This document shows positions 1 to 64,000 of a stretch of DNA of 64,000 nt, piece after piece. Each line of letters starts with the position of its first letter. Position 1 is the first letter of the stretch. This stretch comes from Bdellovibrio bacteriovorus str. Tiberius. GTDB taxonomy: Bacteria; Bdellovibrionota; Bdellovibrionia; Bdellovibrionales; Bdellovibrionaceae. Under the pieces are notes generated by a model. The model ran no database searches. It saw only the letters and a program-made list of their open reading frames with translations, and was not told where the DNA came from. A program made the position numbers and the translations under genes. The DNA is taken from assembly GCF_000317895.1 (NCBI RefSeq), contig NC_019567.1:930001-994000 (forward strand), written 5' to 3'.

Positions 1-10
1 AAAGTCCACT

Positions 11-1051
11 GTGAAAGCTTCTAAAAAAGCGACTGCTCCTGCAAAAAAGAAGCAGAGCTTTGGTGGATTGTCTGAAGAAATTTTGCTTCGCATGCATAAC
101 CTGATGGTTAAATCCCGCGTGCTTGAAGAACGTCTGATCAAAATTTATAAAGCCGGTGAGGCTTACTTCTGGATTGGTGGACCTGGTGAGGAAGCCTGGG
201 GTGTTGCCTTGGGTATGCTGGCGCGCAAAGGCTCTGGCCCAGAGAACGACTGGTTGCACCTGCACTATCGCTGTACTCCGACGATGGTGGCTTTGGGCAT
301 GGACATGATTGATTCCATCCGCTTGATGATGAACCGTGCGACGGATCCATCCACAGGTGGTCGTAACTTCTCCAGCCACTATTGCTTCCCGCAGTGGAAC
401 GTGGCTCCGGTGACGTCTCCTTTGGAAGTTCAATATCCGATCGCGTGTGGTACGGCTCACGTGCAAAAGCGTGCGGGTAAAGGTGCGATCTCTATCGTGA
501 CTGGTGGTGACGCTGGGACTGCTGAAGGTGACTTCGCATCCTGCTTGATTCTTGCCTCCCGTAAGGGCCAGGAACTTCCGATGCTGATCACTGTTCAGAA
601 CAACGGCTACGGTATTTCGACTCCGTATGAAGGTCAGCACGGTGAAACGAACATCGCGGATCGCGCTGCTGCGTTCAACATCCGTTCCCGTGTGATCAAC
701 GGCAATGACCCGATTGAAACTTATCTGGCTCTGAAAGAAGAGATGGAATACATCCGTAAAACCGGCAAACCATCCTTCATCGAAGCGAAGGTGACTCGTT
801 TGTACGGTCACTCTTCCGCGGACGGCGCCAATAAAAAACCACACTTGTTTGACCCGGTTCTGACTTTCGAAAAAAACCTGATCGATGCTGGCATTCTGGA
901 TCCGAAGGCTGCGAAGAAGATCTGGGAAGACTATGAAGCCGAAGGCGTCAACGCCCAGGAACAAGCCCGCCAGGAACCGGTGCCGACTCCGGAATCTGTT
1001 TGGGATCATGTTTACGTTAACAGCGAAAATGCAGATTGGAGAAAATTCTAA
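11..1051 (+). CDS. 2-oxoacid (branched-chain type) dehydrogenase E1 alpha subunit
   Basis: This is the thiamine-diphosphate-binding alpha half of the E1 component, which decarboxylates a 2-oxoacid and passes the acyl group to lipoyl-E2. The ThDP/Mg motif is visible as GDAGTAEGDF at residues 166-175, followed by NN at 197-198. The Lys-rich first 16 residues look like a linker. The beta subunit follows with a 1-nt overlap (TAATG). The annotated start is a GTG at position 11, but the frame stays open through the 10 upstream bases, so the true start may lie outside the window. The family covers pyruvate, acetoin and 2-oxoisovalerate enzymes. The beta partner resembles the branched-chain type more, but substrate cannot be fixed from sequence, and no E2 gene is in the window. 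Confidence 0.9.
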   Translation: MKASKKATAPAKKKQSFGGLSEEILLRMHNLMVKSRVLEERLIKIYKAGEAYFWIGGPGEEAWGVALGMLARKGSGPENDWLHLHYRCTPTMVALGMDMIDSIRLMMNRATDPSTGGRNFSSHYCFPQWNVAPVTSPLEVQYPIACGTAHVQKRAGKGAISIVTGGDAGTAEGDFASCLILASRKGQELPMLITVQNNGYGISTPYEGQHGETNIADRAAAFNIRSRVINGNDPIETYLALKEEMEYIRKTGKPSFIEAKVTRLYGHSSADGANKKPHLFDPVLTFEKNLIDAGILDPKAAKKIWEDYEAEGVNAQEQARQEPVPTPESVWDHVYVNSENADWRKF

Positions 1052-2106
1052 TGGCAAGTATTGCTCAGGCCATCAGAATGGCCCTTCACTATGGTGAAGC
1101 CAACATGGGAGTTAAAGACATCTTCGGTCAGGACGTGGGCGCACCACTGGGGGGCGTTTTCACAGCGACTCAAGGTTTGGAAACGGCGTGGAACTCCACT
1201 CTGGATGAACGTGGGATCATCAGCATGGCGATGGGTATCGCGATGGGTGGTGACCGCTGCGTGGCTGAAATCCAGTTTGCGGACTATATCTTCAACACCA
1301 TCGATCTTTTGAAAATTGCCGGTAACACTTTGTGGTGCACAAACGGTCAGATTCAATTGCCAATGGTGGTGATGACTCCGGTGGGTGCGGGGATCTTTGG
1401 TTCCGTTTACCACTCTCATTCCTTCGATGCATGGGCCTCCCGCCTGCAAGGCTGGAAGATCGTGATGCCGTCCAATCCGTTGGATGCTTACGGTTTGATG
1501 CTTTCTGCGATCGAAGATCCAAATCCGGTTCTTTATTTGAAATCCAAGGCGTTGATGCGCCATAAAGGTGATGAGCTGATCCCGGGTGAGCCTGCGGATG
1601 AAAAAGAGCTTAAAGCCATGATCGACAAACCAGTTCAGAATTCTGAAGGCTGGAAGCCGCGCTGGCCGGAACTTGAAAAATACATGGTTCCAATCGGCAA
1701 GGGCAAGATCACTCACGCGGGTGAACACATCACGGTTGTCACATACAGCCGCATGGTGCACCTGTGTGACGAAGTGGCGGTGAAACTGGCAGAAGAAGGC
1801 ATCTCAGTTGAGGTGATCGATCTGCGCTCGATTTATCCATACGACTGGCCGATGATTAAAGAATCCATCGAAAAAACCGGCCGCGTATTGTTCGTGAACG
1901 AGGACACGGAAGTGACCAACTTCGGTGAGCACTTGGCGTACCGTGCGACTCAAGAGTGCTTCTATCAACTGATGGCGCGTCCGCGTGTTCTGGCTGGTAA
2001 AAACCTGCCGGGCATCGGTCTGCATCCGAACCTTGAAAAGAACTCTGTGCCACAGATCCATGACATTGAACTTGCGATTCGTGAAGTCGTAGCGGAAGTG
2101 CCGTAA
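1051..2106 (+). CDS. 2-oxoacid (branched-chain type) dehydrogenase E1 beta subunit
   Basis: This is the 351-residue beta half of the E1 heterotetramer. Family features are the N-terminal ASIAQAIRMAL, the segment AEIQFADYIFNT, and the C-terminal transketolase-like domain with VEVIDLRSIYPYDW. The frame could start at a TTG at 1036, but ATG 1051 has GGAGA at 1038-1042 upstream and overlaps the alpha stop by one base, the usual arrangement for coupled subunits. AEIQFADY and the HSHSFDAW region are closer to branched-chain E1 beta than to pyruvate E1 beta. In predators living on prey protein, such an enzyme would feed amino-acid catabolism or branched fatty-acid synthesis; that role is inference. 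Confidence 0.92.
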   Translation: MASIAQAIRMALHYGEANMGVKDIFGQDVGAPLGGVFTATQGLETAWNSTLDERGIISMAMGIAMGGDRCVAEIQFADYIFNTIDLLKIAGNTLWCTNGQIQLPMVVMTPVGAGIFGSVYHSHSFDAWASRLQGWKIVMPSNPLDAYGLMLSAIEDPNPVLYLKSKALMRHKGDELIPGEPADEKELKAMIDKPVQNSEGWKPRWPELEKYMVPIGKGKITHAGEHITVVTYSRMVHLCDEVAVKLAEEGISVEVIDLRSIYPYDWPMIKESIEKTGRVLFVNEDTEVTNFGEHLAYRATQECFYQLMARPRVLAGKNLPGIGLHPNLEKNSVPQIHDIELAIREVVAEVP

Positions 2107-2946
2107 ATGAAAAAAGAAATGTCCCACAGAAAAAAGGTCCGCCGTCGTGTGAATAAAAAAAGCACGGCTTTGGTATTCGATAAATACGAACTGTACCGCA
2201 AAGCGGTTCAGTCGGCGGAAAATGATGTGGTCTTTATCTGGAACACGTTCCGCGAGCTGAAAGGCAAGCAGCCCCGTGTATTCCGTGAAGACTTCTGCGG
2301 GACCTTTGCTCTTTCCACCGAGTGGATCAAACTGCACCCTCGTCATGAGGCGGTGGGTGTGGATCTGGATCCGGAACCAATGGCCTACGGCAAAGCCAAC
2401 TATCTGACGAAGCTAAAACCGGAACAGCAAAAGCGCATGAAGCTGGTGGAAGGCAACGTGCTGGATCCGAATCTGGCCAAAGCCGACATCGTGGCGGCGA
2501 TGAATTTCTCTTATTTCTGTTTTAAAAAACGCGACGTTTTGAAGAAGTATTTCGCCAATGTGCTGAAGACTTTGAACAAAGACGGCATGTTCCTGGTGGA
2601 CATCTTCGGCGGCAGTCAGTGCTACGAAGCCATTGAGGACGCGATCAAACACGAAGGCTTCACTTACTACTGGGATCAGACGAACTTTGACCCTGTGACC
2701 AATGAGGCTCTATTCCACATCCACTTCAAAGTGGGTGGGAAGAAGATCGAACAGGTTTTCACCTATGACTGGCGCATGTGGTCCATCTCTGAGATCCGCG
2801 ACATCATGGAAGAAGTGGGCTTTAAAAAGACCCACGTGTACTGGGAAGGTACGGCTCCGGATGGTTCCGGAGACGGCAACTTCACCCGTGTGGATCACGG
2901 CGAAGCTTGTCAGTCCTGGATCGCTTATGTGGTCGGAGAAAAATAG
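2107..2946 (+). CDS. class I SAM-dependent methyltransferase, unknown substrate
   Basis: A 279-residue protein starting directly after the E1 beta stop (TAAATG). A Rossmann methyltransferase fold is indicated by DFCGTFAL at residues 62-69, standing in for the Gly-rich SAM loop, and GVDLD at 84-88, the acidic end of strand 2. The N-terminal 20 residues are strongly basic. No motif identifies the substrate. The zero-gap position suggests co-transcription with the E1 genes and possibly a shared condition rather than a shared pathway. A terminator-like hairpin follows. Confidence 0.75.
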   Translation: MKKEMSHRKKVRRRVNKKSTALVFDKYELYRKAVQSAENDVVFIWNTFRELKGKQPRVFREDFCGTFALSTEWIKLHPRHEAVGVDLDPEPMAYGKANYLTKLKPEQQKRMKLVEGNVLDPNLAKADIVAAMNFSYFCFKKRDVLKKYFANVLKTLNKDGMFLVDIFGGSQCYEAIEDAIKHEGFTYYWDQTNFDPVTNEALFHIHFKVGGKKIEQVFTYDWRMWSISEIRDIMEEVGFKKTHVYWEGTAPDGSGDGNFTRVDHGEACQSWIAYVVGEK

Positions 2947-2960
2947 CGCCGGTTGGTGAA

Positions 2961-2993
2961 AAAGGCCCATCTCCTTCGTTGTCGGGCCTTTTG
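2961..2993 (+). terminator. intrinsic terminator after the E1/methyltransferase operon
   Basis: A perfect 8-bp stem AAAGGCCC (2961-2968) pairs with GGGCCTTT (2984-2991), 15 bases after the methyltransferase stop. The T-tract is short (TTTT then GC), so termination strength is moderate at best. Confidence 0.6.
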
Positions 2994-3154
2994 CTTCTCT
3001 TCGACGTGCTTGGAGCACGCCTCCGTTTCGCAAAAAACCCTCCGCCTCGGATCTGAACCTTTTTGACCAACCTTGATTGGGTGGGGCGCGGAGGGGATTT
3101 TCTGGTTTTCTTAATTGTTTTTCTTTGGTCTGTCTCTTGCTCCTTTAGGGGCTG

Positions 3155-3652
3155 ATGATATTCAAATGCAAACTAACCATATTCAAGCCTCGCAAGGGAC
3201 ACTGGGTGTCGCTTGCTGTCTATTTGTTGGTCACTTTGGTGGCTGGGCAGGGGTTTGCTAAAAATACGCTGAAAGACTTTACCAGCGATGGCTGCAGCAT
3301 GAGTCCGGACGGGTTTGCCTGGTCGGTGAATGCCTATTTGGACTGCTGTGTGGCTCATGATGTGGCTTACTGGGCCGGTGGTGCCCGTGAAGACCGTTTG
3401 CGGGCCGACGAAGAATTAAAACAATGCATCACCGTCAAAGCCAACAAGTACACTGCGGACGCTTACTTCCGTGGTGTGCGTGTGGGTGGATCCGCGAAGC
3501 TTCAGACACCCTTTCGCTGGGGCTATGGCTGGGTTGAAGACCGCGGTTACAAGCCGCTGGATATGGAAGAGCGTTCCGAGGTCGCAGACAAGATTCTGTC
3601 GGTCGACTGGGAGCAGATTTACGATTCAATCTTTTTAGGAAACAAAAAATAA
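3155..3652 (+). CDS. secreted phospholipase A2-like protein
   Basis: A 165-residue protein with a long basic N-region and a hydrophobic core that ends GQGFA, so a Sec signal peptide with cleavage near residue 35 is likely. The motif CCVAHDVAYW (64-73) matches the phospholipase A2 catalytic signature CCxxHDxxY, with predicted His68 and Asp69. The PLA2 family hydrolyses glycerophospholipids using Ca and a His-Asp pair. Outside this motif the protein is not recognisable. The next gene, 12 bases on, is a secreted App1-type lipid phosphatase, which supports a joint role in phospholipid attack in the periplasm or on prey membranes (inference). The start ATG has TAGGGGC at 3147-3153; an in-frame ATG at 3167 is possible. 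Confidence 0.65.
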   Translation: MIFKCKLTIFKPRKGHWVSLAVYLLVTLVAGQGFAKNTLKDFTSDGCSMSPDGFAWSVNAYLDCCVAHDVAYWAGGAREDRLRADEELKQCITVKANKYTADAYFRGVRVGGSAKLQTPFRWGYGWVEDRGYKPLDMEERSEVADKILSVDWEQIYDSIFLGNKK

Positions 3653-3664
3653 CAGGAGACGTCC

Positions 3665-4450
3665 ATGAGAAAATACATCGCTTTACTTGCCGGATTGATG
3701 TTGTCAGCCTTTGCCGAAGCCAAGGTGCTTGTGGTGTCTGATATTGATGACACGTTGAAGGTGTCCCACGTGTTGTCCAAGAAGGGGGCTGCAACTTCGT
3801 TTGCTGACGATGACAGCCGCTTTGTGGGTATGTCGGAAATCTTCCAGATGTTAAATCTGCAGCATGAAGACATTGAATTCCATTATGTGTCTTTGGCGCC
3901 AAAGCTTTTGATGAACGAGCAGCACACGGATTTCCTGGAGGAAAACGGCTTCCCGATCACGAAGCTGCACATGAACTCGGGCATCAAACAGGATCCTGAG
4001 CTGAAGCAAAAAGTCATCCGCAAGGTGCTTGCTGAAACCAATCCGGAAGTGGTGATCTATTTCGGCGACAACGGTCAGTTCGATGCGGTTGTTTATGACC
4101 AGATGGTCAAAGAGTTTCCGCACATCCCGGCGGTCAGCTATATCCGTGAGGCTTATTCCAGACTGGATCGTTCCAAGTTCCCAACGATGGAAGGTCAGAT
4201 TGGTTTCGTGACCAGTGTGGAAGTGGCGATTGACCTGATTTCCAAAGGTCTTTTGATGAAGAAGGCCTATGGCCCGATTGAGCAGATCGTTTACAAGCGC
4301 ATGAAGAAAGACGACAAGGATGAAAAATTCGGTCCCATGGTCTTCCCATGGTGGCAGGACTGCCGCGACTTCAAATGGCAGTGGGACGTAAAGAACCCTT
4401 CTGTAAAACTTCAGAAGATCCAGTCCGTAATTGCTGAAAGATGTGGATAA
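3665..4450 (+). CDS. secreted App1-type (DUF2183) HAD phosphatidate phosphatase-like protein
   Basis: A 261-residue protein with a short signal peptide ending FAEA near residue 19. The HAD nucleophile motif DIDDT lies at 26-30 (Asp26 nucleophile, Asp28 acid/base), and GDNGQFD at 134-140 is the acidic metal-binding loop. The order fits the App1/DUF2183 catalytic domain, known in yeast App1 to dephosphorylate phosphatidic acid. AGGAGA at 3654-3659 places the start. The gene follows the PLA2-like gene by 12 bases, so the pair probably forms an operon able to deacylate and dephosphorylate phospholipids outside the cytoplasm. Phosphatase substrate is inferred from the family. Confidence 0.75.
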   Translation: MRKYIALLAGLMLSAFAEAKVLVVSDIDDTLKVSHVLSKKGAATSFADDDSRFVGMSEIFQMLNLQHEDIEFHYVSLAPKLLMNEQHTDFLEENGFPITKLHMNSGIKQDPELKQKVIRKVLAETNPEVVIYFGDNGQFDAVVYDQMVKEFPHIPAVSYIREAYSRLDRSKFPTMEGQIGFVTSVEVAIDLISKGLLMKKAYGPIEQIVYKRMKKDDKDEKFGPMVFPWWQDCRDFKWQWDVKNPSVKLQKIQSVIAERCG

Positions 4451-4454
4451 GACC

Positions 4455-5624
4455 ATGAAAAAGTCCTCTTTGTTCATTCTAGCTTTGAGTGCCTCCACAA
4501 TTTTGGGGGCGTGCTCGTTTCAGAAGGACCCTAGTAAGCCATCCAAAGTGGTTGAGGTTGTTGAGGTGCCTAAAGAAGTTAAGGTGGGGATGACGAAGGA
4601 GGAGATCTATGAAGACATTTCAAAATCCTCTGAGTTGAAATTTCCCGATAAGTTAAAAGTTGCTGATAAGCTCGATGATGAAGAAATGTTCTTGAAGCTT
4701 TTGGATGAAGTCGACTTCTTTAATGTGAACGAGGTCGGTGAAGATGGACTGACTGCTCTACAGTTGTTCCTTAGGGAAGATGTGGAAATAGGGCATGTCT
4801 TGAGTTTGTTGCGCAAGGGTGCCTCTTTATATGTGCCGATAGCTGGAACTGAGTACACTGGTTTTGACTTCTTGAAAAAGAAGAATAGTGAGTGGAATGA
4901 AGTTCGATCGCAACTCCCTTTCAATGATCTTTATCTATATGAAAATACCAGTTTCTATTCTCTAGAGGCCTTGTATGATAGTTATGATCGAACTAGATTT
5001 CCGATGCTGAAGCATTTGCCCGGAAAGCAACCACTTATTTGTCAAACGTTGGGTTATGCAAGAGCATACCGTGACTTTGAATCTATGGATGTGAAGAGAG
5101 TAAAGTTTTTTGATCTTTTACAGATGATTGAAAAGCGCGAGGGAACATTTGAGTTTAAAGATCCATTTGCTTTTGTTAAAGCAGCCTTTGTGATGGAAGA
5201 TATCGGTGCATTTGATTTCTTTTTGAAAAAGCTTGGACGAGAGTTGAATAAGGAAGAAAGACTTAAACTGATTGAAACTTTTGATGAAGCGACTTTGTAT
5301 TGGGTGCGAGATGCTCATCATTTTTTATCTTTTTCCGAGGCTGAGATTGTTGTTGTCGGGGAACAGATTCTAAAAAATGTTGAAAAAAAGAAGATTAAAA
5401 AAATGATGCAAGAAATTCAGTCTTCCTCTGTTCTCGACATGCTTATTAAGAAACACCCATCGGCCTATGCTGTGGCATATGATCGGATAAAGACCGAAGA
5501 ATTTAATCCCTATTTTGATGATGAATGTGCGGCATGTGAGGTAAGAAACTCTATCAAGAGACGTGAAAATACTAGTATTGAGAAAAAGCCTTCAGAATTG
5601 ATAAGAATTGAATGCGCTGATTAA
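4455..5624 (+). CDS. lipoprotein with ankyrin-like segment, function unknown
   Basis: A 389-residue lipoprotein: signal peptide with lipobox LGAC, lipidated Cys near residue 19. The segment around VGEDGLTALQLFLRED and LLRKGASLYVP resembles one ankyrin repeat; the rest is charged and helical with several Lys/Glu-rich stretches. The start at 4455 is chosen over an upstream in-frame TTG because only this gives a proper signal peptide, and it sits four bases after the App1 stop. Base and codon use are clearly A+T-richer than in the flanking genes (many att, aaa, ttt, tat codons), which suggests later acquisition. I do not recognise a family. Confidence 0.7.
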   Translation: MKKSSLFILALSASTILGACSFQKDPSKPSKVVEVVEVPKEVKVGMTKEEIYEDISKSSELKFPDKLKVADKLDDEEMFLKLLDEVDFFNVNEVGEDGLTALQLFLREDVEIGHVLSLLRKGASLYVPIAGTEYTGFDFLKKKNSEWNEVRSQLPFNDLYLYENTSFYSLEALYDSYDRTRFPMLKHLPGKQPLICQTLGYARAYRDFESMDVKRVKFFDLLQMIEKREGTFEFKDPFAFVKAAFVMEDIGAFDFFLKKLGRELNKEERLKLIETFDEATLYWVRDAHHFLSFSEAEIVVVGEQILKNVEKKKIKKMMQEIQSSSVLDMLIKKHPSAYAVAYDRIKTEEFNPYFDDECAACEVRNSIKRRENTSIEKKPSELIRIECAD

Positions 5625-5653
5625 AAAAAAGGGGCTTTACAGCCCCTTTTTTT
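5623..5653. terminator. bidirectional intrinsic terminator between convergent genes
   Basis: The stem AGGGGCT / AGCCCCT has a 4-base TTAC loop, preceded by a run of A and followed by a run of T. It therefore works as a U-tailed hairpin in both directions for the ankyrin-like lipoprotein (+) and the orphan secreted protein (-). The minus-strand gene's stop codon sits inside the right arm's T-run. Confidence 0.85.
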
Positions 5654-6668
5654 ATTTATATCCGCTGCCAGATTTGGATGGTTGCATTGGTGGCGGTGGA
5701 GGCTGCGGTCTGCTATTTGATCTGAAGACTTCGGGTTGGGTCACGGACTTGGTACCCTTGCTGCCAGTACAGAAATCCAATTCGATATCACATGCATTGG
5801 CCATAGACTTACAGAAAGCTTCACCTTCGGGAACATTTTTCATGAACGAATTTAGCAACGGGTCTCCTTGTCCATGTTGCATGCGATTGATTTCCTGTAG
5901 GCATTCACGAAGTCCATTGGACTTATCTCCTGATGCCACAAGTTGTTTTGAATCCTTTTTTTTCTCTCCAGAGACATCATATTCTGAAGGAAACGCATGG
6001 CTCAAACGCTCTTTGAACTTTGTCCTTTTGTCGCTAAAAGACATATTGGGATAAAGGGGATATTCCTTGCCGAACTCCGCATCCTTCATACTTTTTCTTG
6101 GATCTGGACTGCCAGTCAGTAGGTAGTTCATGTTTTCGCCAGCTTGCCAGCCAAACCAAGAACTATCATCGAAGCCATAGTATTTGCCGACGGCCTGAAC
6201 ACCTTTTGGCCCCAAATTGGTGTCTCTAGTTAGGCCCGGATATATTTTTGAGCTCCAATCACTAGGAGCCACGTCGGAGTCTTGAGCGCTGCGTTTAGTT
6301 TTAGAGCGCTCCTTGCTAATGTAGCTTTGACAGAAGCCGTAGCTCCTCATCATTGATATGACATATTTTTGATAGTTTTTGCGTGCATCGAAGTCAGAGG
6401 CAAGATTGTTTCCACCTCGATCGCTGAGCTCGTAATTTTGTACTGCCACAGTTCCCAATAGAAGCAGCCACTTCTCAGAGGGAACAACTTCACGACCTCC
6501 TGCTTTGTTGGCAAAATATTTTTGAGCTCCGCAGGAGACGCATTGTAAATGCGTATTGGTACTGAAGTTGCCACTGCTGCGGCAATCAAACTCATCGTAG
6601 CCCGCGAAGGACGGGCTGGCGGTGAAAACAATAGCTGTGGCTAATAGAGCCTTTGAGAACTGCTTCAT
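5652..6668 (-). CDS. secreted protein of unknown function, Cys-containing, Pro-rich C-terminus
   Basis: A 338-residue protein with a clear Sec signal peptide ending SPSFA at about residue 22. The mature part begins with several Cys (DCRSSGN, CVSCGAQ), which suggests disulfides or a small metal site, and ends in a PPPPPMQPSKSGSGYK tail typical of a surface or wall-exposed end. No catalytic motif is visible. GAGGAAGACAGG directly before the ATG is a good ribosome site. It lies downstream of pyrE on the same strand. Like the convergent ankyrin lipoprotein it is rather A+T-rich and unrecognised, so the two may be one accessory patch. Confidence 0.75.
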   Translation of the reverse strand: MKQFSKALLATAIVFTASPSFAGYDEFDCRSSGNFSTNTHLQCVSCGAQKYFANKAGGREVVPSEKWLLLLGTVAVQNYELSDRGGNNLASDFDARKNYQKYVISMMRSYGFCQSYISKERSKTKRSAQDSDVAPSDWSSKIYPGLTRDTNLGPKGVQAVGKYYGFDDSSWFGWQAGENMNYLLTGSPDPRKSMKDAEFGKEYPLYPNMSFSDKRTKFKERLSHAFPSEYDVSGEKKKDSKQLVASGDKSNGLRECLQEINRMQHGQGDPLLNSFMKNVPEGEAFCKSMANACDIELDFCTGSKGTKSVTQPEVFRSNSRPQPPPPPMQPSKSGSGYK

Positions 6669-6710
6669 CCTGTCTTCCTCTCGATAAGATAAACCAGTTC
6701 TCTTTATCGG

Positions 6711-7226
6711 CTAGAAATCGGATTTCTTGAACAATGGACGAAGGTCCAGACCGATCTCGGTCAGCTTGGGTTCCGGGAAGTGTGGCCCGCGGTGGATCAC
6801 ACACAGAACTGTGGAAATCTCAGCTCCGATAGAGCGCAAATCCGCGGTGGAAAGCACCACCTGGCCGCCGGTGGTGACGACGTCCTCGATCACGCAGACC
6901 TTCTTGCCTTTGATCTCAAGGCCTTCGGCAAACTTGCAGGTGCCGTATTCTTTGGCTTCTTTACGAACGAACACACAAGGGATCCCGGTTTCCAGGGACA
7001 ATGCGGTGGCGATAGGGATGCCGCCCATTTCAAGGCCGGCCAGAACTTCAGTGCCGGCAGGAATCAAGGGAACCATTTGTTTGGCGATTTCACGCAGCAA
7101 AGTCGGCTGTGCCTCAAAACGATACTTGTCGAAGTATTCGTTCGAGATCTGGCCCGAGCGAAGTTTAAACTCCCCAGTCAGGTGAGCAATGTCGTAAATG
7201 TTCTTGGCAAGTTCTTGTCTGGTCAT
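6711..7226 (-). CDS. pyrE: orotate phosphoribosyltransferase
   Basis: The enzyme joins orotate and PRPP to give OMP in pyrimidine synthesis. The PRPP-binding stretch VCVIEDVVTTGGQ is visible, as is the substrate-loop region RKEAKEYGT. I start at ATG 7226 (172 residues) rather than at the upstream ATG at 7250, because GAAGGAGC lies just upstream of 7226 and the extra eight residues are not conserved in the family. It follows cutA by 32 bases and is probably part of a CNNM-cutA-pyrE run on the minus strand. Confidence 0.93.
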   Translation of the reverse strand: MTRQELAKNIYDIAHLTGEFKLRSGQISNEYFDKYRFEAQPTLLREIAKQMVPLIPAGTEVLAGLEMGGIPIATALSLETGIPCVFVRKEAKEYGTCKFAEGLEIKGKKVCVIEDVVTTGGQVVLSTADLRSIGAEISTVLCVIHRGPHFPEPKLTEIGLDLRPLFKKSDF

Positions 7227-7258
7227 GGCGATAGCTCCTTCGCTTTTCAAAGCTAGGG

Positions 7259-7573
7259 CTATCTTTGACTTTCTTCAAGCCAGTTCTTGAAAGCGGGATT
7301 GATTCCCAGGACGGGGAGAGTCATGACACACGGGACGTCATAGGGGTGAAGCTCTTCGACCCTTTTTGTGATTCTGCTCTGTGCATCAGGGGTGTTCAAA
7401 GCCTTCAGGATCAGGATATGCTCGGAGCTTGTCTCTAATTTTCCCTCCCACCAGTACATCGATTCCATGCCTGGAATGATGTTGGCGCAACCGACAAGTT
7501 TTTCCTCCAGCAGAGTTCTTGCGATACTCTGCGCGGAAGTTTTGTCAGGGCAGGGGATATAAAATAGAATCAC
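7259..7573 (-). CDS. cutA: CutA1-type divalent-cation tolerance protein
   Basis: A 104-residue protein matching the small trimeric CutA1 family in full length. Diagnostic stretches are LLEEKLVGCANIIPGMES, the WWEGKLE turn and the C-terminal region around VEELHPYDVPCV. CutA has been linked to copper and divalent metal tolerance in E. coli, though its biochemical role is unclear. The start is three bases from the stop of the upstream CNNM-type membrane protein, so the two are probably translated together; a metal-related membrane partner is suggestive. Confidence 0.92.
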   Translation of the reverse strand: MILFYIPCPDKTSAQSIARTLLEEKLVGCANIIPGMESMYWWEGKLETSSEHILILKALNTPDAQSRITKRVEELHPYDVPCVMTLPVLGINPAFKNWLEESQR

Positions 7574-7576
7574 AAT

Positions 7577-8617
7577 CTAGCTCCGGCGCAGTTTCTGTTT
7601 GCGCATCTGCCACTGTTCCAGGGCGAACTTGCGCATGTCTTCCACGCTGTCCAGTTCATCGACGATTTCTACACCTAGAAGGGTTTCAACCGCGTCTTCC
7701 AAGCTGACCAGACCAGCCACGATGCCGTACTCGTCCACCGCCAAGGCCATGTGTTCTTTTTCTTTGATAAAGAAATCCAGAACCTGGGACACAGTCATGC
7801 GCTCTGGGATGCTGGAGATCGGAGTCACGATCTCACCCACCTTCTTGTCGTGCAAGTCGTTGGAAAGGGTTTCGTGAATTTTATAGCGATAGGTCATGCC
7901 GATGATGTTGTCCAGGCTGCCATCGTAAACCGGTATGCGCGAGAAGCGCAGAGGACGGTATTTGTTAAAGACCTCTTCCACGGTTAATTCTTTGTCCAAT
8001 GCAAAGAACACGGATCGTGGGGTCATGATGTCAGACACATAGATCTTGTCCAGCATCAGCAGGTTTTTGATGATGTTGGATTCTTTGCCTTTCAAAGTTC
8101 CTTCTTCCACGCCGATTTCGGCAGTCATCAGGATCTCTTCACGGGTCACTTCCGGATCTTCAGAGGTTTTTGCAAAAAAACGGCCCAGCCACTCGGACAT
8201 GATCACCAATGGATACAAAAGCAAGATCATGAACTGGATGGTGTAGGCGGCAAAGGGAACCAGGGCTTTCCAGTGCGCGGCACCGACAGACTTGGGAATG
8301 ATCTCAGACAGAATCAGGATCATGAAAGTCAGGGCAAAAGAGGCCACGGTGACGGCTTCTTGTCCGTATTGAATCTGAATTTGGTAGGCGATGGCGGCGG
8401 AGCCCAAGGTGTGGGACAGGGTGTTCAGGGTCAGGATGGCAGAGATAGGGCGGTCGATGTTTTCTTTCAGGTGTTCAAGAAGCTTTCCGCTTCTTTTATT
8501 CTCTTTGACCAGAACCCCGATGTAAGCGGAGGTCGAAGTCAGAAGAACGGCTTCCAGCATGGAACATAAAAAAGAGATACCGATGGTACTGATAAACAGA
8601 ACAATAATAATCGTCAT
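7577..8617 (-). CDS. CNNM/HlyC-CorC family membrane protein (DUF21 plus CBS pair)
   Basis: A 346-residue protein. Three to four membrane segments in residues 1-140 form the DUF21/CNNM domain, with the conserved LSEIIPKSVGA stretch. A CBS pair covers about 195-320 (VSDIMTPRSVFFAL ... DEYGIVAGLVSLEDAVETLLG). It stops shortly after the second CBS, so the C-terminal CorC/HlyC domain found in many relatives is absent. Family members are implicated in Mg and Co efflux or in hemolysin-like phenotypes. It heads the run with cutA and pyrE. Confidence 0.85.
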   Translation of the reverse strand: MTIIIVLFISTIGISFLCSMLEAVLLTSTSAYIGVLVKENKRSGKLLEHLKENIDRPISAILTLNTLSHTLGSAAIAYQIQIQYGQEAVTVASFALTFMILILSEIIPKSVGAAHWKALVPFAAYTIQFMILLLYPLVIMSEWLGRFFAKTSEDPEVTREEILMTAEIGVEEGTLKGKESNIIKNLLMLDKIYVSDIMTPRSVFFALDKELTVEEVFNKYRPLRFSRIPVYDGSLDNIIGMTYRYKIHETLSNDLHDKKVGEIVTPISSIPERMTVSQVLDFFIKEKEHMALAVDEYGIVAGLVSLEDAVETLLGVEIVDELDSVEDMRKFALEQWQMRKQKLRRS

Positions 8618-8741
8618 AGAGTGATGCTTAAATCTGAGAAGTTAAATGTGACGGGCAGACGCCTGTGATATTCCATAGAGACTAGAGTGTACCACATTCG
8701 GGAAGGGACCTGTCTATAACGCGACTTGCAAGAAGTCCTGA

Positions 8742-8797
8742 TATAATCGAGATAAATCAGGAATTTGTGAGTCATCAGGACCCTGATGAGGGGTTTT
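8742..8797 (+). promoter_or_regulatory. possible promoter and attenuator-like leader of the dienelactone hydrolase gene
   Basis: TATAAT at 8742-8747 is a consensus -10, but the -35 is poor. Downstream, TCATCAG (8772-8778) pairs with CTGATGA (8783-8789). A competing short hairpin ACCCT/GGGGT (8780-8784 with 8790-8794) is followed by TTTT. The two cannot form together, the layout of an attenuator. The second stem is only 5 bp including a G-U pair, so this is tentative. The rest of 8618-8853 shows nothing else I can name. Confidence 0.3.
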
Positions 8798-8853
8798 TGA
8801 CCTTTCGCCGGGCCCTTCATAGACTTTGGTAAAGCTTAAAAGGAGTACTAAAG

Positions 8854-9642
8854 ATGATGAAGAATTTGGCAGCGGCCCTTTTGGTGTGGGGGGCATTCAT
8901 GCAAGCTCATGCTGAAGTAAAAACTGAAATGGTCGAGTACAAAGAAGGCAAGACGGTTTTGGAAGGTTTTCTGGCTCAGGATGATTCCTTAAAAGGTCCG
9001 CGTCCGGCGATCATCATTGTTCACCAGTGGATGGGGTTGGGTGAACATGAAAAAGCCAGCGCCCAGCGTTTGGCGGAAAAAGGTTACGTGGTACTGGCTG
9101 CTGACATCTATGGCAAAGGGGTCCGTCCCGGGTCCCCGGCAGAGGCCGGCAAACTTGCCGGCACATACAAAGAGGACGTGAAGCTTTACCGGGCGCGTGA
9201 AAAAGCGGCTTTTGATTATCTTAAGAAAAATAAAAATGTCGATGCCAAGCAGATCGTGATCATGGGGTATTGCTTTGGTGGTACCGGAGCCCTGGAGGCG
9301 GCTCGTGCAGGTTTGCCTGTGGTGGGGGCGGTCAGCATCCATGGTGGTCTGGCCAGCAAGAATCCCAAGGATGTGAAGAACATCAAATCCAAGGTGCTGG
9401 TCTTGCATGGAGCTATTGATCCCTACGTGCCACCAGCGGAAGTCGATGGCTTCATGAAAGAAATGAACGAAGCCAAAGTGGACTATCAGTTCGTGGCGTA
9501 TTCCGGAGCGGTTCATGCCTTCACTCAGAAAGATGCGGGCAATGATCCATCCAAGGGGCACGCCTACAACCCCGTCGCGGAGAAACGTTCCTGGGCGGCT
9601 CTGGAGGCCTTTCTGAATGAAGTGGCACCAGTTGCAAGGTAA
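8854..9642 (+). CDS. secreted dienelactone hydrolase family protein
   Basis: A 262-residue alpha/beta hydrolase with a signal peptide ending MQAHA near residue 20, so it acts outside the cytoplasm. The Cys-type nucleophile elbow GYCFGG, an Asp in HGAIDPYVP and a His in SGAVHAFTQ complete the Cys-Asp-His triad of the family. Dienelactone hydrolases open lactones, but many homologues are carboxylesterases of unknown substrate, and the exported location makes a chlorocatechol role unlikely. AAAGGAG at 8839-8845 supports the start; ATG 8857 is equally possible. Confidence 0.85.
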   Translation: MMKNLAAALLVWGAFMQAHAEVKTEMVEYKEGKTVLEGFLAQDDSLKGPRPAIIIVHQWMGLGEHEKASAQRLAEKGYVVLAADIYGKGVRPGSPAEAGKLAGTYKEDVKLYRAREKAAFDYLKKNKNVDAKQIVIMGYCFGGTGALEAARAGLPVVGAVSIHGGLASKNPKDVKNIKSKVLVLHGAIDPYVPPAEVDGFMKEMNEAKVDYQFVAYSGAVHAFTQKDAGNDPSKGHAYNPVAEKRSWAALEAFLNEVAPVAR

Positions 9643-9686
9643 TGCGAATTGAGCTGTCTAGAGTCTGAACAATCGTGAAAATATGG

Positions 9687-9725
9687 CAAGGGTGGTGACG
9701 GGGAATGGTCCTGTCGCCGCCCTTG
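9687..9725 (+). other. RNA hairpin between the hydrolase and the Gly-rich protein gene
   Basis: CAAGGGTGGTGAC (9687-9699) pairs with GTCGCCGCCCTTG (9713-9725) as 13 bp with two G-U pairs and a 13-base loop. It has no T-run after it. It may be an mRNA 3' end or processing structure for the hydrolase gene, or part of the leader of the next gene. Confidence 0.5.
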
Positions 9726-9764
9726 TGTTAAAGACTTCGCTTTGAATACAAAAGGAGTCTTCAT

Positions 9765-10274
9765 ATGAAAACAATCTTGCTGGCGGCCCTGCTTTCTCTT
9801 TCTTTCGCGGCGCCAACCTTTGCCAATATCTCTGACAATTCCCAGGACGTGGTTTCTGCTAAAAAAGGAAAAGGCAAATCCGAGCCGGCTCCGAAAGAAG
9901 ACGACGGTGGTCGTGGTGAAGAAAAAGACCCTCGTGAAGAAACCTATGAAGGCAATGACCGTGACAGTGGTGGTTCTTTTGATGGCGGCGGTTACGGCAG
10001 CGGCGGATTCGATGGCGGCGGCTATGGCGGTGGTGACGGTGGCGGCATGATCGGTGAGATCTTCTCTGTTCCGGGCAAAGGCAAAACCTATCCAGTGACT
10101 TCCAACACGACAGTGGAAGATCGTGGCGATGTTCTGGTTTACACAACCCGCACTCAGGAAGACATCAGCTATGATGAAACCTGCACAACGATTTCTGTTT
10201 TGGTTGTGGCGAAATCCACAGGCAAAGTGATCTCTTCTGACAGCAACGAATATTGCAATCGCTGGCCGATGTAG
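9765..10274 (+). CDS. secreted Gly-rich low-complexity protein, function unknown
   Basis: A 169-residue protein with signal peptide ending PTFA near residue 20. After a charged Lys/Glu/Asp stretch comes a repeat built of GGGYGSGGFDGGGYGGG units (about residues 66-90), then a folded-looking C-terminus with two Cys (DETCTTISVLVV ... NEYCN) that may form a disulfide. AAAGGAG precedes the start. Gly/Asp repeats of this kind occur in flexible surface proteins. No family is recognised. Confidence 0.75.
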   Translation: MKTILLAALLSLSFAAPTFANISDNSQDVVSAKKGKGKSEPAPKEDDGGRGEEKDPREETYEGNDRDSGGSFDGGGYGSGGFDGGGYGGGDGGGMIGEIFSVPGKGKTYPVTSNTTVEDRGDVLVYTTRTQEDISYDETCTTISVLVVAKSTGKVISSDSNEYCNRWPM

Positions 10275-10302
10275 TTTCGATTTTCACATTGTTTAAAAAG
10301 CA

Positions 10303-10332
10303 AAAGAGCTGACCCTAAAAAGTCAGCTCTTT
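10303..10332. terminator. bidirectional terminator after the Gly-rich protein gene
   Basis: An 11-bp perfect stem AAAGAGCTGAC (10303-10313) pairs with GTCAGCTCTTT (10322-10332) across an 8-base loop. T-rich ends exist on both strands. It lies between convergent genes. Confidence 0.85.
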
Positions 10333-10355
10333 CTATTTGCAGTGGCCAGTCCCGC

Positions 10356-10796
10356 CTAGCTGGCTTCAGAGGTTTTCGCGCGCTTGCTTTGGCGTTCTTC
10401 CACGTAGTCCATCACCAGCAAGGCCACGGCATTTTCCAGGGCGCCGGATTGTTTGGCAGCCGCAGGTTTTTCAACGAAACCCAAAGCTTTCAGCCACGTC
10501 TTTTTGTTCAGACTGTAAATCAATACACCGGCAGAAACCACGGTCATTACAAGGTACACAATCATGCCGCCAGTGATCTGAAACTCTTCCCCCTTGTCCA
10601 GCTGGCCGGCAAGGCTTGCGATGAACAGCGAGATCCCCACGCAGCTTAAAGCGAGTGATCCGATGGTGGATACCAGAACGAACGTCAGCGCGCGCAGATG
10701 CAACACCAGTTGCTGGGTGAAGGCGATGCCGGGTTCTTTGAACAGGCTTTTGGCGTTACCGATAAAGAAAGAAATGATGGGCAGAAGGAAGTTCAT
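10356..10796 (-). CDS. YqjE/holin-superfamily-III-like membrane protein
   Basis: A 146-residue protein with two membrane spans at about 35-60 and 75-97, separated by a short polar turn, and a charged C-terminal tail. It begins at the base after the stop of a DUF883/YqjD-like gene. The order YqjD-like then YqjE-like is the arrangement seen in enterobacteria (yqjCDEK), which supports the call, though sequence similarity alone is weak. The function of YqjE is not established. Nothing else phage-like surrounds it. Confidence 0.55.
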   Translation of the reverse strand: MNFLLPIISFFIGNAKSLFKEPGIAFTQQLVLHLRALTFVLVSTIGSLALSCVGISLFIASLAGQLDKGEEFQITGGMIVYLVMTVVSAGVLIYSLNKKTWLKALGFVEKPAAAKQSGALENAVALLVMDYVEERQSKRAKTSEAS

Positions 10797-11027
10797 TTAG
10801 TCATCCTTTCTTTTGTACAGCATGCGCGCGATCACAAAGCCTGCAAGCGCCGCGATGCCGACAGAGGCCCATGGGTTTTCTTTCATGGTTTGAGTCAGGC
10901 CGTCTTTCAGGTCTTTGATTTGTTCACGTTGCTCGCCGGGAATTTTGTTTTTGATGGTGTCAGTCTGAGCTTTCAGTTCTTCCTGAAGCTGCTTTTTAAT
11001 TTCGGCAATAAGCTGATCGCGATCCAT
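10797..11027 (-). CDS. DUF883 (YqjD/ElaB-like) membrane-anchored protein
   Basis: A 76-residue protein: an amphipathic helical N-terminal part, then NPWASVGIAALAGFVIARML as a single C-terminal membrane anchor, which closely follows the DUF883 pattern of PWxSVG plus a hydrophobic helix. E. coli YqjD and ElaB bind ribosomes and anchor them to the inner membrane in stationary phase. The same role here would suit a cell with a non-growing phase but is inference. Its stop codon abuts the start of the YqjE-like gene. Confidence 0.75.
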   Translation of the reverse strand: MDRDQLIAEIKKQLQEELKAQTDTIKNKIPGEQREQIKDLKDGLTQTMKENPWASVGIAALAGFVIARMLYKRKDD

Positions 11028-11131
11028 GGCTGTCGTCCTTGGCTGATAAGATGATTTTACGAATCTCTTTTCGGCACAAACAGCAGGGATGTTAAGTTTT
11101 TCCGGATGAAGGTCGGGGCGGGGAAATAAAA

Positions 11132-11157
11132 AAAGCCCGGTGTTTCCACCGGGCTTT
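11132..11157 (-). terminator. fusA intrinsic terminator
   Basis: An 11-bp perfect stem (AAAGCCCGGTG with CACCGGGCTTT, 11132-11142 and 11147-11157) with a 4-base loop is followed on the minus strand by a run of T (plus-strand A run at 11127-11134). It lies 27 bases past the fusA stop. Confidence 0.92.
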
Positions 11158-11183
11158 GAAGTTTGAAGATCAAACTTTGAAGA

Positions 11184-13292
11184 CTACTTTTGCTCAGCTG
11201 CGCGCTTAGCTTGGTATTTCTTCGCAAGCTCTTCCTGGATGTTACGAGGTACTGGAGCGTACTTCGCGAATTCCATGGAGAACTCACCTTTACCTTTGGT
11301 CGCAGAACGAAGGTCTGTAGAGTAACCGAACATTTCTGTCAGTGGTACTTCAGCTTCGATCACGCAGTTACCTTCGAATGCAGTAGTTGCAACGATGGAA
11401 CCACGGCGTTGGTTGATTTGACCAACAGCGGAACCTTGGTATTCGTCTGGAACTGTCGTCTCAAGCTTCATGATCGGCTCAAGAACAGTTGGTTTAGCGG
11501 AAGCGTAAACTTCACGAAGAGCCGCCATACCAGCGATTTTGAACGCCATGTATGAGGAGTCGACATCGTGGTACGCGCCGTCTTCCAGAACAACTTCAAC
11601 GCCAACGATCGGGAAGCCAATCAGAGGACCTTTAACAGTCTGCTCTTTGAAGCCTTCTTCAACCGCAGGGATGAATTCCTTAGGAATACGACCACCGACA
11701 ACTTTGTTTTCAAATTTGAATACAGCGCCGTCTTCTTGTGGAGGAAGAGGTTGGATTTTACCAACGATCTTCGCGTATTGACCGGAACCACCAGTTTGTT
11801 TTTTGTGAGTGTAGTCGTACGGAGCTTCAACGGAGATAGTCTCACGGTAAGCAACCTGAGGTTGACCCACGATAACTTCACAGTTGAATTCACGTTTCAT
11901 ACGCTCAACGTAGATTTCCAAGTGCAACTCACCCATACCAGAGATGATAGTCTCGTTGGATTCCTCGTCACGGTGTACGCGGAATGTAGGGTCTTCCTTA
12001 CGGAATTTCTGAAGAGCTTTGGAGAAATTGTTCGCCGCAGTTTTATCTTTAGGCGCAATTGCCAAGCTGATAACGGAATCAGGTACGTGCATGGATTGCA
12101 TGGACGCCTGGATGTTCTCGTCACAGAAAGTGTCACCGGAAGCACAGTCGATACCGAACAATGCTACGATGTCACCAGCGTAGGATACGTCGATATCTTC
12201 CATTTTGTCAGAGTGCATACGAACCAAGCGAGGAATCTTAACAGATTTCTTGTTCACTTGATTGACGATGAAATCGCCTTTGCCCATTTTACCTTGGTAA
12301 ACGCGCATGTAAGTTAGCTGACCGAATGGAGTCTCTTGAAGTTTGAACGCAAGAGCAACCAATGGCTTCGTGGAGTCTGGGAACAGGTCGAACTTCTCTT
12401 CGTTCTTGGTGATATCAAGAGCTTGCTCTTTTTTCTCAGCAGGAGACGGAAGATAGTAAGTAACCGCGTCCATCAGACGCTGAACACCTTTATTTTTGAA
12501 AGCAGAACCGCAAAGAACCGGAACAATTTTCAAGCTGATGGTGCCCTTACGGATAGCCGCACGGATCTCTTCAGTTGTTGGCTCTTCTTCCATCAAGAAT
12601 TTCTCTTCGATAGCAGAGTCAACGTCAGCCAATTTACCGATCATGATCTGACGGTATTTTTGTGCAGTTTCAACCAGATCAGCCGGGATTTCTTCAACTA
12701 GAACGTTTTCGCCGGAGTCACCTTGGTTGATGTAAGCTTTCATGTCAGTCAGGTCAACGTGACCTCTGTGCTGATCTTCCAAACCGATTGGGATCTGGAT
12801 CATAACTGCGTTCAAACGCAATTTTTCGATCAAAGCATCAGTAACACGGTATGGGTTGGCACCTTGACGGTCCAATTTGTTCACGAATGCCAAACGAGGA
12901 ACGTTGTAACGTTTCATCTGACGGTCAACAGTGATGGACTGAGATTGAACGCCGGCAACACCGCAAAGCAACAGGATCGCACCGTCAAGAACGCGAAGAG
13001 AACGTTCAACTTCAACTGTGAAGTCCACGTGCCCCGGTGTATCGATCAAATTGATTGTGTAATCCTTCCACTGAACCTGAGTTGCAGCAGACTGGATGGT
13101 GATCCCTTTTTCTCTCTCTAGATCCATGGAGTCCATTGTTGCACCAACGCCGTCTTTTCCACGAACTTCGTGGATGGCGTGGATTCTTCCTCCATAGAAC
13201 AGAATACGTTCAGAAGTTGTGGTTTTCCCGGAGTCGATGTGCGCCGAGATACCAATGTTTCTGACCATATCAATATTCCACTTTTTGGACAT
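11184..13292 (-). CDS. fusA: elongation factor G, spirochaete/mitochondrial EFG1-like type
   Basis: A 702-residue translocase GTPase: G1 loop AHIDSGKTT (17-25), DTPGH G3, NKLD G4, and the usual EF-G domains II-V. The segments [30 protein letters not shown] and [13 protein letters not shown] are the wording of mitochondrial EF-G1 and of the bacterial spd-type EF-Gs, not of E. coli FusA (which has AHIDAGKTT). In spirochaetes the spd-type pair splits translocation and ribosome recycling between two EF-Gs, so a second EF-G may exist elsewhere. Codon choice is restricted and T-ending, as expected for a highly expressed gene. It stands alone, with its own promoter and terminator, away from rpsL/rpsG. 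AAGGGT precedes the ATG. Confidence 0.95.
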
Positions 13293-13351
13293 ATCTTTAC
13301 CCTTCGTTTATATGGTTTTAATCGCTGTTATTATTAGCAAAAATTAAACAA

Positions 13352-13381
13352 ATTTTATGAAAGTACTCGAATTATCATCAA
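13352..13381 (-). promoter_or_regulatory. predicted fusA promoter
   Basis: On the minus strand, TTGATG (13381-13376) and TAAAAT (13357-13352) are spaced by 18 bases. Both are close to the sigma70 consensus. Transcription would begin near 13345, giving a leader of about 50 bases that is very A+T-rich. Confidence 0.55.
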
Positions 13382-13395
13382 ATACTACTAAGTGC

Positions 13396-13419
13396 AAAAA
13401 AAGATTCTAGGCCAGAATC
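13396..13419 (-). terminator. minus-strand terminator upstream of the fusA promoter
   Basis: GATTCT (13403-13408) and AGAATC (13414-13419) form a hairpin with a 5-base loop. Read on the minus strand it is followed by seven T (13402-13396). No minus-strand gene lies upstream of it, so it either insulates fusA from antisense transcription of recQ or ends a small RNA of about 70-100 nt. Confidence 0.6.
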
Positions 13420-13488
13420 CCAACGCACCGCATCCTCGAGGCGGTTGGCTAGTCGGGCCCCTCTCAGTAGCGTAGACTGATCGGCACT

Positions 13489-14925
13489 ATGACCGATCTT
13501 CTTCAGCTTTTAAAAGCGAACTTTCCTTTTACTTCTTTCCGGGGCGAGCAAGAGCAAATCCTGCATAAAGTTTGGGCAAACCAGAACCTGCTGGCTTTAA
13601 TGCCCACGGGAATGGGAAAAAGCCTCTGCTTTCAGTTTCCGGCAAAGACCCGCGAGGGCCTGGTTGTCGTCATTTCCCCCTTGATCGCCCTGATGCAGGA
13701 TCAGGTTTTCAAGGCCCAGGAACTGGGGATCAGCGCCACGTTTTTAAGTTCCACTTTGAGCCGGGACGAACGGGAGTCCCGGCAGAACCGCCTGGCCAAG
13801 GGCGACTTCAAACTGATCTATGTGACTCCGGAGCGGTTCCGTAAACCTGAGTTTCTTCAAGCTATTGAAAAACGGGCGATCCAGCTTTTGGCCGTGGATG
13901 AGGCCCATTGTATTTCCCAGTGGGGGCATGACTTCCGCCCGGACTATTCCCGGGTCGGAGAGTTTCGCGCCCTTTTGGGCAATCCGCCGACTTTGGCGCT
14001 GACGGCAACGGCGACGCCCGAGGTTCAAAAAGACATCCTGAAAAAACTGAACATGGAAGATGCCCTGATCATTTCTGCCGGGATTGAGCGTCCGAACCTG
14101 GCTTTGAATGTTCACGACATCTATGGAATCGATGAAAAGATCCGCGCCATCGTGGGTCTTCGTCATCTGACGCCAGGAACGGCGATCATCTATTGTTCGC
14201 TGATTCAAACTCTGAAGAAAGTGTCTTCCGCCCTGAACCGCCTGGGGATGGCGCATCTGGTGTATCACGGCGATTTGCCGCCACAGGATCGCAAGCGCAA
14301 TCAGAAAGCTTTCCAGACCGAAGAAGCTCCGCTGATGATTGCGACACCTGCTTTCGGTTTGGGTATTGATAAAAGCAACGTGCGTCTGTTGATTCATGCC
14401 GAAACTCCGAATTCATTGGAATCGTATTTTCAGGAAGTCGGTCGTGCCGGTCGTGACGGGGCCGAGTCGTCTTGTCATCTGCTGTATGACCAGGACGATG
14501 TCAGCATTCAGATGGAGTTTTTGAAATGGTCTCACCCCGAGCCTGATTTCATCCGCAAAATCTACCAACTGATAGAAGACAAAAGAATGCAGGTGGATCA
14601 GGGCGGGTTTGACTTCCTTCGCGAACAAATGAATTTTAGAAATCGCCGGGACTTCAGATCTGAAGCCGCGGTCAGTATTCTGGAGCGCTGGGGCTGTCTG
14701 CAGAAATCTGACGATCCGTTTCCGTATGCTTGTGTGCATGAACCCACGGACGAACAGTTTCTGGCGGAAAACGGCGAAGCTATTTTGCGCGCTCAGAACA
14801 CCAAGCTTTTGCAGATGGTTCAGTGGGCGAATCAGGACAGCGAGTGCCGCATGAATCGAATCTATGCGTATTTTGGGCATGAGCACGCGGAACCGTGCGG
14901 GAAATGCGATATTTGCAAACGATAG
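13489..14925 (+). CDS. RecQ-family DNA helicase, short form
   Basis: A 478-residue superfamily 2 helicase. MPTGMGKS at 38-45 is motif I, DEAH at 137-140 motif II, TATATP motif III, and QEVGRAGRDG motif VI. The C-terminus ends in a four-Cys zinc cluster (Cys 453, 470, 473, 476) after a 100-residue helical segment, and there is no winged-helix-plus-HRDC tail as in E. coli RecQ (610 residues). It unwinds DNA 3' to 5' in repair and recombination. There is no Shine-Dalgarno, and the ATG sits in the loop of a hairpin GATCGG/CCGATC (13479-13484 with 13493-13498), so translation may be low or regulated. Confidence 0.9.
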   Translation: MTDLLQLLKANFPFTSFRGEQEQILHKVWANQNLLALMPTGMGKSLCFQFPAKTREGLVVVISPLIALMQDQVFKAQELGISATFLSSTLSRDERESRQNRLAKGDFKLIYVTPERFRKPEFLQAIEKRAIQLLAVDEAHCISQWGHDFRPDYSRVGEFRALLGNPPTLALTATATPEVQKDILKKLNMEDALIISAGIERPNLALNVHDIYGIDEKIRAIVGLRHLTPGTAIIYCSLIQTLKKVSSALNRLGMAHLVYHGDLPPQDRKRNQKAFQTEEAPLMIATPAFGLGIDKSNVRLLIHAETPNSLESYFQEVGRAGRDGAESSCHLLYDQDDVSIQMEFLKWSHPEPDFIRKIYQLIEDKRMQVDQGGFDFLREQMNFRNRRDFRSEAAVSILERWGCLQKSDDPFPYACVHEPTDEQFLAENGEAILRAQNTKLLQMVQWANQDSECRMNRIYAYFGHEHAEPCGKCDICKR

Positions 14926-14942
14926 AACTTAAGGAGGTTGTG

Positions 14943-16016
14943 ATGAGAGCTGGATGGATTGTTTCTTTTGTGCTTTTGATTTCGCTTTCTGCGGTGGCGA
15001 AGCAACTTCCTTTGGAAAAACTGAAAATGCCTGCGGGGTTTCAGATTTCGGTGTGGGCCCAGGTGCCGGGGGCTCGGTCTTTGGCGCAGGCTCCGGATGG
15101 CCGGATTTTTGTGGGTTCTCGTTCGGGCGACAAGGTTTATGTGGTGAAGGATGGCAAGACCAGCATCTTCGCGCAGGGCCTGGATACTCCAAATGGGGTC
15201 GCCTATAAAGATGGAAAACTTTATGTGGCCGAGATCGCGCGCATTCACGAATTTGATGCCAGCCCCAATGTGAAGCTGCCGGCAAAACCACTGCGTGCTT
15301 TGCCGCAGAGCTTTCCTTCGGACACTCACCATGGCTGGAAGTTCATCCGCTTTGGCCCGGATGGGAAGCTGTATGTGCCGGTGGGCGCTAACTGCAACAT
15401 CTGTGATCCGGGGACGGATTATGCACGTATCTATCGCATCGACGTGAACGGCACCAGCAAAGAGGAAGTCGCTTCCGGCGTGCGCAACACTGTCGGTTTT
15501 GATTTTCATCCGCAATCAAAAGAACTGTGGTTCACCGATAACGGTCGCGACTGGATGGGGGATGATCGTCCCCCATGTGAAGTGAACCGTTTGACCAAAA
15601 CAGGTCAGAACTTCGGATTCCCGTTTTGTCATGGTAAGGACACGCTGGATCCTGACTTCGGCAAAGGCAAAAAGTGTTCAGACTATGTGGCTCCGGTCGT
15701 GGAGCTTCGTGCGCACGTGGCGCCTCTGGGTATGCGCTTTTACACCGGTTCTCAGTTCCCGGCACCATACAAAGACAGCATCATTCTGGCTGAACACGGT
15801 TCCTGGAATCGTTCCACCCCGCAAGGGTATCGCCTGACGTTTGTGAAACTGAATGGTTCCAATGTTGAAAAAACCGAATCTTTCATCGAGGGCTGGTTGC
15901 AGGGTGATTCGTCCTGGGGGCGTCCGGTTGACGTGGAAGTTTTGCCCGACGGGTCCATGTTGATTTCTGATGACAAAGCGGGCGTGATTTATCGTCTGAT
16001 TTACAAGGTAAAATAA
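14943..16016 (+). CDS. secreted PQQ-dependent sugar/sorbosone dehydrogenase-like beta-propeller
   Basis: A 357-residue protein with a signal peptide (core VSFVLLISLSAVA) and repeated propeller blades: GRIFVGSRSGDKVYVV, GKLYVAEIARI, DGKLYVPVGANCNICDPG, and WFTDNGRDWMGDD. These follow the soluble glucose/sorbosone dehydrogenase family, which oxidises aldoses in the periplasm using pyrroloquinoline quinone. Whether this organism makes or scavenges PQQ cannot be seen here. AAGGAGG at 14931-14937 fixes the start at 14943. It overlaps aat by one base. Confidence 0.8.
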   Translation: MRAGWIVSFVLLISLSAVAKQLPLEKLKMPAGFQISVWAQVPGARSLAQAPDGRIFVGSRSGDKVYVVKDGKTSIFAQGLDTPNGVAYKDGKLYVAEIARIHEFDASPNVKLPAKPLRALPQSFPSDTHHGWKFIRFGPDGKLYVPVGANCNICDPGTDYARIYRIDVNGTSKEEVASGVRNTVGFDFHPQSKELWFTDNGRDWMGDDRPPCEVNRLTKTGQNFGFPFCHGKDTLDPDFGKGKKCSDYVAPVVELRAHVAPLGMRFYTGSQFPAPYKDSIILAEHGSWNRSTPQGYRLTFVKLNGSNVEKTESFIEGWLQGDSSWGRPVDVEVLPDGSMLISDDKAGVIYRLIYKVK

Positions 16017-16681
16017 TGCAGGGGAAGTTGCGATCTTCAGTGGACTTTCCCGATCCGCGCGAAACTTTGGCCGAAGGAATTCTGGCCATCGGCGGATCTT
16101 TGGATGTGGGCACGCTTTACTCGGCCTACAGCAAAGGGATTTTTCCGTGGCCTCAGCCAGGTCTGCCGATGCTGTGGTTTTCTCCGGAAGAACGGGGCGT
16201 GCTGGAGTTTCGTGATTTCCACGTGCCTGAAAGTCTGCGCCGTTTTCGCAAGCGTCATCCCGAAATTCACTTTTCAGTGAATCAGGATTTTCACCACGTG
16301 CTGGAGGAATGTTCCAAACAGCCTCGTCCTGGTCAGGATGGTACCTGGATCACGGGGCAGATGAAACGCGCCTACCTGGAATTCTTCAAGGCCGGTTATT
16401 GCATGTCGGTGGAGGTTCGTGAAAACAACGTTTTGATCGGCGGCATATACGGTGTGCTGGTCGAAGGCGTGTTCAGCGGTGAAAGCATGTTCTATCGAAA
16501 GCCCAATGCTTCAAAATTGGCACTGTGGAGACTGGTGGAAGTTCTGTCAGAGCAGGGGCACGAATGGATCGATGTGCAGATGGTGACGCCCGTGGTGGCC
16601 AGTATGGGCGGGAAGCTGATCGATCGCGAACAATATCTGGAAATGTTGGAACAAAGACACTTCCAGTTCGAAACAACATAA
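16016..16681 (+). CDS. aat: leucyl/phenylalanyl-tRNA-protein transferase
   Basis: A 221-residue enzyme that adds Leu or Phe from tRNA to proteins with N-terminal Lys or Arg, marking them for ClpS/ClpAP decay (N-end rule). Diagnostic stretches are YSKGIFPWP, LWFSPEERGVLE, GQDGTWITGQMKRAY, GGIYGVLVEGVFSGESMFYR and the ASMGGKLI end. The length fits the family. The ATG overlaps the stop of the PQQ-type dehydrogenase by one base; the two functions are unrelated, so this is compaction rather than pathway grouping. Confidence 0.95.
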   Translation: MQGKLRSSVDFPDPRETLAEGILAIGGSLDVGTLYSAYSKGIFPWPQPGLPMLWFSPEERGVLEFRDFHVPESLRRFRKRHPEIHFSVNQDFHHVLEECSKQPRPGQDGTWITGQMKRAYLEFFKAGYCMSVEVRENNVLIGGIYGVLVEGVFSGESMFYRKPNASKLALWRLVEVLSEQGHEWIDVQMVTPVVASMGGKLIDREQYLEMLEQRHFQFETT

Positions 16682-16700
16682 AAGGTTTCTGGTTCTTTTT

Positions 16701-17282
16701 TTATTCCAGAGTTACTTTGTTGGCTTTACCGTCTTTGATTTCGTAAACGGTTGCCGGGCCGAGATATCTTTCCACCTGAATGCCGACTTTTTTACCCAGC
16801 TTCTTGGCGTGTTCGTCCTCCGCGGGCAGAACATACAGTGGGATGCCGGTTTCTTTGGTTTTATCCTCTTTTTTCAAGACGGTTTTTTTGATGTCTTTTA
16901 TATTCCAGGACTGGATTTCGACAGCTTTCCACTGACCTTCTTTTTTGGTCAATGCCACCGCGTACTGGCGGTGCAGATCACTTCCCAAAAGCACGATGTC
17001 TTTGTCGCCGTTGTTATCGAGGTCGGCGATAAAAGCCATGGGGACACCGTTGGGTTCGACTTCTTTGATCAGGCTTAAAATCGATTCTGGATAATCTTTC
17101 AGATCGAAAGTCAGAAACTCTGGATTCCAGTCGATCAGGGCTTTTTTGGCTTCAGCGGGCAAGGTGACCTTCACGGCCCCGTCCTGCACGGTGATTTCCG
17201 CTGTATCGGACGCCGATGTGGCGACCGGGGCGGCTGTGCTGCAAACACTGTAAAGAAGAGTTGCGATCAATGCTTTCATCAT
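16701..17282 (-). CDS. secreted protein with FG-GAP-like calcium loop, function unknown
   Basis: A 193-residue protein with a signal peptide (about 18-22 residues). FIADLDNNGDKDIVLLG has the DxDxNGxxD pattern of an EF-hand-like or FG-GAP calcium loop. A Lys/Asp-rich stretch follows. It starts inside the stop of the wall hydrolase gene (ATGA overlap at 17279-17282), so the two are coupled, and it may be an accessory or inhibitor of that enzyme (inference). ATG 17279 is an alternative start. Confidence 0.65.
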   Translation of the reverse strand: MMKALIATLLYSVCSTAAPVATSASDTAEITVQDGAVKVTLPAEAKKALIDWNPEFLTFDLKDYPESILSLIKEVEPNGVPMAFIADLDNNGDKDIVLLGSDLHRQYAVALTKKEGQWKAVEIQSWNIKDIKKTVLKKEDKTKETGIPLYVLPAEDEHAKKLGKKVGIQVERYLGPATVYEIKDGKANKVTLE

Positions 17283-17848
17283 TTTGCACCTGTGCTTTTC
17301 TTGGTTTGGCTGCTGCTGCCAGAAGAGGAGTATTTGCCGATCACGCCCAGTTTTTTTGGACAGGATTCACCGCGCGGAACCAGGAAGGTGTGATTGCCGA
17401 CCTTTCCACAGTGGGTCATGCGGCGAGCCCAGTAGGGACGGGCAATGCTGGGATTATAGTAATAGATGACGTCATTGGGGCCTTCCTTTACGGAAAGATT
17501 CACGGCCTTTTTACACATATCCAATGCTTCTTTGTCTTCATCTTTGGTGGCGTTGATATTGTTGCCGATGCGATCCTGAGTCCAGCTGAACTGGGCATCG
17601 TCATAAACGACGCCGCAGATGGAGCTTGGGTAAGCGTCATCTTCAGAGCGGGACAGAACCACTTTATTCACGGCCACCATGCCTTCGAAGGATTCTCCGC
17701 GGGTTTCATGGTAGCAGTTGCAAATCATGCAGTTGGTGGCGGATTGTCTTTTATTGCAGGTCATGGAAGCTGCAAATGCAGACGAGTTTATAAGGGACAC
17801 ACAGGCAATTATGAAAAGGGCAACGATCTGTATTTTCATTATTCTCAT
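17279..17848 (-). CDS. SleB-type cell wall hydrolase, secreted
   Basis: An enzyme of the Hydrolase_2 (SleB/CwlJ) family, lytic on peptidoglycan. The core CYHETRGESFEGMVAVNKVVLSR has the conserved Glu of the ExRGE motif, and the C-terminal half contains DDAQFSW, YYNPSIARPYWA and NHTFLVP, all typical. A signal peptide ending SSAFA follows either start; the open frame extends to 18055 but the upstream 69 residues look non-coding, so I use ATG 17848 (189 residues; ATG 17839 also possible). Four or more Cys suggest disulfides. A Ser/Lys tail ends the protein. In a predator such an enzyme could act on prey or self wall. Confidence 0.85.
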   Translation of the reverse strand: MRIMKIQIVALFIIACVSLINSSAFAASMTCNKRQSATNCMICNCYHETRGESFEGMVAVNKVVLSRSEDDAYPSSICGVVYDDAQFSWTQDRIGNNINATKDEDKEALDMCKKAVNLSVKEGPNDVIYYYNPSIARPYWARRMTHCGKVGNHTFLVPRGESCPKKLGVIGKYSSSGSSSQTKKSTGAK

Positions 17849-17947
17849 TTTATATGGGAAGTATTGAATTTGAAGAATTCTTTGTTTTTCTCCTCGACCT
17901 TCAGTGAATATGTGTTCCGAATCTTGGCCCAAAGTCCTGCTCATGAC

Positions 17948-17966
17948 GTGTCTTATACTGAGACAC
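17948..17966. promoter_or_regulatory. operator-like palindrome between wall hydrolase and deacetylase genes
   Basis: GTGTCT (17948-17953) and AGACAC (17961-17966) flank TATACTG, which reads as a -10 element on the plus strand (TATACT) and nearly so on the minus strand (TATAAG). It lies in the 242-bp divergent region 17849-18090. A second hairpin, CCCGTGA/TCACGGG, lies at 18022-18037. Both are unassigned. Confidence 0.3.
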
Positions 17967-18090
17967 TGATCGCCGTTAATTGTTCCTCGTTCAATCTTTG
18001 GACACCTTTTAGGGCCCAAACCCCGTGATTTCACGGGCATAGCCGTTGCAATCACCCTTATTGAATATTAAAAACAATACGGAGGATTCC

Positions 18091-19680
18091 ATGTCCAAAA
18101 GAAAACTGATCGCAAAGGGCCTTGTGACTTTGTCTTTGTTCACTCAGCATTTTGCCTGGGCGCAAACAACCACCACAGTTAAAAGACCACCACAATTTGT
18201 GATGTTCGCTTTTGATGGATCCTATAATAATGAAGTCTGGCAGTATTCGCGTGACTACACGAAACTTAGAAAAGATGCGGGCGTGGACACACGTTTCACA
18301 TTCTTTATCAATCCGGTTTATTTCCTAAGCCCTGACAATAAAACCTTCTATCAACCACCGGGTCAGCGTTTGATCCTGGATGGCGCTGGTAACGAAATGG
18401 CCACCAAAAACCGTGGTTCCGCTATCGGTTGGGGTGATGACAAACGTGATATCTCGGATCGTATTGACCAGATGAATGCGGCTTACCGTGAAGGCCATGA
18501 AATCGGTTCCCACGCCGTGGGTCACTTTGATGGTGGCTTCCGCAATAAAAAATGGGACCTGCGCTGGAGCGAGGCTGACTGGAAGTCCGAATTCACGCAA
18601 TTCTATGCGATCCTGGATCGCGTGTTTGACCTGAATGGTATCACTAAAAAAGAATCCAAAGGTTTGTTGTTCAGAAACGAAATTACGGGTTTCCGTGCCC
18701 CGGTTCTGGGTGTCAGCCCGGGCTTGTGGCCGAACCTGCCTAAGTTTGGTATTCAATACGACACTTCCAAATTGAACTTCGTAAACTACTGGCCACAGAA
18801 AAACGAATTTGGCACATGGAACTTCCCGCTGGCTGAAGTGCCAGAACCAGGTGGCGCGCGCAAATGGATCTCTATGGATTACAACTTCTGCGTTCGTGAC
18901 TCTGCCCGGGTGTTGAAGGAAGAACCTCAATCCATGCAGATCATGAAACGTGATAAAAGCGGCAACACGGTTAAAGCCAACAAGGCCCGTGACTGCTTGA
19001 ACGAAGTTTCCACTGCGCAAAAAGCACAGGTGAAAGCCAACATGCTTTCAATCTATCGCAGCTACTTCAACAACAACTACTATGGCAACCGTGCTCCGGT
19101 TCACATTGGTCACCACTTCTCCAAATGGATGAGCGGTGCATACATGGAAGCTTTCTTCGAATTTGCGAACGAAGTGTGCTCCAAGCCAGAAGTGAAATGC
19201 GGTACTTACAATGAGCTTCAGGCCTTCATGGAGAAATCTTCTGCCTCTGAAGTTGAAGCATACAAAAAAGGCACTTTCGCGAAACTGCCGCGTCCTAAGT
19301 CCGCAAGCGTGGCTCGCCACCTGGATCTGAAGATCGACATGACCTCTGACCGTGACTTCATGAACATCTCCCTTGCGGGTCGTGATGCTCAGATGGCGGG
19401 TCTTAAGAAGTTCGTGACTGTGGGCGATGTGACTAAAGAAATCGACGGCATTATCGACCTGAAAGACATCCGTGAAGTGAGCGAGGCGGGTCAAGACGCT
19501 TTGGTTCGTATCTCGGTTGAAAACCGCATGAACAAAGAGATCGCCACCGCGACTTACACTGTGAAAGCGGTAGGCACTCAGAACGAAGTTGTGGACTCTG
19601 AGAACGTGGAAGGTCGCTGGGAACAAGGCCACATGGCTGAAGCTCACCGCGATGACGTGGACTTCACTAAAGGACACTAA
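18091..19680 (+). CDS. secreted chitin/polysaccharide deacetylase-like protein
   Basis: A 529-residue secreted protein: signal peptide ending FAWA near residue 24, then a NodB-like domain. Motif 1 is FAFDGSYNNEVW (D42), motif 2 GHEIGSHAVGH (His141 and His145), as in carbohydrate esterase family 4 enzymes that remove acetyl groups from chitin or peptidoglycan sugars. The second Asp of the usual TFDD motif is Gly here, so metal binding differs or activity is altered. The last 150 residues form a beta-rich domain without family. GGAGG at 18081-18085 fixes the start at 18091. It overlaps the protease gene by one base. Confidence 0.8.
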   Translation: MSKRKLIAKGLVTLSLFTQHFAWAQTTTTVKRPPQFVMFAFDGSYNNEVWQYSRDYTKLRKDAGVDTRFTFFINPVYFLSPDNKTFYQPPGQRLILDGAGNEMATKNRGSAIGWGDDKRDISDRIDQMNAAYREGHEIGSHAVGHFDGGFRNKKWDLRWSEADWKSEFTQFYAILDRVFDLNGITKKESKGLLFRNEITGFRAPVLGVSPGLWPNLPKFGIQYDTSKLNFVNYWPQKNEFGTWNFPLAEVPEPGGARKWISMDYNFCVRDSARVLKEEPQSMQIMKRDKSGNTVKANKARDCLNEVSTAQKAQVKANMLSIYRSYFNNNYYGNRAPVHIGHHFSKWMSGAYMEAFFEFANEVCSKPEVKCGTYNELQAFMEKSSASEVEAYKKGTFAKLPRPKSASVARHLDLKIDMTSDRDFMNISLAGRDAQMAGLKKFVTVGDVTKEIDGIIDLKDIREVSEAGQDALVRISVENRMNKEIATATYTVKAVGTQNEVVDSENVEGRWEQGHMAEAHRDDVDFTKGH

Positions 19681-20555
19681 TGAATGTGTGGAAGGCCGCC
19701 CTTGCCGGGGCCCTTATCATGAATCTTGTCGGGTGCGGAGGAGGCTCTGCACCTTCGGCATTTGTAAACACTGATGGGACACTGACCCAGGGTGTGATTT
19801 ATGGCGAGGATTCCATTCAGGAGGTTTCCACTCACACCCGCAACACCCGGGCCAACGTGGCTCTGGTTCATTCTGACAAATGGAACGAGATTATGAAGGG
19901 TGATGCTGCGTGGACCGTGGATGAAATCTACGGAACCGGTCAGCAGCTTCCCTGGAGTGATCAGGAATCCAAGGCCTTTTGTTCCGGAACTTTGGTGGCG
20001 CCGAAGATGGTCCTGACTGCAGGACATTGCTTCACTGAAGATCATACCTGTGAAAACACCGTATTTGTATTTAATGACGAGCAAAAGATGGAAGGGGCCA
20101 CCGCCCGCAAGGGCTGGCAGTGCAAGCAGATCGTAGCGCAGAAAAATGACTTCCAGAGCGGCTTGGACTATGCCCTGGTTGAAGTGTCCATGCCCAAGGA
20201 CGAAGTTGAACCCGTCGTCATGTCGACTATTGCGTCGGTCGTCGGCGATTCTGTTTACTCTATCGGTTATCCACTGGGCAGCCTTAAAAAAACCGCGCAG
20301 GGCAAAGTGCGCAGCGTGAATGAAATGGGATCTTTAGAGACCAATCTGGATGTTTTCGTCGGAAACTCGGGTTCTCCGGTGTTTGACAGCAAAACTCATG
20401 ATTTGATCGGAATCCTGCACGGTGGTGAAGATGACTTCCAGCCGGAGAGCGAAGATGGCTCTGTTCAGATCATGAAATGCGCAGAGGACGGCTGTAAGGG
20501 CGAATTCGTCATTCCTATTCAGAAAATTGTGGCCGATATTGAGAAACAGAAGTAA
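19680..20555 (+). CDS. trypsin-like serine protease lipoprotein
   Basis: A 291-residue lipoprotein with lipobox LVGC (Cys19). The chymotrypsin fold triad is plain: LTAGHC with His116, LDYALVEV with Asp163, GNSGSP with Ser230. Six Cys in the mature part suggest disulfides, as expected outside the cytoplasm. It resembles the V8/glutamyl-endopeptidase branch in lacking the long loops of animal trypsins; specificity cannot be read. It shares a TAATG junction with the deacetylase, so the two exported enzymes are made together. Confidence 0.88.
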
Positions 20556-20564
20556 GTTGGGGCC

Positions 20565-22376
20565 ATGCTTCTCATCAATACACATAAGCTCGAAAAATCC
20601 TTTGCGGGGAAAACCCTGTTTAAAAACGTCTCTTTGGGCATTGAAGAGGGCGAACGCGTGGGCCTGGTCGGTCCTAATGGGGCCGGCAAATCCACTTTGC
20701 TGAAAATTCTGGCGGGCACCATGACTCCGGATTCCGGGGACGTGACTGCGAAAAAGGGTTTGCGTCTGGGGTATCTGGAACAAACGCCCACTTTCAAAAA
20801 AGATGAAACCATTCTGGATGCGGTGTTAAGCAAGGCGGAGGATCCTCACGAAGCCATTGGTTCGGCTTACGAGTGGATCGCTCGTCTGGAGCTGACTCAG
20901 TTCGGAGAAAACTTTCTGGTCAGCGAACTTTCCGGGGGCTGGAAAAAACGCGTGGCTTTGGCGCGTGAACTGGTGCGCGATCCTGAATTGTTGTTGCTGG
21001 ATGAGCCGACGAATCACCTGGACGTGTCCAGTATCATGTGGCTGGAGGATTTCCTTAGCCGTGCGCCGTTTGCGACTTTGATCATCACGCACGACCGTTT
21101 GTTCCTGCAAAGAACTGTGAACAAGATTTTTGACCTTGATCCGAAAAATCCCAACTATCTGATTTCCACCACGGGTGGCTATCTGGAATATCTTGAGGAA
21201 AAGGCGATCTTGCTGGCCGGGCAGGAGCAGAAAGAGCTTGCGATGAAGAACACTCTTCGTCGTGAAACGGAATGGCTGCGTCGGGGAGCGAAAGCCCGTC
21301 TGACCAAACAGAAGGCCCGTATTGATCGTGCCGGCACTTTGAAAGAAGACGTCGAAGAGCTTTCTGCGAAGAATGCCGCCCGCAAAGTAAAAATTGAATT
21401 CAAAGAAACCGATCGCAATCCGCAGAAGCTGATTGAAGTCGATCATGTCACGAAAGCTTATGATGGCCGTGTGTTGTTCACTGATTTCAGTTATCTGGTG
21501 ACGCCGAAAACACGTTTGGCATTGCTGGGGGACAACGGTTCGGGCAAGTCCACGCTGATCCGCATGCTGCTTCAGCAGGAAGCGCCGACCTCGGGTCGTG
21601 TGGTTCAGGCAGACAAGCTGAAGATTGCCTATTTTGAGCAAAACCGTGAAACGCTGAAGCCGAAAGAATCCGTTCTGAAAAACATCTGTCCTGACGGGGA
21701 TTACGTCCACTATCAGGGCCAGTATGTATTTGCGCGCAGTTATCTGGAAAGATTCCTGTTCAACCGCCAGCAAATGGATCTGCCGGTGGAAAAACTGTCA
21801 GGTGGCGAGCAAAGCCGTCTGCGTTTGGCGCAGCTGATGCTGAACGAAGCCCAAGTGCTGATTCTGGATGAACCGACCAATGACCTGGACGTGGCAACCC
21901 TGACCGTGTTGGAGGATTCTTTAAAAGAATTCACCGGCGCTGTGATTCTGGTCACGCACGATCGTTTCTTTATGGATCAGGTGGCTTCCGACATTCTGGC
22001 ATTGCACAAGAATCTGGATGGTTCCACTTCGATGGAACGTTTTGCCGGTTATCTGCAATGGGAAGAATGGTTCGAGGAACAAAAAGAACTGCAGGCTCAG
22101 GAACTAAAAAAAGAAAAGAAAGCTGAAAAGTCGGCGGGCAAACCCGTGAAGCTTTCCTTCAAGGAAAAGTTCGAGCTGGAAAACATGGAAGCCAACATTT
22201 TTGAAATGGAAGAAAAGTTGTCAAATCTGCAGATCGAAGCGGGCAAGCCCGAAGTGGTCAGCCAGGCTTCCAAGGTGCAGGAACTTTTCGCCGAGATTTC
22301 ATCTTTGCAAAGCAAAGTCGAAGCCGCTTATGCCCGCTGGGCTGAGCTGGAAAAAAAGTCCAAAGGCCAAGCTTAA
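20565..22376 (+). CDS. uup: ABC-F ATPase, Uup type
   Basis: A 603-residue soluble protein with two ABC cassettes: Walker [10 protein letters not shown] near 40 and GDNGSGKST near 325, signature LSGGWKKR and LSGGEQSR, Walker [12 protein letters not shown] and [11 protein letters not shown]. There are no membrane spans. A Lys/Glu-rich linker and a C-terminal coiled coil (about 535-600) match Uup, the ABC-F member that binds ribosomes and branched DNA in E. coli. It starts nine bases after the protease stop. Confidence 0.9.
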
Positions 22377-22456
22377 CAGTCTAGCCTGGTGCATTCTTAC
22401 ATATTGCTGATCTTCAGAGCGCCTTCAATCATAAGTTGTTGAGCAAGGAGGCTCTC

Positions 22457-23923
22457 ATGAAGATCCAATTCGTCAATCTGGCCGTTGCTCTGACGGCCGG
22501 GATGCTGGTGGCATCCTGCAGTTCGTCCGAGAAAAAAAGCACAGCATCGGTCAAGACCACGGCCAGCCCCGCTGAAATTCAAAAACTGGCGGAAGAAGTT
22601 TATATTTACGGTTATCCCATGGTTCTAGTGGAAACCAGCCGCGAGATTCTGACCAATGTTTCCCGCGTGACTGCGGATGCGGCCCCTGTGAATCAATTCC
22701 TGCATAAAGACCGCTTCCCGGATGCCAGCTTCACTCAAGTGGTCAGCCCCAATGCTGACACATTATATAGCTCCGCATTTTTGGATCTGTCGCGAGAACC
22801 CGTCATCCTCAGCGTTCCGGAGATGGGGAAGCGCTATTATCTGATGCAGATGATGAGTGCCTGGACGGATGTGTTTGCCTCACCGGGAACCAGAACTACA
22901 GGTTCACATAAGGGGGACTTTGCGATCACGGGCCCTGGCTGGACCGGGGATCTTCCTACCGGGGTCACCGAGATCAAATCACCGACTAACACCGTGTGGA
23001 TCATCGGACGCACGCAAACCAACGGACCGAAGGACTTTGCCGCCGTTCGTGAAATTCAGAAAAAATATCGTCTGACCACGCTCAGTTCCTGGCAGCAGTC
23101 TGACACCGAAGTTATTGCCACTCCCGCTCGTCAGGTCAGTTCCACGGTGGATATGAAAACTCCGCCGGTGGCGCAGGTGGAATCCATGGATGGGGTTGAG
23201 TTCATGGAAAAGTTCGCAGGATACCTGAAGCAGAATCCGCCGAAGGTCGAAGATTCGGCCATGGTTGAAAAGATGGCTCGTTTGGGAATTTCTGAAACCG
23301 GGCAGTTTGATGGGCGTGCATTGAGTGATGCTCAGCGGGTGGCGTTCAATCGCGGGGCGAAAATGGCCCTGGAAAAAATCGTAGCCATGAACCAGGCACC
23401 TCCTGGTGTGGAGGTCAGTGCGGGCTGGGTGTATTCCTATCACATGGGGGCTTATGGGGCTGACTATGAAAACAGATCCTATGTCGCCAAGTACTTCCTT
23501 GGGGCCAACCTTCCTCAGGATGCGGTTTATCCGCGCGCTTCGGTTGATGCCAATGGCATGCCGCTAAAAGGGGATAACAAGTACACCCTGCGCTTTAGCA
23601 AGGGGCAGTTGCCTCCGGTTCGGGCGTTCTGGTCCCTGACGATGTATAACTCCAAGCAGGGCTTCGTGAAAAACCCGCTAAACCGATATACGCTTGGGGA
23701 TCGCGATAAATTGAAATACGGCAAAGACGGATCGCTGGAGCTGTACCTTCAAAGCGAGCGTCCTGAGGCCAGCAAAGTGGCTAACTGGCTGCCGGCTCCG
23801 GCAGGGGATGATTTCAACTTGCTGATGCGTTTGTACTGGCCCAAGGATGAAGTTCTTGGTCATCAGTGGCGTATGCCGGGTGTGCAGCAGGTGCAGCCAG
23901 CCACGGGCCTGAGTCTGCGTTAG
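22457..23923 (+). CDS. DUF1254/DUF1214 lipoprotein
   Basis: A 488-residue lipoprotein with lipobox VASC. The N-terminal half carries the DUF1254 wording (YIYGYPMVLVE, VSPNADTLYSSAFLDLS, YYLMQMMSAWTDVFASPGTRTTG) and the C-terminal half DUF1214 (RFSKGQLPPVRAFWSLTMYN and LPAPAGDDFNLLMRLYWP). The family is widespread and exported, and its function is unknown. AAGGAG at 22445-22450 fixes the start at 22457, seven codons inside the open frame. Confidence 0.88.
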   Translation: MKIQFVNLAVALTAGMLVASCSSSEKKSTASVKTTASPAEIQKLAEEVYIYGYPMVLVETSREILTNVSRVTADAAPVNQFLHKDRFPDASFTQVVSPNADTLYSSAFLDLSREPVILSVPEMGKRYYLMQMMSAWTDVFASPGTRTTGSHKGDFAITGPGWTGDLPTGVTEIKSPTNTVWIIGRTQTNGPKDFAAVREIQKKYRLTTLSSWQQSDTEVIATPARQVSSTVDMKTPPVAQVESMDGVEFMEKFAGYLKQNPPKVEDSAMVEKMARLGISETGQFDGRALSDAQRVAFNRGAKMALEKIVAMNQAPPGVEVSAGWVYSYHMGAYGADYENRSYVAKYFLGANLPQDAVYPRASVDANGMPLKGDNKYTLRFSKGQLPPVRAFWSLTMYNSKQGFVKNPLNRYTLGDRDKLKYGKDGSLELYLQSERPEASKVANWLPAPAGDDFNLLMRLYWPKDEVLGHQWRMPGVQQVQPATGLSLR

Positions 23924-23930
23924 GGAAATA

Positions 23931-23957
23931 AAAAAGGGGCTTTCAAGGCCCCTTTTT
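23931..23957. terminator. bidirectional intrinsic terminator
   Basis: AAAAAGGGGC (23931-23940) and GCCCCTTTTT (23948-23957) form a 10-bp stem with a 7-base loop, with a T-run on both strands. It serves the DUF1254 gene (+) and the small secreted protein gene (-). Confidence 0.88.
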
Positions 23958-23958
23958 T

Positions 23959-24246
23959 TTATCTTGGTTGTACGCTGTAGTTTGTGACTTCTTCTTTGGC
24001 CGTTTCATTTGGATATCGAACGGTCTTGATGTTCAGGATCAGGTCCAAAACACCCTGGTCACCTTCGCAAACATAATACTTTTTGTACTTGCAGATATAG
24101 TTGAAGCAAAATTCGTTTTTCGAGAAGTGAGAAAAAGAACACTGCACGTTGTAAGTGTATTCCACGGAATCAACGACCGACGGCACATTCAGTGCCAAAG
24201 CCGGCTGGGCCAGGAATCCAATTGCAATCACCAGTAGTTTCTTCAT
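23959..24246 (-). CDS. small secreted Cys protein, function unknown
   Basis: A 95-residue protein with signal peptide ending ALA near residue 19. The mature part of about 76 residues holds four Cys (VQCSF, EFCFNYICKY, YVCEG), enough for two disulfides, and is rich in Tyr and Phe. No family recognised. It is the last gene of a minus-strand run with the OMP, TolC-type and duplicated-domain lipoprotein genes, so it may be part of that envelope system. Confidence 0.65.
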   Translation of the reverse strand: MKKLLVIAIGFLAQPALALNVPSVVDSVEYTYNVQCSFSHFSKNEFCFNYICKYKKYYVCEGDQGVLDLILNIKTVRYPNETAKEEVTNYSVQPR

Positions 24247-24277
24247 CTCAAATCTCCTTGCTTCGTCCTTTGCGGGA

Positions 24278-25204
24278 CTATTGTTTTTTCAGGATCAATT
24301 TGCCTGACATGGAGTAATTAGATGTCAGAGCGCCTTCCAAAACACCATTTACAAGTTTGCCATAAATAGCTGCTTCAAATTTGGAGTTCAGATCGCGAGC
24401 CGGTTTACCGGTCAAAGTCAGGCGTGGCTCTGCAAGATCGGCTTCGTAAACACCGTTCAAAGTCAGGTCTGCCGTGTGGCCTGGATCGTCCGCGCGGTTC
24501 AATTCACCCATCAGACGAGGGATGGTCACAGTAGAGCCTTCCTTCACAGTTTCCTGAACATAAAGGCGCAATGTGATGCCCACAACGCCTTTTACCGGGC
24601 CGGAGTTGCCCTGATCCATCTGGCCCACGTAAGTTCCAGAGATCGCTGTCAGCTGCGCACGCAGTCTTTCGTAGTAGGCAAACTCTTCCTTGCCGCCGCC
24701 TGTGGACTCACTTTCGCGGGCTTTCAAAGAAAGTCTCACGATGCCTTTCGGGCCCGAGATGGCTTTAGCTTCACCCAGGATGTTGTTGCCGCTGATTTTA
24801 GCGTCAACAGTCTGGATTTCGTCACGGCCCAGGGATTTGATGTCTTTTACGTTCACCAAAGTCAGGTCGCCGGTTTCTGGAGCAAAGCCAACCACGAAGT
24901 CATAGCTTTCACCAGCCGGGTTGATGCGCTTGTAAGTCGCGTAAAGAGTGGAATGCAAACGAGTGGAACCGTCAGAGTTCTTCGCGCCGTTATCGACTTT
25001 CAGTTCGAAGAATTTGACTTCCAGATCCTGAGTGCCGTCAGCTGTTGTGATTTGGCCCACGTAAGTGCCGATCACAGGTTTGTAAGTTTGTTGCAACTTT
25101 CCATTAAGTTCGATCTCGCGCTGTTTGCCGGCGTTTTTGTCCTGATCAAACGCACAGGCTGCAAGACTTAGAACTGTCGCTGCAAGAATTAGTTTTTTCA
25201 ACAT
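24278..25204 (-). CDS. lipoprotein with two copies of a GTYVGQ domain
   Basis: A 308-residue lipoprotein (lipobox LAAC). Two related beta-rich halves begin IGTYVGQITTADGTQDLEVK (about 45) and SGTYVGQMDQGNSGPVKGV (about 190), each followed by strands ending in a DLTL-type motif, which indicates an internal duplication. No known family is evident. It lies 14 bases after the TolC-type gene, on the same strand, and is probably an outer-membrane or periplasmic accessory of that operon. Confidence 0.7.
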   Translation of the reverse strand: MLKKLILAATVLSLAACAFDQDKNAGKQREIELNGKLQQTYKPVIGTYVGQITTADGTQDLEVKFFELKVDNGAKNSDGSTRLHSTLYATYKRINPAGESYDFVVGFAPETGDLTLVNVKDIKSLGRDEIQTVDAKISGNNILGEAKAISGPKGIVRLSLKARESESTGGGKEEFAYYERLRAQLTAISGTYVGQMDQGNSGPVKGVVGITLRLYVQETVKEGSTVTIPRLMGELNRADDPGHTADLTLNGVYEADLAEPRLTLTGKPARDLNSKFEAAIYGKLVNGVLEGALTSNYSMSGKLILKKQ

Positions 25205-25218
25205 GGTAACCCCTCTTA

Positions 25219-26703
25219 TTATTTATTTTCAGTGTAATCAGCTGACGAAGCATCGTCAGGAATCAATTCGTCACGGGAAGCCGCCCATTCATTCAGCGCA
25301 ATGGCGTAATCACCCATGGCACGCATGTATTGAACTTCCGAGTCGAAATAGTTGTTCATCGCCGTGATCAGGATCGAGATATCCGTACGACCCTGATTGT
25401 AGGAACGGTTCAGTTCCTGAGAGGCTTTTTCACGATAGCCTTTTTGTTTTTCCGCGCTCAGCACCACCGCATAAGTGGACTGCACTTTGCGCTGGGCCTG
25501 GATTTCAAGGTCTTCAGCTTCCAGCAACTGGCGGCTAAGGCGGGTGGATTCCAGATCTTTGGAAAGCTTCTTGTTGATGATCTGCTCGTTCTGGATGTCA
25601 GAACCGAAGTTGTACTGGAATCTCAGACCCATGTAGTACTTCGGACGGGTGCCGGACACGACGTCAGAATAAGCATCGTTCGCGTTTTCATCCACACCGG
25701 TGGTGTACACACGGCCGACGAAATTCAAAGTCGGATAGCTCAGGGATTCTGCCGCGGTCAGGGATTCCTGGGCCGCTTCCACTTTCAGTTTTTGTGAACG
25801 GATGGTGCGCAGCTCTTCCACTTTTTTCAATGGCAGCTTTGGCACGGTCGGGATGTTGCCCGGGATCTGGAAGCGGACTTCAGTGCCGGGTTCCAAAGAA
25901 AGCAAAGTCACCAGATTTTCCAGATTGTCCAGATACTCGGTGGAAGATGTTTTTACTTTTTGTTCGCGAGTTTCAAACTCAGCCTGAACCTGCGGCAGGT
26001 CGCCCGGATTGGAATATCCCAAAGAGGTTTTGCGTTTCACCGCATCGACCAGTTTTTTGTAGCGGTCACGGGAAGCAACGGATTCTTTGAAGTTTTCCTG
26101 TGCAACATAAGTGTTCCAGAACTGGCGGATCGATTCCAGCACGACCTCTTCCAGCTCGTTGGCGCGGTTGATGCTTTCCGCCTGATAAGTCAGCTCGGCT
26201 GAATTCACGGTGCCACGGTCAGCAACCCCGAAGAAGTTCCCCAGAAGCGCTTGTTCCAAAAGCAACCCGGCGCTGTCCAAAGTCTGCTCGCCCGGAGGCG
26301 GGTTGGTCACAACACTGTCGAACTCAACCTTCTGGGAAAGACGGCTTAGTTCAATGCCCAGGGTGGTTCCGGTGGTGAAAGGTTTTTTCACGCCCACGGT
26401 GGTGCGATAGCGTTCGTATTTTGCTTCCACCGGAGTGGAGTTGGAAAGCAGACCCGCGGACTTGTCATACTCAAAGCCGGTTTCCGCATTCAAAACCCAG
26501 TCATAGGCGGAAAGCGCCAATGCCGGTGTCAAACGGAACTGCTGGTACTTCAAATTGACTTCCTTGGTTTTAAGGCCTTGCTTTAAAACCAGTTCGGCCA
26601 CGTCTTTCTGAGTCAGCGTGATTTCTTTCTTTGCAGGAGCCTGCTGGGCATACGCTGCCTGGATTGTTGTCGTGCCAAGTAGTGCAAGAAGGATTTTTAC
26701 CAT
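25219..26703 (-). CDS. TolC-family outer membrane channel protein
   Basis: A 494-residue protein with signal peptide ending AAYA near residue 19. It shows the long amphipathic helices and duplicated layout of outer-membrane efflux proteins: KEITLTQKDVAELVLKQGL at the start, LTAAESLSYPTLNFVGRVY in the middle, and the helical C-terminal half. TolC proteins form trimeric exit ducts for type I secretion or RND pumps. It overlaps the upstream OMP gene by seven bases. The RND gene is divergent on the other side of that OMP; no adaptor gene is present. Confidence 0.85.
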   Translation of the reverse strand: MVKILLALLGTTTIQAAYAQQAPAKKEITLTQKDVAELVLKQGLKTKEVNLKYQQFRLTPALALSAYDWVLNAETGFEYDKSAGLLSNSTPVEAKYERYRTTVGVKKPFTTGTTLGIELSRLSQKVEFDSVVTNPPPGEQTLDSAGLLLEQALLGNFFGVADRGTVNSAELTYQAESINRANELEEVVLESIRQFWNTYVAQENFKESVASRDRYKKLVDAVKRKTSLGYSNPGDLPQVQAEFETREQKVKTSSTEYLDNLENLVTLLSLEPGTEVRFQIPGNIPTVPKLPLKKVEELRTIRSQKLKVEAAQESLTAAESLSYPTLNFVGRVYTTGVDENANDAYSDVVSGTRPKYYMGLRFQYNFGSDIQNEQIINKKLSKDLESTRLSRQLLEAEDLEIQAQRKVQSTYAVVLSAEKQKGYREKASQELNRSYNQGRTDISILITAMNNYFDSEVQYMRAMGDYAIALNEWAASRDELIPDDASSADYTENK

Positions 26704-27431
26704 GTTACTTTTGTTCCTAGCTCAAAGTTGTCTTTTTGAAGTGCGATTTCATTGTTGTCTTTAAGAGTTCTTTGGGACCATTCAGTGAATACAGACCATT
26801 TTTTACCAAGCATCACATCAACGCCATAATTCATGGATTCATAAGCGCTGGATTTGCTGAAAGTCGCAAAATCGTTAGAGCTGCTTTGTGTGTAGCTGAT
26901 GTTTCCGAATTGCGGGGACACGTTCAAAGAAAGCCAAGGCAGGCGTTCCCAGCCCATGCTGATCACGGGCCCTGCGCTGAACATGATGGTGTTCAAACGG
27001 GCATCGTCGATTTCGTAACCGGAATCCAGTTTCACGGAAGCACTTTGAGAAGCAAAGCCGCCCTTGGCGCGAAGACCCAGCGTCCACAAAACTGCTTTGG
27101 TTTGCAGGGAAGGGCTCATCACACCCAGTTCAAGACCCGGCATCACAGTTGTGCCATTTTTGCTCAAGTCAAAAGAACCGGAACCATCTTTGGTGGCGAT
27201 GCCTTCTGGCTGGAAGCTTTGGATCGAGAAGCCGGCGAAATATTTCCAGCTGCGCGTGATGATTTCCGGGCGGGGATCTTTCAAAGTCAGCATGCCGGAC
27301 ACTTGAGCGTCGGTGGCGCTTTGTTTAGCCAGACCGTCGTACTTGGCTTCTGCTACTGCCATGTCTCGCAAGCTTTGAGCGTTGCAGATCCCAGAAGAGA
27401 AAATAACGGCTAAAAGAAATCCCCATTTCAT
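26697..27431 (-). CDS. predicted outer membrane beta-barrel protein
   Basis: A 244-residue protein with signal peptide ending CNA near residue 18. It has alternating hydrophobic strands, for example LNTIMFSAGPVISMGWE, LSLNVSPQFGNISYTQ and WSVFTEWSQRTL, and ends in a strand (FELGTKVTW) with an aromatic last residue, the usual OMP end recognised by BamA. The N-terminal 50 residues are not barrel-like. It heads the minus-strand operon and overlaps the TolC-type gene by seven bases. Confidence 0.7.
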   Translation of the reverse strand: MKWGFLLAVIFSSGICNAQSLRDMAVAEAKYDGLAKQSATDAQVSGMLTLKDPRPEIITRSWKYFAGFSIQSFQPEGIATKDGSGSFDLSKNGTTVMPGLELGVMSPSLQTKAVLWTLGLRAKGGFASQSASVKLDSGYEIDDARLNTIMFSAGPVISMGWERLPWLSLNVSPQFGNISYTQSSSNDFATFSKSSAYESMNYGVDVMLGKKWSVFTEWSQRTLKDNNEIALQKDNFELGTKVTW

Positions 27432-27622
27432 AGTGCACTCCCGAATAAATGTGCGTCAGGAATAGTCCGAGGGTTGGGGGCTGTCAACCTCTGCCAGTGG
27501 TCCTTCGGGGGCCTTTATAAATCCTTTAATATCAAGGCCTTATGAGCCGCTGTGTTGATAGGAATCCTAATGACTAATGGGGGTGGATTGCCTAGAGTGT
27601 CCCGGTCTTTAGAGGGGTATGT

Positions 27623-30600
27623 ATGAGACTGTCGGATATTTCTATTAAGAATCCTGTATTTGCGTGGATGCTGATGTTCGGTCTGATGATTTTCGGACTG
27701 ATTTCTTTTTCCCGCATGGGCGTCAGCCAGATGCCGGATGTCGATTTTCCAACCGTGACGGTGAGCGTCAGCCTTGATGGCGCGGCTCCAGAAGTCATGG
27801 AAACTCAGGTCGTGGATCCGATTGAATCCTCGCTCATGACCGTCGAGGGCATTGAATCCATCAAATCCAGCAGTAAAACCGGCAGCGCCAGCATCACGGT
27901 GGAGTTTGACCTGGATCGCAACATCGACCTGGCGGTTCAGGATGTGCAGGCGAAAATCTCGGGTATTCAAAGAATGCTTCCGGATGATGTGGATCCTCCG
28001 TCTATTTCAAAAACCAATCCCGATGATCAGCCGATTCTTTGGTTGGCTCTTACCTATGATAAGGAAGATCCGGAATTCCTGATGCGCTATGCGCGTGACT
28101 ATCTGAAAGACCGCTTCACCACGGTGGAAGGTGTCGGTGACATCTTCCTGGGCGGTTATACCGATCCGGTAATGCGTGTGCATGTGCGCCCGAAAGATCT
28201 GCTTCGCTATAATATTTCAGTCAATGACGTGGTCGATGCCATTCGCAACGAGCACTCGGAGCTTCCGGGTGGTTACATCCAGACTGACAAAAAAACCTTC
28301 AACGTGCGCACCATGGGTGAGGCAAAAACCGAAGAGGAATTCCGTGACATCGTGATCAGCCGCCGTGCGGGTGTCACCGTGGCCGATCCTACCAACATGG
28401 TCAAAATCCGTCAGGTGGCTGACGCCAGCATGGGTCTGGATAAGATTGAGCGCATGTCCCGTTTCAACGGGAAGACAGCTTTGGGTCTGGGGATCCGCAA
28501 GCAGCGTGGCACCAATGCGGTGTCCGTGGCGCGCGCGGTGAAAGAGCAAATCACCGTGATTCAAAAAACGCTGCCTCCGGGCATGAACCTTCAGGTGAAC
28601 TTTGACAGTACCAAGTTCATCGAACAATCCGTGGGCGAGCTGAACCATCACTTGGTTCTGGCAGTTATCTTTACGTCTTTGGTGTGCTGGATGTTCCTGG
28701 GCAGCTGGTCGGCGACCTTCAACGTCTTGTTGTCGATCCCGACGTCATTACTTGGGGCTTTCATCGGTCTTTATTTCCTGGGTTATACGTTGAACACATT
28801 CACGCTGCTGGGTCTGACTCTGGCGATTGGTATCGTCGTGGATGATGCCATCATGGTTTTGGAAAATATCTTCCGGTACAATGAAAACGGACGGGGACGC
28901 ATTGAATCCGCGATCCTGGGTGCGCGTGAAATCTCGTTTGCAGCGATGGCGGCCACCGCGGCCGTGATCGCGATCTTCCTGCCGGTGGCTTTCATGAAGG
29001 GCATCATCGGTAAGTTCTTCATGCAGTTCGGGGTGACAATTTCTATCGCCGTATTCCTGTCACTGGTCGAGTCTTTGACCATCACACCGATGCGTTGTGC
29101 GGGCTTCGTTCACCATGGTGAACGAAAAACCAAACTGGGCAAGGGCTTTGAAGCCCTGATGGAAAACACGCGCCTGGGTTACGACCGTTGGCTGCGTGTC
29201 AGCTTGCAGCACCCGTGGAAAGTATTGATCGGTTCATTGGTGTTTGTGGCGGTGTCCTTTATCTCTATTAAGTTCCTGAACAAGGAAATGAGCCCGGCGC
29301 AGGATCAGAGCATCTTTATGGCCCGCTTGATTATGCCGGTGGGAACGTCCCTGCAGTACACGGATCAGCAGACCAAAAAAGCGGAAGCGTGGTTGTTGTC
29401 CCGTCCGGAAATCAAACAGGTGTATGCGGCCCTGGGTGGCTTCGGCGGCGGTGTTTCTGATGCCAATGTCACGATGATGTTTATCACCATGAAAGAAAAA
29501 AACGAGCGCGGCAAAGATCCTGAAACCGGGAAAGTTCTGTCCCAGCAGGAATTCATGCAAGTGGCCCGTAAGAACCTTTCCAAGATCGAAGACATGCGTC
29601 CGGTCCTGATGGATCTTTCGCAGCAGGGTTTCTCGGGTGGTCGTGGTTATCCGATCGAATTCACGATCCTGGGTTCAGACTGGGATAAACTTGCGAAGTA
29701 CACCGAAGACATGATGAAGGCCATGAACGACAGCGGACTGATGGTCGACGTGGATTCCAACTATCTGTTGGGTATGCCCGAGATTCAGGTGCAGCCGGAT
29801 CGTTTATCAGCGGCTCAGCATGGGGTCAGTATTTCTTCGATTGGTTCCACGGTCAGTGCTTTGATCGGCGGGGTGAAGGCCGGGGAATATCCTCAAGGCG
29901 GGCACCGTTACGATATCAAATTGAAACTTGTGGATCAGGGTGATCCGATGGGTGAAATCAAAACGTTGTTCGTCGGTAACAGCCGCGGCAATCTGATTCC
30001 ACTGCCAAGAGTGACGAAAGAAGTTCAGACTTCCAGTTTGCAGTCGATTTCCCGTTCCAACCGTCAGCGTGCGATCACGGTGACGGCGAATATGAAGCCG
30101 GGCGTGTCCCAGCAGGCGGCAATGGCCTACATCGAGGATTCCGCAAAAAAGATTCTGGAGCCTGGTTACATGATCGATCAGGGCGGAAGTTCCAAGACCT
30201 TTAAAGAATCCTTCCAGAGCTTGATCTTTGCTTTGGTTATGGGTCTGGTGATTGCTTACATGGTTCTGGCCAGCCAGTTTAATTCCTTTATCGATCCGGT
30301 GACGATCCTGATGGCGTTGCCATTCAGCTTCAGCGGGGCGTTCTTCGCACTTCTGATCACGGGTCAGTCTTTGAACATGTTCTCGATGATTGGTTTGTTG
30401 CTGTTGATGGGTATCGTGAAAAAGAATTCCATCTTGCTGATTGAATTCACCAACACGGTTCGTGACCGCGGCACCAGCAAGGCTCTGGATGCGCTGATTG
30501 AGGCGTGCCCGACACGTCTTCGTCCGATCCTGATGACATCGGTGGCAACCGTGGCGGCGGCAATTCCGTCAGCAACGGCACGCGGAGCGGGTTCAGAGAC

Positions 30601-30775
30601 CATGCGTCCGATGGCGATTTGTCTTATCGGTGGGGTTGTGGTTTCCACGGCGCTGACTTTGTTCGTTGTTCCGGCGGTGTACCTGCTGATGGATAAGTTC
30701 AAAAAACGTGACGAGGTTCGTGAAAAAACCAAACAAGCCTTCGCCGCTGTTGGCGAAGAGGGCCTTGAGGCCTAA
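27623..30775 (+). CDS. RND-family multidrug efflux permease (AcrB/HAE1 type)
   Basis: A 1050-residue proton-driven inner-membrane pump with 12 membrane spans in two pseudo-repeats and two large periplasmic loops. It begins MRLSDISIKNPVFAWML, as in the family. IGIVVDDAIMVLENI in TM4 carries the Asp-Asp proton relay and GIVKKNSILLIEFTN in TM10 the Lys. GAGGGG precedes the start. The divergent neighbours include a TolC-type channel, but no membrane-fusion adaptor gene lies near, so the adaptor must be encoded elsewhere or the pump works differently. Region 27432-27622 is the divergent promoter space; I see no clear operator in it. Confidence 0.92.
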   Translation: MRLSDISIKNPVFAWMLMFGLMIFGLISFSRMGVSQMPDVDFPTVTVSVSLDGAAPEVMETQVVDPIESSLMTVEGIESIKSSSKTGSASITVEFDLDRNIDLAVQDVQAKISGIQRMLPDDVDPPSISKTNPDDQPILWLALTYDKEDPEFLMRYARDYLKDRFTTVEGVGDIFLGGYTDPVMRVHVRPKDLLRYNISVNDVVDAIRNEHSELPGGYIQTDKKTFNVRTMGEAKTEEEFRDIVISRRAGVTVADPTNMVKIRQVADASMGLDKIERMSRFNGKTALGLGIRKQRGTNAVSVARAVKEQITVIQKTLPPGMNLQVNFDSTKFIEQSVGELNHHLVLAVIFTSLVCWMFLGSWSATFNVLLSIPTSLLGAFIGLYFLGYTLNTFTLLGLTLAIGIVVDDAIMVLENIFRYNENGRGRIESAILGAREISFAAMAATAAVIAIFLPVAFMKGIIGKFFMQFGVTISIAVFLSLVESLTITPMRCAGFVHHGERKTKLGKGFEALMENTRLGYDRWLRVSLQHPWKVLIGSLVFVAVSFISIKFLNKEMSPAQDQSIFMARLIMPVGTSLQYTDQQTKKAEAWLLSRPEIKQVYAALGGFGGGVSDANVTMMFITMKEKNERGKDPETGKVLSQQEFMQVARKNLSKIEDMRPVLMDLSQQGFSGGRGYPIEFTILGSDWDKLAKYTEDMMKAMNDSGLMVDVDSNYLLGMPEIQVQPDRLSAAQHGVSISSIGSTVSALIGGVKAGEYPQGGHRYDIKLKLVDQGDPMGEIKTLFVGNSRGNLIPLPRVTKEVQTSSLQSISRSNRQRAITVTANMKPGVSQQAAMAYIEDSAKKILEPGYMIDQGGSSKTFKESFQSLIFALVMGLVIAYMVLASQFNSFIDPVTILMALPFSFSGAFFALLITGQSLNMFSMIGLLLLMGIVKKNSILLIEFTNTVRDRGTSKALDALIEACPTRLRPILMTSVATVAAAIPSATARGAGSETMRPMAICLIGGVVVSTALTLFVVPAVYLLMDKFKKRDEVREKTKQAFAAVGEEGLEA

Positions 30776-30778
30776 AGC

Positions 30779-30810
30779 AAAAAGCCCGGTGGCAGTGCCC
30801 CGGGCTTTTT
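30779..30810. terminator. terminator between RND gene and soxR
   Basis: AAAAAGCCCGG (30779-30789) pairs with CCGGGCTTTTT (30800-30810) across a 10-base loop, with a T-run on the plus strand and an A-run giving a U-tail on the minus strand. The soxR stop codon lies at its right edge. Confidence 0.88.
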
Positions 30811-31284
30811 TTATTTCAGCCATTGCTCTCTTAAAAGTTGGGCGCCGGTGCCTTTTTTGCCGTACCGATCCTCGGGATTTCTTAGCGGGCAGTCTTTCAG
30901 CGACATGCAGCCGCACCCAATGCAGCTTGCCAGCTGTGATTGCAAGAGCTGCAACAATTTGATGCGTTCTTCAAGATCATCATTCCATTTTTTGGTTAAA
31001 CGTTTCCATTCCGTCGCCGTCGGCGCGTGATCCTGTGGCAGGGATGACAGGTGATCTTTGATTTGCTCTAAGCTCATTCCCAGATGTTGAGAGATCTTAA
31101 TTATTGAAATCAGACGTAAAACCGCGCGGTCATAGCGGCGTTGATTGCCGTTGTTGCGATGACTTTTGATCAGCCCTTTGGATTCATAAAAGTGCAAAGT
31201 CGGCACAGAGATGCCACTGCGAGTGGAGACTTCACCGACTGAAAGTGTTGTTGCGAGGGCCGGAGCTTTGGTTTTTGCCGCCAT
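30811..31284 (-). CDS. soxR: SoxR redox-sensing transcription activator
   Basis: A 157-residue MerR-family regulator: helix-turn-helix at about 15-55 (VGEVSTRSGISVPTLHFYESKGL), dimer helix, and a C-terminal [2Fe-2S] site with Cys 121, 124, 126 and 132. The C-X2-C-X-C-X5-C spacing is the same as in E. coli SoxR. Oxidation of the cluster by redox-cycling drugs or nitric oxide switches on a target promoter. A perfect SoxR operator lies 11 bases upstream of its ATG and faces the divergent gene at 31379. The short distance implies that SoxR also covers its own start region. Confidence 0.95.
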   Translation of the reverse strand: MAAKTKAPALATTLSVGEVSTRSGISVPTLHFYESKGLIKSHRNNGNQRRYDRAVLRLISIIKISQHLGMSLEQIKDHLSSLPQDHAPTATEWKRLTKKWNDDLEERIKLLQLLQSQLASCIGCGCMSLKDCPLRNPEDRYGKKGTGAQLLREQWLK

Positions 31285-31291
31285 ATTTGTT

Positions 31292-31322
31292 TTGACCTCA
31301 AGTTAACTTGAGGTTGTAGCAT
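31292..31322 (+). promoter_or_regulatory. SoxR box within a 19-bp-spacer promoter
   Basis: CCTCAAGTTAACTTGAGG at 31296-31313 is a perfect 18-bp palindrome and, to my knowledge, the same as the core of the E. coli soxS operator. It sits between TTGACC (31292-31297) and TAGCAT (31317-31322), spaced by 19 bases. An overlong spacer is the mark of MerR-family activation, in which the activator untwists the promoter. The promoter points at the membrane-protein gene starting at 31379. Confidence 0.9.
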
Positions 31323-31378
31323 CAGCCAAAAATCACGCAAGCAATTTAATCGGGCCGCTTAAGGCCAAAGGAGATTTC

Positions 31379-31744
31379 GTGAACTATTTTACCTATAAGA
31401 TGATCCATCTGATCAGTCTGACCCTGATGTTTGTGAGTTTTGGTTTCATGCTGGTGGCCGTGGCCATCGGGGAGCCAGCGCAGAAATTCAGAAAATTCAG
31501 TTATGCCTTGCACGGTGTTTCGTGGCTGGCCCTTTTTGCCAGTGCCTATGGGCTGGTGGAAACTTTGGGGATGAGTGCGAATTTTCCCAACTGGGGCCGG
31601 GCTAAAACCGCGATCTGGGTGATGTTGGGGATCTGGGCATTTATTGTGCGCAAGAAGCCGCAATGGACTTTCACCAATATGGCGGTGCTTTCAGTTTTGG
31701 GAAGTGCGGCAATCTGGCTGGCGGTTGCCAAGCCTATGTTCTAA
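31379..31744 (+). CDS. small four-span membrane protein, predicted SoxR target
   Basis: A 121-residue membrane protein with spans at about 8-30, 45-65, 75-93 and 98-118, separated by short basic loops. No family recognised for certain; it resembles the small uncharacterised SirB-like or DUF-type integral proteins. It has a GTG start with AAAGGAGA at 31367-31374. The only promoter in view is the SoxR-controlled one, so it is likely induced by redox-active compounds such as phenazines or quinones. Its stop overlaps that of the dioxygenase gene by four bases in a convergent layout. Confidence 0.75.
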   Translation: MNYFTYKMIHLISLTLMFVSFGFMLVAVAIGEPAQKFRKFSYALHGVSWLALFASAYGLVETLGMSANFPNWGRAKTAIWVMLGIWAFIVRKKPQWTFTNMAVLSVLGSAAIWLAVAKPMF

Positions 31745-32511
31745 CGGCTCCACATCACGGCACGCATCGACAGGGAGCCCATTTCAAACCCTTCGTAAGG
31801 ATAGGAAATGCGGTCTTCCCCAGTGCTGGCGCCAAACGCATACAGCAACGGCAGATAGTGCTCTGGTGTGGGAACGCTTAAGGTGGCGCTTTCACCCAAG
31901 TCTTCATAGTCGGTCAGGGTTTTGGTGTCGCGGGATTCCAGGGCGGCTTTGATTTTGCCGTCGAACTCTTCGGCCCATGGGAAGCTGCCGTCTTTGTTTT
32001 TCCATTGAATCAATCTTAAGTTGTGAACGATGTTGCCACTGGCAACGATCAGGACACCCTGTTCACGCAAAGGGCGCAGCAGTTTTCCCAGTTCCAGATG
32101 TTGTTGGTTTGTTTTTGTCACATCCAGGCTGACTTGATAAGTGGGAATATCCGCATGTGGGTACATGTGCGCCAGGACGGACCACGTGCCGTGATCCAAA
32201 CCCCATTTGTCATAGAGCTCAGATTTTGGCAGCAGTCGTTGGGTTTCGTGGGCGATGCTTAACGGGCCTCGTGCCGGGTACTGCATATCAAACAGTGCTT
32301 TCGGGAATCCGTAAAAATCATGAATCGTGGGAGGGTCGGGATGATAAAGAACTTTCGTTCCTTCTGTCTCCCAGTGAGCAGAGACAGAAAGAACGGCCTG
32401 TGGTTTTGGCAAAGCTTTGCCCAGTCTGTTTAAGGTCTCTGTGAATGTGTTCTTGTCCAGAGCATTCATCGGAGAACCGTGACCAATAAAAAGCACAGGC
32501 ATCGTCGACAT
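31741..32511 (-). CDS. ygiD: 4,5-DOPA-type extradiol dioxygenase (LigB superfamily)
   Basis: A 256-residue class III extradiol ring-cleavage enzyme like E. coli YgiD/DodA and plant DODA. Visible family marks are IGHGSPMNALD with the first metal His, SAHWETEGTKV, GLDHGTWSVL with a conserved His, and IVASGNIVHNL. Fe or Zn binding by the His residues is known for the family; the natural substrate in bacteria is uncertain. It starts one base after the yceI stop, so the two are co-transcribed. Confidence 0.9.
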   Translation of the reverse strand: MSTMPVLFIGHGSPMNALDKNTFTETLNRLGKALPKPQAVLSVSAHWETEGTKVLYHPDPPTIHDFYGFPKALFDMQYPARGPLSIAHETQRLLPKSELYDKWGLDHGTWSVLAHMYPHADIPTYQVSLDVTKTNQQHLELGKLLRPLREQGVLIVASGNIVHNLRLIQWKNKDGSFPWAEEFDGKIKAALESRDTKTLTDYEDLGESATLSVPTPEHYLPLLYAFGASTGEDRISYPYEGFEMGSLSMRAVMWSR

Positions 32512-32512
32512 A

Positions 32513-33130
32513 TTAACCTTTCTTAGGAGCTGGTTTGCCAGCCTGGATTTTGAGGATCAAAGTCACCTCATCACCCACAACCGGACCGGCTTCCACAACA
32601 CTGCTCCAGTTCAGGCCGAAATCCTTGCGGTTGATCTTGCCAGTCGCAGTGAATGCCACTTTGTTGTTGCCGTAGGCGTCGTTCACGTCACCCAGGTACT
32701 TGGCATCCAAAGTCACTTCTTTAGTTTTACCCTTCAATGTCAAATCGCCAACAATTTTCAGATTGTCCGGTGTGCCAGTGATCTTTTTTGTGACAAAGGT
32801 CATTTTAGGATTTTTGGCCACATCGAAGAAGTCCGGGCTTTTCAAGTGATCGTCACGGTCTTTGTTTTCTGTGCTGATGCTGGCAACTTCAATATTCAAT
32901 TTGGCTTTGGACTTTTCAAGTTTTGCGTCCACGTCCAACGTTCCATCAAATTGAGCAAAGCGACCTTCCACCGTGGAAATGACCAAGTGAGGAATTTCAA
33001 AACCGATTTTAGAGTGGGCAGGGTCGATGTTGTAAGAACCCGCCGGGATGGATTTAGCGAATGCGGACATACCAATCAAAGTAGCGAAGGTTACTGAAGT
33101 AACGGTGGAACCAAGAATAAGTGCTTTCAT
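32513..33130 (-). CDS. yceI: YceI-family periplasmic lipid-binding protein
   Basis: A 205-residue protein with signal peptide ending SAFA near residue 25, then the lipocalin-like YceI barrel: YNIDPAHSKIGFEIPHLVIS, DDHLKSPDFFDVAKNPKMTF, and DFGLNWSSVVEAGPVVGDEV. Family members bind long isoprenoids such as polyprenyl phosphates or quinones. AAAGGAG sits before the ATG. A -10 GATACT (33171-33166, minus) with a weak -35 gives a promoter that partly overlaps the region bound by the divergent LysR regulator. Confidence 0.92.
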   Translation of the reverse strand: MKALILGSTVTSVTFATLIGMSAFAKSIPAGSYNIDPAHSKIGFEIPHLVISTVEGRFAQFDGTLDVDAKLEKSKAKLNIEVASISTENKDRDDHLKSPDFFDVAKNPKMTFVTKKITGTPDNLKIVGDLTLKGKTKEVTLDAKYLGDVNDAYGNNKVAFTATGKINRKDFGLNWSSVVEAGPVVGDEVTLILKIQAGKPAPKKG

Positions 33131-33186
33131 GTGAATTTCTCCTTTTATGTTGTTTCAACGGACTTAGTATCGTGCGTTTTTGATTA

Positions 33187-33216
33187 TTGCGAAAGGTGAC
33201 ATATTCGGAATATACT
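33187..33216 (+). promoter_or_regulatory. LysR-gene promoter with overlapping palindromic operator
   Basis: TTGCGA (33187-33192) and TATACT (33211-33216) are 18 bases apart. The palindrome ATATTCGGAATAT (33201-33213) lies in the spacer and enters the -10; it contains a T-N11-A LysR box (T33202 to A33214). The expected transcription start near 33223 is only about three bases before the ATG. Confidence 0.6.
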
Positions 33217-33225
33217 GTTGCGTAT

Positions 33226-34125
33226 ATGGAACAATTAGATCTCAATCAGATACGCACATTCGTAAAACTCGTTCAAAGCGGCAGTTTCACCAAGGCGGCC
33301 GAGGTACTGAAGCAACCCAAGTCCCGCGTCAGCCGCAGGCTGTCGGCCCTGGAAAAAGATCTGGGCGTGCAGCTGATTTACCGCACGACACGTCAGTTCC
33401 AGCTGACCGAGATGGGACGCATCTATTACGAACGCGCTCGCGGTCTGATTGAAGGACTTGAAACTTTGACCGGCGAGGTCAGCGAATCCACCGCGGAAAT
33501 TTCGGGTGTCATTCGGGTCACGGCCTCGGATGATATGGGCGTGAAGCAGCTTCCGCTGATCGTGGATGAATTCACCAGGCAGTATCCGCGTGTGCGCTTT
33601 GATTTGTATCTGACTCAAGCGTATGTGGATCTGGTGAAAGAATCAGTCGACGTGGGGATTCGTATCGGGAACCTGAAAGACAGCTCCCTGCGGGCGCGCA
33701 AGATCGGCACCGTAAGAAATTTGCTGGTGGCGTCCCCGGGCTTCCTGGAACGCTATCGTGTCGGGGATGATCTGACCAAGCTTGCCGCAGCCCCTTTCCT
33801 GGGGCTGACCCAGCAACCAAAGCTGGATGTCGTTCGTTCCTCTGATGGAAAGCGTCTGACGTTGAAAACCAATCCGATCGTCACTGCGAACAATCCGGAA
33901 ATGCTGTTGAATCTGGCCCGTCTGGGAAAAGGCTATGTTTTTGTGCCTGAATTTTTGTGCAAGGATGAATTGCGTGATGGCCGGCTGGTGCAGATTCATA
34001 AAAATCTGCGCGGGGATGAAGTGTCGGTTAGTTTAGTATCGCCCGATACGAAAGAAACTTCCCAGAAGGTGAAGCGCTTCATGGACTTTGCTTATAAACG
34101 TTTAAAAGAAGTGTATTTCGCTTAA
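33226..34125 (+). CDS. LysR-family transcription regulator
   Basis: A 299-residue regulator: winged helix-turn-helix in residues 1-60 (LDLNQIRTFVKLVQSGSFTK, then LKQPKSRVSRRLSALEKDLG), then the periplasmic-binding-like effector domain. It is divergent from yceI-ygiD and likely controls them and itself. The open frame reaches TTG 33187, but the helix-turn-helix begins right after ATG 33226, and TTG 33187 coincides with the -35. There is no Shine-Dalgarno before 33226, so a leaderless message is likely. The stop overlaps the PilZ gene stop by four bases. Confidence 0.88.
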   Translation: MEQLDLNQIRTFVKLVQSGSFTKAAEVLKQPKSRVSRRLSALEKDLGVQLIYRTTRQFQLTEMGRIYYERARGLIEGLETLTGEVSESTAEISGVIRVTASDDMGVKQLPLIVDEFTRQYPRVRFDLYLTQAYVDLVKESVDVGIRIGNLKDSSLRARKIGTVRNLLVASPGFLERYRVGDDLTKLAAAPFLGLTQQPKLDVVRSSDGKRLTLKTNPIVTANNPEMLLNLARLGKGYVFVPEFLCKDELRDGRLVQIHKNLRGDEVSVSLVSPDTKETSQKVKRFMDFAYKRLKEVYFA

Positions 34126-34787
34126 GAAAAGGCGCCCAAAAGCATCTTGTAAATACCGGAATATTCAAAGCGCAGAAGCGCCCAGATCGTCGCACACCAC
34201 ATGGTTGCCAAAAGCCCCATCAACACCAACTGGGGCAGATTGGCGAAGCTGACTGAGCTGCGCGGGCGGCTCAGCATGTCATCAATCTGACCGCGGTCCT
34301 GGCTTTCTTTGAATTTGCGGGCCAGGCCCTGGGCAAGCACGATTCTTTGCTGCATTTCAAGCTTATAGAAGTGGACTCCCACGAGCATGCGGGAATCAGA
34401 AATGTTTTCAAGTCGGGTGACGATTCCATAACACGCCATCTGTCTTGAGCCCGGAGGAGTGACCTGGATTTTCACGACTTCTCCCAGAAGCGGACACAGA
34501 TCATCCGGAGCAGTGAAGGCCAAGCCCGTCAAAGAGACGTTTTTGATTTCGGTGCCTTCTTCCCATGGGATTTGCTTCGGGCCTGCCACGCGAACCAGGC
34601 TGTCGTCCTCAGTGTTGAGAATGTAGCGTGGTGATCGGCCGTGATAGCGAGCAAGACTTGTCATGCTATACTTTTCGGCCCATTGCTGGCCTTTCTGAAG
34701 TAAAAGGGCTGTCTCAATTTGAGAAATTTCAGTTTGAAAAGTGTTTCCAGCCCTTGAACTCTTTAATCTCTTCATGATGATCCGCAT
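34122..34787 (-). CDS. PilZ-domain protein with C-terminal membrane helix
   Basis: A 221-residue protein. A PilZ fold at about 48-150 is shown by RYHGRSPRY (Arg-rich c-di-GMP motif RxxxR) followed by IKNVSLTGLAF (NxSxxG). One membrane span at about 188-208 (LVLMGLLATMWCATIWALL) anchors it, with a short outside tail. It probably reads c-di-GMP, a central signal in predator life cycles, at the membrane. The start is uncertain: 34787 overlaps thiL by 59 bases and has no Shine-Dalgarno; ATG 34775 or 34664 are alternatives. Confidence 0.75.
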   Translation of the reverse strand: MRIIMKRLKSSRAGNTFQTEISQIETALLLQKGQQWAEKYSMTSLARYHGRSPRYILNTEDDSLVRVAGPKQIPWEEGTEIKNVSLTGLAFTAPDDLCPLLGEVVKIQVTPPGSRQMACYGIVTRLENISDSRMLVGVHFYKLEMQQRIVLAQGLARKFKESQDRGQIDDMLSRPRSSVSFANLPQLVLMGLLATMWCATIWALLRFEYSGIYKMLLGAFS

Positions 34788-35685
34788 GAGTCACAAAGAC
34801 GCGAGGATCTTCTGTGAATTGTCCAATCATCTTCCATCCCGGGAAATATTCGTAGTCCTCAGGGTGGATCGCCATGAGAAGTTCGTAATCCTCGCCACCC
34901 CAAAGTACAATGTCCTGTGGATTTATATGCAGATCTACGGCAAGACTTTGGCTTTCAGTGTGCAGTGGAAGATTTTCGGCGAATAGATGAAAACCTCCGC
35001 CCGCGGGGCGTAACAACAGGGCATCATTCACCAGTCCGTCACTGCAATCCATCAGCGCGTGAATGCGGGTGTGATGCTTTTGCAGATGGGACACCAGATC
35101 TAGACGGGGCTTCGGACGCAGATGTCTTTCTTTGGCAGTATCAAAGCCTGCAAGCTTTTTTTGTAAAGCGGTCATGCCCGTGAAAGACAGCCCCAAAGGT
35201 CCACTGCACAACAGCAGGTCACCGGGCTTGGCACCTTTGCGGGTCAGCGGGTTTTCGCAAGACCCGTGCACGCTGACATCCACCACCAGTCGGTCCGGGG
35301 ATGTTGCCAGATCACCGCCGGCAACTTGCATGTGGAAATCATCAGCCAAACTGGTCATGCCTTTATAGAAATCGTCAAGCCAAGATTCATTTAGTTTTTT
35401 CGGCAGGGCCAGGGACACCTGCGCAAAATGGGGAAGTGCTCCCATGGCGGCGATGTCACTCAAATTCACCGCAAGTGACTTATACCCCAGATCAAATGCG
35501 CTGAAATAGTCGAGGTCGAAGTGAACGCCTTCCACCATCATGTCCTGGCAGATCACTGAATAGCCGGGATAATTCCTGAAAACAAAGGCGTCATCACCCA
35601 ACGGTACTTTGGTGTGATCATTTTGACGCTGGACCCGATAACGGATGCGATCAATAAGCGACCATTCTTTTGGAGTATTTTGCAT
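34729..35685 (-). CDS. thiL: thiamine-monophosphate kinase
   Basis: A 318-residue enzyme that makes thiamine diphosphate from the monophosphate with ATP. Family marks are PLGDDAFVF, the metal-binding MVEGVHFDLDYF, SLAVNLSDIAAMGALP, AGGDLATSPD, and WGGEDYELL. The PilZ gene begins inside its 3' end on the same strand, so the two are read together. No other thi gene is near, in line with salvage rather than full synthesis (inference). Confidence 0.93.
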   Translation of the reverse strand: MQNTPKEWSLIDRIRYRVQRQNDHTKVPLGDDAFVFRNYPGYSVICQDMMVEGVHFDLDYFSAFDLGYKSLAVNLSDIAAMGALPHFAQVSLALPKKLNESWLDDFYKGMTSLADDFHMQVAGGDLATSPDRLVVDVSVHGSCENPLTRKGAKPGDLLLCSGPLGLSFTGMTALQKKLAGFDTAKERHLRPKPRLDLVSHLQKHHTRIHALMDCSDGLVNDALLLRPAGGGFHLFAENLPLHTESQSLAVDLHINPQDIVLWGGEDYELLMAIHPEDYEYFPGWKMIGQFTEDPRVFVTHADHHEEIKEFKGWKHFSN

Positions 35686-35764
35686 GTCGTTGTTCCTGGT
35701 AAGACATTGCTAAAGAAGTCGCTTTATTGTGAAATAAGGAGGTTAGGAGTCAAGGAGGATTCTT

Positions 35765-37945
35765 TTGAACACGCCCAAAGCGGCTTCGCCGAAACGCACA
35801 TCGAAAAAGAAATCTACACGCAAGCCGAAGGTTGTCGAACATCCTCTGTCATCTGAAAGTCTTTTCTCCAGCCGGGAGATCGGCTGGCTGAATTTCAACA
35901 GACGAGTGTTGGCTGAGGCCGAGGACTCACGCAATCCATTGCTGGAGCGTGTGAAGTTTCTAAGTATCTCCGGTTCAAACCTGGATGAGTTCTTTATGAA
36001 ACGGGTCGGCGGTCTGAAGCGCCACATGGCCTACGGAGTTTCCGCCAAATCATCTGACGGCAAAACCCCGATGGCTCAATTACAGGAAATCCGACAGTTC
36101 GTGATCCCGATGATTCAGGATCAGGCCCATGCGTACAACAAGGTGCTGAAGCCGGCTTTGGAAAAAGAAAGCATCTATCTGCTTTCCTGGAAAGACCTTA
36201 CTGACAAAGAAAAAGACAGTGTCAAAAAGTACTATAACCGCAATGTCTTCCCCGTTCTGACGCCGCTGTCGGTGGACCCGGGGCATCCATTCCCGTTCAT
36301 CTCAAACCTGTCGATTTCTTTGGGTGTGACTTTGAAACATCCGGGGAATGAGGAAAAACTTTTCGCCCGCGTGAAAATTCCAAAAGTTCTGCCGCAATGG
36401 ATTCGCACGGATGCGGAAAGCAAGGACTATCGTTTCATCAGTCTTTTGGATGTGATCAAAGAGAATCTGGCGGATCTGTTCCCAGCCATGCACGTGCTGG
36501 GAGTGATGCCTTTCCGACTGACCCGTAATGCCGATTCGGACCAGGATCAGGAAGATGCGGAAGACTTGCTGGAGGCCATCGAAGAAGAACTGCGCCAGCG
36601 TCGTTTTGCTGAAGTGGTTCGTCTGGAGCACGGGCCGAATCCAGATCCCTGGATGCTCAAATTCCTGATGGAAGAGCTTGAGCTGATTGAAGAAGACATA
36701 TACGAAACCTCCGGTCTTTTGGATTTCACGGATCTGGGGCTGATCTCGGACGTGAATCTGCCGAAATTGAAATTCGAGCCTTATACTCCGGTGGTGGCTC
36801 CGGCCTTTGCTGAAGACGGGCACGGGATGTTTAACGCCATCAAGATGGCGGACCAGCTGGTGCATCACCCGTATGAAAGCTTTGCCGCGTCGGTGGAAAA
36901 ATTTATTCGTGTGGCCAGTGAAGACCCCAAGGTTCTGGCGATCAAGATGACTTTGTATCGCACCGGCGATAACAGCCCGTTCATCCGCGCTTTGATTCGC
37001 GCGGCAGAACAGGGAAAGCAAGTCGTCTGTTTGGTGGAACTGAAGGCGCGCTTCGATGAAGAGCGCAATATCTATTGGGCAACCGAGCTTGAAAATGCCG
37101 GCGTTCACGTGGTGTACGGGGTTGTGGGTTTGAAGACTCACGCCAAGACCGCGTTGGTGGTTCGTCAGGAGCAAGAGGGCTTGCGCTGTTACTGCCATAT
37201 CGGAACAGGGAATTTTAACGTGGCGACATCGCGGTTCTATACGGATCTGGGGTTGTTGACGGCGCGGGAAGAAATCACCAACGATGTGGTCGAGTTCTTT
37301 CACTATCTGACGGGTCGTTCTTTGAAAAGCAATTATCAGAATCTGCTGATTGCTCCGGTGAATATGTTCTCGCGCTTTAAAGCCATGATCGAGCGTGAAG
37401 CCGAGCATGCGAAAGCGGGGCGTCCGGCGCAGATCATTGCCAAGTTCAACAACTTTGAAGAAAACGACATTGCCGTGGCCCTTTACGCGGCTTCGCAAAA
37501 AGGTGTCGATATTGAGATGATCGTGCGTGGTTTCTGCTGTCTTCGCCCGGGGGTGCCGGGAATGAGCGAACGCATTCGTGTGACGTCGATCATTGGTCGT
37601 TTCCTGGAGCATTCGCGCCTGTTCTATTTCCGCAACGGCGAAAAAGACCCGGTGGACGGGGAGTTCTATCTGGGCTCTGCCGACTGGATGTACCGCAATC
37701 TGCACGCCCGGGTGGAAGCCATCGTGCCGATCCTGGATCGGTCCCTTAAAGAGAAGTGCTGGGAAATCCTAAGTCTATGTGTGAAAGAACAGCGCCAATC
37801 CTGGGAAATGAAGTCCGATGGCACTTATGTTCGCCAAAACTCGCAGGATGTCGGCTTGCATCAAACCCTGATGCAAATTGCGAAAGCCCGGGTTACATTT
37901 GTGGATGAAAATACCAGTTCATCCACCAGTTCAATTTCGGAGTAG
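35765..37945 (+). CDS. ppk: polyphosphate kinase
   Basis: A 726-residue PPK1 that builds polyphosphate from ATP by an autophosphorylated His. Clear marks are FSSREIGWLNFNRRVL, SGSNLDEFFMKRVGG, TPLSVDPGHPFPFISNLS, VGLKTHAKTALVVR with the catalytic His, and HIGTGNFNVATSRFYTDLG. It has a Lys/Arg-rich 28-residue N-tail. The start is an unusual TTG, but AAGGAGG at 35752-35758 six bases before it leaves little doubt. sixA follows by seven bases, and ppx, phoU and phoB/R genes lie within 11 kb, so it belongs to a phosphate region. Confidence 0.96.
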   Translation: MNTPKAASPKRTSKKKSTRKPKVVEHPLSSESLFSSREIGWLNFNRRVLAEAEDSRNPLLERVKFLSISGSNLDEFFMKRVGGLKRHMAYGVSAKSSDGKTPMAQLQEIRQFVIPMIQDQAHAYNKVLKPALEKESIYLLSWKDLTDKEKDSVKKYYNRNVFPVLTPLSVDPGHPFPFISNLSISLGVTLKHPGNEEKLFARVKIPKVLPQWIRTDAESKDYRFISLLDVIKENLADLFPAMHVLGVMPFRLTRNADSDQDQEDAEDLLEAIEEELRQRRFAEVVRLEHGPNPDPWMLKFLMEELELIEEDIYETSGLLDFTDLGLISDVNLPKLKFEPYTPVVAPAFAEDGHGMFNAIKMADQLVHHPYESFAASVEKFIRVASEDPKVLAIKMTLYRTGDNSPFIRALIRAAEQGKQVVCLVELKARFDEERNIYWATELENAGVHVVYGVVGLKTHAKTALVVRQEQEGLRCYCHIGTGNFNVATSRFYTDLGLLTAREEITNDVVEFFHYLTGRSLKSNYQNLLIAPVNMFSRFKAMIEREAEHAKAGRPAQIIAKFNNFEENDIAVALYAASQKGVDIEMIVRGFCCLRPGVPGMSERIRVTSIIGRFLEHSRLFYFRNGEKDPVDGEFYLGSADWMYRNLHARVEAIVPILDRSLKEKCWEILSLCVKEQRQSWEMKSDGTYVRQNSQDVGLHQTLMQIAKARVTFVDENTSSSTSSISE

Positions 37946-37952
37946 TGCATAA

Positions 37953-38459
37953 GTGGAATTGATCATCATCCGTCACGCAGTCGCTGAAGACAAAGAAGAG
38001 TTCGCCAAAAAGGGCCAGGAAGATCACCTGCGCCCGCTGACCCTGAAGGGTCGTAAGCGCATGCAGAAGGTCTGCGTGAATTTGCGCGACTATGTGAAGG
38101 AAATCGACCTGATTGTTTCAAGTCCCCTGACTCGTGCACGCCAGACGGCTGAGATCATTTCGCAAATCTATTTCGAAACCAAAGTGGTCGAAGCACCCGA
38201 GCTGGTGCCGCACAGTCCTCCGCAGGCGTTCTTAAAATGGCTGCGGGTGCAAGGGCGCAACTACAAGCGCATCGCCATTGTCGGTCACGAGCCGCATTTG
38301 AGCGTGTTTGCCAGTTATATGCTGTCGATGAAGGCTGAAAGTTTTATTGATTTGAAGAAAAGCGGCATTATCGGTCTGGAGCTGGAATCTTTTTCGTCAG
38401 CCGAAGCGGGCCGAGCACAGCTTTTGTACTCGATCCCGCCCAAATTCCTGGCTGATTAA
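37953..38459 (+). CDS. sixA: SixA-type phosphohistidine phosphatase
   Basis: A 168-residue histidine phosphatase superfamily protein with IIRHAVAED (RHG motif, catalytic His8), VSSPLTRARQTAEII and VGHEPHLSVF (second His). SixA removes phosphate from phosphohistidine proteins in E. coli. It has a GTG start with GGAG upstream. Next to ppk, which works through a phospho-His, it could act on PPK or on the polyphosphate pathway (inference). Its stop overlaps the convergent giant gene by four bases. Confidence 0.9.
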   Translation: MELIIIRHAVAEDKEEFAKKGQEDHLRPLTLKGRKRMQKVCVNLRDYVKEIDLIVSSPLTRARQTAEIISQIYFETKVVEAPELVPHSPPQAFLKWLRVQGRNYKRIAIVGHEPHLSVFASYMLSMKAESFIDLKKSGIIGLELESFSSAEAGRAQLLYSIPPKFLAD

Positions 38460-41400
38460 GGTGTGAACTTCAGGGACTTGAAGAACGCCTCGGAAGAATC
38501 TTCCGCGTCGTTGGAATCGTGCTGGATCGTGATTGCCACGATTTCAAAGTCACTGACGTTTCTTTCCGGGAAGGCTTTTTTCAGGTCTTCCATCAGATTG
38601 CGCTTATAGTTCTGAGCTTTGCCCAACATATCCTGGTTGTTCAGCAGAAGCTGTTTCGCTTCTGGCAAAGTCGCCACCACGATGTTTTTGTTCGAGTACC
38701 AGTTTTCGAACACGGAACCGGCCTGACGAACTTCACCGTTCACTTCGTCACCCCAGTAGTAACCGAACAAGATCACCTTGTCATTCTTAGGGTCCACCAA
38801 AGTGCGGTCGCCGTTGGATTTGCCATCACGGATCGTGAACCAAACCTGGAAGGCCGAGTCATCTTTGCCGGTTTTTCCTTTCACTGGGTCCGCGCCTTTA
38901 ACGCCTTTGGTAACTGCCAGTTTCAGATCCATCGTCGAGAATTCCGCCGGAGAGAATCTGTACGCCATCGTCGTCAGACGGATGGAGTTGTTTTTACTTC
39001 TCATCGCAGCCCAGTCTTTTTCACCGTTGAATTCAGCAGTGATGTAACCGGAATCCTTGTTGTCATCCATGCCACCCGGAGTGCGGGATTCATAGTTGAA
39101 CTGGTGATCCATGCGGAAGTGCACCATGTTCTGGTGGTGGTACTCGATGTTGATACCTTCAGGCATGTTGGACTTGGTCGCAGGGGACACCTTCACGCCA
39201 GCCATGACATCCGGAAGTTTTGCCACATCCAGAACCGCATACGGATCATAACGCAGCTGGGACTGTGGAAGTTTCGTTTTTACTTCATAGCTGTCTGCCG
39301 GATCCACGATCGCTGGCAAAGCCTGACGGTTCAGTTCGTAAGAATTTCCGTATGGCAGGAAGTCCACCAGATTTTCGTGACCCAGGTGCATAACCTTGGC
39401 AACGCCCGGTTTACCCAAAGAATAGTAAGCGCGGTTCTTGATCGGTGAGGCATTCGCCGCAGACAGGATCACGCGGGAGTTCCATTCCAAGTTGGCGTTG
39501 TCATCCGTGATGTTGGCTTCAGCCAGCGCCGTCACCAGACCTTTCATGAAGGCTTTTTGGTTGAAGCGGGAAGACAGGATACCAGCCAGGTGATCGGCTT
39601 TGATGGTGCCCATGTCCACAGCCTTCAGGCGCGCCGGGAACTTGGATGAAGACACTGTCACAACACCGTCGTTGTTTTCTTCGAATTGACCGATGATTTT
39701 TGTGGCTTTCATGAAGATGTGAGAATCTTCAGGGTCACTTTCAAAGGTCACAGAGAAGTAACGAGTTAGACCGATCAAAGATCTTTCGTTTTTTCTCCAG
39801 AAAGAATCCATCGCCGTCGGGGAAATGGACTTGGAAGCGGTTTTTTCAGTCTGGCAGATCTCCGGACCTTGGTTTTCAGACAATGCTGATACCAGGGCAA
39901 ACGGAACGTCTGTCGTGTTCAGGATGCTGGAACCATGCAGTGGAGCCGCTACAGACACGAAACCTTTTACGTATGTGGATACGAAACTTGGGTTTTTAAC
40001 AAAGGCGTGAAGTGTATCCACCGCACCTTTGGAATAGCCCAGGAACACATAGCGAGGAGCCTTGTGGCCACGCTGCGTGCGCATTTTATAGTCATCACGG
40101 ATGTAGTTCATGATGATGTCAGCGTTCAGGTCGCTCGCACACGTGGATTCCACTGGCGGCTGGATCACACGCAGACCCAGATCATCCTGCAAAGCATTCA
40201 GACCCAAAGAGAAGATCTCTTTGTCAAAGATGCTGTTGTAGATGCCTGGAACGTAAACCAAAGTTACGTCTTCCAGTTTGGAGTTATAGATCTTTGTCAG
40301 CGGGGTTGGATAGATACGGTCTTCAAGGTCTGCTTCCTTGATAGCTTCTTTCAACAGTTGTTCCGCTGCACTTGCTTTAGTCGCTTGTTTCACGTCAGTC
40401 AATTTTGCGAAAGAGGAACGCAGGGATTCTTTTGTGGAAACCCAGTTTTTCGCAAACACCATGTCACGTGTTTCAGGCAGGAATGGTTTTTCCTGAACCA
40501 CGATGGATTTTTCCAGCAGGTATGGCAGCTGGTACATTTTCATGACCGCGCGTTTTGCTGGCAGAACGAATTTCGCGATGTCGCTCATGATGCCGCCACC
40601 GGAAGTCAGGTCTGTGGTTTTCAGATCCAGGTTCGCGGTTTTGGTATCCTGAAGGATGCCGACTTTCGCTTTTACTTTTTCAATGCGTGGGTCGTTCATC
40701 AGGTTTTCAACAGAACCTGCAGTCAGGACAGCGTCAGTGACCGCACCGATGTCTTCCGGGCTGATCATAGTGTTGACGTCGAACTTGGAGATATCAAAGT
40801 TCATCGGGCTCATAGAGCTGGATCCTGGTTTTTGGAACGGATCAAACTTGAAGGCATCCATGAAGCTCTTGATTTCAGACACCAGGAAGTAAGGACGCGT
40901 GTCAGACACGAATCTGGTCAGGTGCTGGAAGATGCGTTTTTGGGAAAGGTCTTTGGCTTGAGTTTCAACACCACGGCGGGAGTTGATGTTGACCTCTTGC
41001 AGAGCTTCGCGGCCGGATTTTTCATGGCGTTGAGCTGTTGCGCCGAACAGGTCTTTGGCTTCCACACCGAAGAATGGAAGGATGTCTTTAGAGCGGATTT
41101 GGCCTGGGATCTGACGTTTGTTGGAAGCCACCAGACCGAAGCTGGAAGCCGCCGTCAAAGAACCGTGGGTGCGGTACATTTTAGTGAAACCACCCAAAGC
41201 AGACTTGATATAGTTGCCATCTTTCAAAGTCAGGATGAAATCCGGGAAATCGAAATTGCGCTCAGAAGCCGACTCAATCAGACGGAAGACAGAGTCAGGA
41301 TATTTAGTCAAAGCCGTGATCTTCAAAACCTGATCCGCTTTCATGGCTTTAGGAGCCGCTTTCGTAGAATGATATTCCTTAGGAATATCCAAAGGATTCC

Positions 41401-42475
41401 CTTTTTCCGGATAGTAATAATACAACCCATTCTTCTTGTCATATTGGACCTTCGCCCCACCAGTGGAGGTTTCAACTGTCATCAATGTGTCAGAAGAGTT
41501 GTTGCGGTTGATGTAAACGGCCATGTCGAACCAAGCTTCTTTTTTGAACTCTTGGATCAGGTTAGGCATTTGTTTGCGGTCTTTAAGATAGACCGGACCC
41601 CAGGTGCCCAATGCCATCAAAGGCACAGCCACGTCTTTGGATTCTTTCAGTTGTTGAACGTTATTCAGGCCCGCACGTTTGATAACTTCAGCGATATCAA
41701 CGCCATTCAGTTCCTGTTCTGGTGCGCCTTCCTGGAAGCGACCGATGTTTCCGTGATCGGAAACCAGCACGATTTCAACTTCGACACCTTTGTCTTTATA
41801 GTTTTTGATCAGGCGTTTGATTTCAGAATCAAGGATGCGCATGACGGGGAAAAGGCGATCTTTTTGCGTGTGCGCGGTGGAATCGATAGCGCCCACGTAT
41901 CCAGTCATGACTGGTTTTGCTTTGGCGGAGGAAAGCTCATCGATAACGGTTTTGATTTCAAGTTTAGGAACTTCTTCGGTTGGGAAGTACATCAGGGCTT
42001 CAACGTAAGGGTTGAAGAAGGATTCAAATGCACCCATATAGTATTTAGGTGCCGCCAAACGACGGTAATAGTCGCGTGGATCACCCTGGATGGATTGAGA
42101 GGATTCATCAAAATACGTGGCTTCAACAGATTTGATACGGCCCGCAGCTCCGAAGATGTCGGAAGTGTGGGTCACTGTTGCCCAGGACAGATCGGTCATG
42201 GATGGGAATGGAGCGACGTGCGCGCCGAAGTTGCCGAAGTCTTTAAACAGACCCTGTTTTTGTGCGGCTACGAAGGCTGCATAACTTAAACCGTCAACAC
42301 CTAGGATGATGGTTTGGGAGTTCTTTTGAACCGCGTCTTTTTTCAGGTAAGCCGTTACCGGCTTTCTAGGCTCAAGCGGAATATCAAAGGCATGGGCAGA
42401 GGCTGCTCCCAGTGTCAGGGAAGTGGCGATAAAGCTCATTGCCAGAACATTCTTATAAGACTTTGCGGACTTCAT
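38456..42475 (-). CDS. giant secreted three-domain protein: phosphodiesterase-like, alpha/beta hydrolase, DUF3047
   Basis: A 1339-residue secreted protein. Signal peptide ends AASAHA near residue 29. Residues about 52-330 match the alkaline phosphatase superfamily (type I phosphodiesterase/nucleotide pyrophosphatase): IILGVDGLSY with Asp61, PSMTDLSW (91-98) with the Ser/Thr nucleophile, and LVSDHGNIGRF as a metal site. Near 750-900 an alpha/beta hydrolase follows: VTLVYVPGIYNS and LGYSKGAVDT with Ser814 in a GxSxG elbow, as in lipases. The last 200 residues read as DUF3047 (VWFTIRDG, FGYYWGDE, ENWYSNKNIVVATL, and the closing EIVAITIQHDSNDAEDSS). Start at ATG 42475 has AAGGGG upstream; the frame extends 18 codons further. 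It lies between sixA and ppx, which suggests phosphate or phospholipid scavenging. I know of no described protein with this order. Confidence 0.8.
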   Translation of the reverse strand: MKSAKSYKNVLAMSFIATSLTLGAASAHAFDIPLEPRKPVTAYLKKDAVQKNSQTIILGVDGLSYAAFVAAQKQGLFKDFGNFGAHVAPFPSMTDLSWATVTHTSDIFGAAGRIKSVEATYFDESSQSIQGDPRDYYRRLAAPKYYMGAFESFFNPYVEALMYFPTEEVPKLEIKTVIDELSSAKAKPVMTGYVGAIDSTAHTQKDRLFPVMRILDSEIKRLIKNYKDKGVEVEIVLVSDHGNIGRFQEGAPEQELNGVDIAEVIKRAGLNNVQQLKESKDVAVPLMALGTWGPVYLKDRKQMPNLIQEFKKEAWFDMAVYINRNNSSDTLMTVETSTGGAKVQYDKKNGLYYYYPEKGNPLDIPKEYHSTKAAPKAMKADQVLKITALTKYPDSVFRLIESASERNFDFPDFILTLKDGNYIKSALGGFTKMYRTHGSLTAASSFGLVASNKRQIPGQIRSKDILPFFGVEAKDLFGATAQRHEKSGREALQEVNINSRRGVETQAKDLSQKRIFQHLTRFVSDTRPYFLVSEIKSFMDAFKFDPFQKPGSSSMSPMNFDISKFDVNTMISPEDIGAVTDAVLTAGSVENLMNDPRIEKVKAKVGILQDTKTANLDLKTTDLTSGGGIMSDIAKFVLPAKRAVMKMYQLPYLLEKSIVVQEKPFLPETRDMVFAKNWVSTKESLRSSFAKLTDVKQATKASAAEQLLKEAIKEADLEDRIYPTPLTKIYNSKLEDVTLVYVPGIYNSIFDKEIFSLGLNALQDDLGLRVIQPPVESTCASDLNADIIMNYIRDDYKMRTQRGHKAPRYVFLGYSKGAVDTLHAFVKNPSFVSTYVKGFVSVAAPLHGSSILNTTDVPFALVSALSENQGPEICQTEKTASKSISPTAMDSFWRKNERSLIGLTRYFSVTFESDPEDSHIFMKATKIIGQFEENNDGVVTVSSSKFPARLKAVDMGTIKADHLAGILSSRFNQKAFMKGLVTALAEANITDDNANLEWNSRVILSAANASPIKNRAYYSLGKPGVAKVMHLGHENLVDFLPYGNSYELNRQALPAIVDPADSYEVKTKLPQSQLRYDPYAVLDVAKLPDVMAGVKVSPATKSNMPEGINIEYHHQNMVHFRMDHQFNYESRTPGGMDDNKDSGYITAEFNGEKDWAAMRSKNNSIRLTTMAYRFSPAEFSTMDLKLAVTKGVKGADPVKGKTGKDDSAFQVWFTIRDGKSNGDRTLVDPKNDKVILFGYYWGDEVNGEVRQAGSVFENWYSNKNIVVATLPEAKQLLLNNQDMLGKAQNYKRNLMEDLKKAFPERNVSDFEIVAITIQHDSNDAEDSSEAFFKSLKFTP

Positions 42476-42652
42476 AGGAACCCCTTTAAAAAGTTGTCTC
42501 ACTATGAATAAAGGCAAGAGCGATGCCAAAGGTCCTTCGCCATCTTAACCAGAACAGACTTAAAACCGAATCTGTATAAATCACTGTCTCACTCCGGGAC
42601 CAGTGACATTTCACTCACCACACTGTCAGCTTTCTACCTCCTCTTCCCATGC

Positions 42653-42669
42653 TTTGGGGACCCTCGCCC
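42653..42669. repeat. left 17-bp inverted repeat of the RAYT element
   Basis: An exact reverse complement of 43253-43269. Its core GGGACCCTCGCCC (42657-42669) recurs in variant form within the gene. Confidence 0.85.
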
Positions 42670-42673
42670 CGGT

Positions 42674-43216
42674 CTATCCCCAGGACCAAATCACCGAATC
42701 AAATCCCGCCCGCCGCCAAAGGGGATCTTTCTTCATAATGGATTCCACCACCATCAGTCCCTGCTCAACGTTTCTTTCTATATACTTCCGCACAATTCCG
42801 AACCCTCGCCCCATAGAGGTTACGCGAGTGAAGGGGCGAAGGTCCCACATGCCTGCGGATTTGAAGATCATTTTGGAGATGGTTCCTGTCAGGGCGCTGA
42901 TAAAGCTGACATAGGCTTTGCGATCAGGAACGCGGATTAATATATGGATGTGATTGCCGACGTTGGCAAAGCTGTAAAGTCTCACCTTGAAACGAAACAC
43001 AAATCTTCGCGTGTATTTCAGAAGCATCTTTCTGTTCGCCGGATGTAAAAGGGACCTTCGCCCGAAGGCTTTATTGCTCTTAAGTACCAAGTGAATAGGT
43101 TCAAAGTTTGAAAGCGGACGCTGACTGCGTCTTTTGCCTTTGGAAAGTTCCCCTCCATAAGAGGTTCCATTGAAGTCATGTCTTAGATCGCCGCCGAAAG
43201 AAAAGTGTTTTGCCAT
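42674..43216 (-). CDS. REP-associated tyrosine transposase (RAYT, IS200/IS605-like HUH)
   Basis: A 180-residue Y1-transposase domain protein. The HUH motif is HIH at residues 89-91 in VGNHIHILIRVPDR; the catalytic Tyr is probably Tyr145 in RKYIERN. Such enzymes nick single-stranded DNA at a Tyr and rejoin it; RAYTs act on REP hairpins and are generally chromosomal and vertically kept. The N-terminal 45 residues are basic and unlike the family core. AAGGAG at 43222-43227 fixes the start at 43216. A second reading as an ordinary IS200 copy is less likely, because it is flanked by matched inverted repeats and lacks an accessory TnpB. Confidence 0.85.
   Translation of the reverse strand: MAKHFSFGGDLRHDFNGTSYGGELSKGKRRSQRPLSNFEPIHLVLKSNKAFGRRSLLHPANRKMLLKYTRRFVFRFKVRLYSFANVGNHIHILIRVPDRKAYVSFISALTGTISKMIFKSAGMWDLRPFTRVTSMGRGFGIVRKYIERNVEQGLMVVESIMKKDPLWRRAGFDSVIWSWG
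42834..42846. repeat. internal motif copy GGGCGAAGGTCCC (plus orientation)
   Basis: It differs by one base from the terminal core GGGCGAGGGTCCC. It forms an exact inverted pair with 43051-43063, both inside the transposase gene. A shorter related string ACCCTCGCCCC is at 42802-42812. Confidence 0.7.
43051..43063. repeat. internal motif copy (complement orientation)
   Basis: GGGACCTTCGCCC is the exact reverse complement of 42834-42846. The four 13-bp copies at 42657, 42834, 43051 and 43253 alternate in orientation, 177, 217 and 202 bases apart. Confidence 0.7.
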
Positions 43217-43252
43217 GTGCAACTCCTTGATGGAGCGCCTTAGCTGCAAAGC

Positions 43253-43269
43253 GGGCGAGGGTCCCCAAA
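43253..43269. repeat. right 17-bp inverted repeat of the RAYT element
   Basis: GGGCGAGGGTCCCCAAA, an exact reverse complement of 42653-42669. A further direct partial copy, GGCGAGGGTC, lies at 43301-43310. Confidence 0.85.
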
Positions 43270-43318
43270 TGGCTGTGGGAGGTGATGGAGGACCGAGTGA
43301 GGCGAGGGTCGGAAAGGA

Positions 43319-43337
43319 GGGAGGGCGGGGGCGGGGG
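43319..43337 (+). other. strong G-quadruplex motif
   Basis: Four G-runs of 3, 3, 5 and 5 (43319-21, 43323-25, 43327-31, 43333-37) are separated by single bases (A, C, C) on the plus strand. Single-base loops make the most stable class of intramolecular quadruplex. It lies 19 bases beyond the ppx stop codon, between ppx and the RAYT gene, and next to a REP-like direct repeat. The strand is the template for minus-strand transcription. Confidence 0.75.
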
Positions 43338-43355
43338 CGGAAGCGGAAGAAAGTG

Positions 43356-44267
43356 CTAAAGCATGGACCAGATCAGGCCGTCGCGCAGGCCGACGTTGGG
43401 GATCAGGATCTTTTCAGCTTCGGCTTGGCGCATGATGGTTTGGACCAGCATGGCTGCCGGGACAATGACGTCGGCGCGGTCGGGGCGAAGGTGCAACTTT
43501 TCAATACGGTCTTTGACCTTCAGGGTGCGCAGGCGGTCGATGATTTCGGTAAGTTCAGCCAGAGTCAGGAAGGACTGTGGGGATTTTTTCAGCAGTTCGC
43601 CTTTGAGTTGGCCCAGGCATTCCAGATTGCCGCCGGTGCCGATGGCGAAATCCACCGGGTCGTGATCACAGTTCTTATAGATATGCTCACCCAGGGCGCC
43701 GATGAATTCTCCCATGATGATATTCAGGTGATTTTCATTCAGATTTCTTTTGGCCAGATTTTCCAGCACACGCACCGTGCCCATCGGGAACGACTTGGTT
43801 GCCAGCATCTTCGGCCCTTGTGAAAAGGTGACCTCGATGCTGCCTCCGCCGATATCAATCAGCATCGTTTTTTTGTTGTCCAGATCCAGCTCTTTGCGCA
43901 CGGCCAGGTGAATCAGGCGGCCTTCTTCAGTGCCATCAATGACCTCGATTTTGATGCCCGAGGTTTTATAAATCAGATCCACGAATTCTTTCTGATTTTT
44001 GGCTTCACGACTGGCCGAGGTGGCCACGGCCCGGCACTTTGTCACACCCAAATCTCGATTGGTCAGGGCATAGCGCTGAAAGGTGGCTTTGGCGATTTCC
44101 AATGAAGCCGGCGTGATCAGCCCTTGCGTGAAAACATCGTGCCCCAGTCGAACAGCGGCGCGATACTTTTTCACGATATGCAGGTGCGGAGCTTGCTCTT
44201 GAACGTCAGCAATCATCATGCGAATGGCATTGGACCCGATATCGATGGCGGATATACGACGTGACAC
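43356..44267 (-). CDS. ppx: exopolyphosphatase / GppA-type phosphatase
   Basis: A 303-residue Ppx/GppA phosphatase of the actin-like ATPase fold. SAIDIGSNAIRM (phosphate loop 1), ATSASREAKN, IDGTEEGRLIHLAV and MLIDIGGGSIEVTF (phosphate loop 2) are clear, as is AIGTGGNLECLG. It corresponds to the N-terminal two domains only and lacks the HD-type C-terminal domain of E. coli Ppx, as in many short homologues. It splits polyphosphate, or pppGpp, which cannot be told apart here. The start is GTG 44267 with AAGGGAG upstream. With ppk 6 kb away it closes the polyphosphate cycle. Confidence 0.9.
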   Translation of the reverse strand: MSRRISAIDIGSNAIRMMIADVQEQAPHLHIVKKYRAAVRLGHDVFTQGLITPASLEIAKATFQRYALTNRDLGVTKCRAVATSASREAKNQKEFVDLIYKTSGIKIEVIDGTEEGRLIHLAVRKELDLDNKKTMLIDIGGGSIEVTFSQGPKMLATKSFPMGTVRVLENLAKRNLNENHLNIIMGEFIGALGEHIYKNCDHDPVDFAIGTGGNLECLGQLKGELLKKSPQSFLTLAELTEIIDRLRTLKVKDRIEKLHLRPDRADVIVPAAMLVQTIMRQAEAEKILIPNVGLRDGLIWSML

Positions 44268-44311
44268 GTAAAGCTCCCTTTCCTTTGGCAACAGTATATA
44301 AAGATGGCAGC

Positions 44312-45376
44312 ATGAGAGACATGAAAAAAATCGTTCTTGGCTCTTTATTTTCACTTTTTGCGTCCACGCAGGTTTTGGCTCTTTCTGAGATCGAACTGAC
44401 CGGCGAGTTGGACGCTACAGCCTCTGTCTGGAATCTGCCAACGGGCGAGCGCGGGAATTCGGCCTTTCAGGTTCCGTCCCTGTTTTTGGGTGTTCATATC
44501 CCCTTGAAAGAGGACAATCTTTTGGTCGTGACGATGGAAGGTTCTGAACAAAAGGACATCAGTCCGAACCGTTTTGATGTCGGTGTTCGCGAGGCCTACT
44601 TGGATCTGGTCAGTATCTTTGAAGGTATGCATGCTTTGCGCGCCGGCTTGATCCCGCAAACCTGGCAAGAGGCTCAATACGAGAACTATCAGTACCGCTT
44701 CCTGGGTCAGACTGCCTGGTCCATGACGGAAAAGTGGAAGTACCTTTCTTATTCCGATCTGGGAGTGTCCTTCATGTCCCAGCTGCCACATGATTATGGC
44801 GAGTGGGCTTTGAACCTGACCAACGGCGAAGGGGCCCAGGAAAAAGAGGAAGGCCCGCACAAGGAAGCCACCGTTTTTGTCCGTTTCTTTAAGTGGTCCC
44901 CTTGGTCCTTGAGCTTGAGCTATGTCCGTGGAAGTTACGATCTTTATGGCGCCGACGTGGGCCTGAAAGAGCGGATCCAGGGGCTGTTGGCCTATGAAAA
45001 AGAGGACGAGTGGATGGTGGCTTTGGAATACCTTGGTACCAAGGATCCGGCCGATGCCCTTCGCGATTATGGCATGGCGGAAGGGGTGGACGTGACGGCG
45101 CTCAGCGGTCAGTCCGTTCGGGGCGAGGGTGCCAGTCTTTACGCCGTGGTGCATACAGGGCCCAAGGCAGAGATTTTGGTGCGTTATGATTATCTGAACC
45201 CTGTCGTTGGTGAGGACGGCAAGGATTTGCAGACCGCGATTCTTGCTTTGGGCTATCAAGTGACGGATGATATTAAGGCGGCCTTGGCGGTTGATCACAC
45301 CAAATACGGTGAAGAATTCGCCCCCGGGGTTCGCGAGCGTTCCAAGCTGGAATTGGCCGCTCAAGTCCTGTTCTAG
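44312..45376 (+). CDS. predicted outer-membrane porin-like protein
   Basis: A 354-residue protein with a signal peptide ending VLA near residue 24 and then regular amphipathic strands (LYAVVHTGPKAEILVRYDYL, AILALGYQVTDDIKAALAVDHT) up to a C-terminal strand ending in Phe (LELAAQVLF), the BamA-recognised end. It resembles porins, perhaps the phosphate-selective OprO/OprP class, but that reading leans on its position between ppx and phoU. It is divergent from ppx with 44 bases between starts. ATG 44321 is an alternative start. Confidence 0.65.
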   Translation: MRDMKKIVLGSLFSLFASTQVLALSEIELTGELDATASVWNLPTGERGNSAFQVPSLFLGVHIPLKEDNLLVVTMEGSEQKDISPNRFDVGVREAYLDLVSIFEGMHALRAGLIPQTWQEAQYENYQYRFLGQTAWSMTEKWKYLSYSDLGVSFMSQLPHDYGEWALNLTNGEGAQEKEEGPHKEATVFVRFFKWSPWSLSLSYVRGSYDLYGADVGLKERIQGLLAYEKEDEWMVALEYLGTKDPADALRDYGMAEGVDVTALSGQSVRGEGASLYAVVHTGPKAEILVRYDYLNPVVGEDGKDLQTAILALGYQVTDDIKAALAVDHTKYGEEFAPGVRERSKLELAAQVLF

Positions 45377-45379
45377 AGT

Positions 45380-45397
45380 GTGTTAAGTTTCTGTTAG
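45380..45397 (+). promoter_or_regulatory. candidate Pho box upstream of phoU
   Basis: GTGTTAA (45380-45386), a 4-base spacer, then CTGTTAG (45391-45397) repeat with an 11-bp period, which is the geometry of PhoB boxes (CTGTCAT-N4-CTGTCAT). TGTTAAG occurs once more at 45415-45421. It lies between the porin-like gene and phoU, about 80 bases before the phoU start. Confidence 0.5.
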
Positions 45398-45478
45398 AAT
45401 CACTAGAGATGCCGTGTTAAGCGGTGTCTTTATTTCTTAAATCATTATAAATCAAGCCAAGCGCTAAAGGTGGATACC

Positions 45479-46144
45479 ATGGAAAGAGCGATAGATATTC
45501 AACTGGAAGACCTGAAAAAAATGATTCTTCTGATGGGTGGCCATGTTGAAAAATCTCTGGCTCAGGTAACCGCGGCTTTGTTGTCCCGTGATGTGGATAT
45601 GTTCAACGGTGTTCATGACATCGAAAAACTGATCAATGAAGACCACATCCGCGTGGACAACGCCTGCATGCACGTACTGGCAAAGCAGGGCCCGGTGGCC
45701 AAAGACCTGCGTTTGATCATTTCCGTTCTTAAGATCAACAACGATCTGGAGCGTATGGGTGATCAGACCGTGAATATCTCCTACTCCGGAAAGGACTATC
45801 TGGGGCGCAAACCCATCCAGCAGCAGCTGAACGACATTCAGAAAATGTCTGAAATCGCCGGCCGCATGGTGAAGGGCTCTTTGGACAGCTTCGTCCGTGG
45901 TGACGTTGAACAGGCCAAAAAGATCCTGTTGATGGATGACGAAATCGACGCTCTGAAAGGCAAGGTTTTTCAGGACGCGATGGCGCACATGAAAGCCCAC
46001 TCGGATGACGTTGAAGCGGGCATGGATTTGATTTTAATTGCGAGAAACTTGGAGCGCCTGGGTGACCATGCGACCAACATCGCAGAGGACGTGATCTTTG
46101 CTGTAACCGGCAAGGATGTTCGACACGGAGGAAAGTTTGGCTGA
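45479..46144 (+). CDS. phoU: phosphate signalling protein PhoU
   Basis: A 221-residue all-helical PhoU: two three-helix repeats with the metal-binding motifs around LERMGDQTVNIS (about residue 80) and LERLGDHATNIAED near 200. It damps PhoR when phosphate is ample and affects persistence. The start at ATG 45479 has AAGGTGG five bases upstream; GTG 45470 is less likely. Its stop overlaps the response regulator start. No pstSCAB genes are next to it, unlike the enterobacterial order. Confidence 0.94.
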   Translation: MERAIDIQLEDLKKMILLMGGHVEKSLAQVTAALLSRDVDMFNGVHDIEKLINEDHIRVDNACMHVLAKQGPVAKDLRLIISVLKINNDLERMGDQTVNISYSGKDYLGRKPIQQQLNDIQKMSEIAGRMVKGSLDSFVRGDVEQAKKILLMDDEIDALKGKVFQDAMAHMKAHSDDVEAGMDLILIARNLERLGDHATNIAEDVIFAVTGKDVRHGGKFG

Positions 46145-46844
46145 TAATTCAGTTCATGTGCTAGTGGTGGAAGATGAGCAGGAAATCCGGGAGCTGATGG
46201 CTCTGCACCTGCTTCGTCAAGGGTACCGAGTGACCGAATGTGCTTCCGCCGAAGAAGCCCTGAACGAATTGAATCGCCAGAACTATACTTTGTTCGTCCT
46301 TGATTGGATGCTGCCGGGTTTAAGCGGCGTCGATATCGTCGATAAAATCAAAGCCAAAAACACCGGTGCCTCGGTTCTGATGGTCACCGCGAAAACCGAA
46401 CCTCAGGACATCGTTGCCGGCCTTGAAAAAGGGGCCGACGACTACATGACCAAACCGTTCAATCCTTCCGTTTTCATTGCCCGCATCAAGGCGCTTTTGC
46501 GCAGGTCTCAGGTGCAGACGGCGGCTCCGGCGGCAGCTGACGACGGTGAAGTTTCCCTGATGGGTTTGAAAATCAATTTCAAGTCTTACGAGATTTCCTA
46601 TAACGGCGAACCTCTGCATTTGACTCCATCCGAGTTCAAGCTGCTGGGGGCCCTGGTGCAGAACCATGGCTGCGTTTTGACCCGCGAACAACTGATTGAA
46701 AACATTCAGGGCGAGGGTATTAACGTGGTTGGCCGCACTATCGACACCCACGTCTTCGGATTACGCAAGAAGTTAGGGGAGTGGGGAGACCGTATTGAGA
46801 CTATCCGTGGCGTTGGATATCGGGTTAAAGTAGACATCGCATGA
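46137..46844 (+). CDS. phoB: PhoB-type response regulator
   Basis: A 235-residue OmpR/PhoB-class regulator. Receiver domain 1-120: acidic pair VVEDEQE, phospho-acceptor Asp56 in FVLDWMLPGLSG, Thr in MVTAKT and Lys in MTKPFNP. DNA-binding winged helix at about 135-235 (LTPSEFKLLGALVQNHG, VGRTIDTHVFGLRKKLG, IETIRGVGYRV). I choose TTG 46137, with GGAGG at 46127-46131 at ideal spacing, overlapping phoU by eight bases; the frame opens at ATG 46116, inside phoU. The name phoB rests on phoU and phoR being next to it. Confidence 0.88.
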   Translation: MADNSVHVLVVEDEQEIRELMALHLLRQGYRVTECASAEEALNELNRQNYTLFVLDWMLPGLSGVDIVDKIKAKNTGASVLMVTAKTEPQDIVAGLEKGADDYMTKPFNPSVFIARIKALLRRSQVQTAAPAAADDGEVSLMGLKINFKSYEISYNGEPLHLTPSEFKLLGALVQNHGCVLTREQLIENIQGEGINVVGRTIDTHVFGLRKKLGEWGDRIETIRGVGYRVKVDIA

Positions 46845-48274
46845 AGCGATTTATCCGATTCCCATGGCGAGTTTACTGGCGCTACTTCTCTTGGCAGGTA
46901 GTGGCCTTCAATGGTCTTTATCTGGCCATTATTTCTATGATCGATGTTCGCCACGGGGTTCGTCCGTTTGTCTATAACGAAGCCCTGCTGAATTTCTTTG
47001 TTTTCAGTATTCTGGTTTCGGCCATCACTTCCTATCGTTTTGCGAAACCCATTCACCGTGTGATTCTGAAAGCTTTGCGCATTTCCAGCAAACGCACCTT
47101 CGGCAGTCTGGTGAAAGAACAAGAGGACGATCTGGCGGATGATGAAACCGCTGATATTTCTGAACTGGAACTGGCGTTGGATCGCATTCATCGCAAGATG
47201 AAAAACCGCAAGGCCCGCTATCTGCAGTCGCAGGAAGAATCCCAAGCTTTCATGAGCGCCGTGGCCGAGGGCCTGGTGTCGGTCAGCCTTGATGAAAAGA
47301 TTCTTTATTTTAACTCTCAATTTGCTGCGCAATTCCTGTCTTCAGACCTGCTGAATGGTCAGATTCTGCGGTTGAAGGACGCGATTCGTTCTTCCGATGT
47401 TTTGGAAGGCTTTGGCAAAACCATAAAGATTGGCAAGGTTCAGCGTTTTACCGTGAAGCTTCCGACCTTGATCGACAATCAACCTCGTTTCTTTGCAGTG
47501 TCGGTGAATCCGATCCGCAATGAAAAGACGCAAGAGATTTACGGCGTTGTGGGGATCTTCCATGACATCACCGAGATGAAACGTGCCGAACAGATCCGTA
47601 TGGAATTTGTTGGCAACGCGTCTCACGAGCTGCGCACACCACTGACATCCATCAAGGGCTATGTTGACACCCTGAAAGAGGACGTGAAAACCGGTCAGAT
47701 CCAGCAAGCTGGCAAGTTCCTGGACATCGTGTCTCGTAATATTGACCGTCTGATGGATCTGGTGAATGACATGCTTAGCATCAACACTCTGGAGGCTTCA
47801 AACTCCGAGCTGAAGCTTGAGATGATTCATCCCCTGGCCATTTCCGAGCATGTGGTTTCTGAGCTGGCCGTGATGGCGGCGGAAAAAAACATCACTATCC
47901 GTGTGAATGGCGATGTGCCACCGTTTTTGGCAGACGCCCGTAAAGTGGAGCAAGTTCTGCGCAATCTGGTGTCCAATGCCGTGAAATACATCCCGGCGGG
48001 TAAAACCATCCAGATCCGTTGGGAACGCGACATCAAAGAATACATTATTCTGCGTGTGATCGACGACGGGCAGGGTATTCCTGAGCAACACTTGGATCGT
48101 CTGTTTGAACGCTTCTATCGCATCGACAAGGGGCGCACCCGCGATGCCGGGGGCACGGGGCTGGGGCTGGCTATTGTGAAGCATATTATGCAAAGTCACG
48201 GTGGCACGGTCGCGGTGAAAAGTATTGTCGACCAGGGATCTGAATTTATTTGCTCTTTCCCGATCCGAAAGTAA
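46841..48274 (+). CDS. phoR: PhoR-type sensor histidine kinase
   Basis: A 477-residue membrane kinase: two N-terminal spans (about 15-35 and 45-68) with a very short periplasmic loop, as in PhoR, a linker, a PAS domain (about 130-250), HisKA with GNASHELRTPL and phospho-His262, and HATPase with LRNLVSNAVKY (N), DDGQGIP (G1) and GTGLGLAIV (G2). It overlaps phoB by ATGA. The short loop means it senses through other proteins, typically PhoU and the Pst transporter, not a periplasmic ligand. Confidence 0.9.
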   Translation: MKRFIRFPWRVYWRYFSWQVVAFNGLYLAIISMIDVRHGVRPFVYNEALLNFFVFSILVSAITSYRFAKPIHRVILKALRISSKRTFGSLVKEQEDDLADDETADISELELALDRIHRKMKNRKARYLQSQEESQAFMSAVAEGLVSVSLDEKILYFNSQFAAQFLSSDLLNGQILRLKDAIRSSDVLEGFGKTIKIGKVQRFTVKLPTLIDNQPRFFAVSVNPIRNEKTQEIYGVVGIFHDITEMKRAEQIRMEFVGNASHELRTPLTSIKGYVDTLKEDVKTGQIQQAGKFLDIVSRNIDRLMDLVNDMLSINTLEASNSELKLEMIHPLAISEHVVSELAVMAAEKNITIRVNGDVPPFLADARKVEQVLRNLVSNAVKYIPAGKTIQIRWERDIKEYIILRVIDDGQGIPEQHLDRLFERFYRIDKGRTRDAGGTGLGLAIVKHIMQSHGGTVAVKSIVDQGSEFICSFPIRK

Positions 48275-48284
48275 AATTCGGGGG

Positions 48285-49175
48285 ATGAACACCGATCATC
48301 CCTTTTATCGTCATTTTGAAAAAGTCTATGGCTCCCGCTGGGCAGGCCTCTTCGCCGCCCTGCAAACCCGCGAGCAGCAAGTTGCCCGGGTGAACGCATG
48401 GAGCCCCTCCGATAAAAGCACCAAATCCTGGTCTCAGTTCCCGGAAAAGCCCGAGCTTCCTGGTTGTCATTGGTTGACGCCGGCTCATGGTAGCCAGCCC
48501 GAGCGCAATTCTGATGAGCTGCTGGATATCTATATCATGGATCCAGCCAGCGTTATGGTGGCGAGGGCTTTGGATGTGCAGCCGGGTGATCGCCTTTTGG
48601 ATATGTGTGCCGCTCCGGGTGGGAAAAGCCTGGTGATGATCGAGTCTTTCGGGGACGAGGGCGAGATCTTCTGCAATGATCTTTCACCGGAACGTCGCGA
48701 ACGTTTGAAAAAGGTGATTCAGCAGTATGTGCCGCGCGAAGTGCGTAACCGCGTGTGGGTGACCGGTAAAGACGGCGTGCAGTTTGGTTTGAAAGAACCG
48801 GGCAGCTTTGACCGTGTTCTGCTGGATGCCCCTTGTTCTGGTGAACGCCATATTCTTGAAAATCAGGCAGCCCAGGATGAATGGAGCCCGCGTCGCACCG
48901 AGCATTTGGCGGCAAGGCAGTATTCATTGTTGGCGGCAGCCTTCCTGGCAGTGAAGGCCGGGGGGCGCATCGTTTATTCCACATGCTCTATCAGTCCGGC
49001 GGAAAATGACGACGTGGTTCGCAAACTTTTGAAAAAGAAGAAATCAGCGGTGAAATTACTGGAAGCACCATTGGGTGTGGGCGGGGAACGAACCGAAATG
49101 GGCGTGGCTTACATGCCGGATCAGTGCGGTTTTGGCCCTTTGTATTTTGCCGTGATCGAAAAGGTCGAAGAATAA
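48285..49175 (+). CDS. RNA m5C methyltransferase (RsmB/NSUN class)
   Basis: A 296-residue SAM enzyme that methylates cytosine C5 in RNA. DRLLDMCAAPGGKSL is the SAM motif I, FDRVLLDAPCSGERH motif IV with Cys for release, and STCSISPAENDDVV motif VI with the nucleophilic Cys. There is no N-terminal NusB-like domain and no PUA domain, so it is closer in size to NSUN4-like proteins than to RsmB or RsmF. Target RNA is unknown. The start at 48285 has a G-rich ribosome site and follows phoR by ten bases. Confidence 0.88.
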   Translation: MNTDHPFYRHFEKVYGSRWAGLFAALQTREQQVARVNAWSPSDKSTKSWSQFPEKPELPGCHWLTPAHGSQPERNSDELLDIYIMDPASVMVARALDVQPGDRLLDMCAAPGGKSLVMIESFGDEGEIFCNDLSPERRERLKKVIQQYVPREVRNRVWVTGKDGVQFGLKEPGSFDRVLLDAPCSGERHILENQAAQDEWSPRRTEHLAARQYSLLAAAFLAVKAGGRIVYSTCSISPAENDDVVRKLLKKKKSAVKLLEAPLGVGGERTEMGVAYMPDQCGFGPLYFAVIEKVEE

Positions 49176-49177
49176 AA

Positions 49178-49201
49178 AAAGCGAACTTTTCAGTTCGCTT
49201 T
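49178..49201. terminator. intrinsic terminator after the m5C methyltransferase gene
   Basis: AAAGCGAAC (49178-49186) and GTTCGCTTT (49193-49201) form a 9-bp stem with loop TTTTCA. The A-run on its left provides a U-tail for the convergent minus-strand gene at 49210. Confidence 0.75.
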
Positions 49202-49209
49202 GTGGATGA

Positions 49210-49479
49210 CTAGTTGTCGTCTTTTTGACGGAATTTATGCTTGCGGTATTCTTCCAAAGTCAAAAAGCCGTAGGTTTTCTTGCGATAGATTTCAATCGCC
49301 TCCGCTTCAATGTCTGTCAGCACGTCTTCCATGAATTCCAGTGGAATGGTGCCGGTTTTCATCAATTGCAGCGTGTACAGATGCACGACCTTGCGGATAA
49401 AGTCCGGCGTCTTTTCGCGCATGTTTTGGGTTTCTTGAAGCTGTGTTTCTACGATTTTTAGCAGCATATCTGTGTTCAT
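49210..49479 (-). CDS. small soluble helical protein, function unknown
   Basis: An 89-residue protein, highly charged and helical by composition (LLKIVETQLQETQNMREK, DIEAEAIEIYRKKT), with no signal peptide or membrane span. No family recognised. The start could be ATG 49479 or ATG 49467; the A/G-rich GAAGGG site is close to the first and far from the second. The region to the NFACT gene at 49562 is a divergent promoter space of 82 bases. Confidence 0.6.
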   Translation of the reverse strand: MNTDMLLKIVETQLQETQNMREKTPDFIRKVVHLYTLQLMKTGTIPLEFMEDVLTDIEAEAIEIYRKKTYGFLTLEEYRKHKFRQKDDN

Positions 49480-49561
49480 ACCCTTCAAATATCGGTTTTC
49501 CTTCTTCGAACCTGAGCATCACCCATAGAAATTTGGTCCAAAGGATGAGAGACTTGGACCA

Positions 49562-50824
49562 ATGAAGGCCCTGACTCAGCAAGAACTCCAGCATTTTGTC
49601 TCTTACTTTGCTCCAATTTTGGACGGCGCCCAGTTGCAGGACGTGCTTGCCAATGACCGAGGTCTGGCTTTGGGTTTTCACCTGCGCGGGACCATGTATT
49701 GGATGATACTGGACCTTGTGCCAAACACGCCGATGCTGCTGCTTTTCGAGGATCAGTGTCCGTTTAAAAAAGGCCCGAAAACCAAGCCGGTCAGTCTTTT
49801 CCTGAACTCCCACGGGCGCAATTTGTATGTCACTTCCATGACGGTGCAAGAGGCCTTCGGCCGCGTGGTCAGCCTGCAACTGAAGAATGCCTCGATGGAC
49901 TGCGAACTTGAAATTCGCCTGATCCCGAAACAGTGCAATCTGATCGTTAAAGCGCACGGCAAACAAGTGGCCTGGGATCGCCCGTTGGATTTGTCACAGG
50001 CACCGGTCGTGGAAAATCCGCCCGAGCCCCGTGATCTGACCGCCATCCACGAAGAATGGCTGGCAGAACAATCCGGTGGCAAAAAGCCAACGAATCTGGA
50101 TCCCGTTGCCCAATGGGAAAAGCAGAAACAAAAGGATCTGGAAAAAAAGCGCAAAGCTTTAAGTGAAATCCAAAAGCAGATCGAAAGTGATCGCGAGCTT
50201 TTGTGGTACGAAGCCGGTCAGTATTTGAAAACCCACGGGACACTGGATGTGCCCGAGGATCTGCAATCTTGTGTGGATCGCAAGCAGTCTTTAAGCTGGA
50301 ACATCGAGCACTGTTTTTCCAAGGCCAAACAAATGGTCGGGAAAAAAGAAGGTGCTCGCGAACGTTTGGATGAGCTTGTGATTGAAATCCAGAAGCTCGA
50401 GGCCACGCGCTATTCAGAAAAACAAAGCAAGCCCGCTTTGGTGGATCTGATGAAAAAAGCCGATGCCCGGGGACGCAAACTGCATCTGGATTCAGGTGCT
50501 TTGGCCTATTGCGGGAAGTCGGGTGCAGACAATCTGGCACTGCTTCGTCAGGCCAAAGCGTGGGATTACTGGCTGCATCTGAAGGACTATCCGGGGGCGC
50601 ATGCTATCATCCATCGCCAGCGCGATCAGGAAATTACCACAGCCGAAGTGCAGGAGGTTGCCGCCTGGGTGGCCCGCGAATCCCTGTCGTCTAAATCCCT
50701 GATGGTGGGGCAGAAAGTGGCGGTGGTGATCGTCGAATGCCGCTTCGTTCGTCCGATCAAGGGCGATAAATTGGGACGCGTCACCTATCACTCGGAAAAA
50801 TCGTTCCATCTGACCCTGAATTAA
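49562..50824 (+). CDS. NFACT-family protein (RqcH/Rqc2-like)
   Basis: A 420-residue NFACT protein: a degenerate NFACT-N (1-140), a coiled-coil pair with Lys/Glu-rich helices (about 180-310), and NFACT-R at 320-420 (GKSGADNLALLRQAKAWDYW, LHLKDYPGAHAIIH), the most conserved part. RqcH binds the large ribosomal subunit carrying peptidyl-tRNA and adds Ala tails; related FbpA proteins were named fibronectin-binding. The Asp-Arg pair of NFACT-N needed for tailing (D97-R98 in B. subtilis) appears here as Asp113-Cys114 (MDCELEIRL), so tailing may be lost. There is no strong Shine-Dalgarno. Confidence 0.8.
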   Translation: MKALTQQELQHFVSYFAPILDGAQLQDVLANDRGLALGFHLRGTMYWMILDLVPNTPMLLLFEDQCPFKKGPKTKPVSLFLNSHGRNLYVTSMTVQEAFGRVVSLQLKNASMDCELEIRLIPKQCNLIVKAHGKQVAWDRPLDLSQAPVVENPPEPRDLTAIHEEWLAEQSGGKKPTNLDPVAQWEKQKQKDLEKKRKALSEIQKQIESDRELLWYEAGQYLKTHGTLDVPEDLQSCVDRKQSLSWNIEHCFSKAKQMVGKKEGARERLDELVIEIQKLEATRYSEKQSKPALVDLMKKADARGRKLHLDSGALAYCGKSGADNLALLRQAKAWDYWLHLKDYPGAHAIIHRQRDQEITTAEVQEVAAWVARESLSSKSLMVGQKVAVVIVECRFVRPIKGDKLGRVTYHSEKSFHLTLN

Positions 50825-50920
50825 ACTCTTACGCCGCGACGCTTCGGAAAAAGTAAGCAGGTACCTTTTGGGGTGTTTTCGGTCTAACATTTTCCTCTAG
50901 ATTACAGAGGAGATTGCATC

Positions 50921-51865
50921 GTGATTGAAGTCAAAGATCTCACCAAAGATTATGGTCCCCGACGGGCCATCGACAAACTGAACTTCTCCATTTCCAAGGG
51001 TGATGTTGTGGGCTTTTTGGGTCCCAACGGAGCTGGTAAATCCACGACAATGAAAATCATCACAGGCTTCATGGCTCCAAGTCATGGCAATGCCTCTGTC
51101 GCGGGATTTGATGTTTTTGAAAATCCTTTGGAAGTCAAAAAACGCATCGGTTATCTGCCCGAGATTCCGCCGGTCTATGCTGACATGTTCGTGCGCGATT
51201 ATCTGCGCTATGTTGCGGCCCTGAAGCAAGTGCCTAAAGAAAAGATCGAAACGTGTGTCAACAACGCCATTGAAAAAACCAATCTGGGCGATGTGCAAAA
51301 ACGTCTGATCCATCATCTGTCCAAGGGCTTCAAGCAGCGCGTGGGCATTGCGCAGGCGATTGTGTCTGATCCGGAAGTTCTGATTCTGGATGAACCGACC
51401 GTGGGTCTGGATCCCAAACAAGTGGCCGAGATCCGTGAATTGATCAAAGCCCTGAAAGGCCAGCACACCATCATCCTTTCGACCCACATCCTGCCGGAAG
51501 TGGAAGCGACTTGCGAAAAAGTGATCATCATCAATAAAGGCAAGATCGTGGCGGAAGACAGCATTCAAAACCTGGCGGCCTTGGATAAAGGCCAGGTGCG
51601 CCTGCACGTGCGCCTGCGCAAGGACGTGGAAGACATGAAGAAGGTTCTTTCCTGCGTCGGTGCCGTAACCGGCGTTCAATTGGGTGCTTCCCGCAAGGAA
51701 TGGAACATTGATCTTAAGGGCGGCGAAGAGGCCGTTGAAAACGTATCGTCCCAACTGGTGACCGGCGGTTACGGTTTGCTGGAACTGAGCCCGGCCAAAC
51801 GTGATCTGGAAGATGTCTTCCTGAAACTCACATATGGTCAGCAGGATCGTGGAGGTGAAGCATGA
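50921..51865 (+). CDS. ABC transporter ATPase, Gld-like (GldA type)
   Basis: A 314-residue ATPase: [10 protein letters not shown] Walker A near 35-44, signature LSKGFKQRVGIAQAI, Walker [14 protein letters not shown], switch His in LSTHILPE, and a C-terminal domain of about 90 residues. GTG start with GAGGAGA at 50907-50913. It opens a six-gene run whose next three members match the GldF, GldG and DUF4340 classes. The Gld ABC proteins are needed for gliding in Bacteroidetes; the same set occurs in non-gliders, so a gliding role here is open. Confidence 0.88.
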   Translation: MIEVKDLTKDYGPRRAIDKLNFSISKGDVVGFLGPNGAGKSTTMKIITGFMAPSHGNASVAGFDVFENPLEVKKRIGYLPEIPPVYADMFVRDYLRYVAALKQVPKEKIETCVNNAIEKTNLGDVQKRLIHHLSKGFKQRVGIAQAIVSDPEVLILDEPTVGLDPKQVAEIRELIKALKGQHTIILSTHILPEVEATCEKVIIINKGKIVAEDSIQNLAALDKGQVRLHVRLRKDVEDMKKVLSCVGAVTGVQLGASRKEWNIDLKGGEEAVENVSSQLVTGGYGLLELSPAKRDLEDVFLKLTYGQQDRGGEA

Positions 51866-52635
51866 ATCCAACAATGGTGATCTTTAAGAAAGAACTTAAA
51901 GGCTTTTATTTTAACTCGACGTTCTGGGTGATCTGCTTCCTGATGAGCCTGGTGTTCAGCTGGGTGTATCCAATTCAATTGAATTTGTTTTCGCAGCTTT
52001 TGATGAACTACGTGATGCAACAAGGGGTTCCCCAGAACCAGTTGAACATTCATTACGGGGTTTTCCTGCGTCAGCTGTCGTACCTGAATCTGCTTTTGAT
52101 TTTTGTGGTTCCGGCTTTGACGATGAAACTGTTTGCGGAAGAAAAGAAGCTGCGCACATTTGATCTGCTTCTGACTTCACCAGTGACATCCCTGCAGATC
52201 GTGATGGGTAAGTACCTGGCGGCCTTGGGTGCCGTGGGTGGTCTGGTGATGCTGGCATTGTTGTACCCGGTGGCGACCTCCACTTTGGCGACCGTGAACT
52301 GGGGCCCGCTGATTGTGGCCTTCCTGGGGATCTTCCTGGTGGGAGCGGTGTATGCAGCGATGAATCTGTTTGCGTCTTCACTGACTGAAAACAGCATCGT
52401 GGCCTATGTGGCGTCGGTGATTTTCAACGTGTCCATCTGGTTTGTCGGTATCGGCACGGAAGTGATGGACAGCGAAGCGGCTCGCAAGGTCTTTGAGCAT
52501 GTTTCCCTGAGCAGTCATCTTTCCAGTCTGGTGGAAGGCACTGTGCGCTCGAATGCGCTGGTGTTTTTCTTCAGTATTATTGTCCTGTTCTGTTTCCTGG
52601 CAGAGCGTGTTGTTGAATCCTCACGTTGGAGATAA
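51862..52635 (+). CDS. ABC-2 type permease, GldF-like
   Basis: A 257-residue membrane protein with six spans (about 20-40, 70-95, 115-140, 148-170, 180-200, 230-250). It has the ABC-2 wording LRTFDLLLTSPVTSLQIVMGKYLAAL near the second to third span. It overlaps the ATPase gene by ATGA. GldF is the matching class in the Gld set. Confidence 0.85.
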   Translation: MNPTMVIFKKELKGFYFNSTFWVICFLMSLVFSWVYPIQLNLFSQLLMNYVMQQGVPQNQLNIHYGVFLRQLSYLNLLLIFVVPALTMKLFAEEKKLRTFDLLLTSPVTSLQIVMGKYLAALGAVGGLVMLALLYPVATSTLATVNWGPLIVAFLGIFLVGAVYAAMNLFASSLTENSIVAYVASVIFNVSIWFVGIGTEVMDSEAARKVFEHVSLSSHLSSLVEGTVRSNALVFFFSIIVLFCFLAERVVESSRWR

Positions 52636-52638
52636 GTC

Positions 52639-54174
52639 ATGAGTAAATTGAGCAAAATTTCTTTCCTGTTCGCTGGGTTTTCTTTGGTCGCCATGTCCAT
52701 CACTCGTTACCTTTTGGGTGACTGGGTTCCGTTCTGCTGGCTGGCTTTGGGCCTGGCGGTGGTGTTTGTTCTGGTCGGGCTTATCAAGGACCGTGCATTC
52801 TTTAAAGAGTTCTTCACCATGAAGACGACCAAAGAAGGCATGAGCATGGGGATGCTGATCCTTTTGTTGCTGGCAGTGCTGGGGGCGGTGAACTATATCG
52901 GCGCCCGTCATACCAAGACCTGGGATTTTTCTTCCGCACGAGTGAACACTTTGTCTGAACAGTCTATCCAGCTGGTGAAAAATCTGGATTCAGATCTGAA
53001 AGTTTATTTCTTCTATAAAAAAGGCGTGGAAGGCAACGAAGAAAACCGTCGTCTGTTCCGCGAGCTGATCAAAAAGTACCAGGATCACAGCAGCAAAGTG
53101 CAGCTGGATTTCGTGGAAGTGAATGAACGTCCGGATCTGGCGCAAGAGTACGGCATCGACAAGGGCAGTGGGGTGGTGTTCCTGGATTACAAAGGCCGCC
53201 GCAACCGTATCGAAAAAATCGACGAGCAGGATTTCACTAGTGCTTTGGTGAAAGTGACGCGTGAAAAGAACAAGACAGTTTACTTCACCGTAGGGCACGG
53301 TGAAAAAGCCCTGAGCGAAAACAAAGAAGGTCTGGGACTGGGTTCTTTGAAGTCGTTGCTTGAAAACAACCGTTACACCGTAAAAGAACTTTCCCTGATC
53401 CAAAATGCCAAGATTCCTGACGATGCGGATGTGATCGTGGTGGCGGGCCCGGTTCAGGGCTTCCAGGCTTTTGAGATTGAGGCTTTGGAAGGTTACCTGA
53501 AAAACGGCGGCAGTCTGTTCCTAGCGATAGAGTCCCAGAATACGGCGGGTCTTGAAAAGCTGGTTGCCAAGATGGGTGTGCAGTTTGAAAACAACTACAT
53601 CCTGAATCAGGTTGAAACCGTCATGGGTAAAGGCATCAATCAGGGGCCGACCATGGGTGTGATCTTCTCGATGAACAACAAGATCACAAAACCTTTCGGC
53701 CGTTCAGAAGTGACTTTGTTCCGTTATCCGCAGTCTTTGAAAAAAGTGGACATCGTCAAAGGCGTGGTCGTGGATGAGCTGGTTTCCACCGCTCCGAACG
53801 CGATGGCGTTTCCGTCCATGCAGATCCGCGGCGAAGGGCCTGAGAACACTTACGCGCTAGTGGATGAAGTCAGCGGTAAATGGGCTGGTGATGAAAATGC
53901 CAAGGACTTTGCCGCGATCATCGCCGGGGATGTGGATTTCCTGACGAACCAAATGCTGTATCAGAACCTGAACCGTGATCTAGTGCTGAATTCCATTGCC
54001 GCCCTGGCCAAAGAGGAAAACCTGATCAGCATCACGCCGAAAGAGCCTTTGGCGACACAAATGATCATGACAGAAACCAAGTTTGGTCTTTTCTTGTTTG
54101 CTTTCATCATCCCACTTCCTATTCTTTTGTTGGGCACCAGCATCGGTCTGTGGCTTAGAAGGAGAAATGCGTAA
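52639..54174 (+). CDS. GldG-like ABC auxiliary protein
   Basis: A 511-residue protein: two N-terminal spans (about 10-50) and one near 75-90, then a large soluble domain (100-475) of the ABC_transp_aux type with NTLSEQSIQLVKNLD, YFTVGHGEKAL and LEGYLKNGGSLFLAIE, and a C-terminal span (about 485-505). Thus the domain sits outside the cytoplasm between anchors. GGAG precedes the ATG, four bases after the permease stop. Confidence 0.85.
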   Translation: MSKLSKISFLFAGFSLVAMSITRYLLGDWVPFCWLALGLAVVFVLVGLIKDRAFFKEFFTMKTTKEGMSMGMLILLLLAVLGAVNYIGARHTKTWDFSSARVNTLSEQSIQLVKNLDSDLKVYFFYKKGVEGNEENRRLFRELIKKYQDHSSKVQLDFVEVNERPDLAQEYGIDKGSGVVFLDYKGRRNRIEKIDEQDFTSALVKVTREKNKTVYFTVGHGEKALSENKEGLGLGSLKSLLENNRYTVKELSLIQNAKIPDDADVIVVAGPVQGFQAFEIEALEGYLKNGGSLFLAIESQNTAGLEKLVAKMGVQFENNYILNQVETVMGKGINQGPTMGVIFSMNNKITKPFGRSEVTLFRYPQSLKKVDIVKGVVVDELVSTAPNAMAFPSMQIRGEGPENTYALVDEVSGKWAGDENAKDFAAIIAGDVDFLTNQMLYQNLNRDLVLNSIAALAKEENLISITPKEPLATQMIMTETKFGLFLFAFIIPLPILLLGTSIGLWLRRRNA

Positions 54175-55157
54175 TGAAACTTAAAGGGCGTTCAATTCTT
54201 GTCATCTGTCTGCTGGTTTTTGGTGGTTATGCGGTTTACGACTTCTTCCACGAAAAAAAGATGGAAGAAAAGCGTTCCATGGACGCGCGCCTGATGACCG
54301 TGAACTTTGAACAAGTGGACTGGGTTCAGGTCGAAAAAGGGGATCAGAAGATCACCCTGAAACGCACCGTGGATGGCTGGAATATGGAAGAGCCCTTGAA
54401 GGATCTGGCCGACAACACCGCAGTGGATGACTTTGTCAAAGGTGCATTCCCAGAGCGTGTCATTGAAACAGCCGCTGAAGGTGACAGCATCAACTGGGCG
54501 GTCTATGGGTTGGATAAACCCGCGGGCAAAGTGACTTTCAAGACGACAGCCGGTGCTCAAAACGTTTTTGAGATTTCTGAAAAGCGCAATTTTGAAGACA
54601 ACGTGTTTGCCCGCCGTGATGGTGAAAACAAGGTTCTGGTCGTGAACTCGATCTGGCAAAGTCGTGTCAGCAAAGGTGTTATGGATTTCCGCGAACGCCG
54701 TTTCCTGCGCCATAAAATTGCCAGTGTGGATGAAATTCGTCTGAAAAACCAGATGGGATCTTTGGAGATCCGCCGCGTGGAAGGCCAGTGGGTGGCCCCA
54801 GCCCAGAAGGATCTGAAACTGGATCAGAACAAGGTGCGTGAATTCCTGACGGCCATGGCGGATGCAAAAGCCTCTGCAATCGTGGAAGGCAAGTTGCCAG
54901 CTCTTAAGAATTTGTTTGTGATGGATTTGAAGATCGCCGACAAAAAATGGAAGGCTGAAGTGGGGCAGGCTCAGGATTTGGGTATTTTTGCCAAAGTTTC
55001 AGAACCTGCTCAATCCATGAAGATGGAGCCGGGTGCCCTGGATCGTTTTATCAAAGTCACTTTGGCTGACTTGCGTGAAGTGTCCGAGCAGAAGCAACCT
55101 AAAAAAAGTGAAGCAGAAGAATCGCAGGCCATGATGGCCGAGCAGAAAGAAAAGTAA
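54174..55157 (+). CDS. DUF4340 membrane-anchored periplasmic protein
   Basis: A 327-residue protein: one N-terminal span (6-25) then the DUF4340 repeats, with WVQVEKGDQKITLKRTVDGW and FRERRFLRHKIASVDEIRLKN as family marks, and a Lys/Glu-rich tail. DUF4340 proteins commonly follow GldF/GldG genes. It starts on the last base of the GldG-like stop (TAATG) and ends on the first base of the GHMP kinase gene. Confidence 0.82.
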   Translation: MKLKGRSILVICLLVFGGYAVYDFFHEKKMEEKRSMDARLMTVNFEQVDWVQVEKGDQKITLKRTVDGWNMEEPLKDLADNTAVDDFVKGAFPERVIETAAEGDSINWAVYGLDKPAGKVTFKTTAGAQNVFEISEKRNFEDNVFARRDGENKVLVVNSIWQSRVSKGVMDFRERRFLRHKIASVDEIRLKNQMGSLEIRRVEGQWVAPAQKDLKLDQNKVREFLTAMADAKASAIVEGKLPALKNLFVMDLKIADKKWKAEVGQAQDLGIFAKVSEPAQSMKMEPGALDRFIKVTLADLREVSEQKQPKKSEAEESQAMMAEQKEK

Positions 55158-56149
55158 TGCAGAAGATTGTAGTTAAATCTCCGACACGTGTGGATTTGGC
55201 TGGGGGCACATTGGATTTGTGGCCCCTTTATTTGTTTATCAATGGAGCTTCCACCGTCAATGTGGCTATTGATATCTACACTGTTGCGGAACTGACTCCG
55301 CATGATGATTCCACCATTGTACTGGAATCCGCAGATTTGAAATTGCGCAAGGCCTACAGCAACCTGCAAGAGGCCTTGGCGGATGCGGATCCTCAGATGA
55401 TTCTGCTGCAAACCCAGCTGCGTTACTGGATGCCGCAAAAAGGTTTCACTTTAAAGACGTCTTCGCAAAGCCCGGTGGGCGGGGGATTGGGCGGAAGCTC
55501 CAGTCTGACAATCAGCCTTATGAAAGCTTTTGCGCAGTTCTGTGGAAAGCCATTCAAAGATGTGCACAACATGGTTCATGTAGCCCACAATATCGAGGCT
55601 GAGATTTTGAACACTCCAACAGGGACCCAGGATTATTATCCGGCGGCTTCCGGTGGGATCAATGTCCTGCACTATAGCTATGACGGCATCGAACAAAAGG
55701 TTCTGCCAGTGTCACACACGCCGCTGGCTGAAAAGTTCATGCTGGTCTATACCGGTAAGGCCCATCATTCCGGTCTTAACAACTTTGAGGTGATGAAGGA
55801 TTCCGTTATCAAGGATGCGCGAACATTACAGGCCCTGCGTGATCTCAAAGGTATTGCTATTGAGACCGAGCATGCCATCCGCGCCGGCAACTGGAAAGAC
55901 CTGGGAGGGTTGTTTAAACGCGAATTTGAAGCCCGTGTCCGCTTGGCCCCGGAATTTTCAAGTCCTGAGATCTACAAGCTTGCGGAAGTCTCTTTGCAGA
56001 ATGGGGCAGAGGCTGTTAAAATTTGTGGAGCTGGGGGCGGTGGCTGTGTGCTGGTTTGGTGTCCTCCGGATAAACGTGAGGGAGTAGCCAACGCATGCCA
56101 AAAAGCCGGCTTCCAGGTGATGGACGCAAAACCCGTCGATCCCCTGTAA
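55157..56149 (+). CDS. GHMP-family sugar kinase
   Basis: A 330-residue GHMP kinase. PTRVDLAGGTLDLWPLYLF is the N-terminal substrate motif; SPVGGGLGGSSSLTISL (about 103-119) the ATP loop; ICGAGGGGCVLVWC the C-terminal motif 3. It is nearest to heptose-7-phosphate kinase (HddA) and fucose kinase-like members, so a role in surface sugar synthesis is possible. Translationally linked to DUF4340 (TAATG), which ties a sugar kinase to an envelope ABC system. The next gene starts 55 bases before its stop. Confidence 0.82.
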   Translation: MQKIVVKSPTRVDLAGGTLDLWPLYLFINGASTVNVAIDIYTVAELTPHDDSTIVLESADLKLRKAYSNLQEALADADPQMILLQTQLRYWMPQKGFTLKTSSQSPVGGGLGGSSSLTISLMKAFAQFCGKPFKDVHNMVHVAHNIEAEILNTPTGTQDYYPAASGGINVLHYSYDGIEQKVLPVSHTPLAEKFMLVYTGKAHHSGLNNFEVMKDSVIKDARTLQALRDLKGIAIETEHAIRAGNWKDLGGLFKREFEARVRLAPEFSSPEIYKLAEVSLQNGAEAVKICGAGGGGCVLVWCPPDKREGVANACQKAGFQVMDAKPVDPL

Positions 56150-57033
56150 AGAAAAAGACGACGAAGAAGACCGCAGTTAAAAAAACTGCGGCTTCGGCGA
56201 CGCATGCCGGAGATGTTCATCGTTTCATCGGTCTGTCCCTGGGGGGCGGTAAAACCGACAAGGCCTGTCTGGCCGTTCTGGAATACTATCCCAAACATAA
56301 AAAAATCTTTCTGTCGCGCTTGGTGGAAAAAATCAAGAGCGACGAAGTTCATTCCGCTGATTTCAAAATTCAGGAAGTCATCCGTCAGTATCACAACGAA
56401 ATTGATCTGATTGCGTTTGATGTGCCATTCAATTTGCCGGTGTGTCTGCAATCGGATGATTGCTGCACCAGTATCGAGGATTGTAAAAAGCCCCACGTTA
56501 AATGGATGTGGGATTACACCCGCAAATTGCACAAGAAGAAAAAACCGCGCAAGCTTTTCACTCCGTATACTCAGCGCTGTGTGGAGATGTATGTGTCTTC
56601 CGAACTGGAAGAACCTTTCATTCTTCAGCACGCGATGGGGGCGAACACCGCACCCTTGTTGGCGCGGGCGATGTACTTGAAGCGCGGGTTGAAAGCCAAA
56701 TGCATCGAGGTCTTTCCGAAGCTTTCTGTATGGCGACTGGGGCGGTCCTTGAACGTGATGAAAAGTCACCTGCGCTTTCATAAGCACGCCATCGGAGGGG
56801 ATGAAAGTCGGCGCGAGATACTGCACGCCTTAAGCGCTCATAATGTCGCGTTCGTCTATGATCAGGACGTAAAACTGATGATTGAAAACAATCACGCCTT
56901 CGAAGCCTTTATATGTGCTTTGACGGCCTTCCTAAGTTTCAAGGGCGGCACCGAGCCTCGCCCAGATGGGTTTCCTTCCAACGAAGACTGGATTGAATTC
57001 CCACGTCTGAATGCGCGTTGGGACGGATTCTAA
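56095..57033 (+). CDS. DUF429-type predicted nuclease with basic N-terminal tail
   Basis: A 312-residue protein. The first 40 residues are Lys/Arg-rich, resembling the nucleic-acid-binding tails of this genome's other proteins. The core FIGLSLGGGKTDKACLAV and IAFDVPFNLP, with two acidic positions, are DUF429 (RNase H-like fold) marks; FEAFICALTAFL is the closing motif. The family is predicted to cut nucleic acid, but activity is untested. Cys-rich CLQSDDCCTSIEDCKK around 115-130 may bind a metal. It overlaps the kinase gene by 55 bases in another frame. A large palindromic element starts three bases after its stop. Confidence 0.78.
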   Translation: MPKSRLPGDGRKTRRSPVKKKTTKKTAVKKTAASATHAGDVHRFIGLSLGGGKTDKACLAVLEYYPKHKKIFLSRLVEKIKSDEVHSADFKIQEVIRQYHNEIDLIAFDVPFNLPVCLQSDDCCTSIEDCKKPHVKWMWDYTRKLHKKKKPRKLFTPYTQRCVEMYVSSELEEPFILQHAMGANTAPLLARAMYLKRGLKAKCIEVFPKLSVWRLGRSLNVMKSHLRFHKHAIGGDESRREILHALSAHNVAFVYDQDVKLMIENNHAFEAFICALTAFLSFKGGTEPRPDGFPSNEDWIEFPRLNARWDGF

Positions 57034-57035
57034 TC

Positions 57036-57194
57036 GGCCCTGCCTAGGTGTGGGGCTACCCTCAGTCAGTAATTTCGCGACACGCCATCCGGGCTCTGCC
57101 GTGGCCCGCGCTTTCGCGCGGGTGCGCGCCGTCGTGGCGCCCACGGAGGTCGCTGCATTTCTGCCTGTGTGTAGCCCCGCACCTAGGCAGGGCC
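57036..57194. repeat. 159-bp multi-branched palindromic element
   Basis: Outer arms 57036-57059 and 57171-57194 are inverted repeats of 24 bp with one mismatch, which becomes a G-U pair in RNA. Inside, CCGTGG (57099-57104) and CCACGG (57141-57146) close a junction with two hairpins: CCCGCGC-TTTC-GCGCGGG (57105-57122) and GCGCC-GTCGT-GGCGC (57126-57140). GCGAC/GTCGC adds another short stem. It is far more G+C-rich than its surroundings, starts three bases after a stop codon and has no T-tract. It may be a MITE-like or REP-type repeat or a structured RNA. Small open frames through it are by-products of its G+C content. The remaining 57195-57337 holds a likely promoter. Confidence 0.8.
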
Positions 57195-57280
57195 TCAGTT
57201 TGCGTTAGTGAACTAAGATTAGGGTTCTTAAGTTTGTTGCGTGGCAACTTTTGCTTTGTGCTAGCGCAGAGTGAGAGGGC

Positions 57281-57309
57281 TTGAGCAAATGGGGGGGCAG
57301 CTATTAAAT
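57281..57309 (+). promoter_or_regulatory. predicted promoter of the methyltransferase gene at 57338
   Basis: TTGAGC (57281-57286) and TTAAAT (57304-57309) with a 17-base spacer that includes a run of seven G. The ribosome site AAGGGGG precedes the ATG at 57338. Confidence 0.45.
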
Positions 57310-57337
57310 AGAGTTTCCACCTTTAAGGGGGCTTTCG

Positions 57338-58150
57338 ATGGCTGATTTTCCTTATTTGCATGGGTTCACCAAAGAAGAACAAGATCGTTTGCGCAAACAG
57401 GCGCGCTTCGGTGAACACACGGTTTATCAAAATATCAATCTATCCAACGTGAAAGATCTGCTGGAAGTCGGCTGCGGGGTTGGCGCGCAAAGTGAAATTA
57501 TTTTGCGGCGTTTTCCAGACTTGAAGCTGACGGGCATTGATCGCAGCACGAAACAGCTTTCTGCCGCTAAACACCGTTTAAGTCATCTGCCCTTTGCCGA
57601 GCAGCGCTTTGATCTGAAGGAAATGGACGCCACGGCGATGGATTTTTCCTCGAATTCTTTCGACGGCGCTTTCTTGTGCTGGATCCTGGAACATGTGCCG
57701 GATCCGATCCGGGTATTGTCAGAAGTGCGCCGGGTGCTTCGTCCGGGCTCTGTGGTCTATGCCACTGAAGTGATGAACGCTTCGTTCTTCCTGGATCCGT
57801 ATTCACCGAATGTCTGGAAGTACTGGATGGCGTTCAATGAATATCAGCTGAAGCAAAAGGGTGATCCGTTTGTCGGGGCGAAGCTTGGGAATTTCTTTAT
57901 GCAGCTGGGATATCATGACATTCACACCGAAATCAAAACCTGGTTCCTGGACAATCGTTATCCGCAAGCGCGCAAAGACTGCATTGAATACTGGAGTGAG
58001 CTGTTACTAAGCGCCAGCGATCAGCTGGTGGAAGCTAAATGCATTTCCCAGGAAGTGGTTGACGGGGTGAAGGAAGAAATGGCCCGGGTTGCAAGTGATC
58101 CGAATGCCGTGTTCTTTTATTCCTTCGTTCAGGCACGAGCTCGGACCTAG
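57338..58150 (+). CDS. class I SAM-dependent methyltransferase
   Basis: A 270-residue enzyme of the UbiE/Methyltransf_11 class. LLEVGCGVGAQSEI is the SAM loop (about 47-60), LTGIDRS the acidic strand 2 end, and FDGAFLCWILEHVPDPIRVL motif II-III wording, followed by LRPGSVVYATE. The substrate, perhaps a quinone, lipid or small molecule, cannot be named. It stands alone with its own promoter and a strong terminator. Confidence 0.85.
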   Translation: MADFPYLHGFTKEEQDRLRKQARFGEHTVYQNINLSNVKDLLEVGCGVGAQSEIILRRFPDLKLTGIDRSTKQLSAAKHRLSHLPFAEQRFDLKEMDATAMDFSSNSFDGAFLCWILEHVPDPIRVLSEVRRVLRPGSVVYATEVMNASFFLDPYSPNVWKYWMAFNEYQLKQKGDPFVGAKLGNFFMQLGYHDIHTEIKTWFLDNRYPQARKDCIEYWSELLLSASDQLVEAKCISQEVVDGVKEEMARVASDPNAVFFYSFVQARART

Positions 58151-58160
58151 TTGTCATTCG

Positions 58161-58185
58161 AAGCAGGCCCGGGGGGCCTGCTTTT
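58161..58185 (+). terminator. terminator of the methyltransferase gene
   Basis: AAGCAGGCCC (58161-58170) and GGGCCTGCTT (58174-58183) form a perfect 10-bp stem with loop GGG, followed by TT. The corA stop codon lies at its edge on the other strand. Confidence 0.85.
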
Positions 58186-59110
58186 ACAGTTCTTCTTTTT
58201 TCAGCCAGCCTTTTTTATAGATCCACCAGGTGATGCCGACAACGACCATCACCATAAACGTTAAGGTGGCGTAGTAGCCGTTCGGCTCTTTCAGTTCGGG
58301 CATATTTTCAAAGTTCATCCCGTAAACTCCGGCGATGAAATTCAAAGGCAAGAAGAACAAGGAAAGCACGGTCAAAACCCGCATCACTTCATTGGTGCGG
58401 AAAGACGCTTCATTGGTTTTTTGTGACATCAAGGACAGATGCAGATTCAAAAGACCAGTGATTTCTTCATAGATATCATCGGCATAAAAGGCCACTTTAT
58501 CCAAAGGTTCACGCACCTGCTGCACGTCTTTCAGGGGAATGTTTTCGTGATGATGAATTTTGTTAAAGACATCTGCGGTGAATTTGAAAATCTTGCGATA
58601 AGACGCGGCTTTTCGTTTGATGTGATAACCTTCACGCAGGATCGTGCGGCGTTTAAGTGCAAACACGCGCTCTTCAATCACATCGGTTTTGGAATCCAGC
58701 ACATCCAGGGGCGCATCAAAACTTTTCACCGTCTGCACACACAGGGATTTCACCAGGGTATACAGCGGAATCTGTTCAAAAGCGACTTTGTCTTTTTTGA
58801 TGGAAATGCATTCCAGCGGTGCGCGGTGAATTGTCAGCAAAAAGTCCTGACCGACAAAGAAGATGACCTTGGTGGTCAGTTCCTGCATGGTGCCGGCTTT
58901 GGGTTTTGCCTGCGCATCATGGTGGCGCAGAATGAAAAAGCATACTTTTTCAAAGAACGTGCACATCGGCAAATGTTCGGGATCAAGACACGTCGTCAAG
59001 GCCTGCAGGGGAATGGGAAATTCCTCGGCCAGCTGACGCAGATCCTCCTGCGAAGGAGCTTCACAATCGACCCACTTATAGTCTTGCCATTGATGTTCGA
59101 ATCGTTTCAT
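58184..59110 (-). CDS. corA: CorA-type magnesium transporter
   Basis: A 308-residue CorA: a cytoplasmic funnel domain of about 245 residues, then two membrane helices with the signature GMNFENMPE between them and a closing basic KKGWLKKEEL. It carries Mg (or Co/Ni) as a pentamer. Its start codon is nine bases from the start of the divergent hydrolase gene, so the two promoters must lie inside each other's coding sequence. Long open frames opposite it are codon shadows. Confidence 0.92.
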   Translation of the reverse strand: MKRFEHQWQDYKWVDCEAPSQEDLRQLAEEFPIPLQALTTCLDPEHLPMCTFFEKVCFFILRHHDAQAKPKAGTMQELTTKVIFFVGQDFLLTIHRAPLECISIKKDKVAFEQIPLYTLVKSLCVQTVKSFDAPLDVLDSKTDVIEERVFALKRRTILREGYHIKRKAASYRKIFKFTADVFNKIHHHENIPLKDVQQVREPLDKVAFYADDIYEEITGLLNLHLSLMSQKTNEASFRTNEVMRVLTVLSLFFLPLNFIAGVYGMNFENMPELKEPNGYYATLTFMVMVVVGITWWIYKKGWLKKEEL

Positions 59111-59119
59111 GATTCCAGT

Positions 59120-59974
59120 ATGACAAAGTTTTCGGGGCTTCGCCGTTTCTTTTTCGGATGCATCGCGACGATGCTGCTGACGGGGTGTCAGTCATTTTTC
59201 TATTATCCGATGAAAGAAAAGCTCTTTGATCCGGCACGCATTAAATTAAACCCAGAAGATGTGTATTTGACCACGTCCACGGGTGAAAAAGTGCACGGTT
59301 GGTACTTTGCCTCTGCACAAGCCGACAACAAAGGCACGATGCTGTTTTTTCATGGCAACGCCGAAAATCTGACATCGCATTTTCTGATGTTTCAATGGCT
59401 GCCTTCGCAAGGGTACAATTATTTTATCTTTGATTATCCTGGCTATGGTCAGTCGGGGGGCTATCCGACCCCGGAAAACACGGTGGCGGCGGGGGTTGCG
59501 GCTGCCGAGTGGCTGCATCAGAAAAAGGATTCTCGTCCCTTGATAATTTATGGTCACAGTCTGGGCGGGATCATTGCGCTTAAAACCGCTGAAGAAATCA
59601 AAGGACGTATTCCGTTGCGAAATGTGGTGATTGAAGCCAGCTTTGATTCTTATCAGGGTATGGCCAAAGGGGTGATGAACCGTCATTGGTTCACGTGGGT
59701 GTTGCAACCGCTGTCTTCTCTGGTGGTCAGTGACGAATACGCTCCGCAGTCGCTGGCGTCGCTGTCACCCATTCCATTGCTGTTCATCACCGGGACGGCG
59801 GATAAAGCGGTCGAGCCGCGATTTACCGAAAACATGTATCAGAATGCCGCCGAACCCAAAGAGCTTTGGCTGATCCCGGACGGACGTCACGGAAATCTGT
59901 ATGAAATCCGCAATGGCGAGCTGCGGGACCGCTTCTTGTCATACCTATCTAAAACTTTGACAGTCCGACAGTAG
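59120..59974 (+). CDS. alpha/beta hydrolase lipoprotein (BEM46-like)
   Basis: A 284-residue lipoprotein with lipobox LTGC near residue 22. The hydrolase fold follows: FFHGNAENLTSHF (oxyanion HG), DYPGYGQSGGYPT, GHSLGG nucleophile Ser, Asp in ITGTADKAVEP and His in GRHGNLYE. This is the BEM46/FrsA-like family of unknown ester substrates. ATG 59120 is chosen because it gives a proper lipoprotein signal; an upstream in-frame ATG 59093 would lie inside corA. Confidence 0.85.
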   Translation: MTKFSGLRRFFFGCIATMLLTGCQSFFYYPMKEKLFDPARIKLNPEDVYLTTSTGEKVHGWYFASAQADNKGTMLFFHGNAENLTSHFLMFQWLPSQGYNYFIFDYPGYGQSGGYPTPENTVAAGVAAAEWLHQKKDSRPLIIYGHSLGGIIALKTAEEIKGRIPLRNVVIEASFDSYQGMAKGVMNRHWFTWVLQPLSSLVVSDEYAPQSLASLSPIPLLFITGTADKAVEPRFTENMYQNAAEPKELWLIPDGRHGNLYEIRNGELRDRFLSYLSKTLTVRQ

Positions 59975-60031
59975 GAAGTCCGCTTTAATTGCAGCTCCCG
60001 AAAGCACGGTTCCTGCAATGTTCCGGGCAGG

Positions 60032-61588
60032 ATGAAGACTTTGTTGCGCGCCCTCATCATTTTTAGCTCCATAACACTGCTGGCTGCCTGTGCTCCGGAC
60101 ACCCGTGATCAGGGTTCTGAGGTTGTGACGACCTATGAACCAGCTCAGCCGAATGTGATGGATGAAGACGGTTACAAAGTCGTGCGTGGTTCCACCCGCG
60201 TGCAGGACATGAGTGTTAACTTTGACCAAGCCACCAAGGGCATGACCCTGAAGGGTAAAATCGAATTCCTTCCCGTGCGCGCAAAATCCGTTCAGACAGT
60301 AGATCTGGATCTTGCCGGGATTCTGGATCCTTACGGATTCATCGCGCTAAAAACCTATAAAGCCAAAACCCAGGACAATCAGGATCTGAAAGTGGCGGCC
60401 AAAGCCACGTGTTTGAGTGTCGACGGCGGATGCCGTTCGTCTTTCATTGATATCTACGTTTATTATCAGGGCATCGTTTATCATCACCAGGTGGAGTCCC
60501 TTCAGGATGACGTCAGTCCAACGACAGAAGAACCAATTCCGGGTGAAGAAGAGCTGCCAGCAGACGAAGAATCTGAAATCGAGGGCGGCCACGATGAAGT
60601 CGAGGGCGAGCCAGGTCGTTACGTCGGTGATATCGCCGATGACATCGAAAAAATTCTGGAAGTAAAAAAGCCGGAAGCTCCGAAGTCCGAAGAGGCTCCA
60701 AAAACGGAAGAGCCTAAAAAAGAAGAACCGAAAAAAGAGGAACCAAAACAGGACGCTCCGAAAAAGGAGGAGCCAAAGAAGGATCCTCCAAAGGCTGATC
60801 CACCCAAGAAGGAAGATCCAAAAAAAGATCCTCCCAAAAAGGACGAGCCCAAGAAAGAAGAACCACCTAAGCGTGAAGAGCCTAAAAAGGATCCGCCTAA
60901 AACCGGTCAACCACGCGTGCCTGAGTCGGCTCCGGCGGTGAACAAGGTCAGTCAGGCTATCGGGCCGGTGAATGCGGGCCGTTTGCAGAATGCGGCGAAC
61001 ATGCTGACTTACGAGCAGGCGCATGCTCCGACGGGTTATGAGATCATTCGTCCGAAAAGAAAAACTCATTTTGCGACCAATGAACTGGCTTATATCATTG
61101 TGAAAATGGGTCTTTTGACCAAAAAAGAAATTCCGGGTTATGAACTGTCCGTGGGCGATCTGTCCCGCGAGGCGGGTGGTAAGCTGGGCTCCCACAAGTC
61201 CCATCAAAATGGTTTGGATGCGGACGTGGCCTTCTTCTTTAGCAATAAGTCCTTCCAAGGGTACTTCGCGTCCGCAGTGGCGGTGAACAAACCCCACGCC
61301 AACTGGATGCTGGAGCCTCAATGGAAACTGTTTAAAGAGGTCGTGGGCACCCAGCTTATTGACCGTATCTTTATTCACGGTACTTTGAAGCAAGCTCTGT
61401 GCAGCCACGCCATTGCCAATGGCGAGTTGACGAAGGGTGACAACTCAAGCCTTGCCGCTCAGACGCTGCGCCGCCTGATTCCGGAAAAGGACCACCACAA
61501 TCACTTCCACCTGCGTGTGAAGTGTTCCAAAGCTCAGGTTCGTTGTCGTCAGATGGCAGAGCCAGTCAATACCACCGGCTGTTTCTAA
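60032..61588 (+). CDS. MepA-type (M74) murein endopeptidase lipoprotein with Lys/Pro/Glu spacer
   Basis: A 518-residue lipoprotein (lipobox LAAC). After an N-terminal beta domain (about 30-165) an acidic stretch leads into tandem KEEPKK/KDPPKK repeats (about 210-300), a stiff wall-spanning spacer. The C-terminal domain (325-518) is peptidase M74: SHKSHQNGLDADV with His388, His391 and metal/active Asp396 and 398, and DHHNHFHLRVKC. Family enzymes cut DD- and LD-crosslinks in peptidoglycan. A hairpin ATTGCAG/CTGCAAT (59988-60019) lies just before the start. The anchor plus spacer would let the enzyme act on the cell's own or prey wall at a distance (inference). Confidence 0.88.
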   Translation: MKTLLRALIIFSSITLLAACAPDTRDQGSEVVTTYEPAQPNVMDEDGYKVVRGSTRVQDMSVNFDQATKGMTLKGKIEFLPVRAKSVQTVDLDLAGILDPYGFIALKTYKAKTQDNQDLKVAAKATCLSVDGGCRSSFIDIYVYYQGIVYHHQVESLQDDVSPTTEEPIPGEEELPADEESEIEGGHDEVEGEPGRYVGDIADDIEKILEVKKPEAPKSEEAPKTEEPKKEEPKKEEPKQDAPKKEEPKKDPPKADPPKKEDPKKDPPKKDEPKKEEPPKREEPKKDPPKTGQPRVPESAPAVNKVSQAIGPVNAGRLQNAANMLTYEQAHAPTGYEIIRPKRKTHFATNELAYIIVKMGLLTKKEIPGYELSVGDLSREAGGKLGSHKSHQNGLDADVAFFFSNKSFQGYFASAVAVNKPHANWMLEPQWKLFKEVVGTQLIDRIFIHGTLKQALCSHAIANGELTKGDNSSLAAQTLRRLIPEKDHHNHFHLRVKCSKAQVRCRQMAEPVNTTGCF

Positions 61589-61629
61589 TCTCAATTGCGG
61601 CAGCCGTGGGGCTGTGTCAGAATAAGCCC

Positions 61630-62706
61630 ATGGCTGATTGGCGTGATCGTAGTGAGATGAATGGTGATGTGGTTTTTTTCCGTTACGTGTCCGAGGGCAT
61701 GGAGAAAAGTCACGAGGAAGTTTTTCTGTGGGATCTGGATAAGACTTATCTGGACACCACGATTGATTCCCTGTCTGGTCTGATGACCACGATCCTTGAG
61801 CGCGCCCTGAACAAGAAAAACATTCCGGGCACCAACACGCTTTTGCAATCCCTGTCTGAATACCGCAAGCAGCAAAAAGGTTACATGTACTTTCCGATCT
61901 ATTTCATCACGGCTTCACCGCCGCAGATGGAAGAACGTATCTCGGAAAAGTTTTCTTTGGACAACATCCGTCCCTTTGGTTGTTTCTATAAAGACAATCT
62001 GGCGAACTTGCGTCCAGGCCGTTTCTGGCGTCTGACGAAACAGGTCGGTTACAAGCTGCAGGCGCTGATGCAGCTGCGCACGCGTCTGGGCGAAAATGTG
62101 CGCCAGATCTGCTGGGGCGATGACAGTGAAACTGATGCCATCATCTATAATCTTTATTCTGATATTTGTTCACGCCGACTGGGCACCAATGACATTCGCA
62201 CGACGCTGGAAAAGCTGAATGTCACCGGTGAACAGGTGAATACAATTTTGGAACTGCAGGCGCAAATTCCTGAAAATGATCCGGTGGCAAAGATCTATAT
62301 CAATCTGGCCACCGACACCGATCCGGACTATTACCTGAAATTCGGCCGGCGCACTTTGGCCACTTACAATACTTTCCAGGTCGCGCTGGACATGTATCAG
62401 GATGGCCGTTTGAATCAGGATGGCATCTATGCCGTGATTCAGGACATGGTTTACAACTATGGTTTTACTCCGGAAGAGCTGATGAAGAGCTTTGATGAAT
62501 TCATTCGCCGCGGGGTTTTGGGTGAACGCGCTTACAATGAAGTCCGTCCGTTCTTCATCGAAAAAGGTCTGCTGCACTCTTCGTATCAGCCAAGTGTGGC
62601 ACCACTAAAAGAAAAACTGGTGGATGAAGGGCGCGTGTACGAGATGGAAGGGGTGCATGAACCCTGGATCCCGGACCGCATTGATTACCTGCACGATTAT
62701 CGTTAG
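61630..62706 (+). CDS. HAD-superfamily, App1/DUF2183-related protein
   Basis: A 358-residue protein. FLWDLDKTYLDTT near residue 35 is the HAD DxDxT loop, YFITASPPQMEERI the second loop, and ICWGDDSETDAIIYN the acidic motif, in the order seen in App1/LNS2-type lipid phosphatases. The C-terminal 150 residues are a helical domain without family. No signal peptide, so cytosolic. It is the second App1-like gene in the window. The start MADWRD at 61630 has no clear ribosome site; the frame is open upstream into the endopeptidase gene. Confidence 0.7.
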   Translation: MADWRDRSEMNGDVVFFRYVSEGMEKSHEEVFLWDLDKTYLDTTIDSLSGLMTTILERALNKKNIPGTNTLLQSLSEYRKQQKGYMYFPIYFITASPPQMEERISEKFSLDNIRPFGCFYKDNLANLRPGRFWRLTKQVGYKLQALMQLRTRLGENVRQICWGDDSETDAIIYNLYSDICSRRLGTNDIRTTLEKLNVTGEQVNTILELQAQIPENDPVAKIYINLATDTDPDYYLKFGRRTLATYNTFQVALDMYQDGRLNQDGIYAVIQDMVYNYGFTPEELMKSFDEFIRRGVLGERAYNEVRPFFIEKGLLHSSYQPSVAPLKEKLVDEGRVYEMEGVHEPWIPDRIDYLHDYR

Positions 62707-62724
62707 GCCTTCAGAACGAAGGCC
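62706..62724 (+). terminator. terminator of the HAD gene
   Basis: GGCCTTC (62706-62712) and GAAGGCC (62718-62724) with loop AGAAC, followed by CTTTC. The T-run is weak. Confidence 0.5.
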
Positions 62725-62730
62725 CTTTCA

Positions 62731-63531
62731 TTATTCAAAACGCAGTGGGAAGACGGTGGTGATCGGATCACCGCCAAAGACTTTGAATTCCACGCGGCGG
62801 ACAGCTTCCAGAAGACATTTTTTGAATTGAGCATCGCTCAGACTGCTGCTGGCAATGTCGGCCTGGCTGACTTTGCCGGTGCGTTCAATGGTGAAGCTGA
62901 TTGACGCTTGCCCCACCACGCCCGGAGTTCTTTGCAGCAGTTGCGTGTAGCATTTAAAGAATGAACTGCGGTGGGTTTTCAGCGTGTCCTGAATGAATTC
63001 TGACGTCAGGCCTTCCACCGGTTTTTGATTCGTCACCGGGGTTTCCGCGGGCGCAAGTTCCGGCAGGGTTTCCGTCGGCGCTTGTTTTTTATAGTTCATT
63101 TCATAGTCAGTCGCTGTCCAGCGCACACCGTCTTTTGAAATATAAACGCTGCCTTCGCGGCCATAGTTTTCAACCTGCAGATCGCCGCGTTTGATGATCA
63201 GAACAATGCGCTCGTTTTCTTCATCCAGGGTGATCAAAGAATTTTCCGGCACACGAATGCGGTAAGAGGAATCAAATTCCATGGTGGCATCGCCATCAAC
63301 ACTGGTTTCAACGGAATCCAGCGCAAACAAAGTTGCCTTGCGGGTCAGGGTTTCTTTGTTGGTCATGTTGTTGCGAAGAACAAAGACTTTACCCAGATTC
63401 AATTCCAGTCGCGCCAAAGGACGGGCACCGGGTTTGGTTTTTTCAGTCTGAGTTGAGATGAAGAGAGAAAGGGCGACGCTTAATACGCCTACGATAATCA
63501 GAGATGGAATCAGCCAGTTGTTCTTCGCCAT
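62731..63531 (-). CDS. membrane-anchored protein with FecR-like and AgmX/PglI (TonB-like) C-terminal domains
   Basis: A 266-residue protein: one N-terminal span (8-26), a FecR-like beta domain (about 40-140, LFALDSVETSVDGDATMEFD, RVPENSLITLDE), a Pro-rich linker, and a C-terminal domain of the AgmX/PglI type with FFKCYTQLLQRTPGVVGQASISF and KKCLLEAVRRVEF. Such domains occur with gliding-motility and TonB-like energy-coupling proteins of myxobacteria. This may be the sensing or coupling partner of an envelope machine; the window shows no direct partner. Confidence 0.72.
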   Translation of the reverse strand: MAKNNWLIPSLIIVGVLSVALSLFISTQTEKTKPGARPLARLELNLGKVFVLRNNMTNKETLTRKATLFALDSVETSVDGDATMEFDSSYRIRVPENSLITLDEENERIVLIIKRGDLQVENYGREGSVYISKDGVRWTATDYEMNYKKQAPTETLPELAPAETPVTNQKPVEGLTSEFIQDTLKTHRSSFFKCYTQLLQRTPGVVGQASISFTIERTGKVSQADIASSSLSDAQFKKCLLEAVRRVEFKVFGGDPITTVFPLRFE

Positions 63532-63572
63532 AGGAGAACTATAGCGAAGAACCTGTCAGGAAGGCACTAAAA

Positions 63573-63986
63573 TTACTTCTGTGCAGGAGCTGCAGTCGCA
63601 GCCGGGGCAGCAGGAGAAGCAGCTGGAGTTGCTGCCGGAGCAGTCTCTGCAGCAGGAACAGCCGCAGCCGCGCCAGCATCTGTCGTACCTTCAGTCGGGA
63701 AGTGCTCTTGTGCCGGAGCTGTTGGCAACGGAAGGCTGTCTACGACGGATTTGGTTTTGGAAGAAGTCAAAGTCGCCAAAGCCAGGCAAGTCACCGCGAA
63801 GATGATTGCTGCCCATACTGTCATTTTACCAGCCAAAGATTGAGCGCCAGTTGCACCCAACAAAGAGTTGGAACCGGAAGATCCACCCATGCCCAGAGCG
63901 CCATCAGATTTGGAATCTTGGATCAAAACCAAGATGATCAAAACAAGGGCTACGATGATATGCAATACGCCGATAAATGTACTCAT
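63573..63986 (-). CDS. secG: preprotein translocase subunit SecG
   Basis: A 137-residue SecG: two membrane spans (about 3-22 and 56-76) joined by the conserved GALGMGGSSGSNSLLGATGA loop. The C-terminal 55 residues are an unusual Ala/Pro-rich tail (PAAETAPAATPAASPAAPAA) absent from E. coli SecG, perhaps cytoplasmic. GGAG stands before the ATG. It is the last gene in the window. Confidence 0.88.
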   Translation of the reverse strand: MSTFIGVLHIIVALVLIILVLIQDSKSDGALGMGGSSGSNSLLGATGAQSLAGKMTVWAAIIFAVTCLALATLTSSKTKSVVDSLPLPTAPAQEHFPTEGTTDAGAAAAVPAAETAPAATPAASPAAPAATAAPAQK

Positions 63987-64000
63987 TTTATGTAATCTCC

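Follow-up and report, generated by a model that had tools for sequence, protein, structure and literature searches.

What is the 159-bp palindrome that directly follows a DUF429 gene in Bdellovibrio bacteriovorus str. Tiberius: a chance fold, a structured RNA, or an inserted repeat? We scrutinized a window of 64,000 nt of contig NC_019567.1, the whole stretch of DNA that was analyzed (genome size, 3,988,594 bp), together with related genomes. The features of the window to which the text refers are as follows.

42674-43249: RAYT-like Y1_Tnp gene
56095-57033, + strand: DUF429 gene (PF04250, by Pfam), whose stop codon precedes the element
57036-57194, no strand assigned: whole element, one copy of the family, delimited by its fold and by further copies
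57036-57059, + strand: left outer arm, 24 nt, pairing with 57171-57194 with one T/G mismatch
57060-57076, + strand: left inner arm, with pyrimidine mismatches at regular spacing
57074-57156, + strand: conserved core, match to covariance model R1 (85.9 bits)
57077-57081, + strand: 5' side (GCGAC) of the inner stem that closes the junction, pairing with 57149-57153; covarying pairs
57084-57094, + strand: hairpin a, short, GCC-ATCCG-GGC
57099-57104, + strand: 5' side of the stem around hairpins b and c, pairing with 57141-57146; covaries in most copies
57105-57122, + strand: hairpin b, perfect here and variable in sequence; bottom-strand triloop C(GAA/AAA/GCA)G in most copies
57126-57140, + strand: hairpin c, perfect, GCGCC-GTCGT-GGCGC
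57154-57170, + strand: right inner arm
57171-57194, + strand: right outer arm, 24 nt, pairing with the left outer arm
57338-58150, + strand: methyltransferase gene, downstream, which adjoins the DUF429 gene without the element in five relatives

A branched palindromic repeat family in Bdellovibrio

As the preliminary description of this DNA had it, the element is a palindrome of four stems, with 24-nt outer arms (one mismatch, G-U when the top strand is read) and a branched junction that carries two perfect hairpins. It begins 2 nt past the stop of the preceding gene (56095-57033), which Pfam confirmed as DUF429, and no T-tract lies 3' of it. The stem formed by the outer arms continues toward the core with regularly spaced pyrimidine mismatches. 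Because none of 200 dinucleotide shuffles folded as well, whether as RNA or as DNA of either strand (z = -9.0 for RNA, -9.7 for the DNA top strand, and -10.3 for the DNA bottom strand), a chance palindrome is excluded for 57036-57194. A search of the genome and its relatives by sequence and covariance model, which the preliminary description had proposed, returned second copies and covariation rather than the solitary, noncovarying palindrome that would point to chance.

DNA matches to the element interior revealed further copies in Tiberius and were obtained in 20 Bdellovibrio genomes. Covariance model R1 (82 positions, for a core of ~82 nt; copies counted at E <= 0.001) matched the Tiberius genome 12 times, and with the best 150 candidates per genome scored, at least 307 matches were found in 22 of 24 Bdellovibrio genomes, ranging from 3 to 30 in each. 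Outside the genus, only one genome among the 345 others from the phylum (369 in all) carried the element, a member of the same family as Bdellovibrio with four copies, and a long degenerate pattern run against a species-level genome collection matched Bdellovibrio only. Phage, plasmid, and viral contig collections yielded zero matches, on which ground a phage or plasmid origin was rejected, and no Rfam 15 family matched at its gathering score, the best candidate (E = 1) falling short of the threshold. No earlier description of the repeat was found in the literature searched, the coverage of which was limited. This genus-level repeat family, whose members are branched palindromes that follow gene 3' ends, is real and apparently undescribed so far. 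Hairpin c was also encountered alone, as three perfect hairpins with the tip GCC-ATCGT-GGC and the rest of the element missing (L018:1068, L124:1893, and L197:889); with only these three solitary copies, an abundant mini-repeat derived from hairpin c was rejected.

Position of the copies relative to genes

Using a simple codon-frame gene finder, 153 copies were placed in their gene context. A same-strand gene preceded 113 of them, and in 107 of these 113 its stop codon lay within 160 nt of the core. Among near copies, 66 of 70 had no T-run between stop and element, whereas 29 of 37 far copies had one, as after a terminator hairpin; the element therefore follows the stop codon directly or comes behind an apparent terminator. 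In convergent gaps, the same-sense stop was the nearer one for 45 of 54 copies (p = 7e-7), and gaps between codirectional genes held 49 copies in sense and 30 in the opposite orientation, a moderate preference (p = 0.04). Only six copies occupied divergent gaps. Inverted pairs, in which copies face each other between convergent genes, were frequent. No excess on either replication strand was apparent by eye in one genome (G004), with the contig start assumed to be the origin.

Intrinsic terminators are likewise hairpins at gene 3' ends, but the Bdellovibrio repeat has no T-tract, often follows a terminator, and is branched and too long. The earlier view that the element is not a terminator was upheld by the T-runs that lie before it in the far copies and by an attack-phase transcript, APsRNA6, that reads through one copy (PMC3627812). 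In G035, a copy at ~4300-4540 of L175 (G035:C8:165000-173000) sits within a further inverted repeat of ~30 bp that has the look of a split terminator (AAAAGGTACCAGGTCGC...GCGACCTGGTACCTTTT), an arrangement that suggests insertion into a terminator loop.

Pairing, arm sequence, and the folding strand

The copies have in common a branched core and a long paired outer stem, the sequence of which is largely private to the site, and they mostly stand in one orientation after gene 3' ends. From the outside inward, the outer stem spans ~35-40 bp in most copies, longer than the 24-nt arms in the window, and many copies carry the stem-base motif 5' GGATTTG ... CAAAT 3'. An internal loop of top-strand pyrimidines separates the outer stem from the core. 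The core begins with a closing stem, followed by the short hairpin GCC-NTCNN-GGC and then by a stem that bears hairpin b, variable in sequence, together with hairpin c (GCGCC-NTCNN-GGCGC). Standard pairs filled 97.2% of the paired cells in a set of 39 diverse cores, with 165 double changes against a shuffled mean of 53, and only 2 of 975 cells had one-sided changes, both to G-U. Shifting the partner by 1-3 columns lowered core pairing to 33-46%. Larger core sets, in alignments fitted to the model, agreed with the 39-core result, and one of them gave 319 double changes.

The sequence of the outer stem differed between most nonorthologous copies, with pairing nonetheless kept, and the group to which the window element belongs had a degenerate arm consensus in common. 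At orthologous sites, most pairs carried the same arms, but at some sites both arms had been rewritten and still paired, next to left flanks that were 86-98% identical. In L059/L070, the arms were 61% and 51% identical and the flanks 98% and 92%; the corresponding values were 63% and 59% against 92% and 92% in L036/L224, and 58% and 59% against 86% and 97% in L009/L010. Over the ortholog pairs compared, 59 base pairs had changed on both sides and were still Watson-Crick, vs. 43 one-sided changes. Selection on the fold, template-directed correction, and replacement by another copy are candidate accounts of this concerted rewriting. Arms copied from another copy were rejected for a second group, whose private arms share nothing beyond orthologs. 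A conserved branched core combined with helices rewritten on both sides, in neighboring DNA that is nearly unchanged, is rare among bacterial repeats, and ~300 natural structure variants offer a test of what keeps genomic palindromes paired, fold selection or template-directed correction.

The preliminary description had taken the G-U mismatch in the window as a hint of selection on RNA. Family-wide, the opposite pattern was found, as 95 mutually dissimilar outer arms read on the sense strand contained 10 G-U vs. 38 A.C mismatches (p = 6e-5), whereas 142 intrinsic terminators from the same loci, taken as a control, contained 24 G-U vs. 10 A.C (Fisher p = 1e-5). The same arms held 51 pyrimidine-pyrimidine vs. 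3 purine-purine mismatches (p = 3e-12). Read on the bottom strand, A.C and pyrimidine-pyrimidine mismatches become G.T and G.A, the mismatches best tolerated by a folded strand. With DNA energies, the bottom strand was also predicted to fold better than the top strand in 151 of 164 copies (p = 2e-25), and with RNA energies in 112 of 164; coding flanks had no strand bias in predicted stability. Most bottom-strand loops of hairpin b read C(GAA)G, C(AAA)G, or C(GCA)G, and C-GNA-G loops are exceptionally stable in DNA. By mismatch statistics and energy models, in which the copies are related by descent and the counts partly nonindependent, the changes and mismatches are shown statistically to fit a bottom strand that would fold as single-stranded DNA, not a sense-strand RNA. 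An RNA role for the repeat is less likely.

Mobility, competing explanations, and known systems

That the element is an inserted repeat, as had been proposed, gained support from the scatter of at least 307 copies across the genus and from relatives in which the same junction is empty. The window site was occupied, with clearly related flanks, in G000, G005, and G023, and in five relatives (G010, G011, G014, G021, and G022) the DUF429 and methyltransferase genes lay a few tens of bases apart with no element between them. Multiple dispersed copies per genome (12 in Tiberius, up to 30 elsewhere), along with occupied and empty states of this junction among relatives, are what is expected of a MITE-type element. 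MITE-like bacterial repeats such as ERIC and NEMIS/Correia are noncoding, foldable, tens to hundreds of bp long, dispersed, and geneless, with conserved ends. The Bdellovibrio repeat is also noncoding, foldable, dispersed, and without a gene of its own, but it is the core that is conserved, the arms being largely site-private with only the short base motif GGATTTG...CAAAT recurring. No exact insertion borders or target duplication were caught, because the empty sites lie in diverged species, and since many sites are common to several species, the repeat moves only slowly, if it moves at all.

Neither a transposase or recombinase nor a composite with a gene turned up for the repeat. At one site, G000 differs from HD100 in that the element and the next gene are missing and the gene before is retained; a "gene plus element" cassette was rejected, since this difference takes the element with the next gene and not with the preceding one. 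A spacer shared between inverted pairs was likewise rejected, as the right flanks that were 80-95% alike over ~90 nt proved to be the partner's own core in reverse, and the aligned spacers had no common sequence. A transposon-like arrangement, with a gene inside inverted pairs, was rejected too: one 1.4-kb inverted pair in G035 encloses a 178-aa ORF, and the other spacers are mostly 200-700 nt with no shared content. A decayed copy was noted in L127 at ~1640-1790 (G000:C1:1379640-1379790), an inverted-pair partner stem in which base and arms are kept and the core is replaced by a short sequence.

We assign a probability of about 0.5 to the reading that the window element belongs to a dispersed DNA repeat, specific to Bdellovibrio and of mobile or formerly mobile type, that is recognized as folded bottom-strand DNA. 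Such a repeat would be nonautonomous and would have spread perhaps rarely and long ago, through an enzyme that may recognize the folded bottom strand by analogy with RAYT on REP hairpins or IntI on attC. Sites downstream of genes might be preferred because insertion is harmless there or because the DNA becomes single-stranded. Continued recognition of the fold would keep the helices paired and leave the exact sequence of the outer helix free to change. If the folded bottom strand is indeed recognized, this would point to a novel enzyme acting on single-stranded DNA in predatory bacteria. We put forward only tentatively that the repeat represents a new class of element, mobile or domesticated, with a branched single-stranded DNA fold whose junction would be read by a Bdellovibrio enzyme, with gene 3' ends targeted one-way and the outer helices diversified concertedly.

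We consider it unlikely that the repeat acts instead as a sense-strand RNA in the 3' UTR, stabilizing or processing the upstream gene's mRNA, or binding a protein in the attack phase. Copies do lie right after stop codons in sense orientation, and one HD100 copy is transcribed. In genome G005, which we take to be HD100, one core occupies 1,339,156-1,339,239 on the + strand, in a coordinate frame that was checked by the c-di-GMP-I riboswitch, which was found inside the published merRNA interval. This copy falls within the HD100 attack-phase transcript APsRNA6 (1,338,787-1,339,441, + strand; PMC3627812), which runs on past it, so the element is no efficient terminator there. The depletion of sense-strand G-U, unlike in terminators from the same loci, nevertheless argues against a sense RNA, as do the terminator-like T-runs that separate gene and element in 29 of 37 far copies and a bottom strand that is the better folder even with RNA energies.

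A host DNA site that is not mobile, where a cruciform or folded strand would be bound by a chromosome protein as a transcription-unit barrier or a supercoiling or replication site, would explain why copies keep to gene ends and to the gaps between convergent genes, why their pairing is of DNA type, and why some orthologous sites were retained for long. Species of this one genus, however, carry anywhere from 0 to 30 copies, and sites are gained and lost, so a repeat fits better than an essential site, and we hold the host-site explanation to be quite unlikely. Antisense RNA, transcribed from the bottom strand and folded, would match the tolerated mismatches on that strand, namely G-U and G-A, and its greater stability with RNA energies as well. 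It is improbable nonetheless, as G-U read on the bottom strand accounts for ~2% of arm pairs and <1% of core pairs, compared with 11 of 65 in tRNAs from the same loci (three tRNAs only), and the low value of ~2% in the arms favors DNA over antisense RNA. Moreover, the 49 copies between two sense-strand genes would each require an antisense promoter of their own.

The explanation to which we give very little credence is a REP-type repeat mobilized by a resident RAYT protein: the gene at 42.7 kb, which the preliminary description had named as an example of a possible mobilizing enzyme, does encode a Y1_Tnp protein, such enzymes act on folded single-stranded DNA, and RAYT-like Y1_Tnp genes occur in 21 of 24 Bdellovibrio genomes, but RAYT mobilization was rejected by linkage (no core match at E <= 5 in any of 31 RAYT loci with 1.5-kb flanks) and by co-occurrence (element without detectable RAYT in G007, G012, and G016, with 6-15 copies, and RAYT without element in G002 and G003). 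REP, BIME, and REPIN sequences resemble the repeat in that they are palindromes scattered outside genes, frequently close to stop codons and in inverted pairs, with palindromy kept via complementary changes, and a Y1 enzyme is believed to process REPs in single-stranded form. REPs, however, are 20-40 bp long, with a head of the GTAG/GTGG or CGTC kind, and they flank a RAYT gene (PMC2817692, PMC3733652), whereas the Bdellovibrio unit of ~160 bp (159 bp in the window) has a branched core, no common head at the stem base, and no RAYT linkage. RAYT-like Y1_Tnp genes number from 0 to 12 per Bdellovibrio genome, which suggests several independent RAYT lineages in Bdellovibrio. Just upstream of the start of the RAYT gene in the window, positions 43250-43360 are strongly purine-rich, with repeated GGGCGG/GAGGG units.

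Integron attC sites are also long, sequence-variable palindromes just past a stop codon whose bottom strand folds, and the bottom-strand preference computed with DNA energies (151 of 164 copies) is a behavior common to both rather than a mark of membership. Identity with attC was rejected. Unlike attC, which is a single hairpin, the Bdellovibrio repeat is branched; attC boxes (RYYYAAC/GTTRRRY) were present at the ends of 2 of 164 copies vs. 0.45 expected, no integron integrase (TIGR02249) scored over the cut-off in any of 24 genomes, the matches being Xer-like, and no cassette arrays were found.

As an unannotated repeat, the element complicates Bdellovibrio transcript maps, APsRNA6 holding one copy. 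An 88-codon frame in the same transcript (G005:C1:1338813-1339091, L292:1314-1592) would encode a putative membrane protein (MNTELGAFALRQVLAS...) and ends before the element, so APsRNA6, rather than being noncoding, may be an mRNA whose 3' part includes the element.
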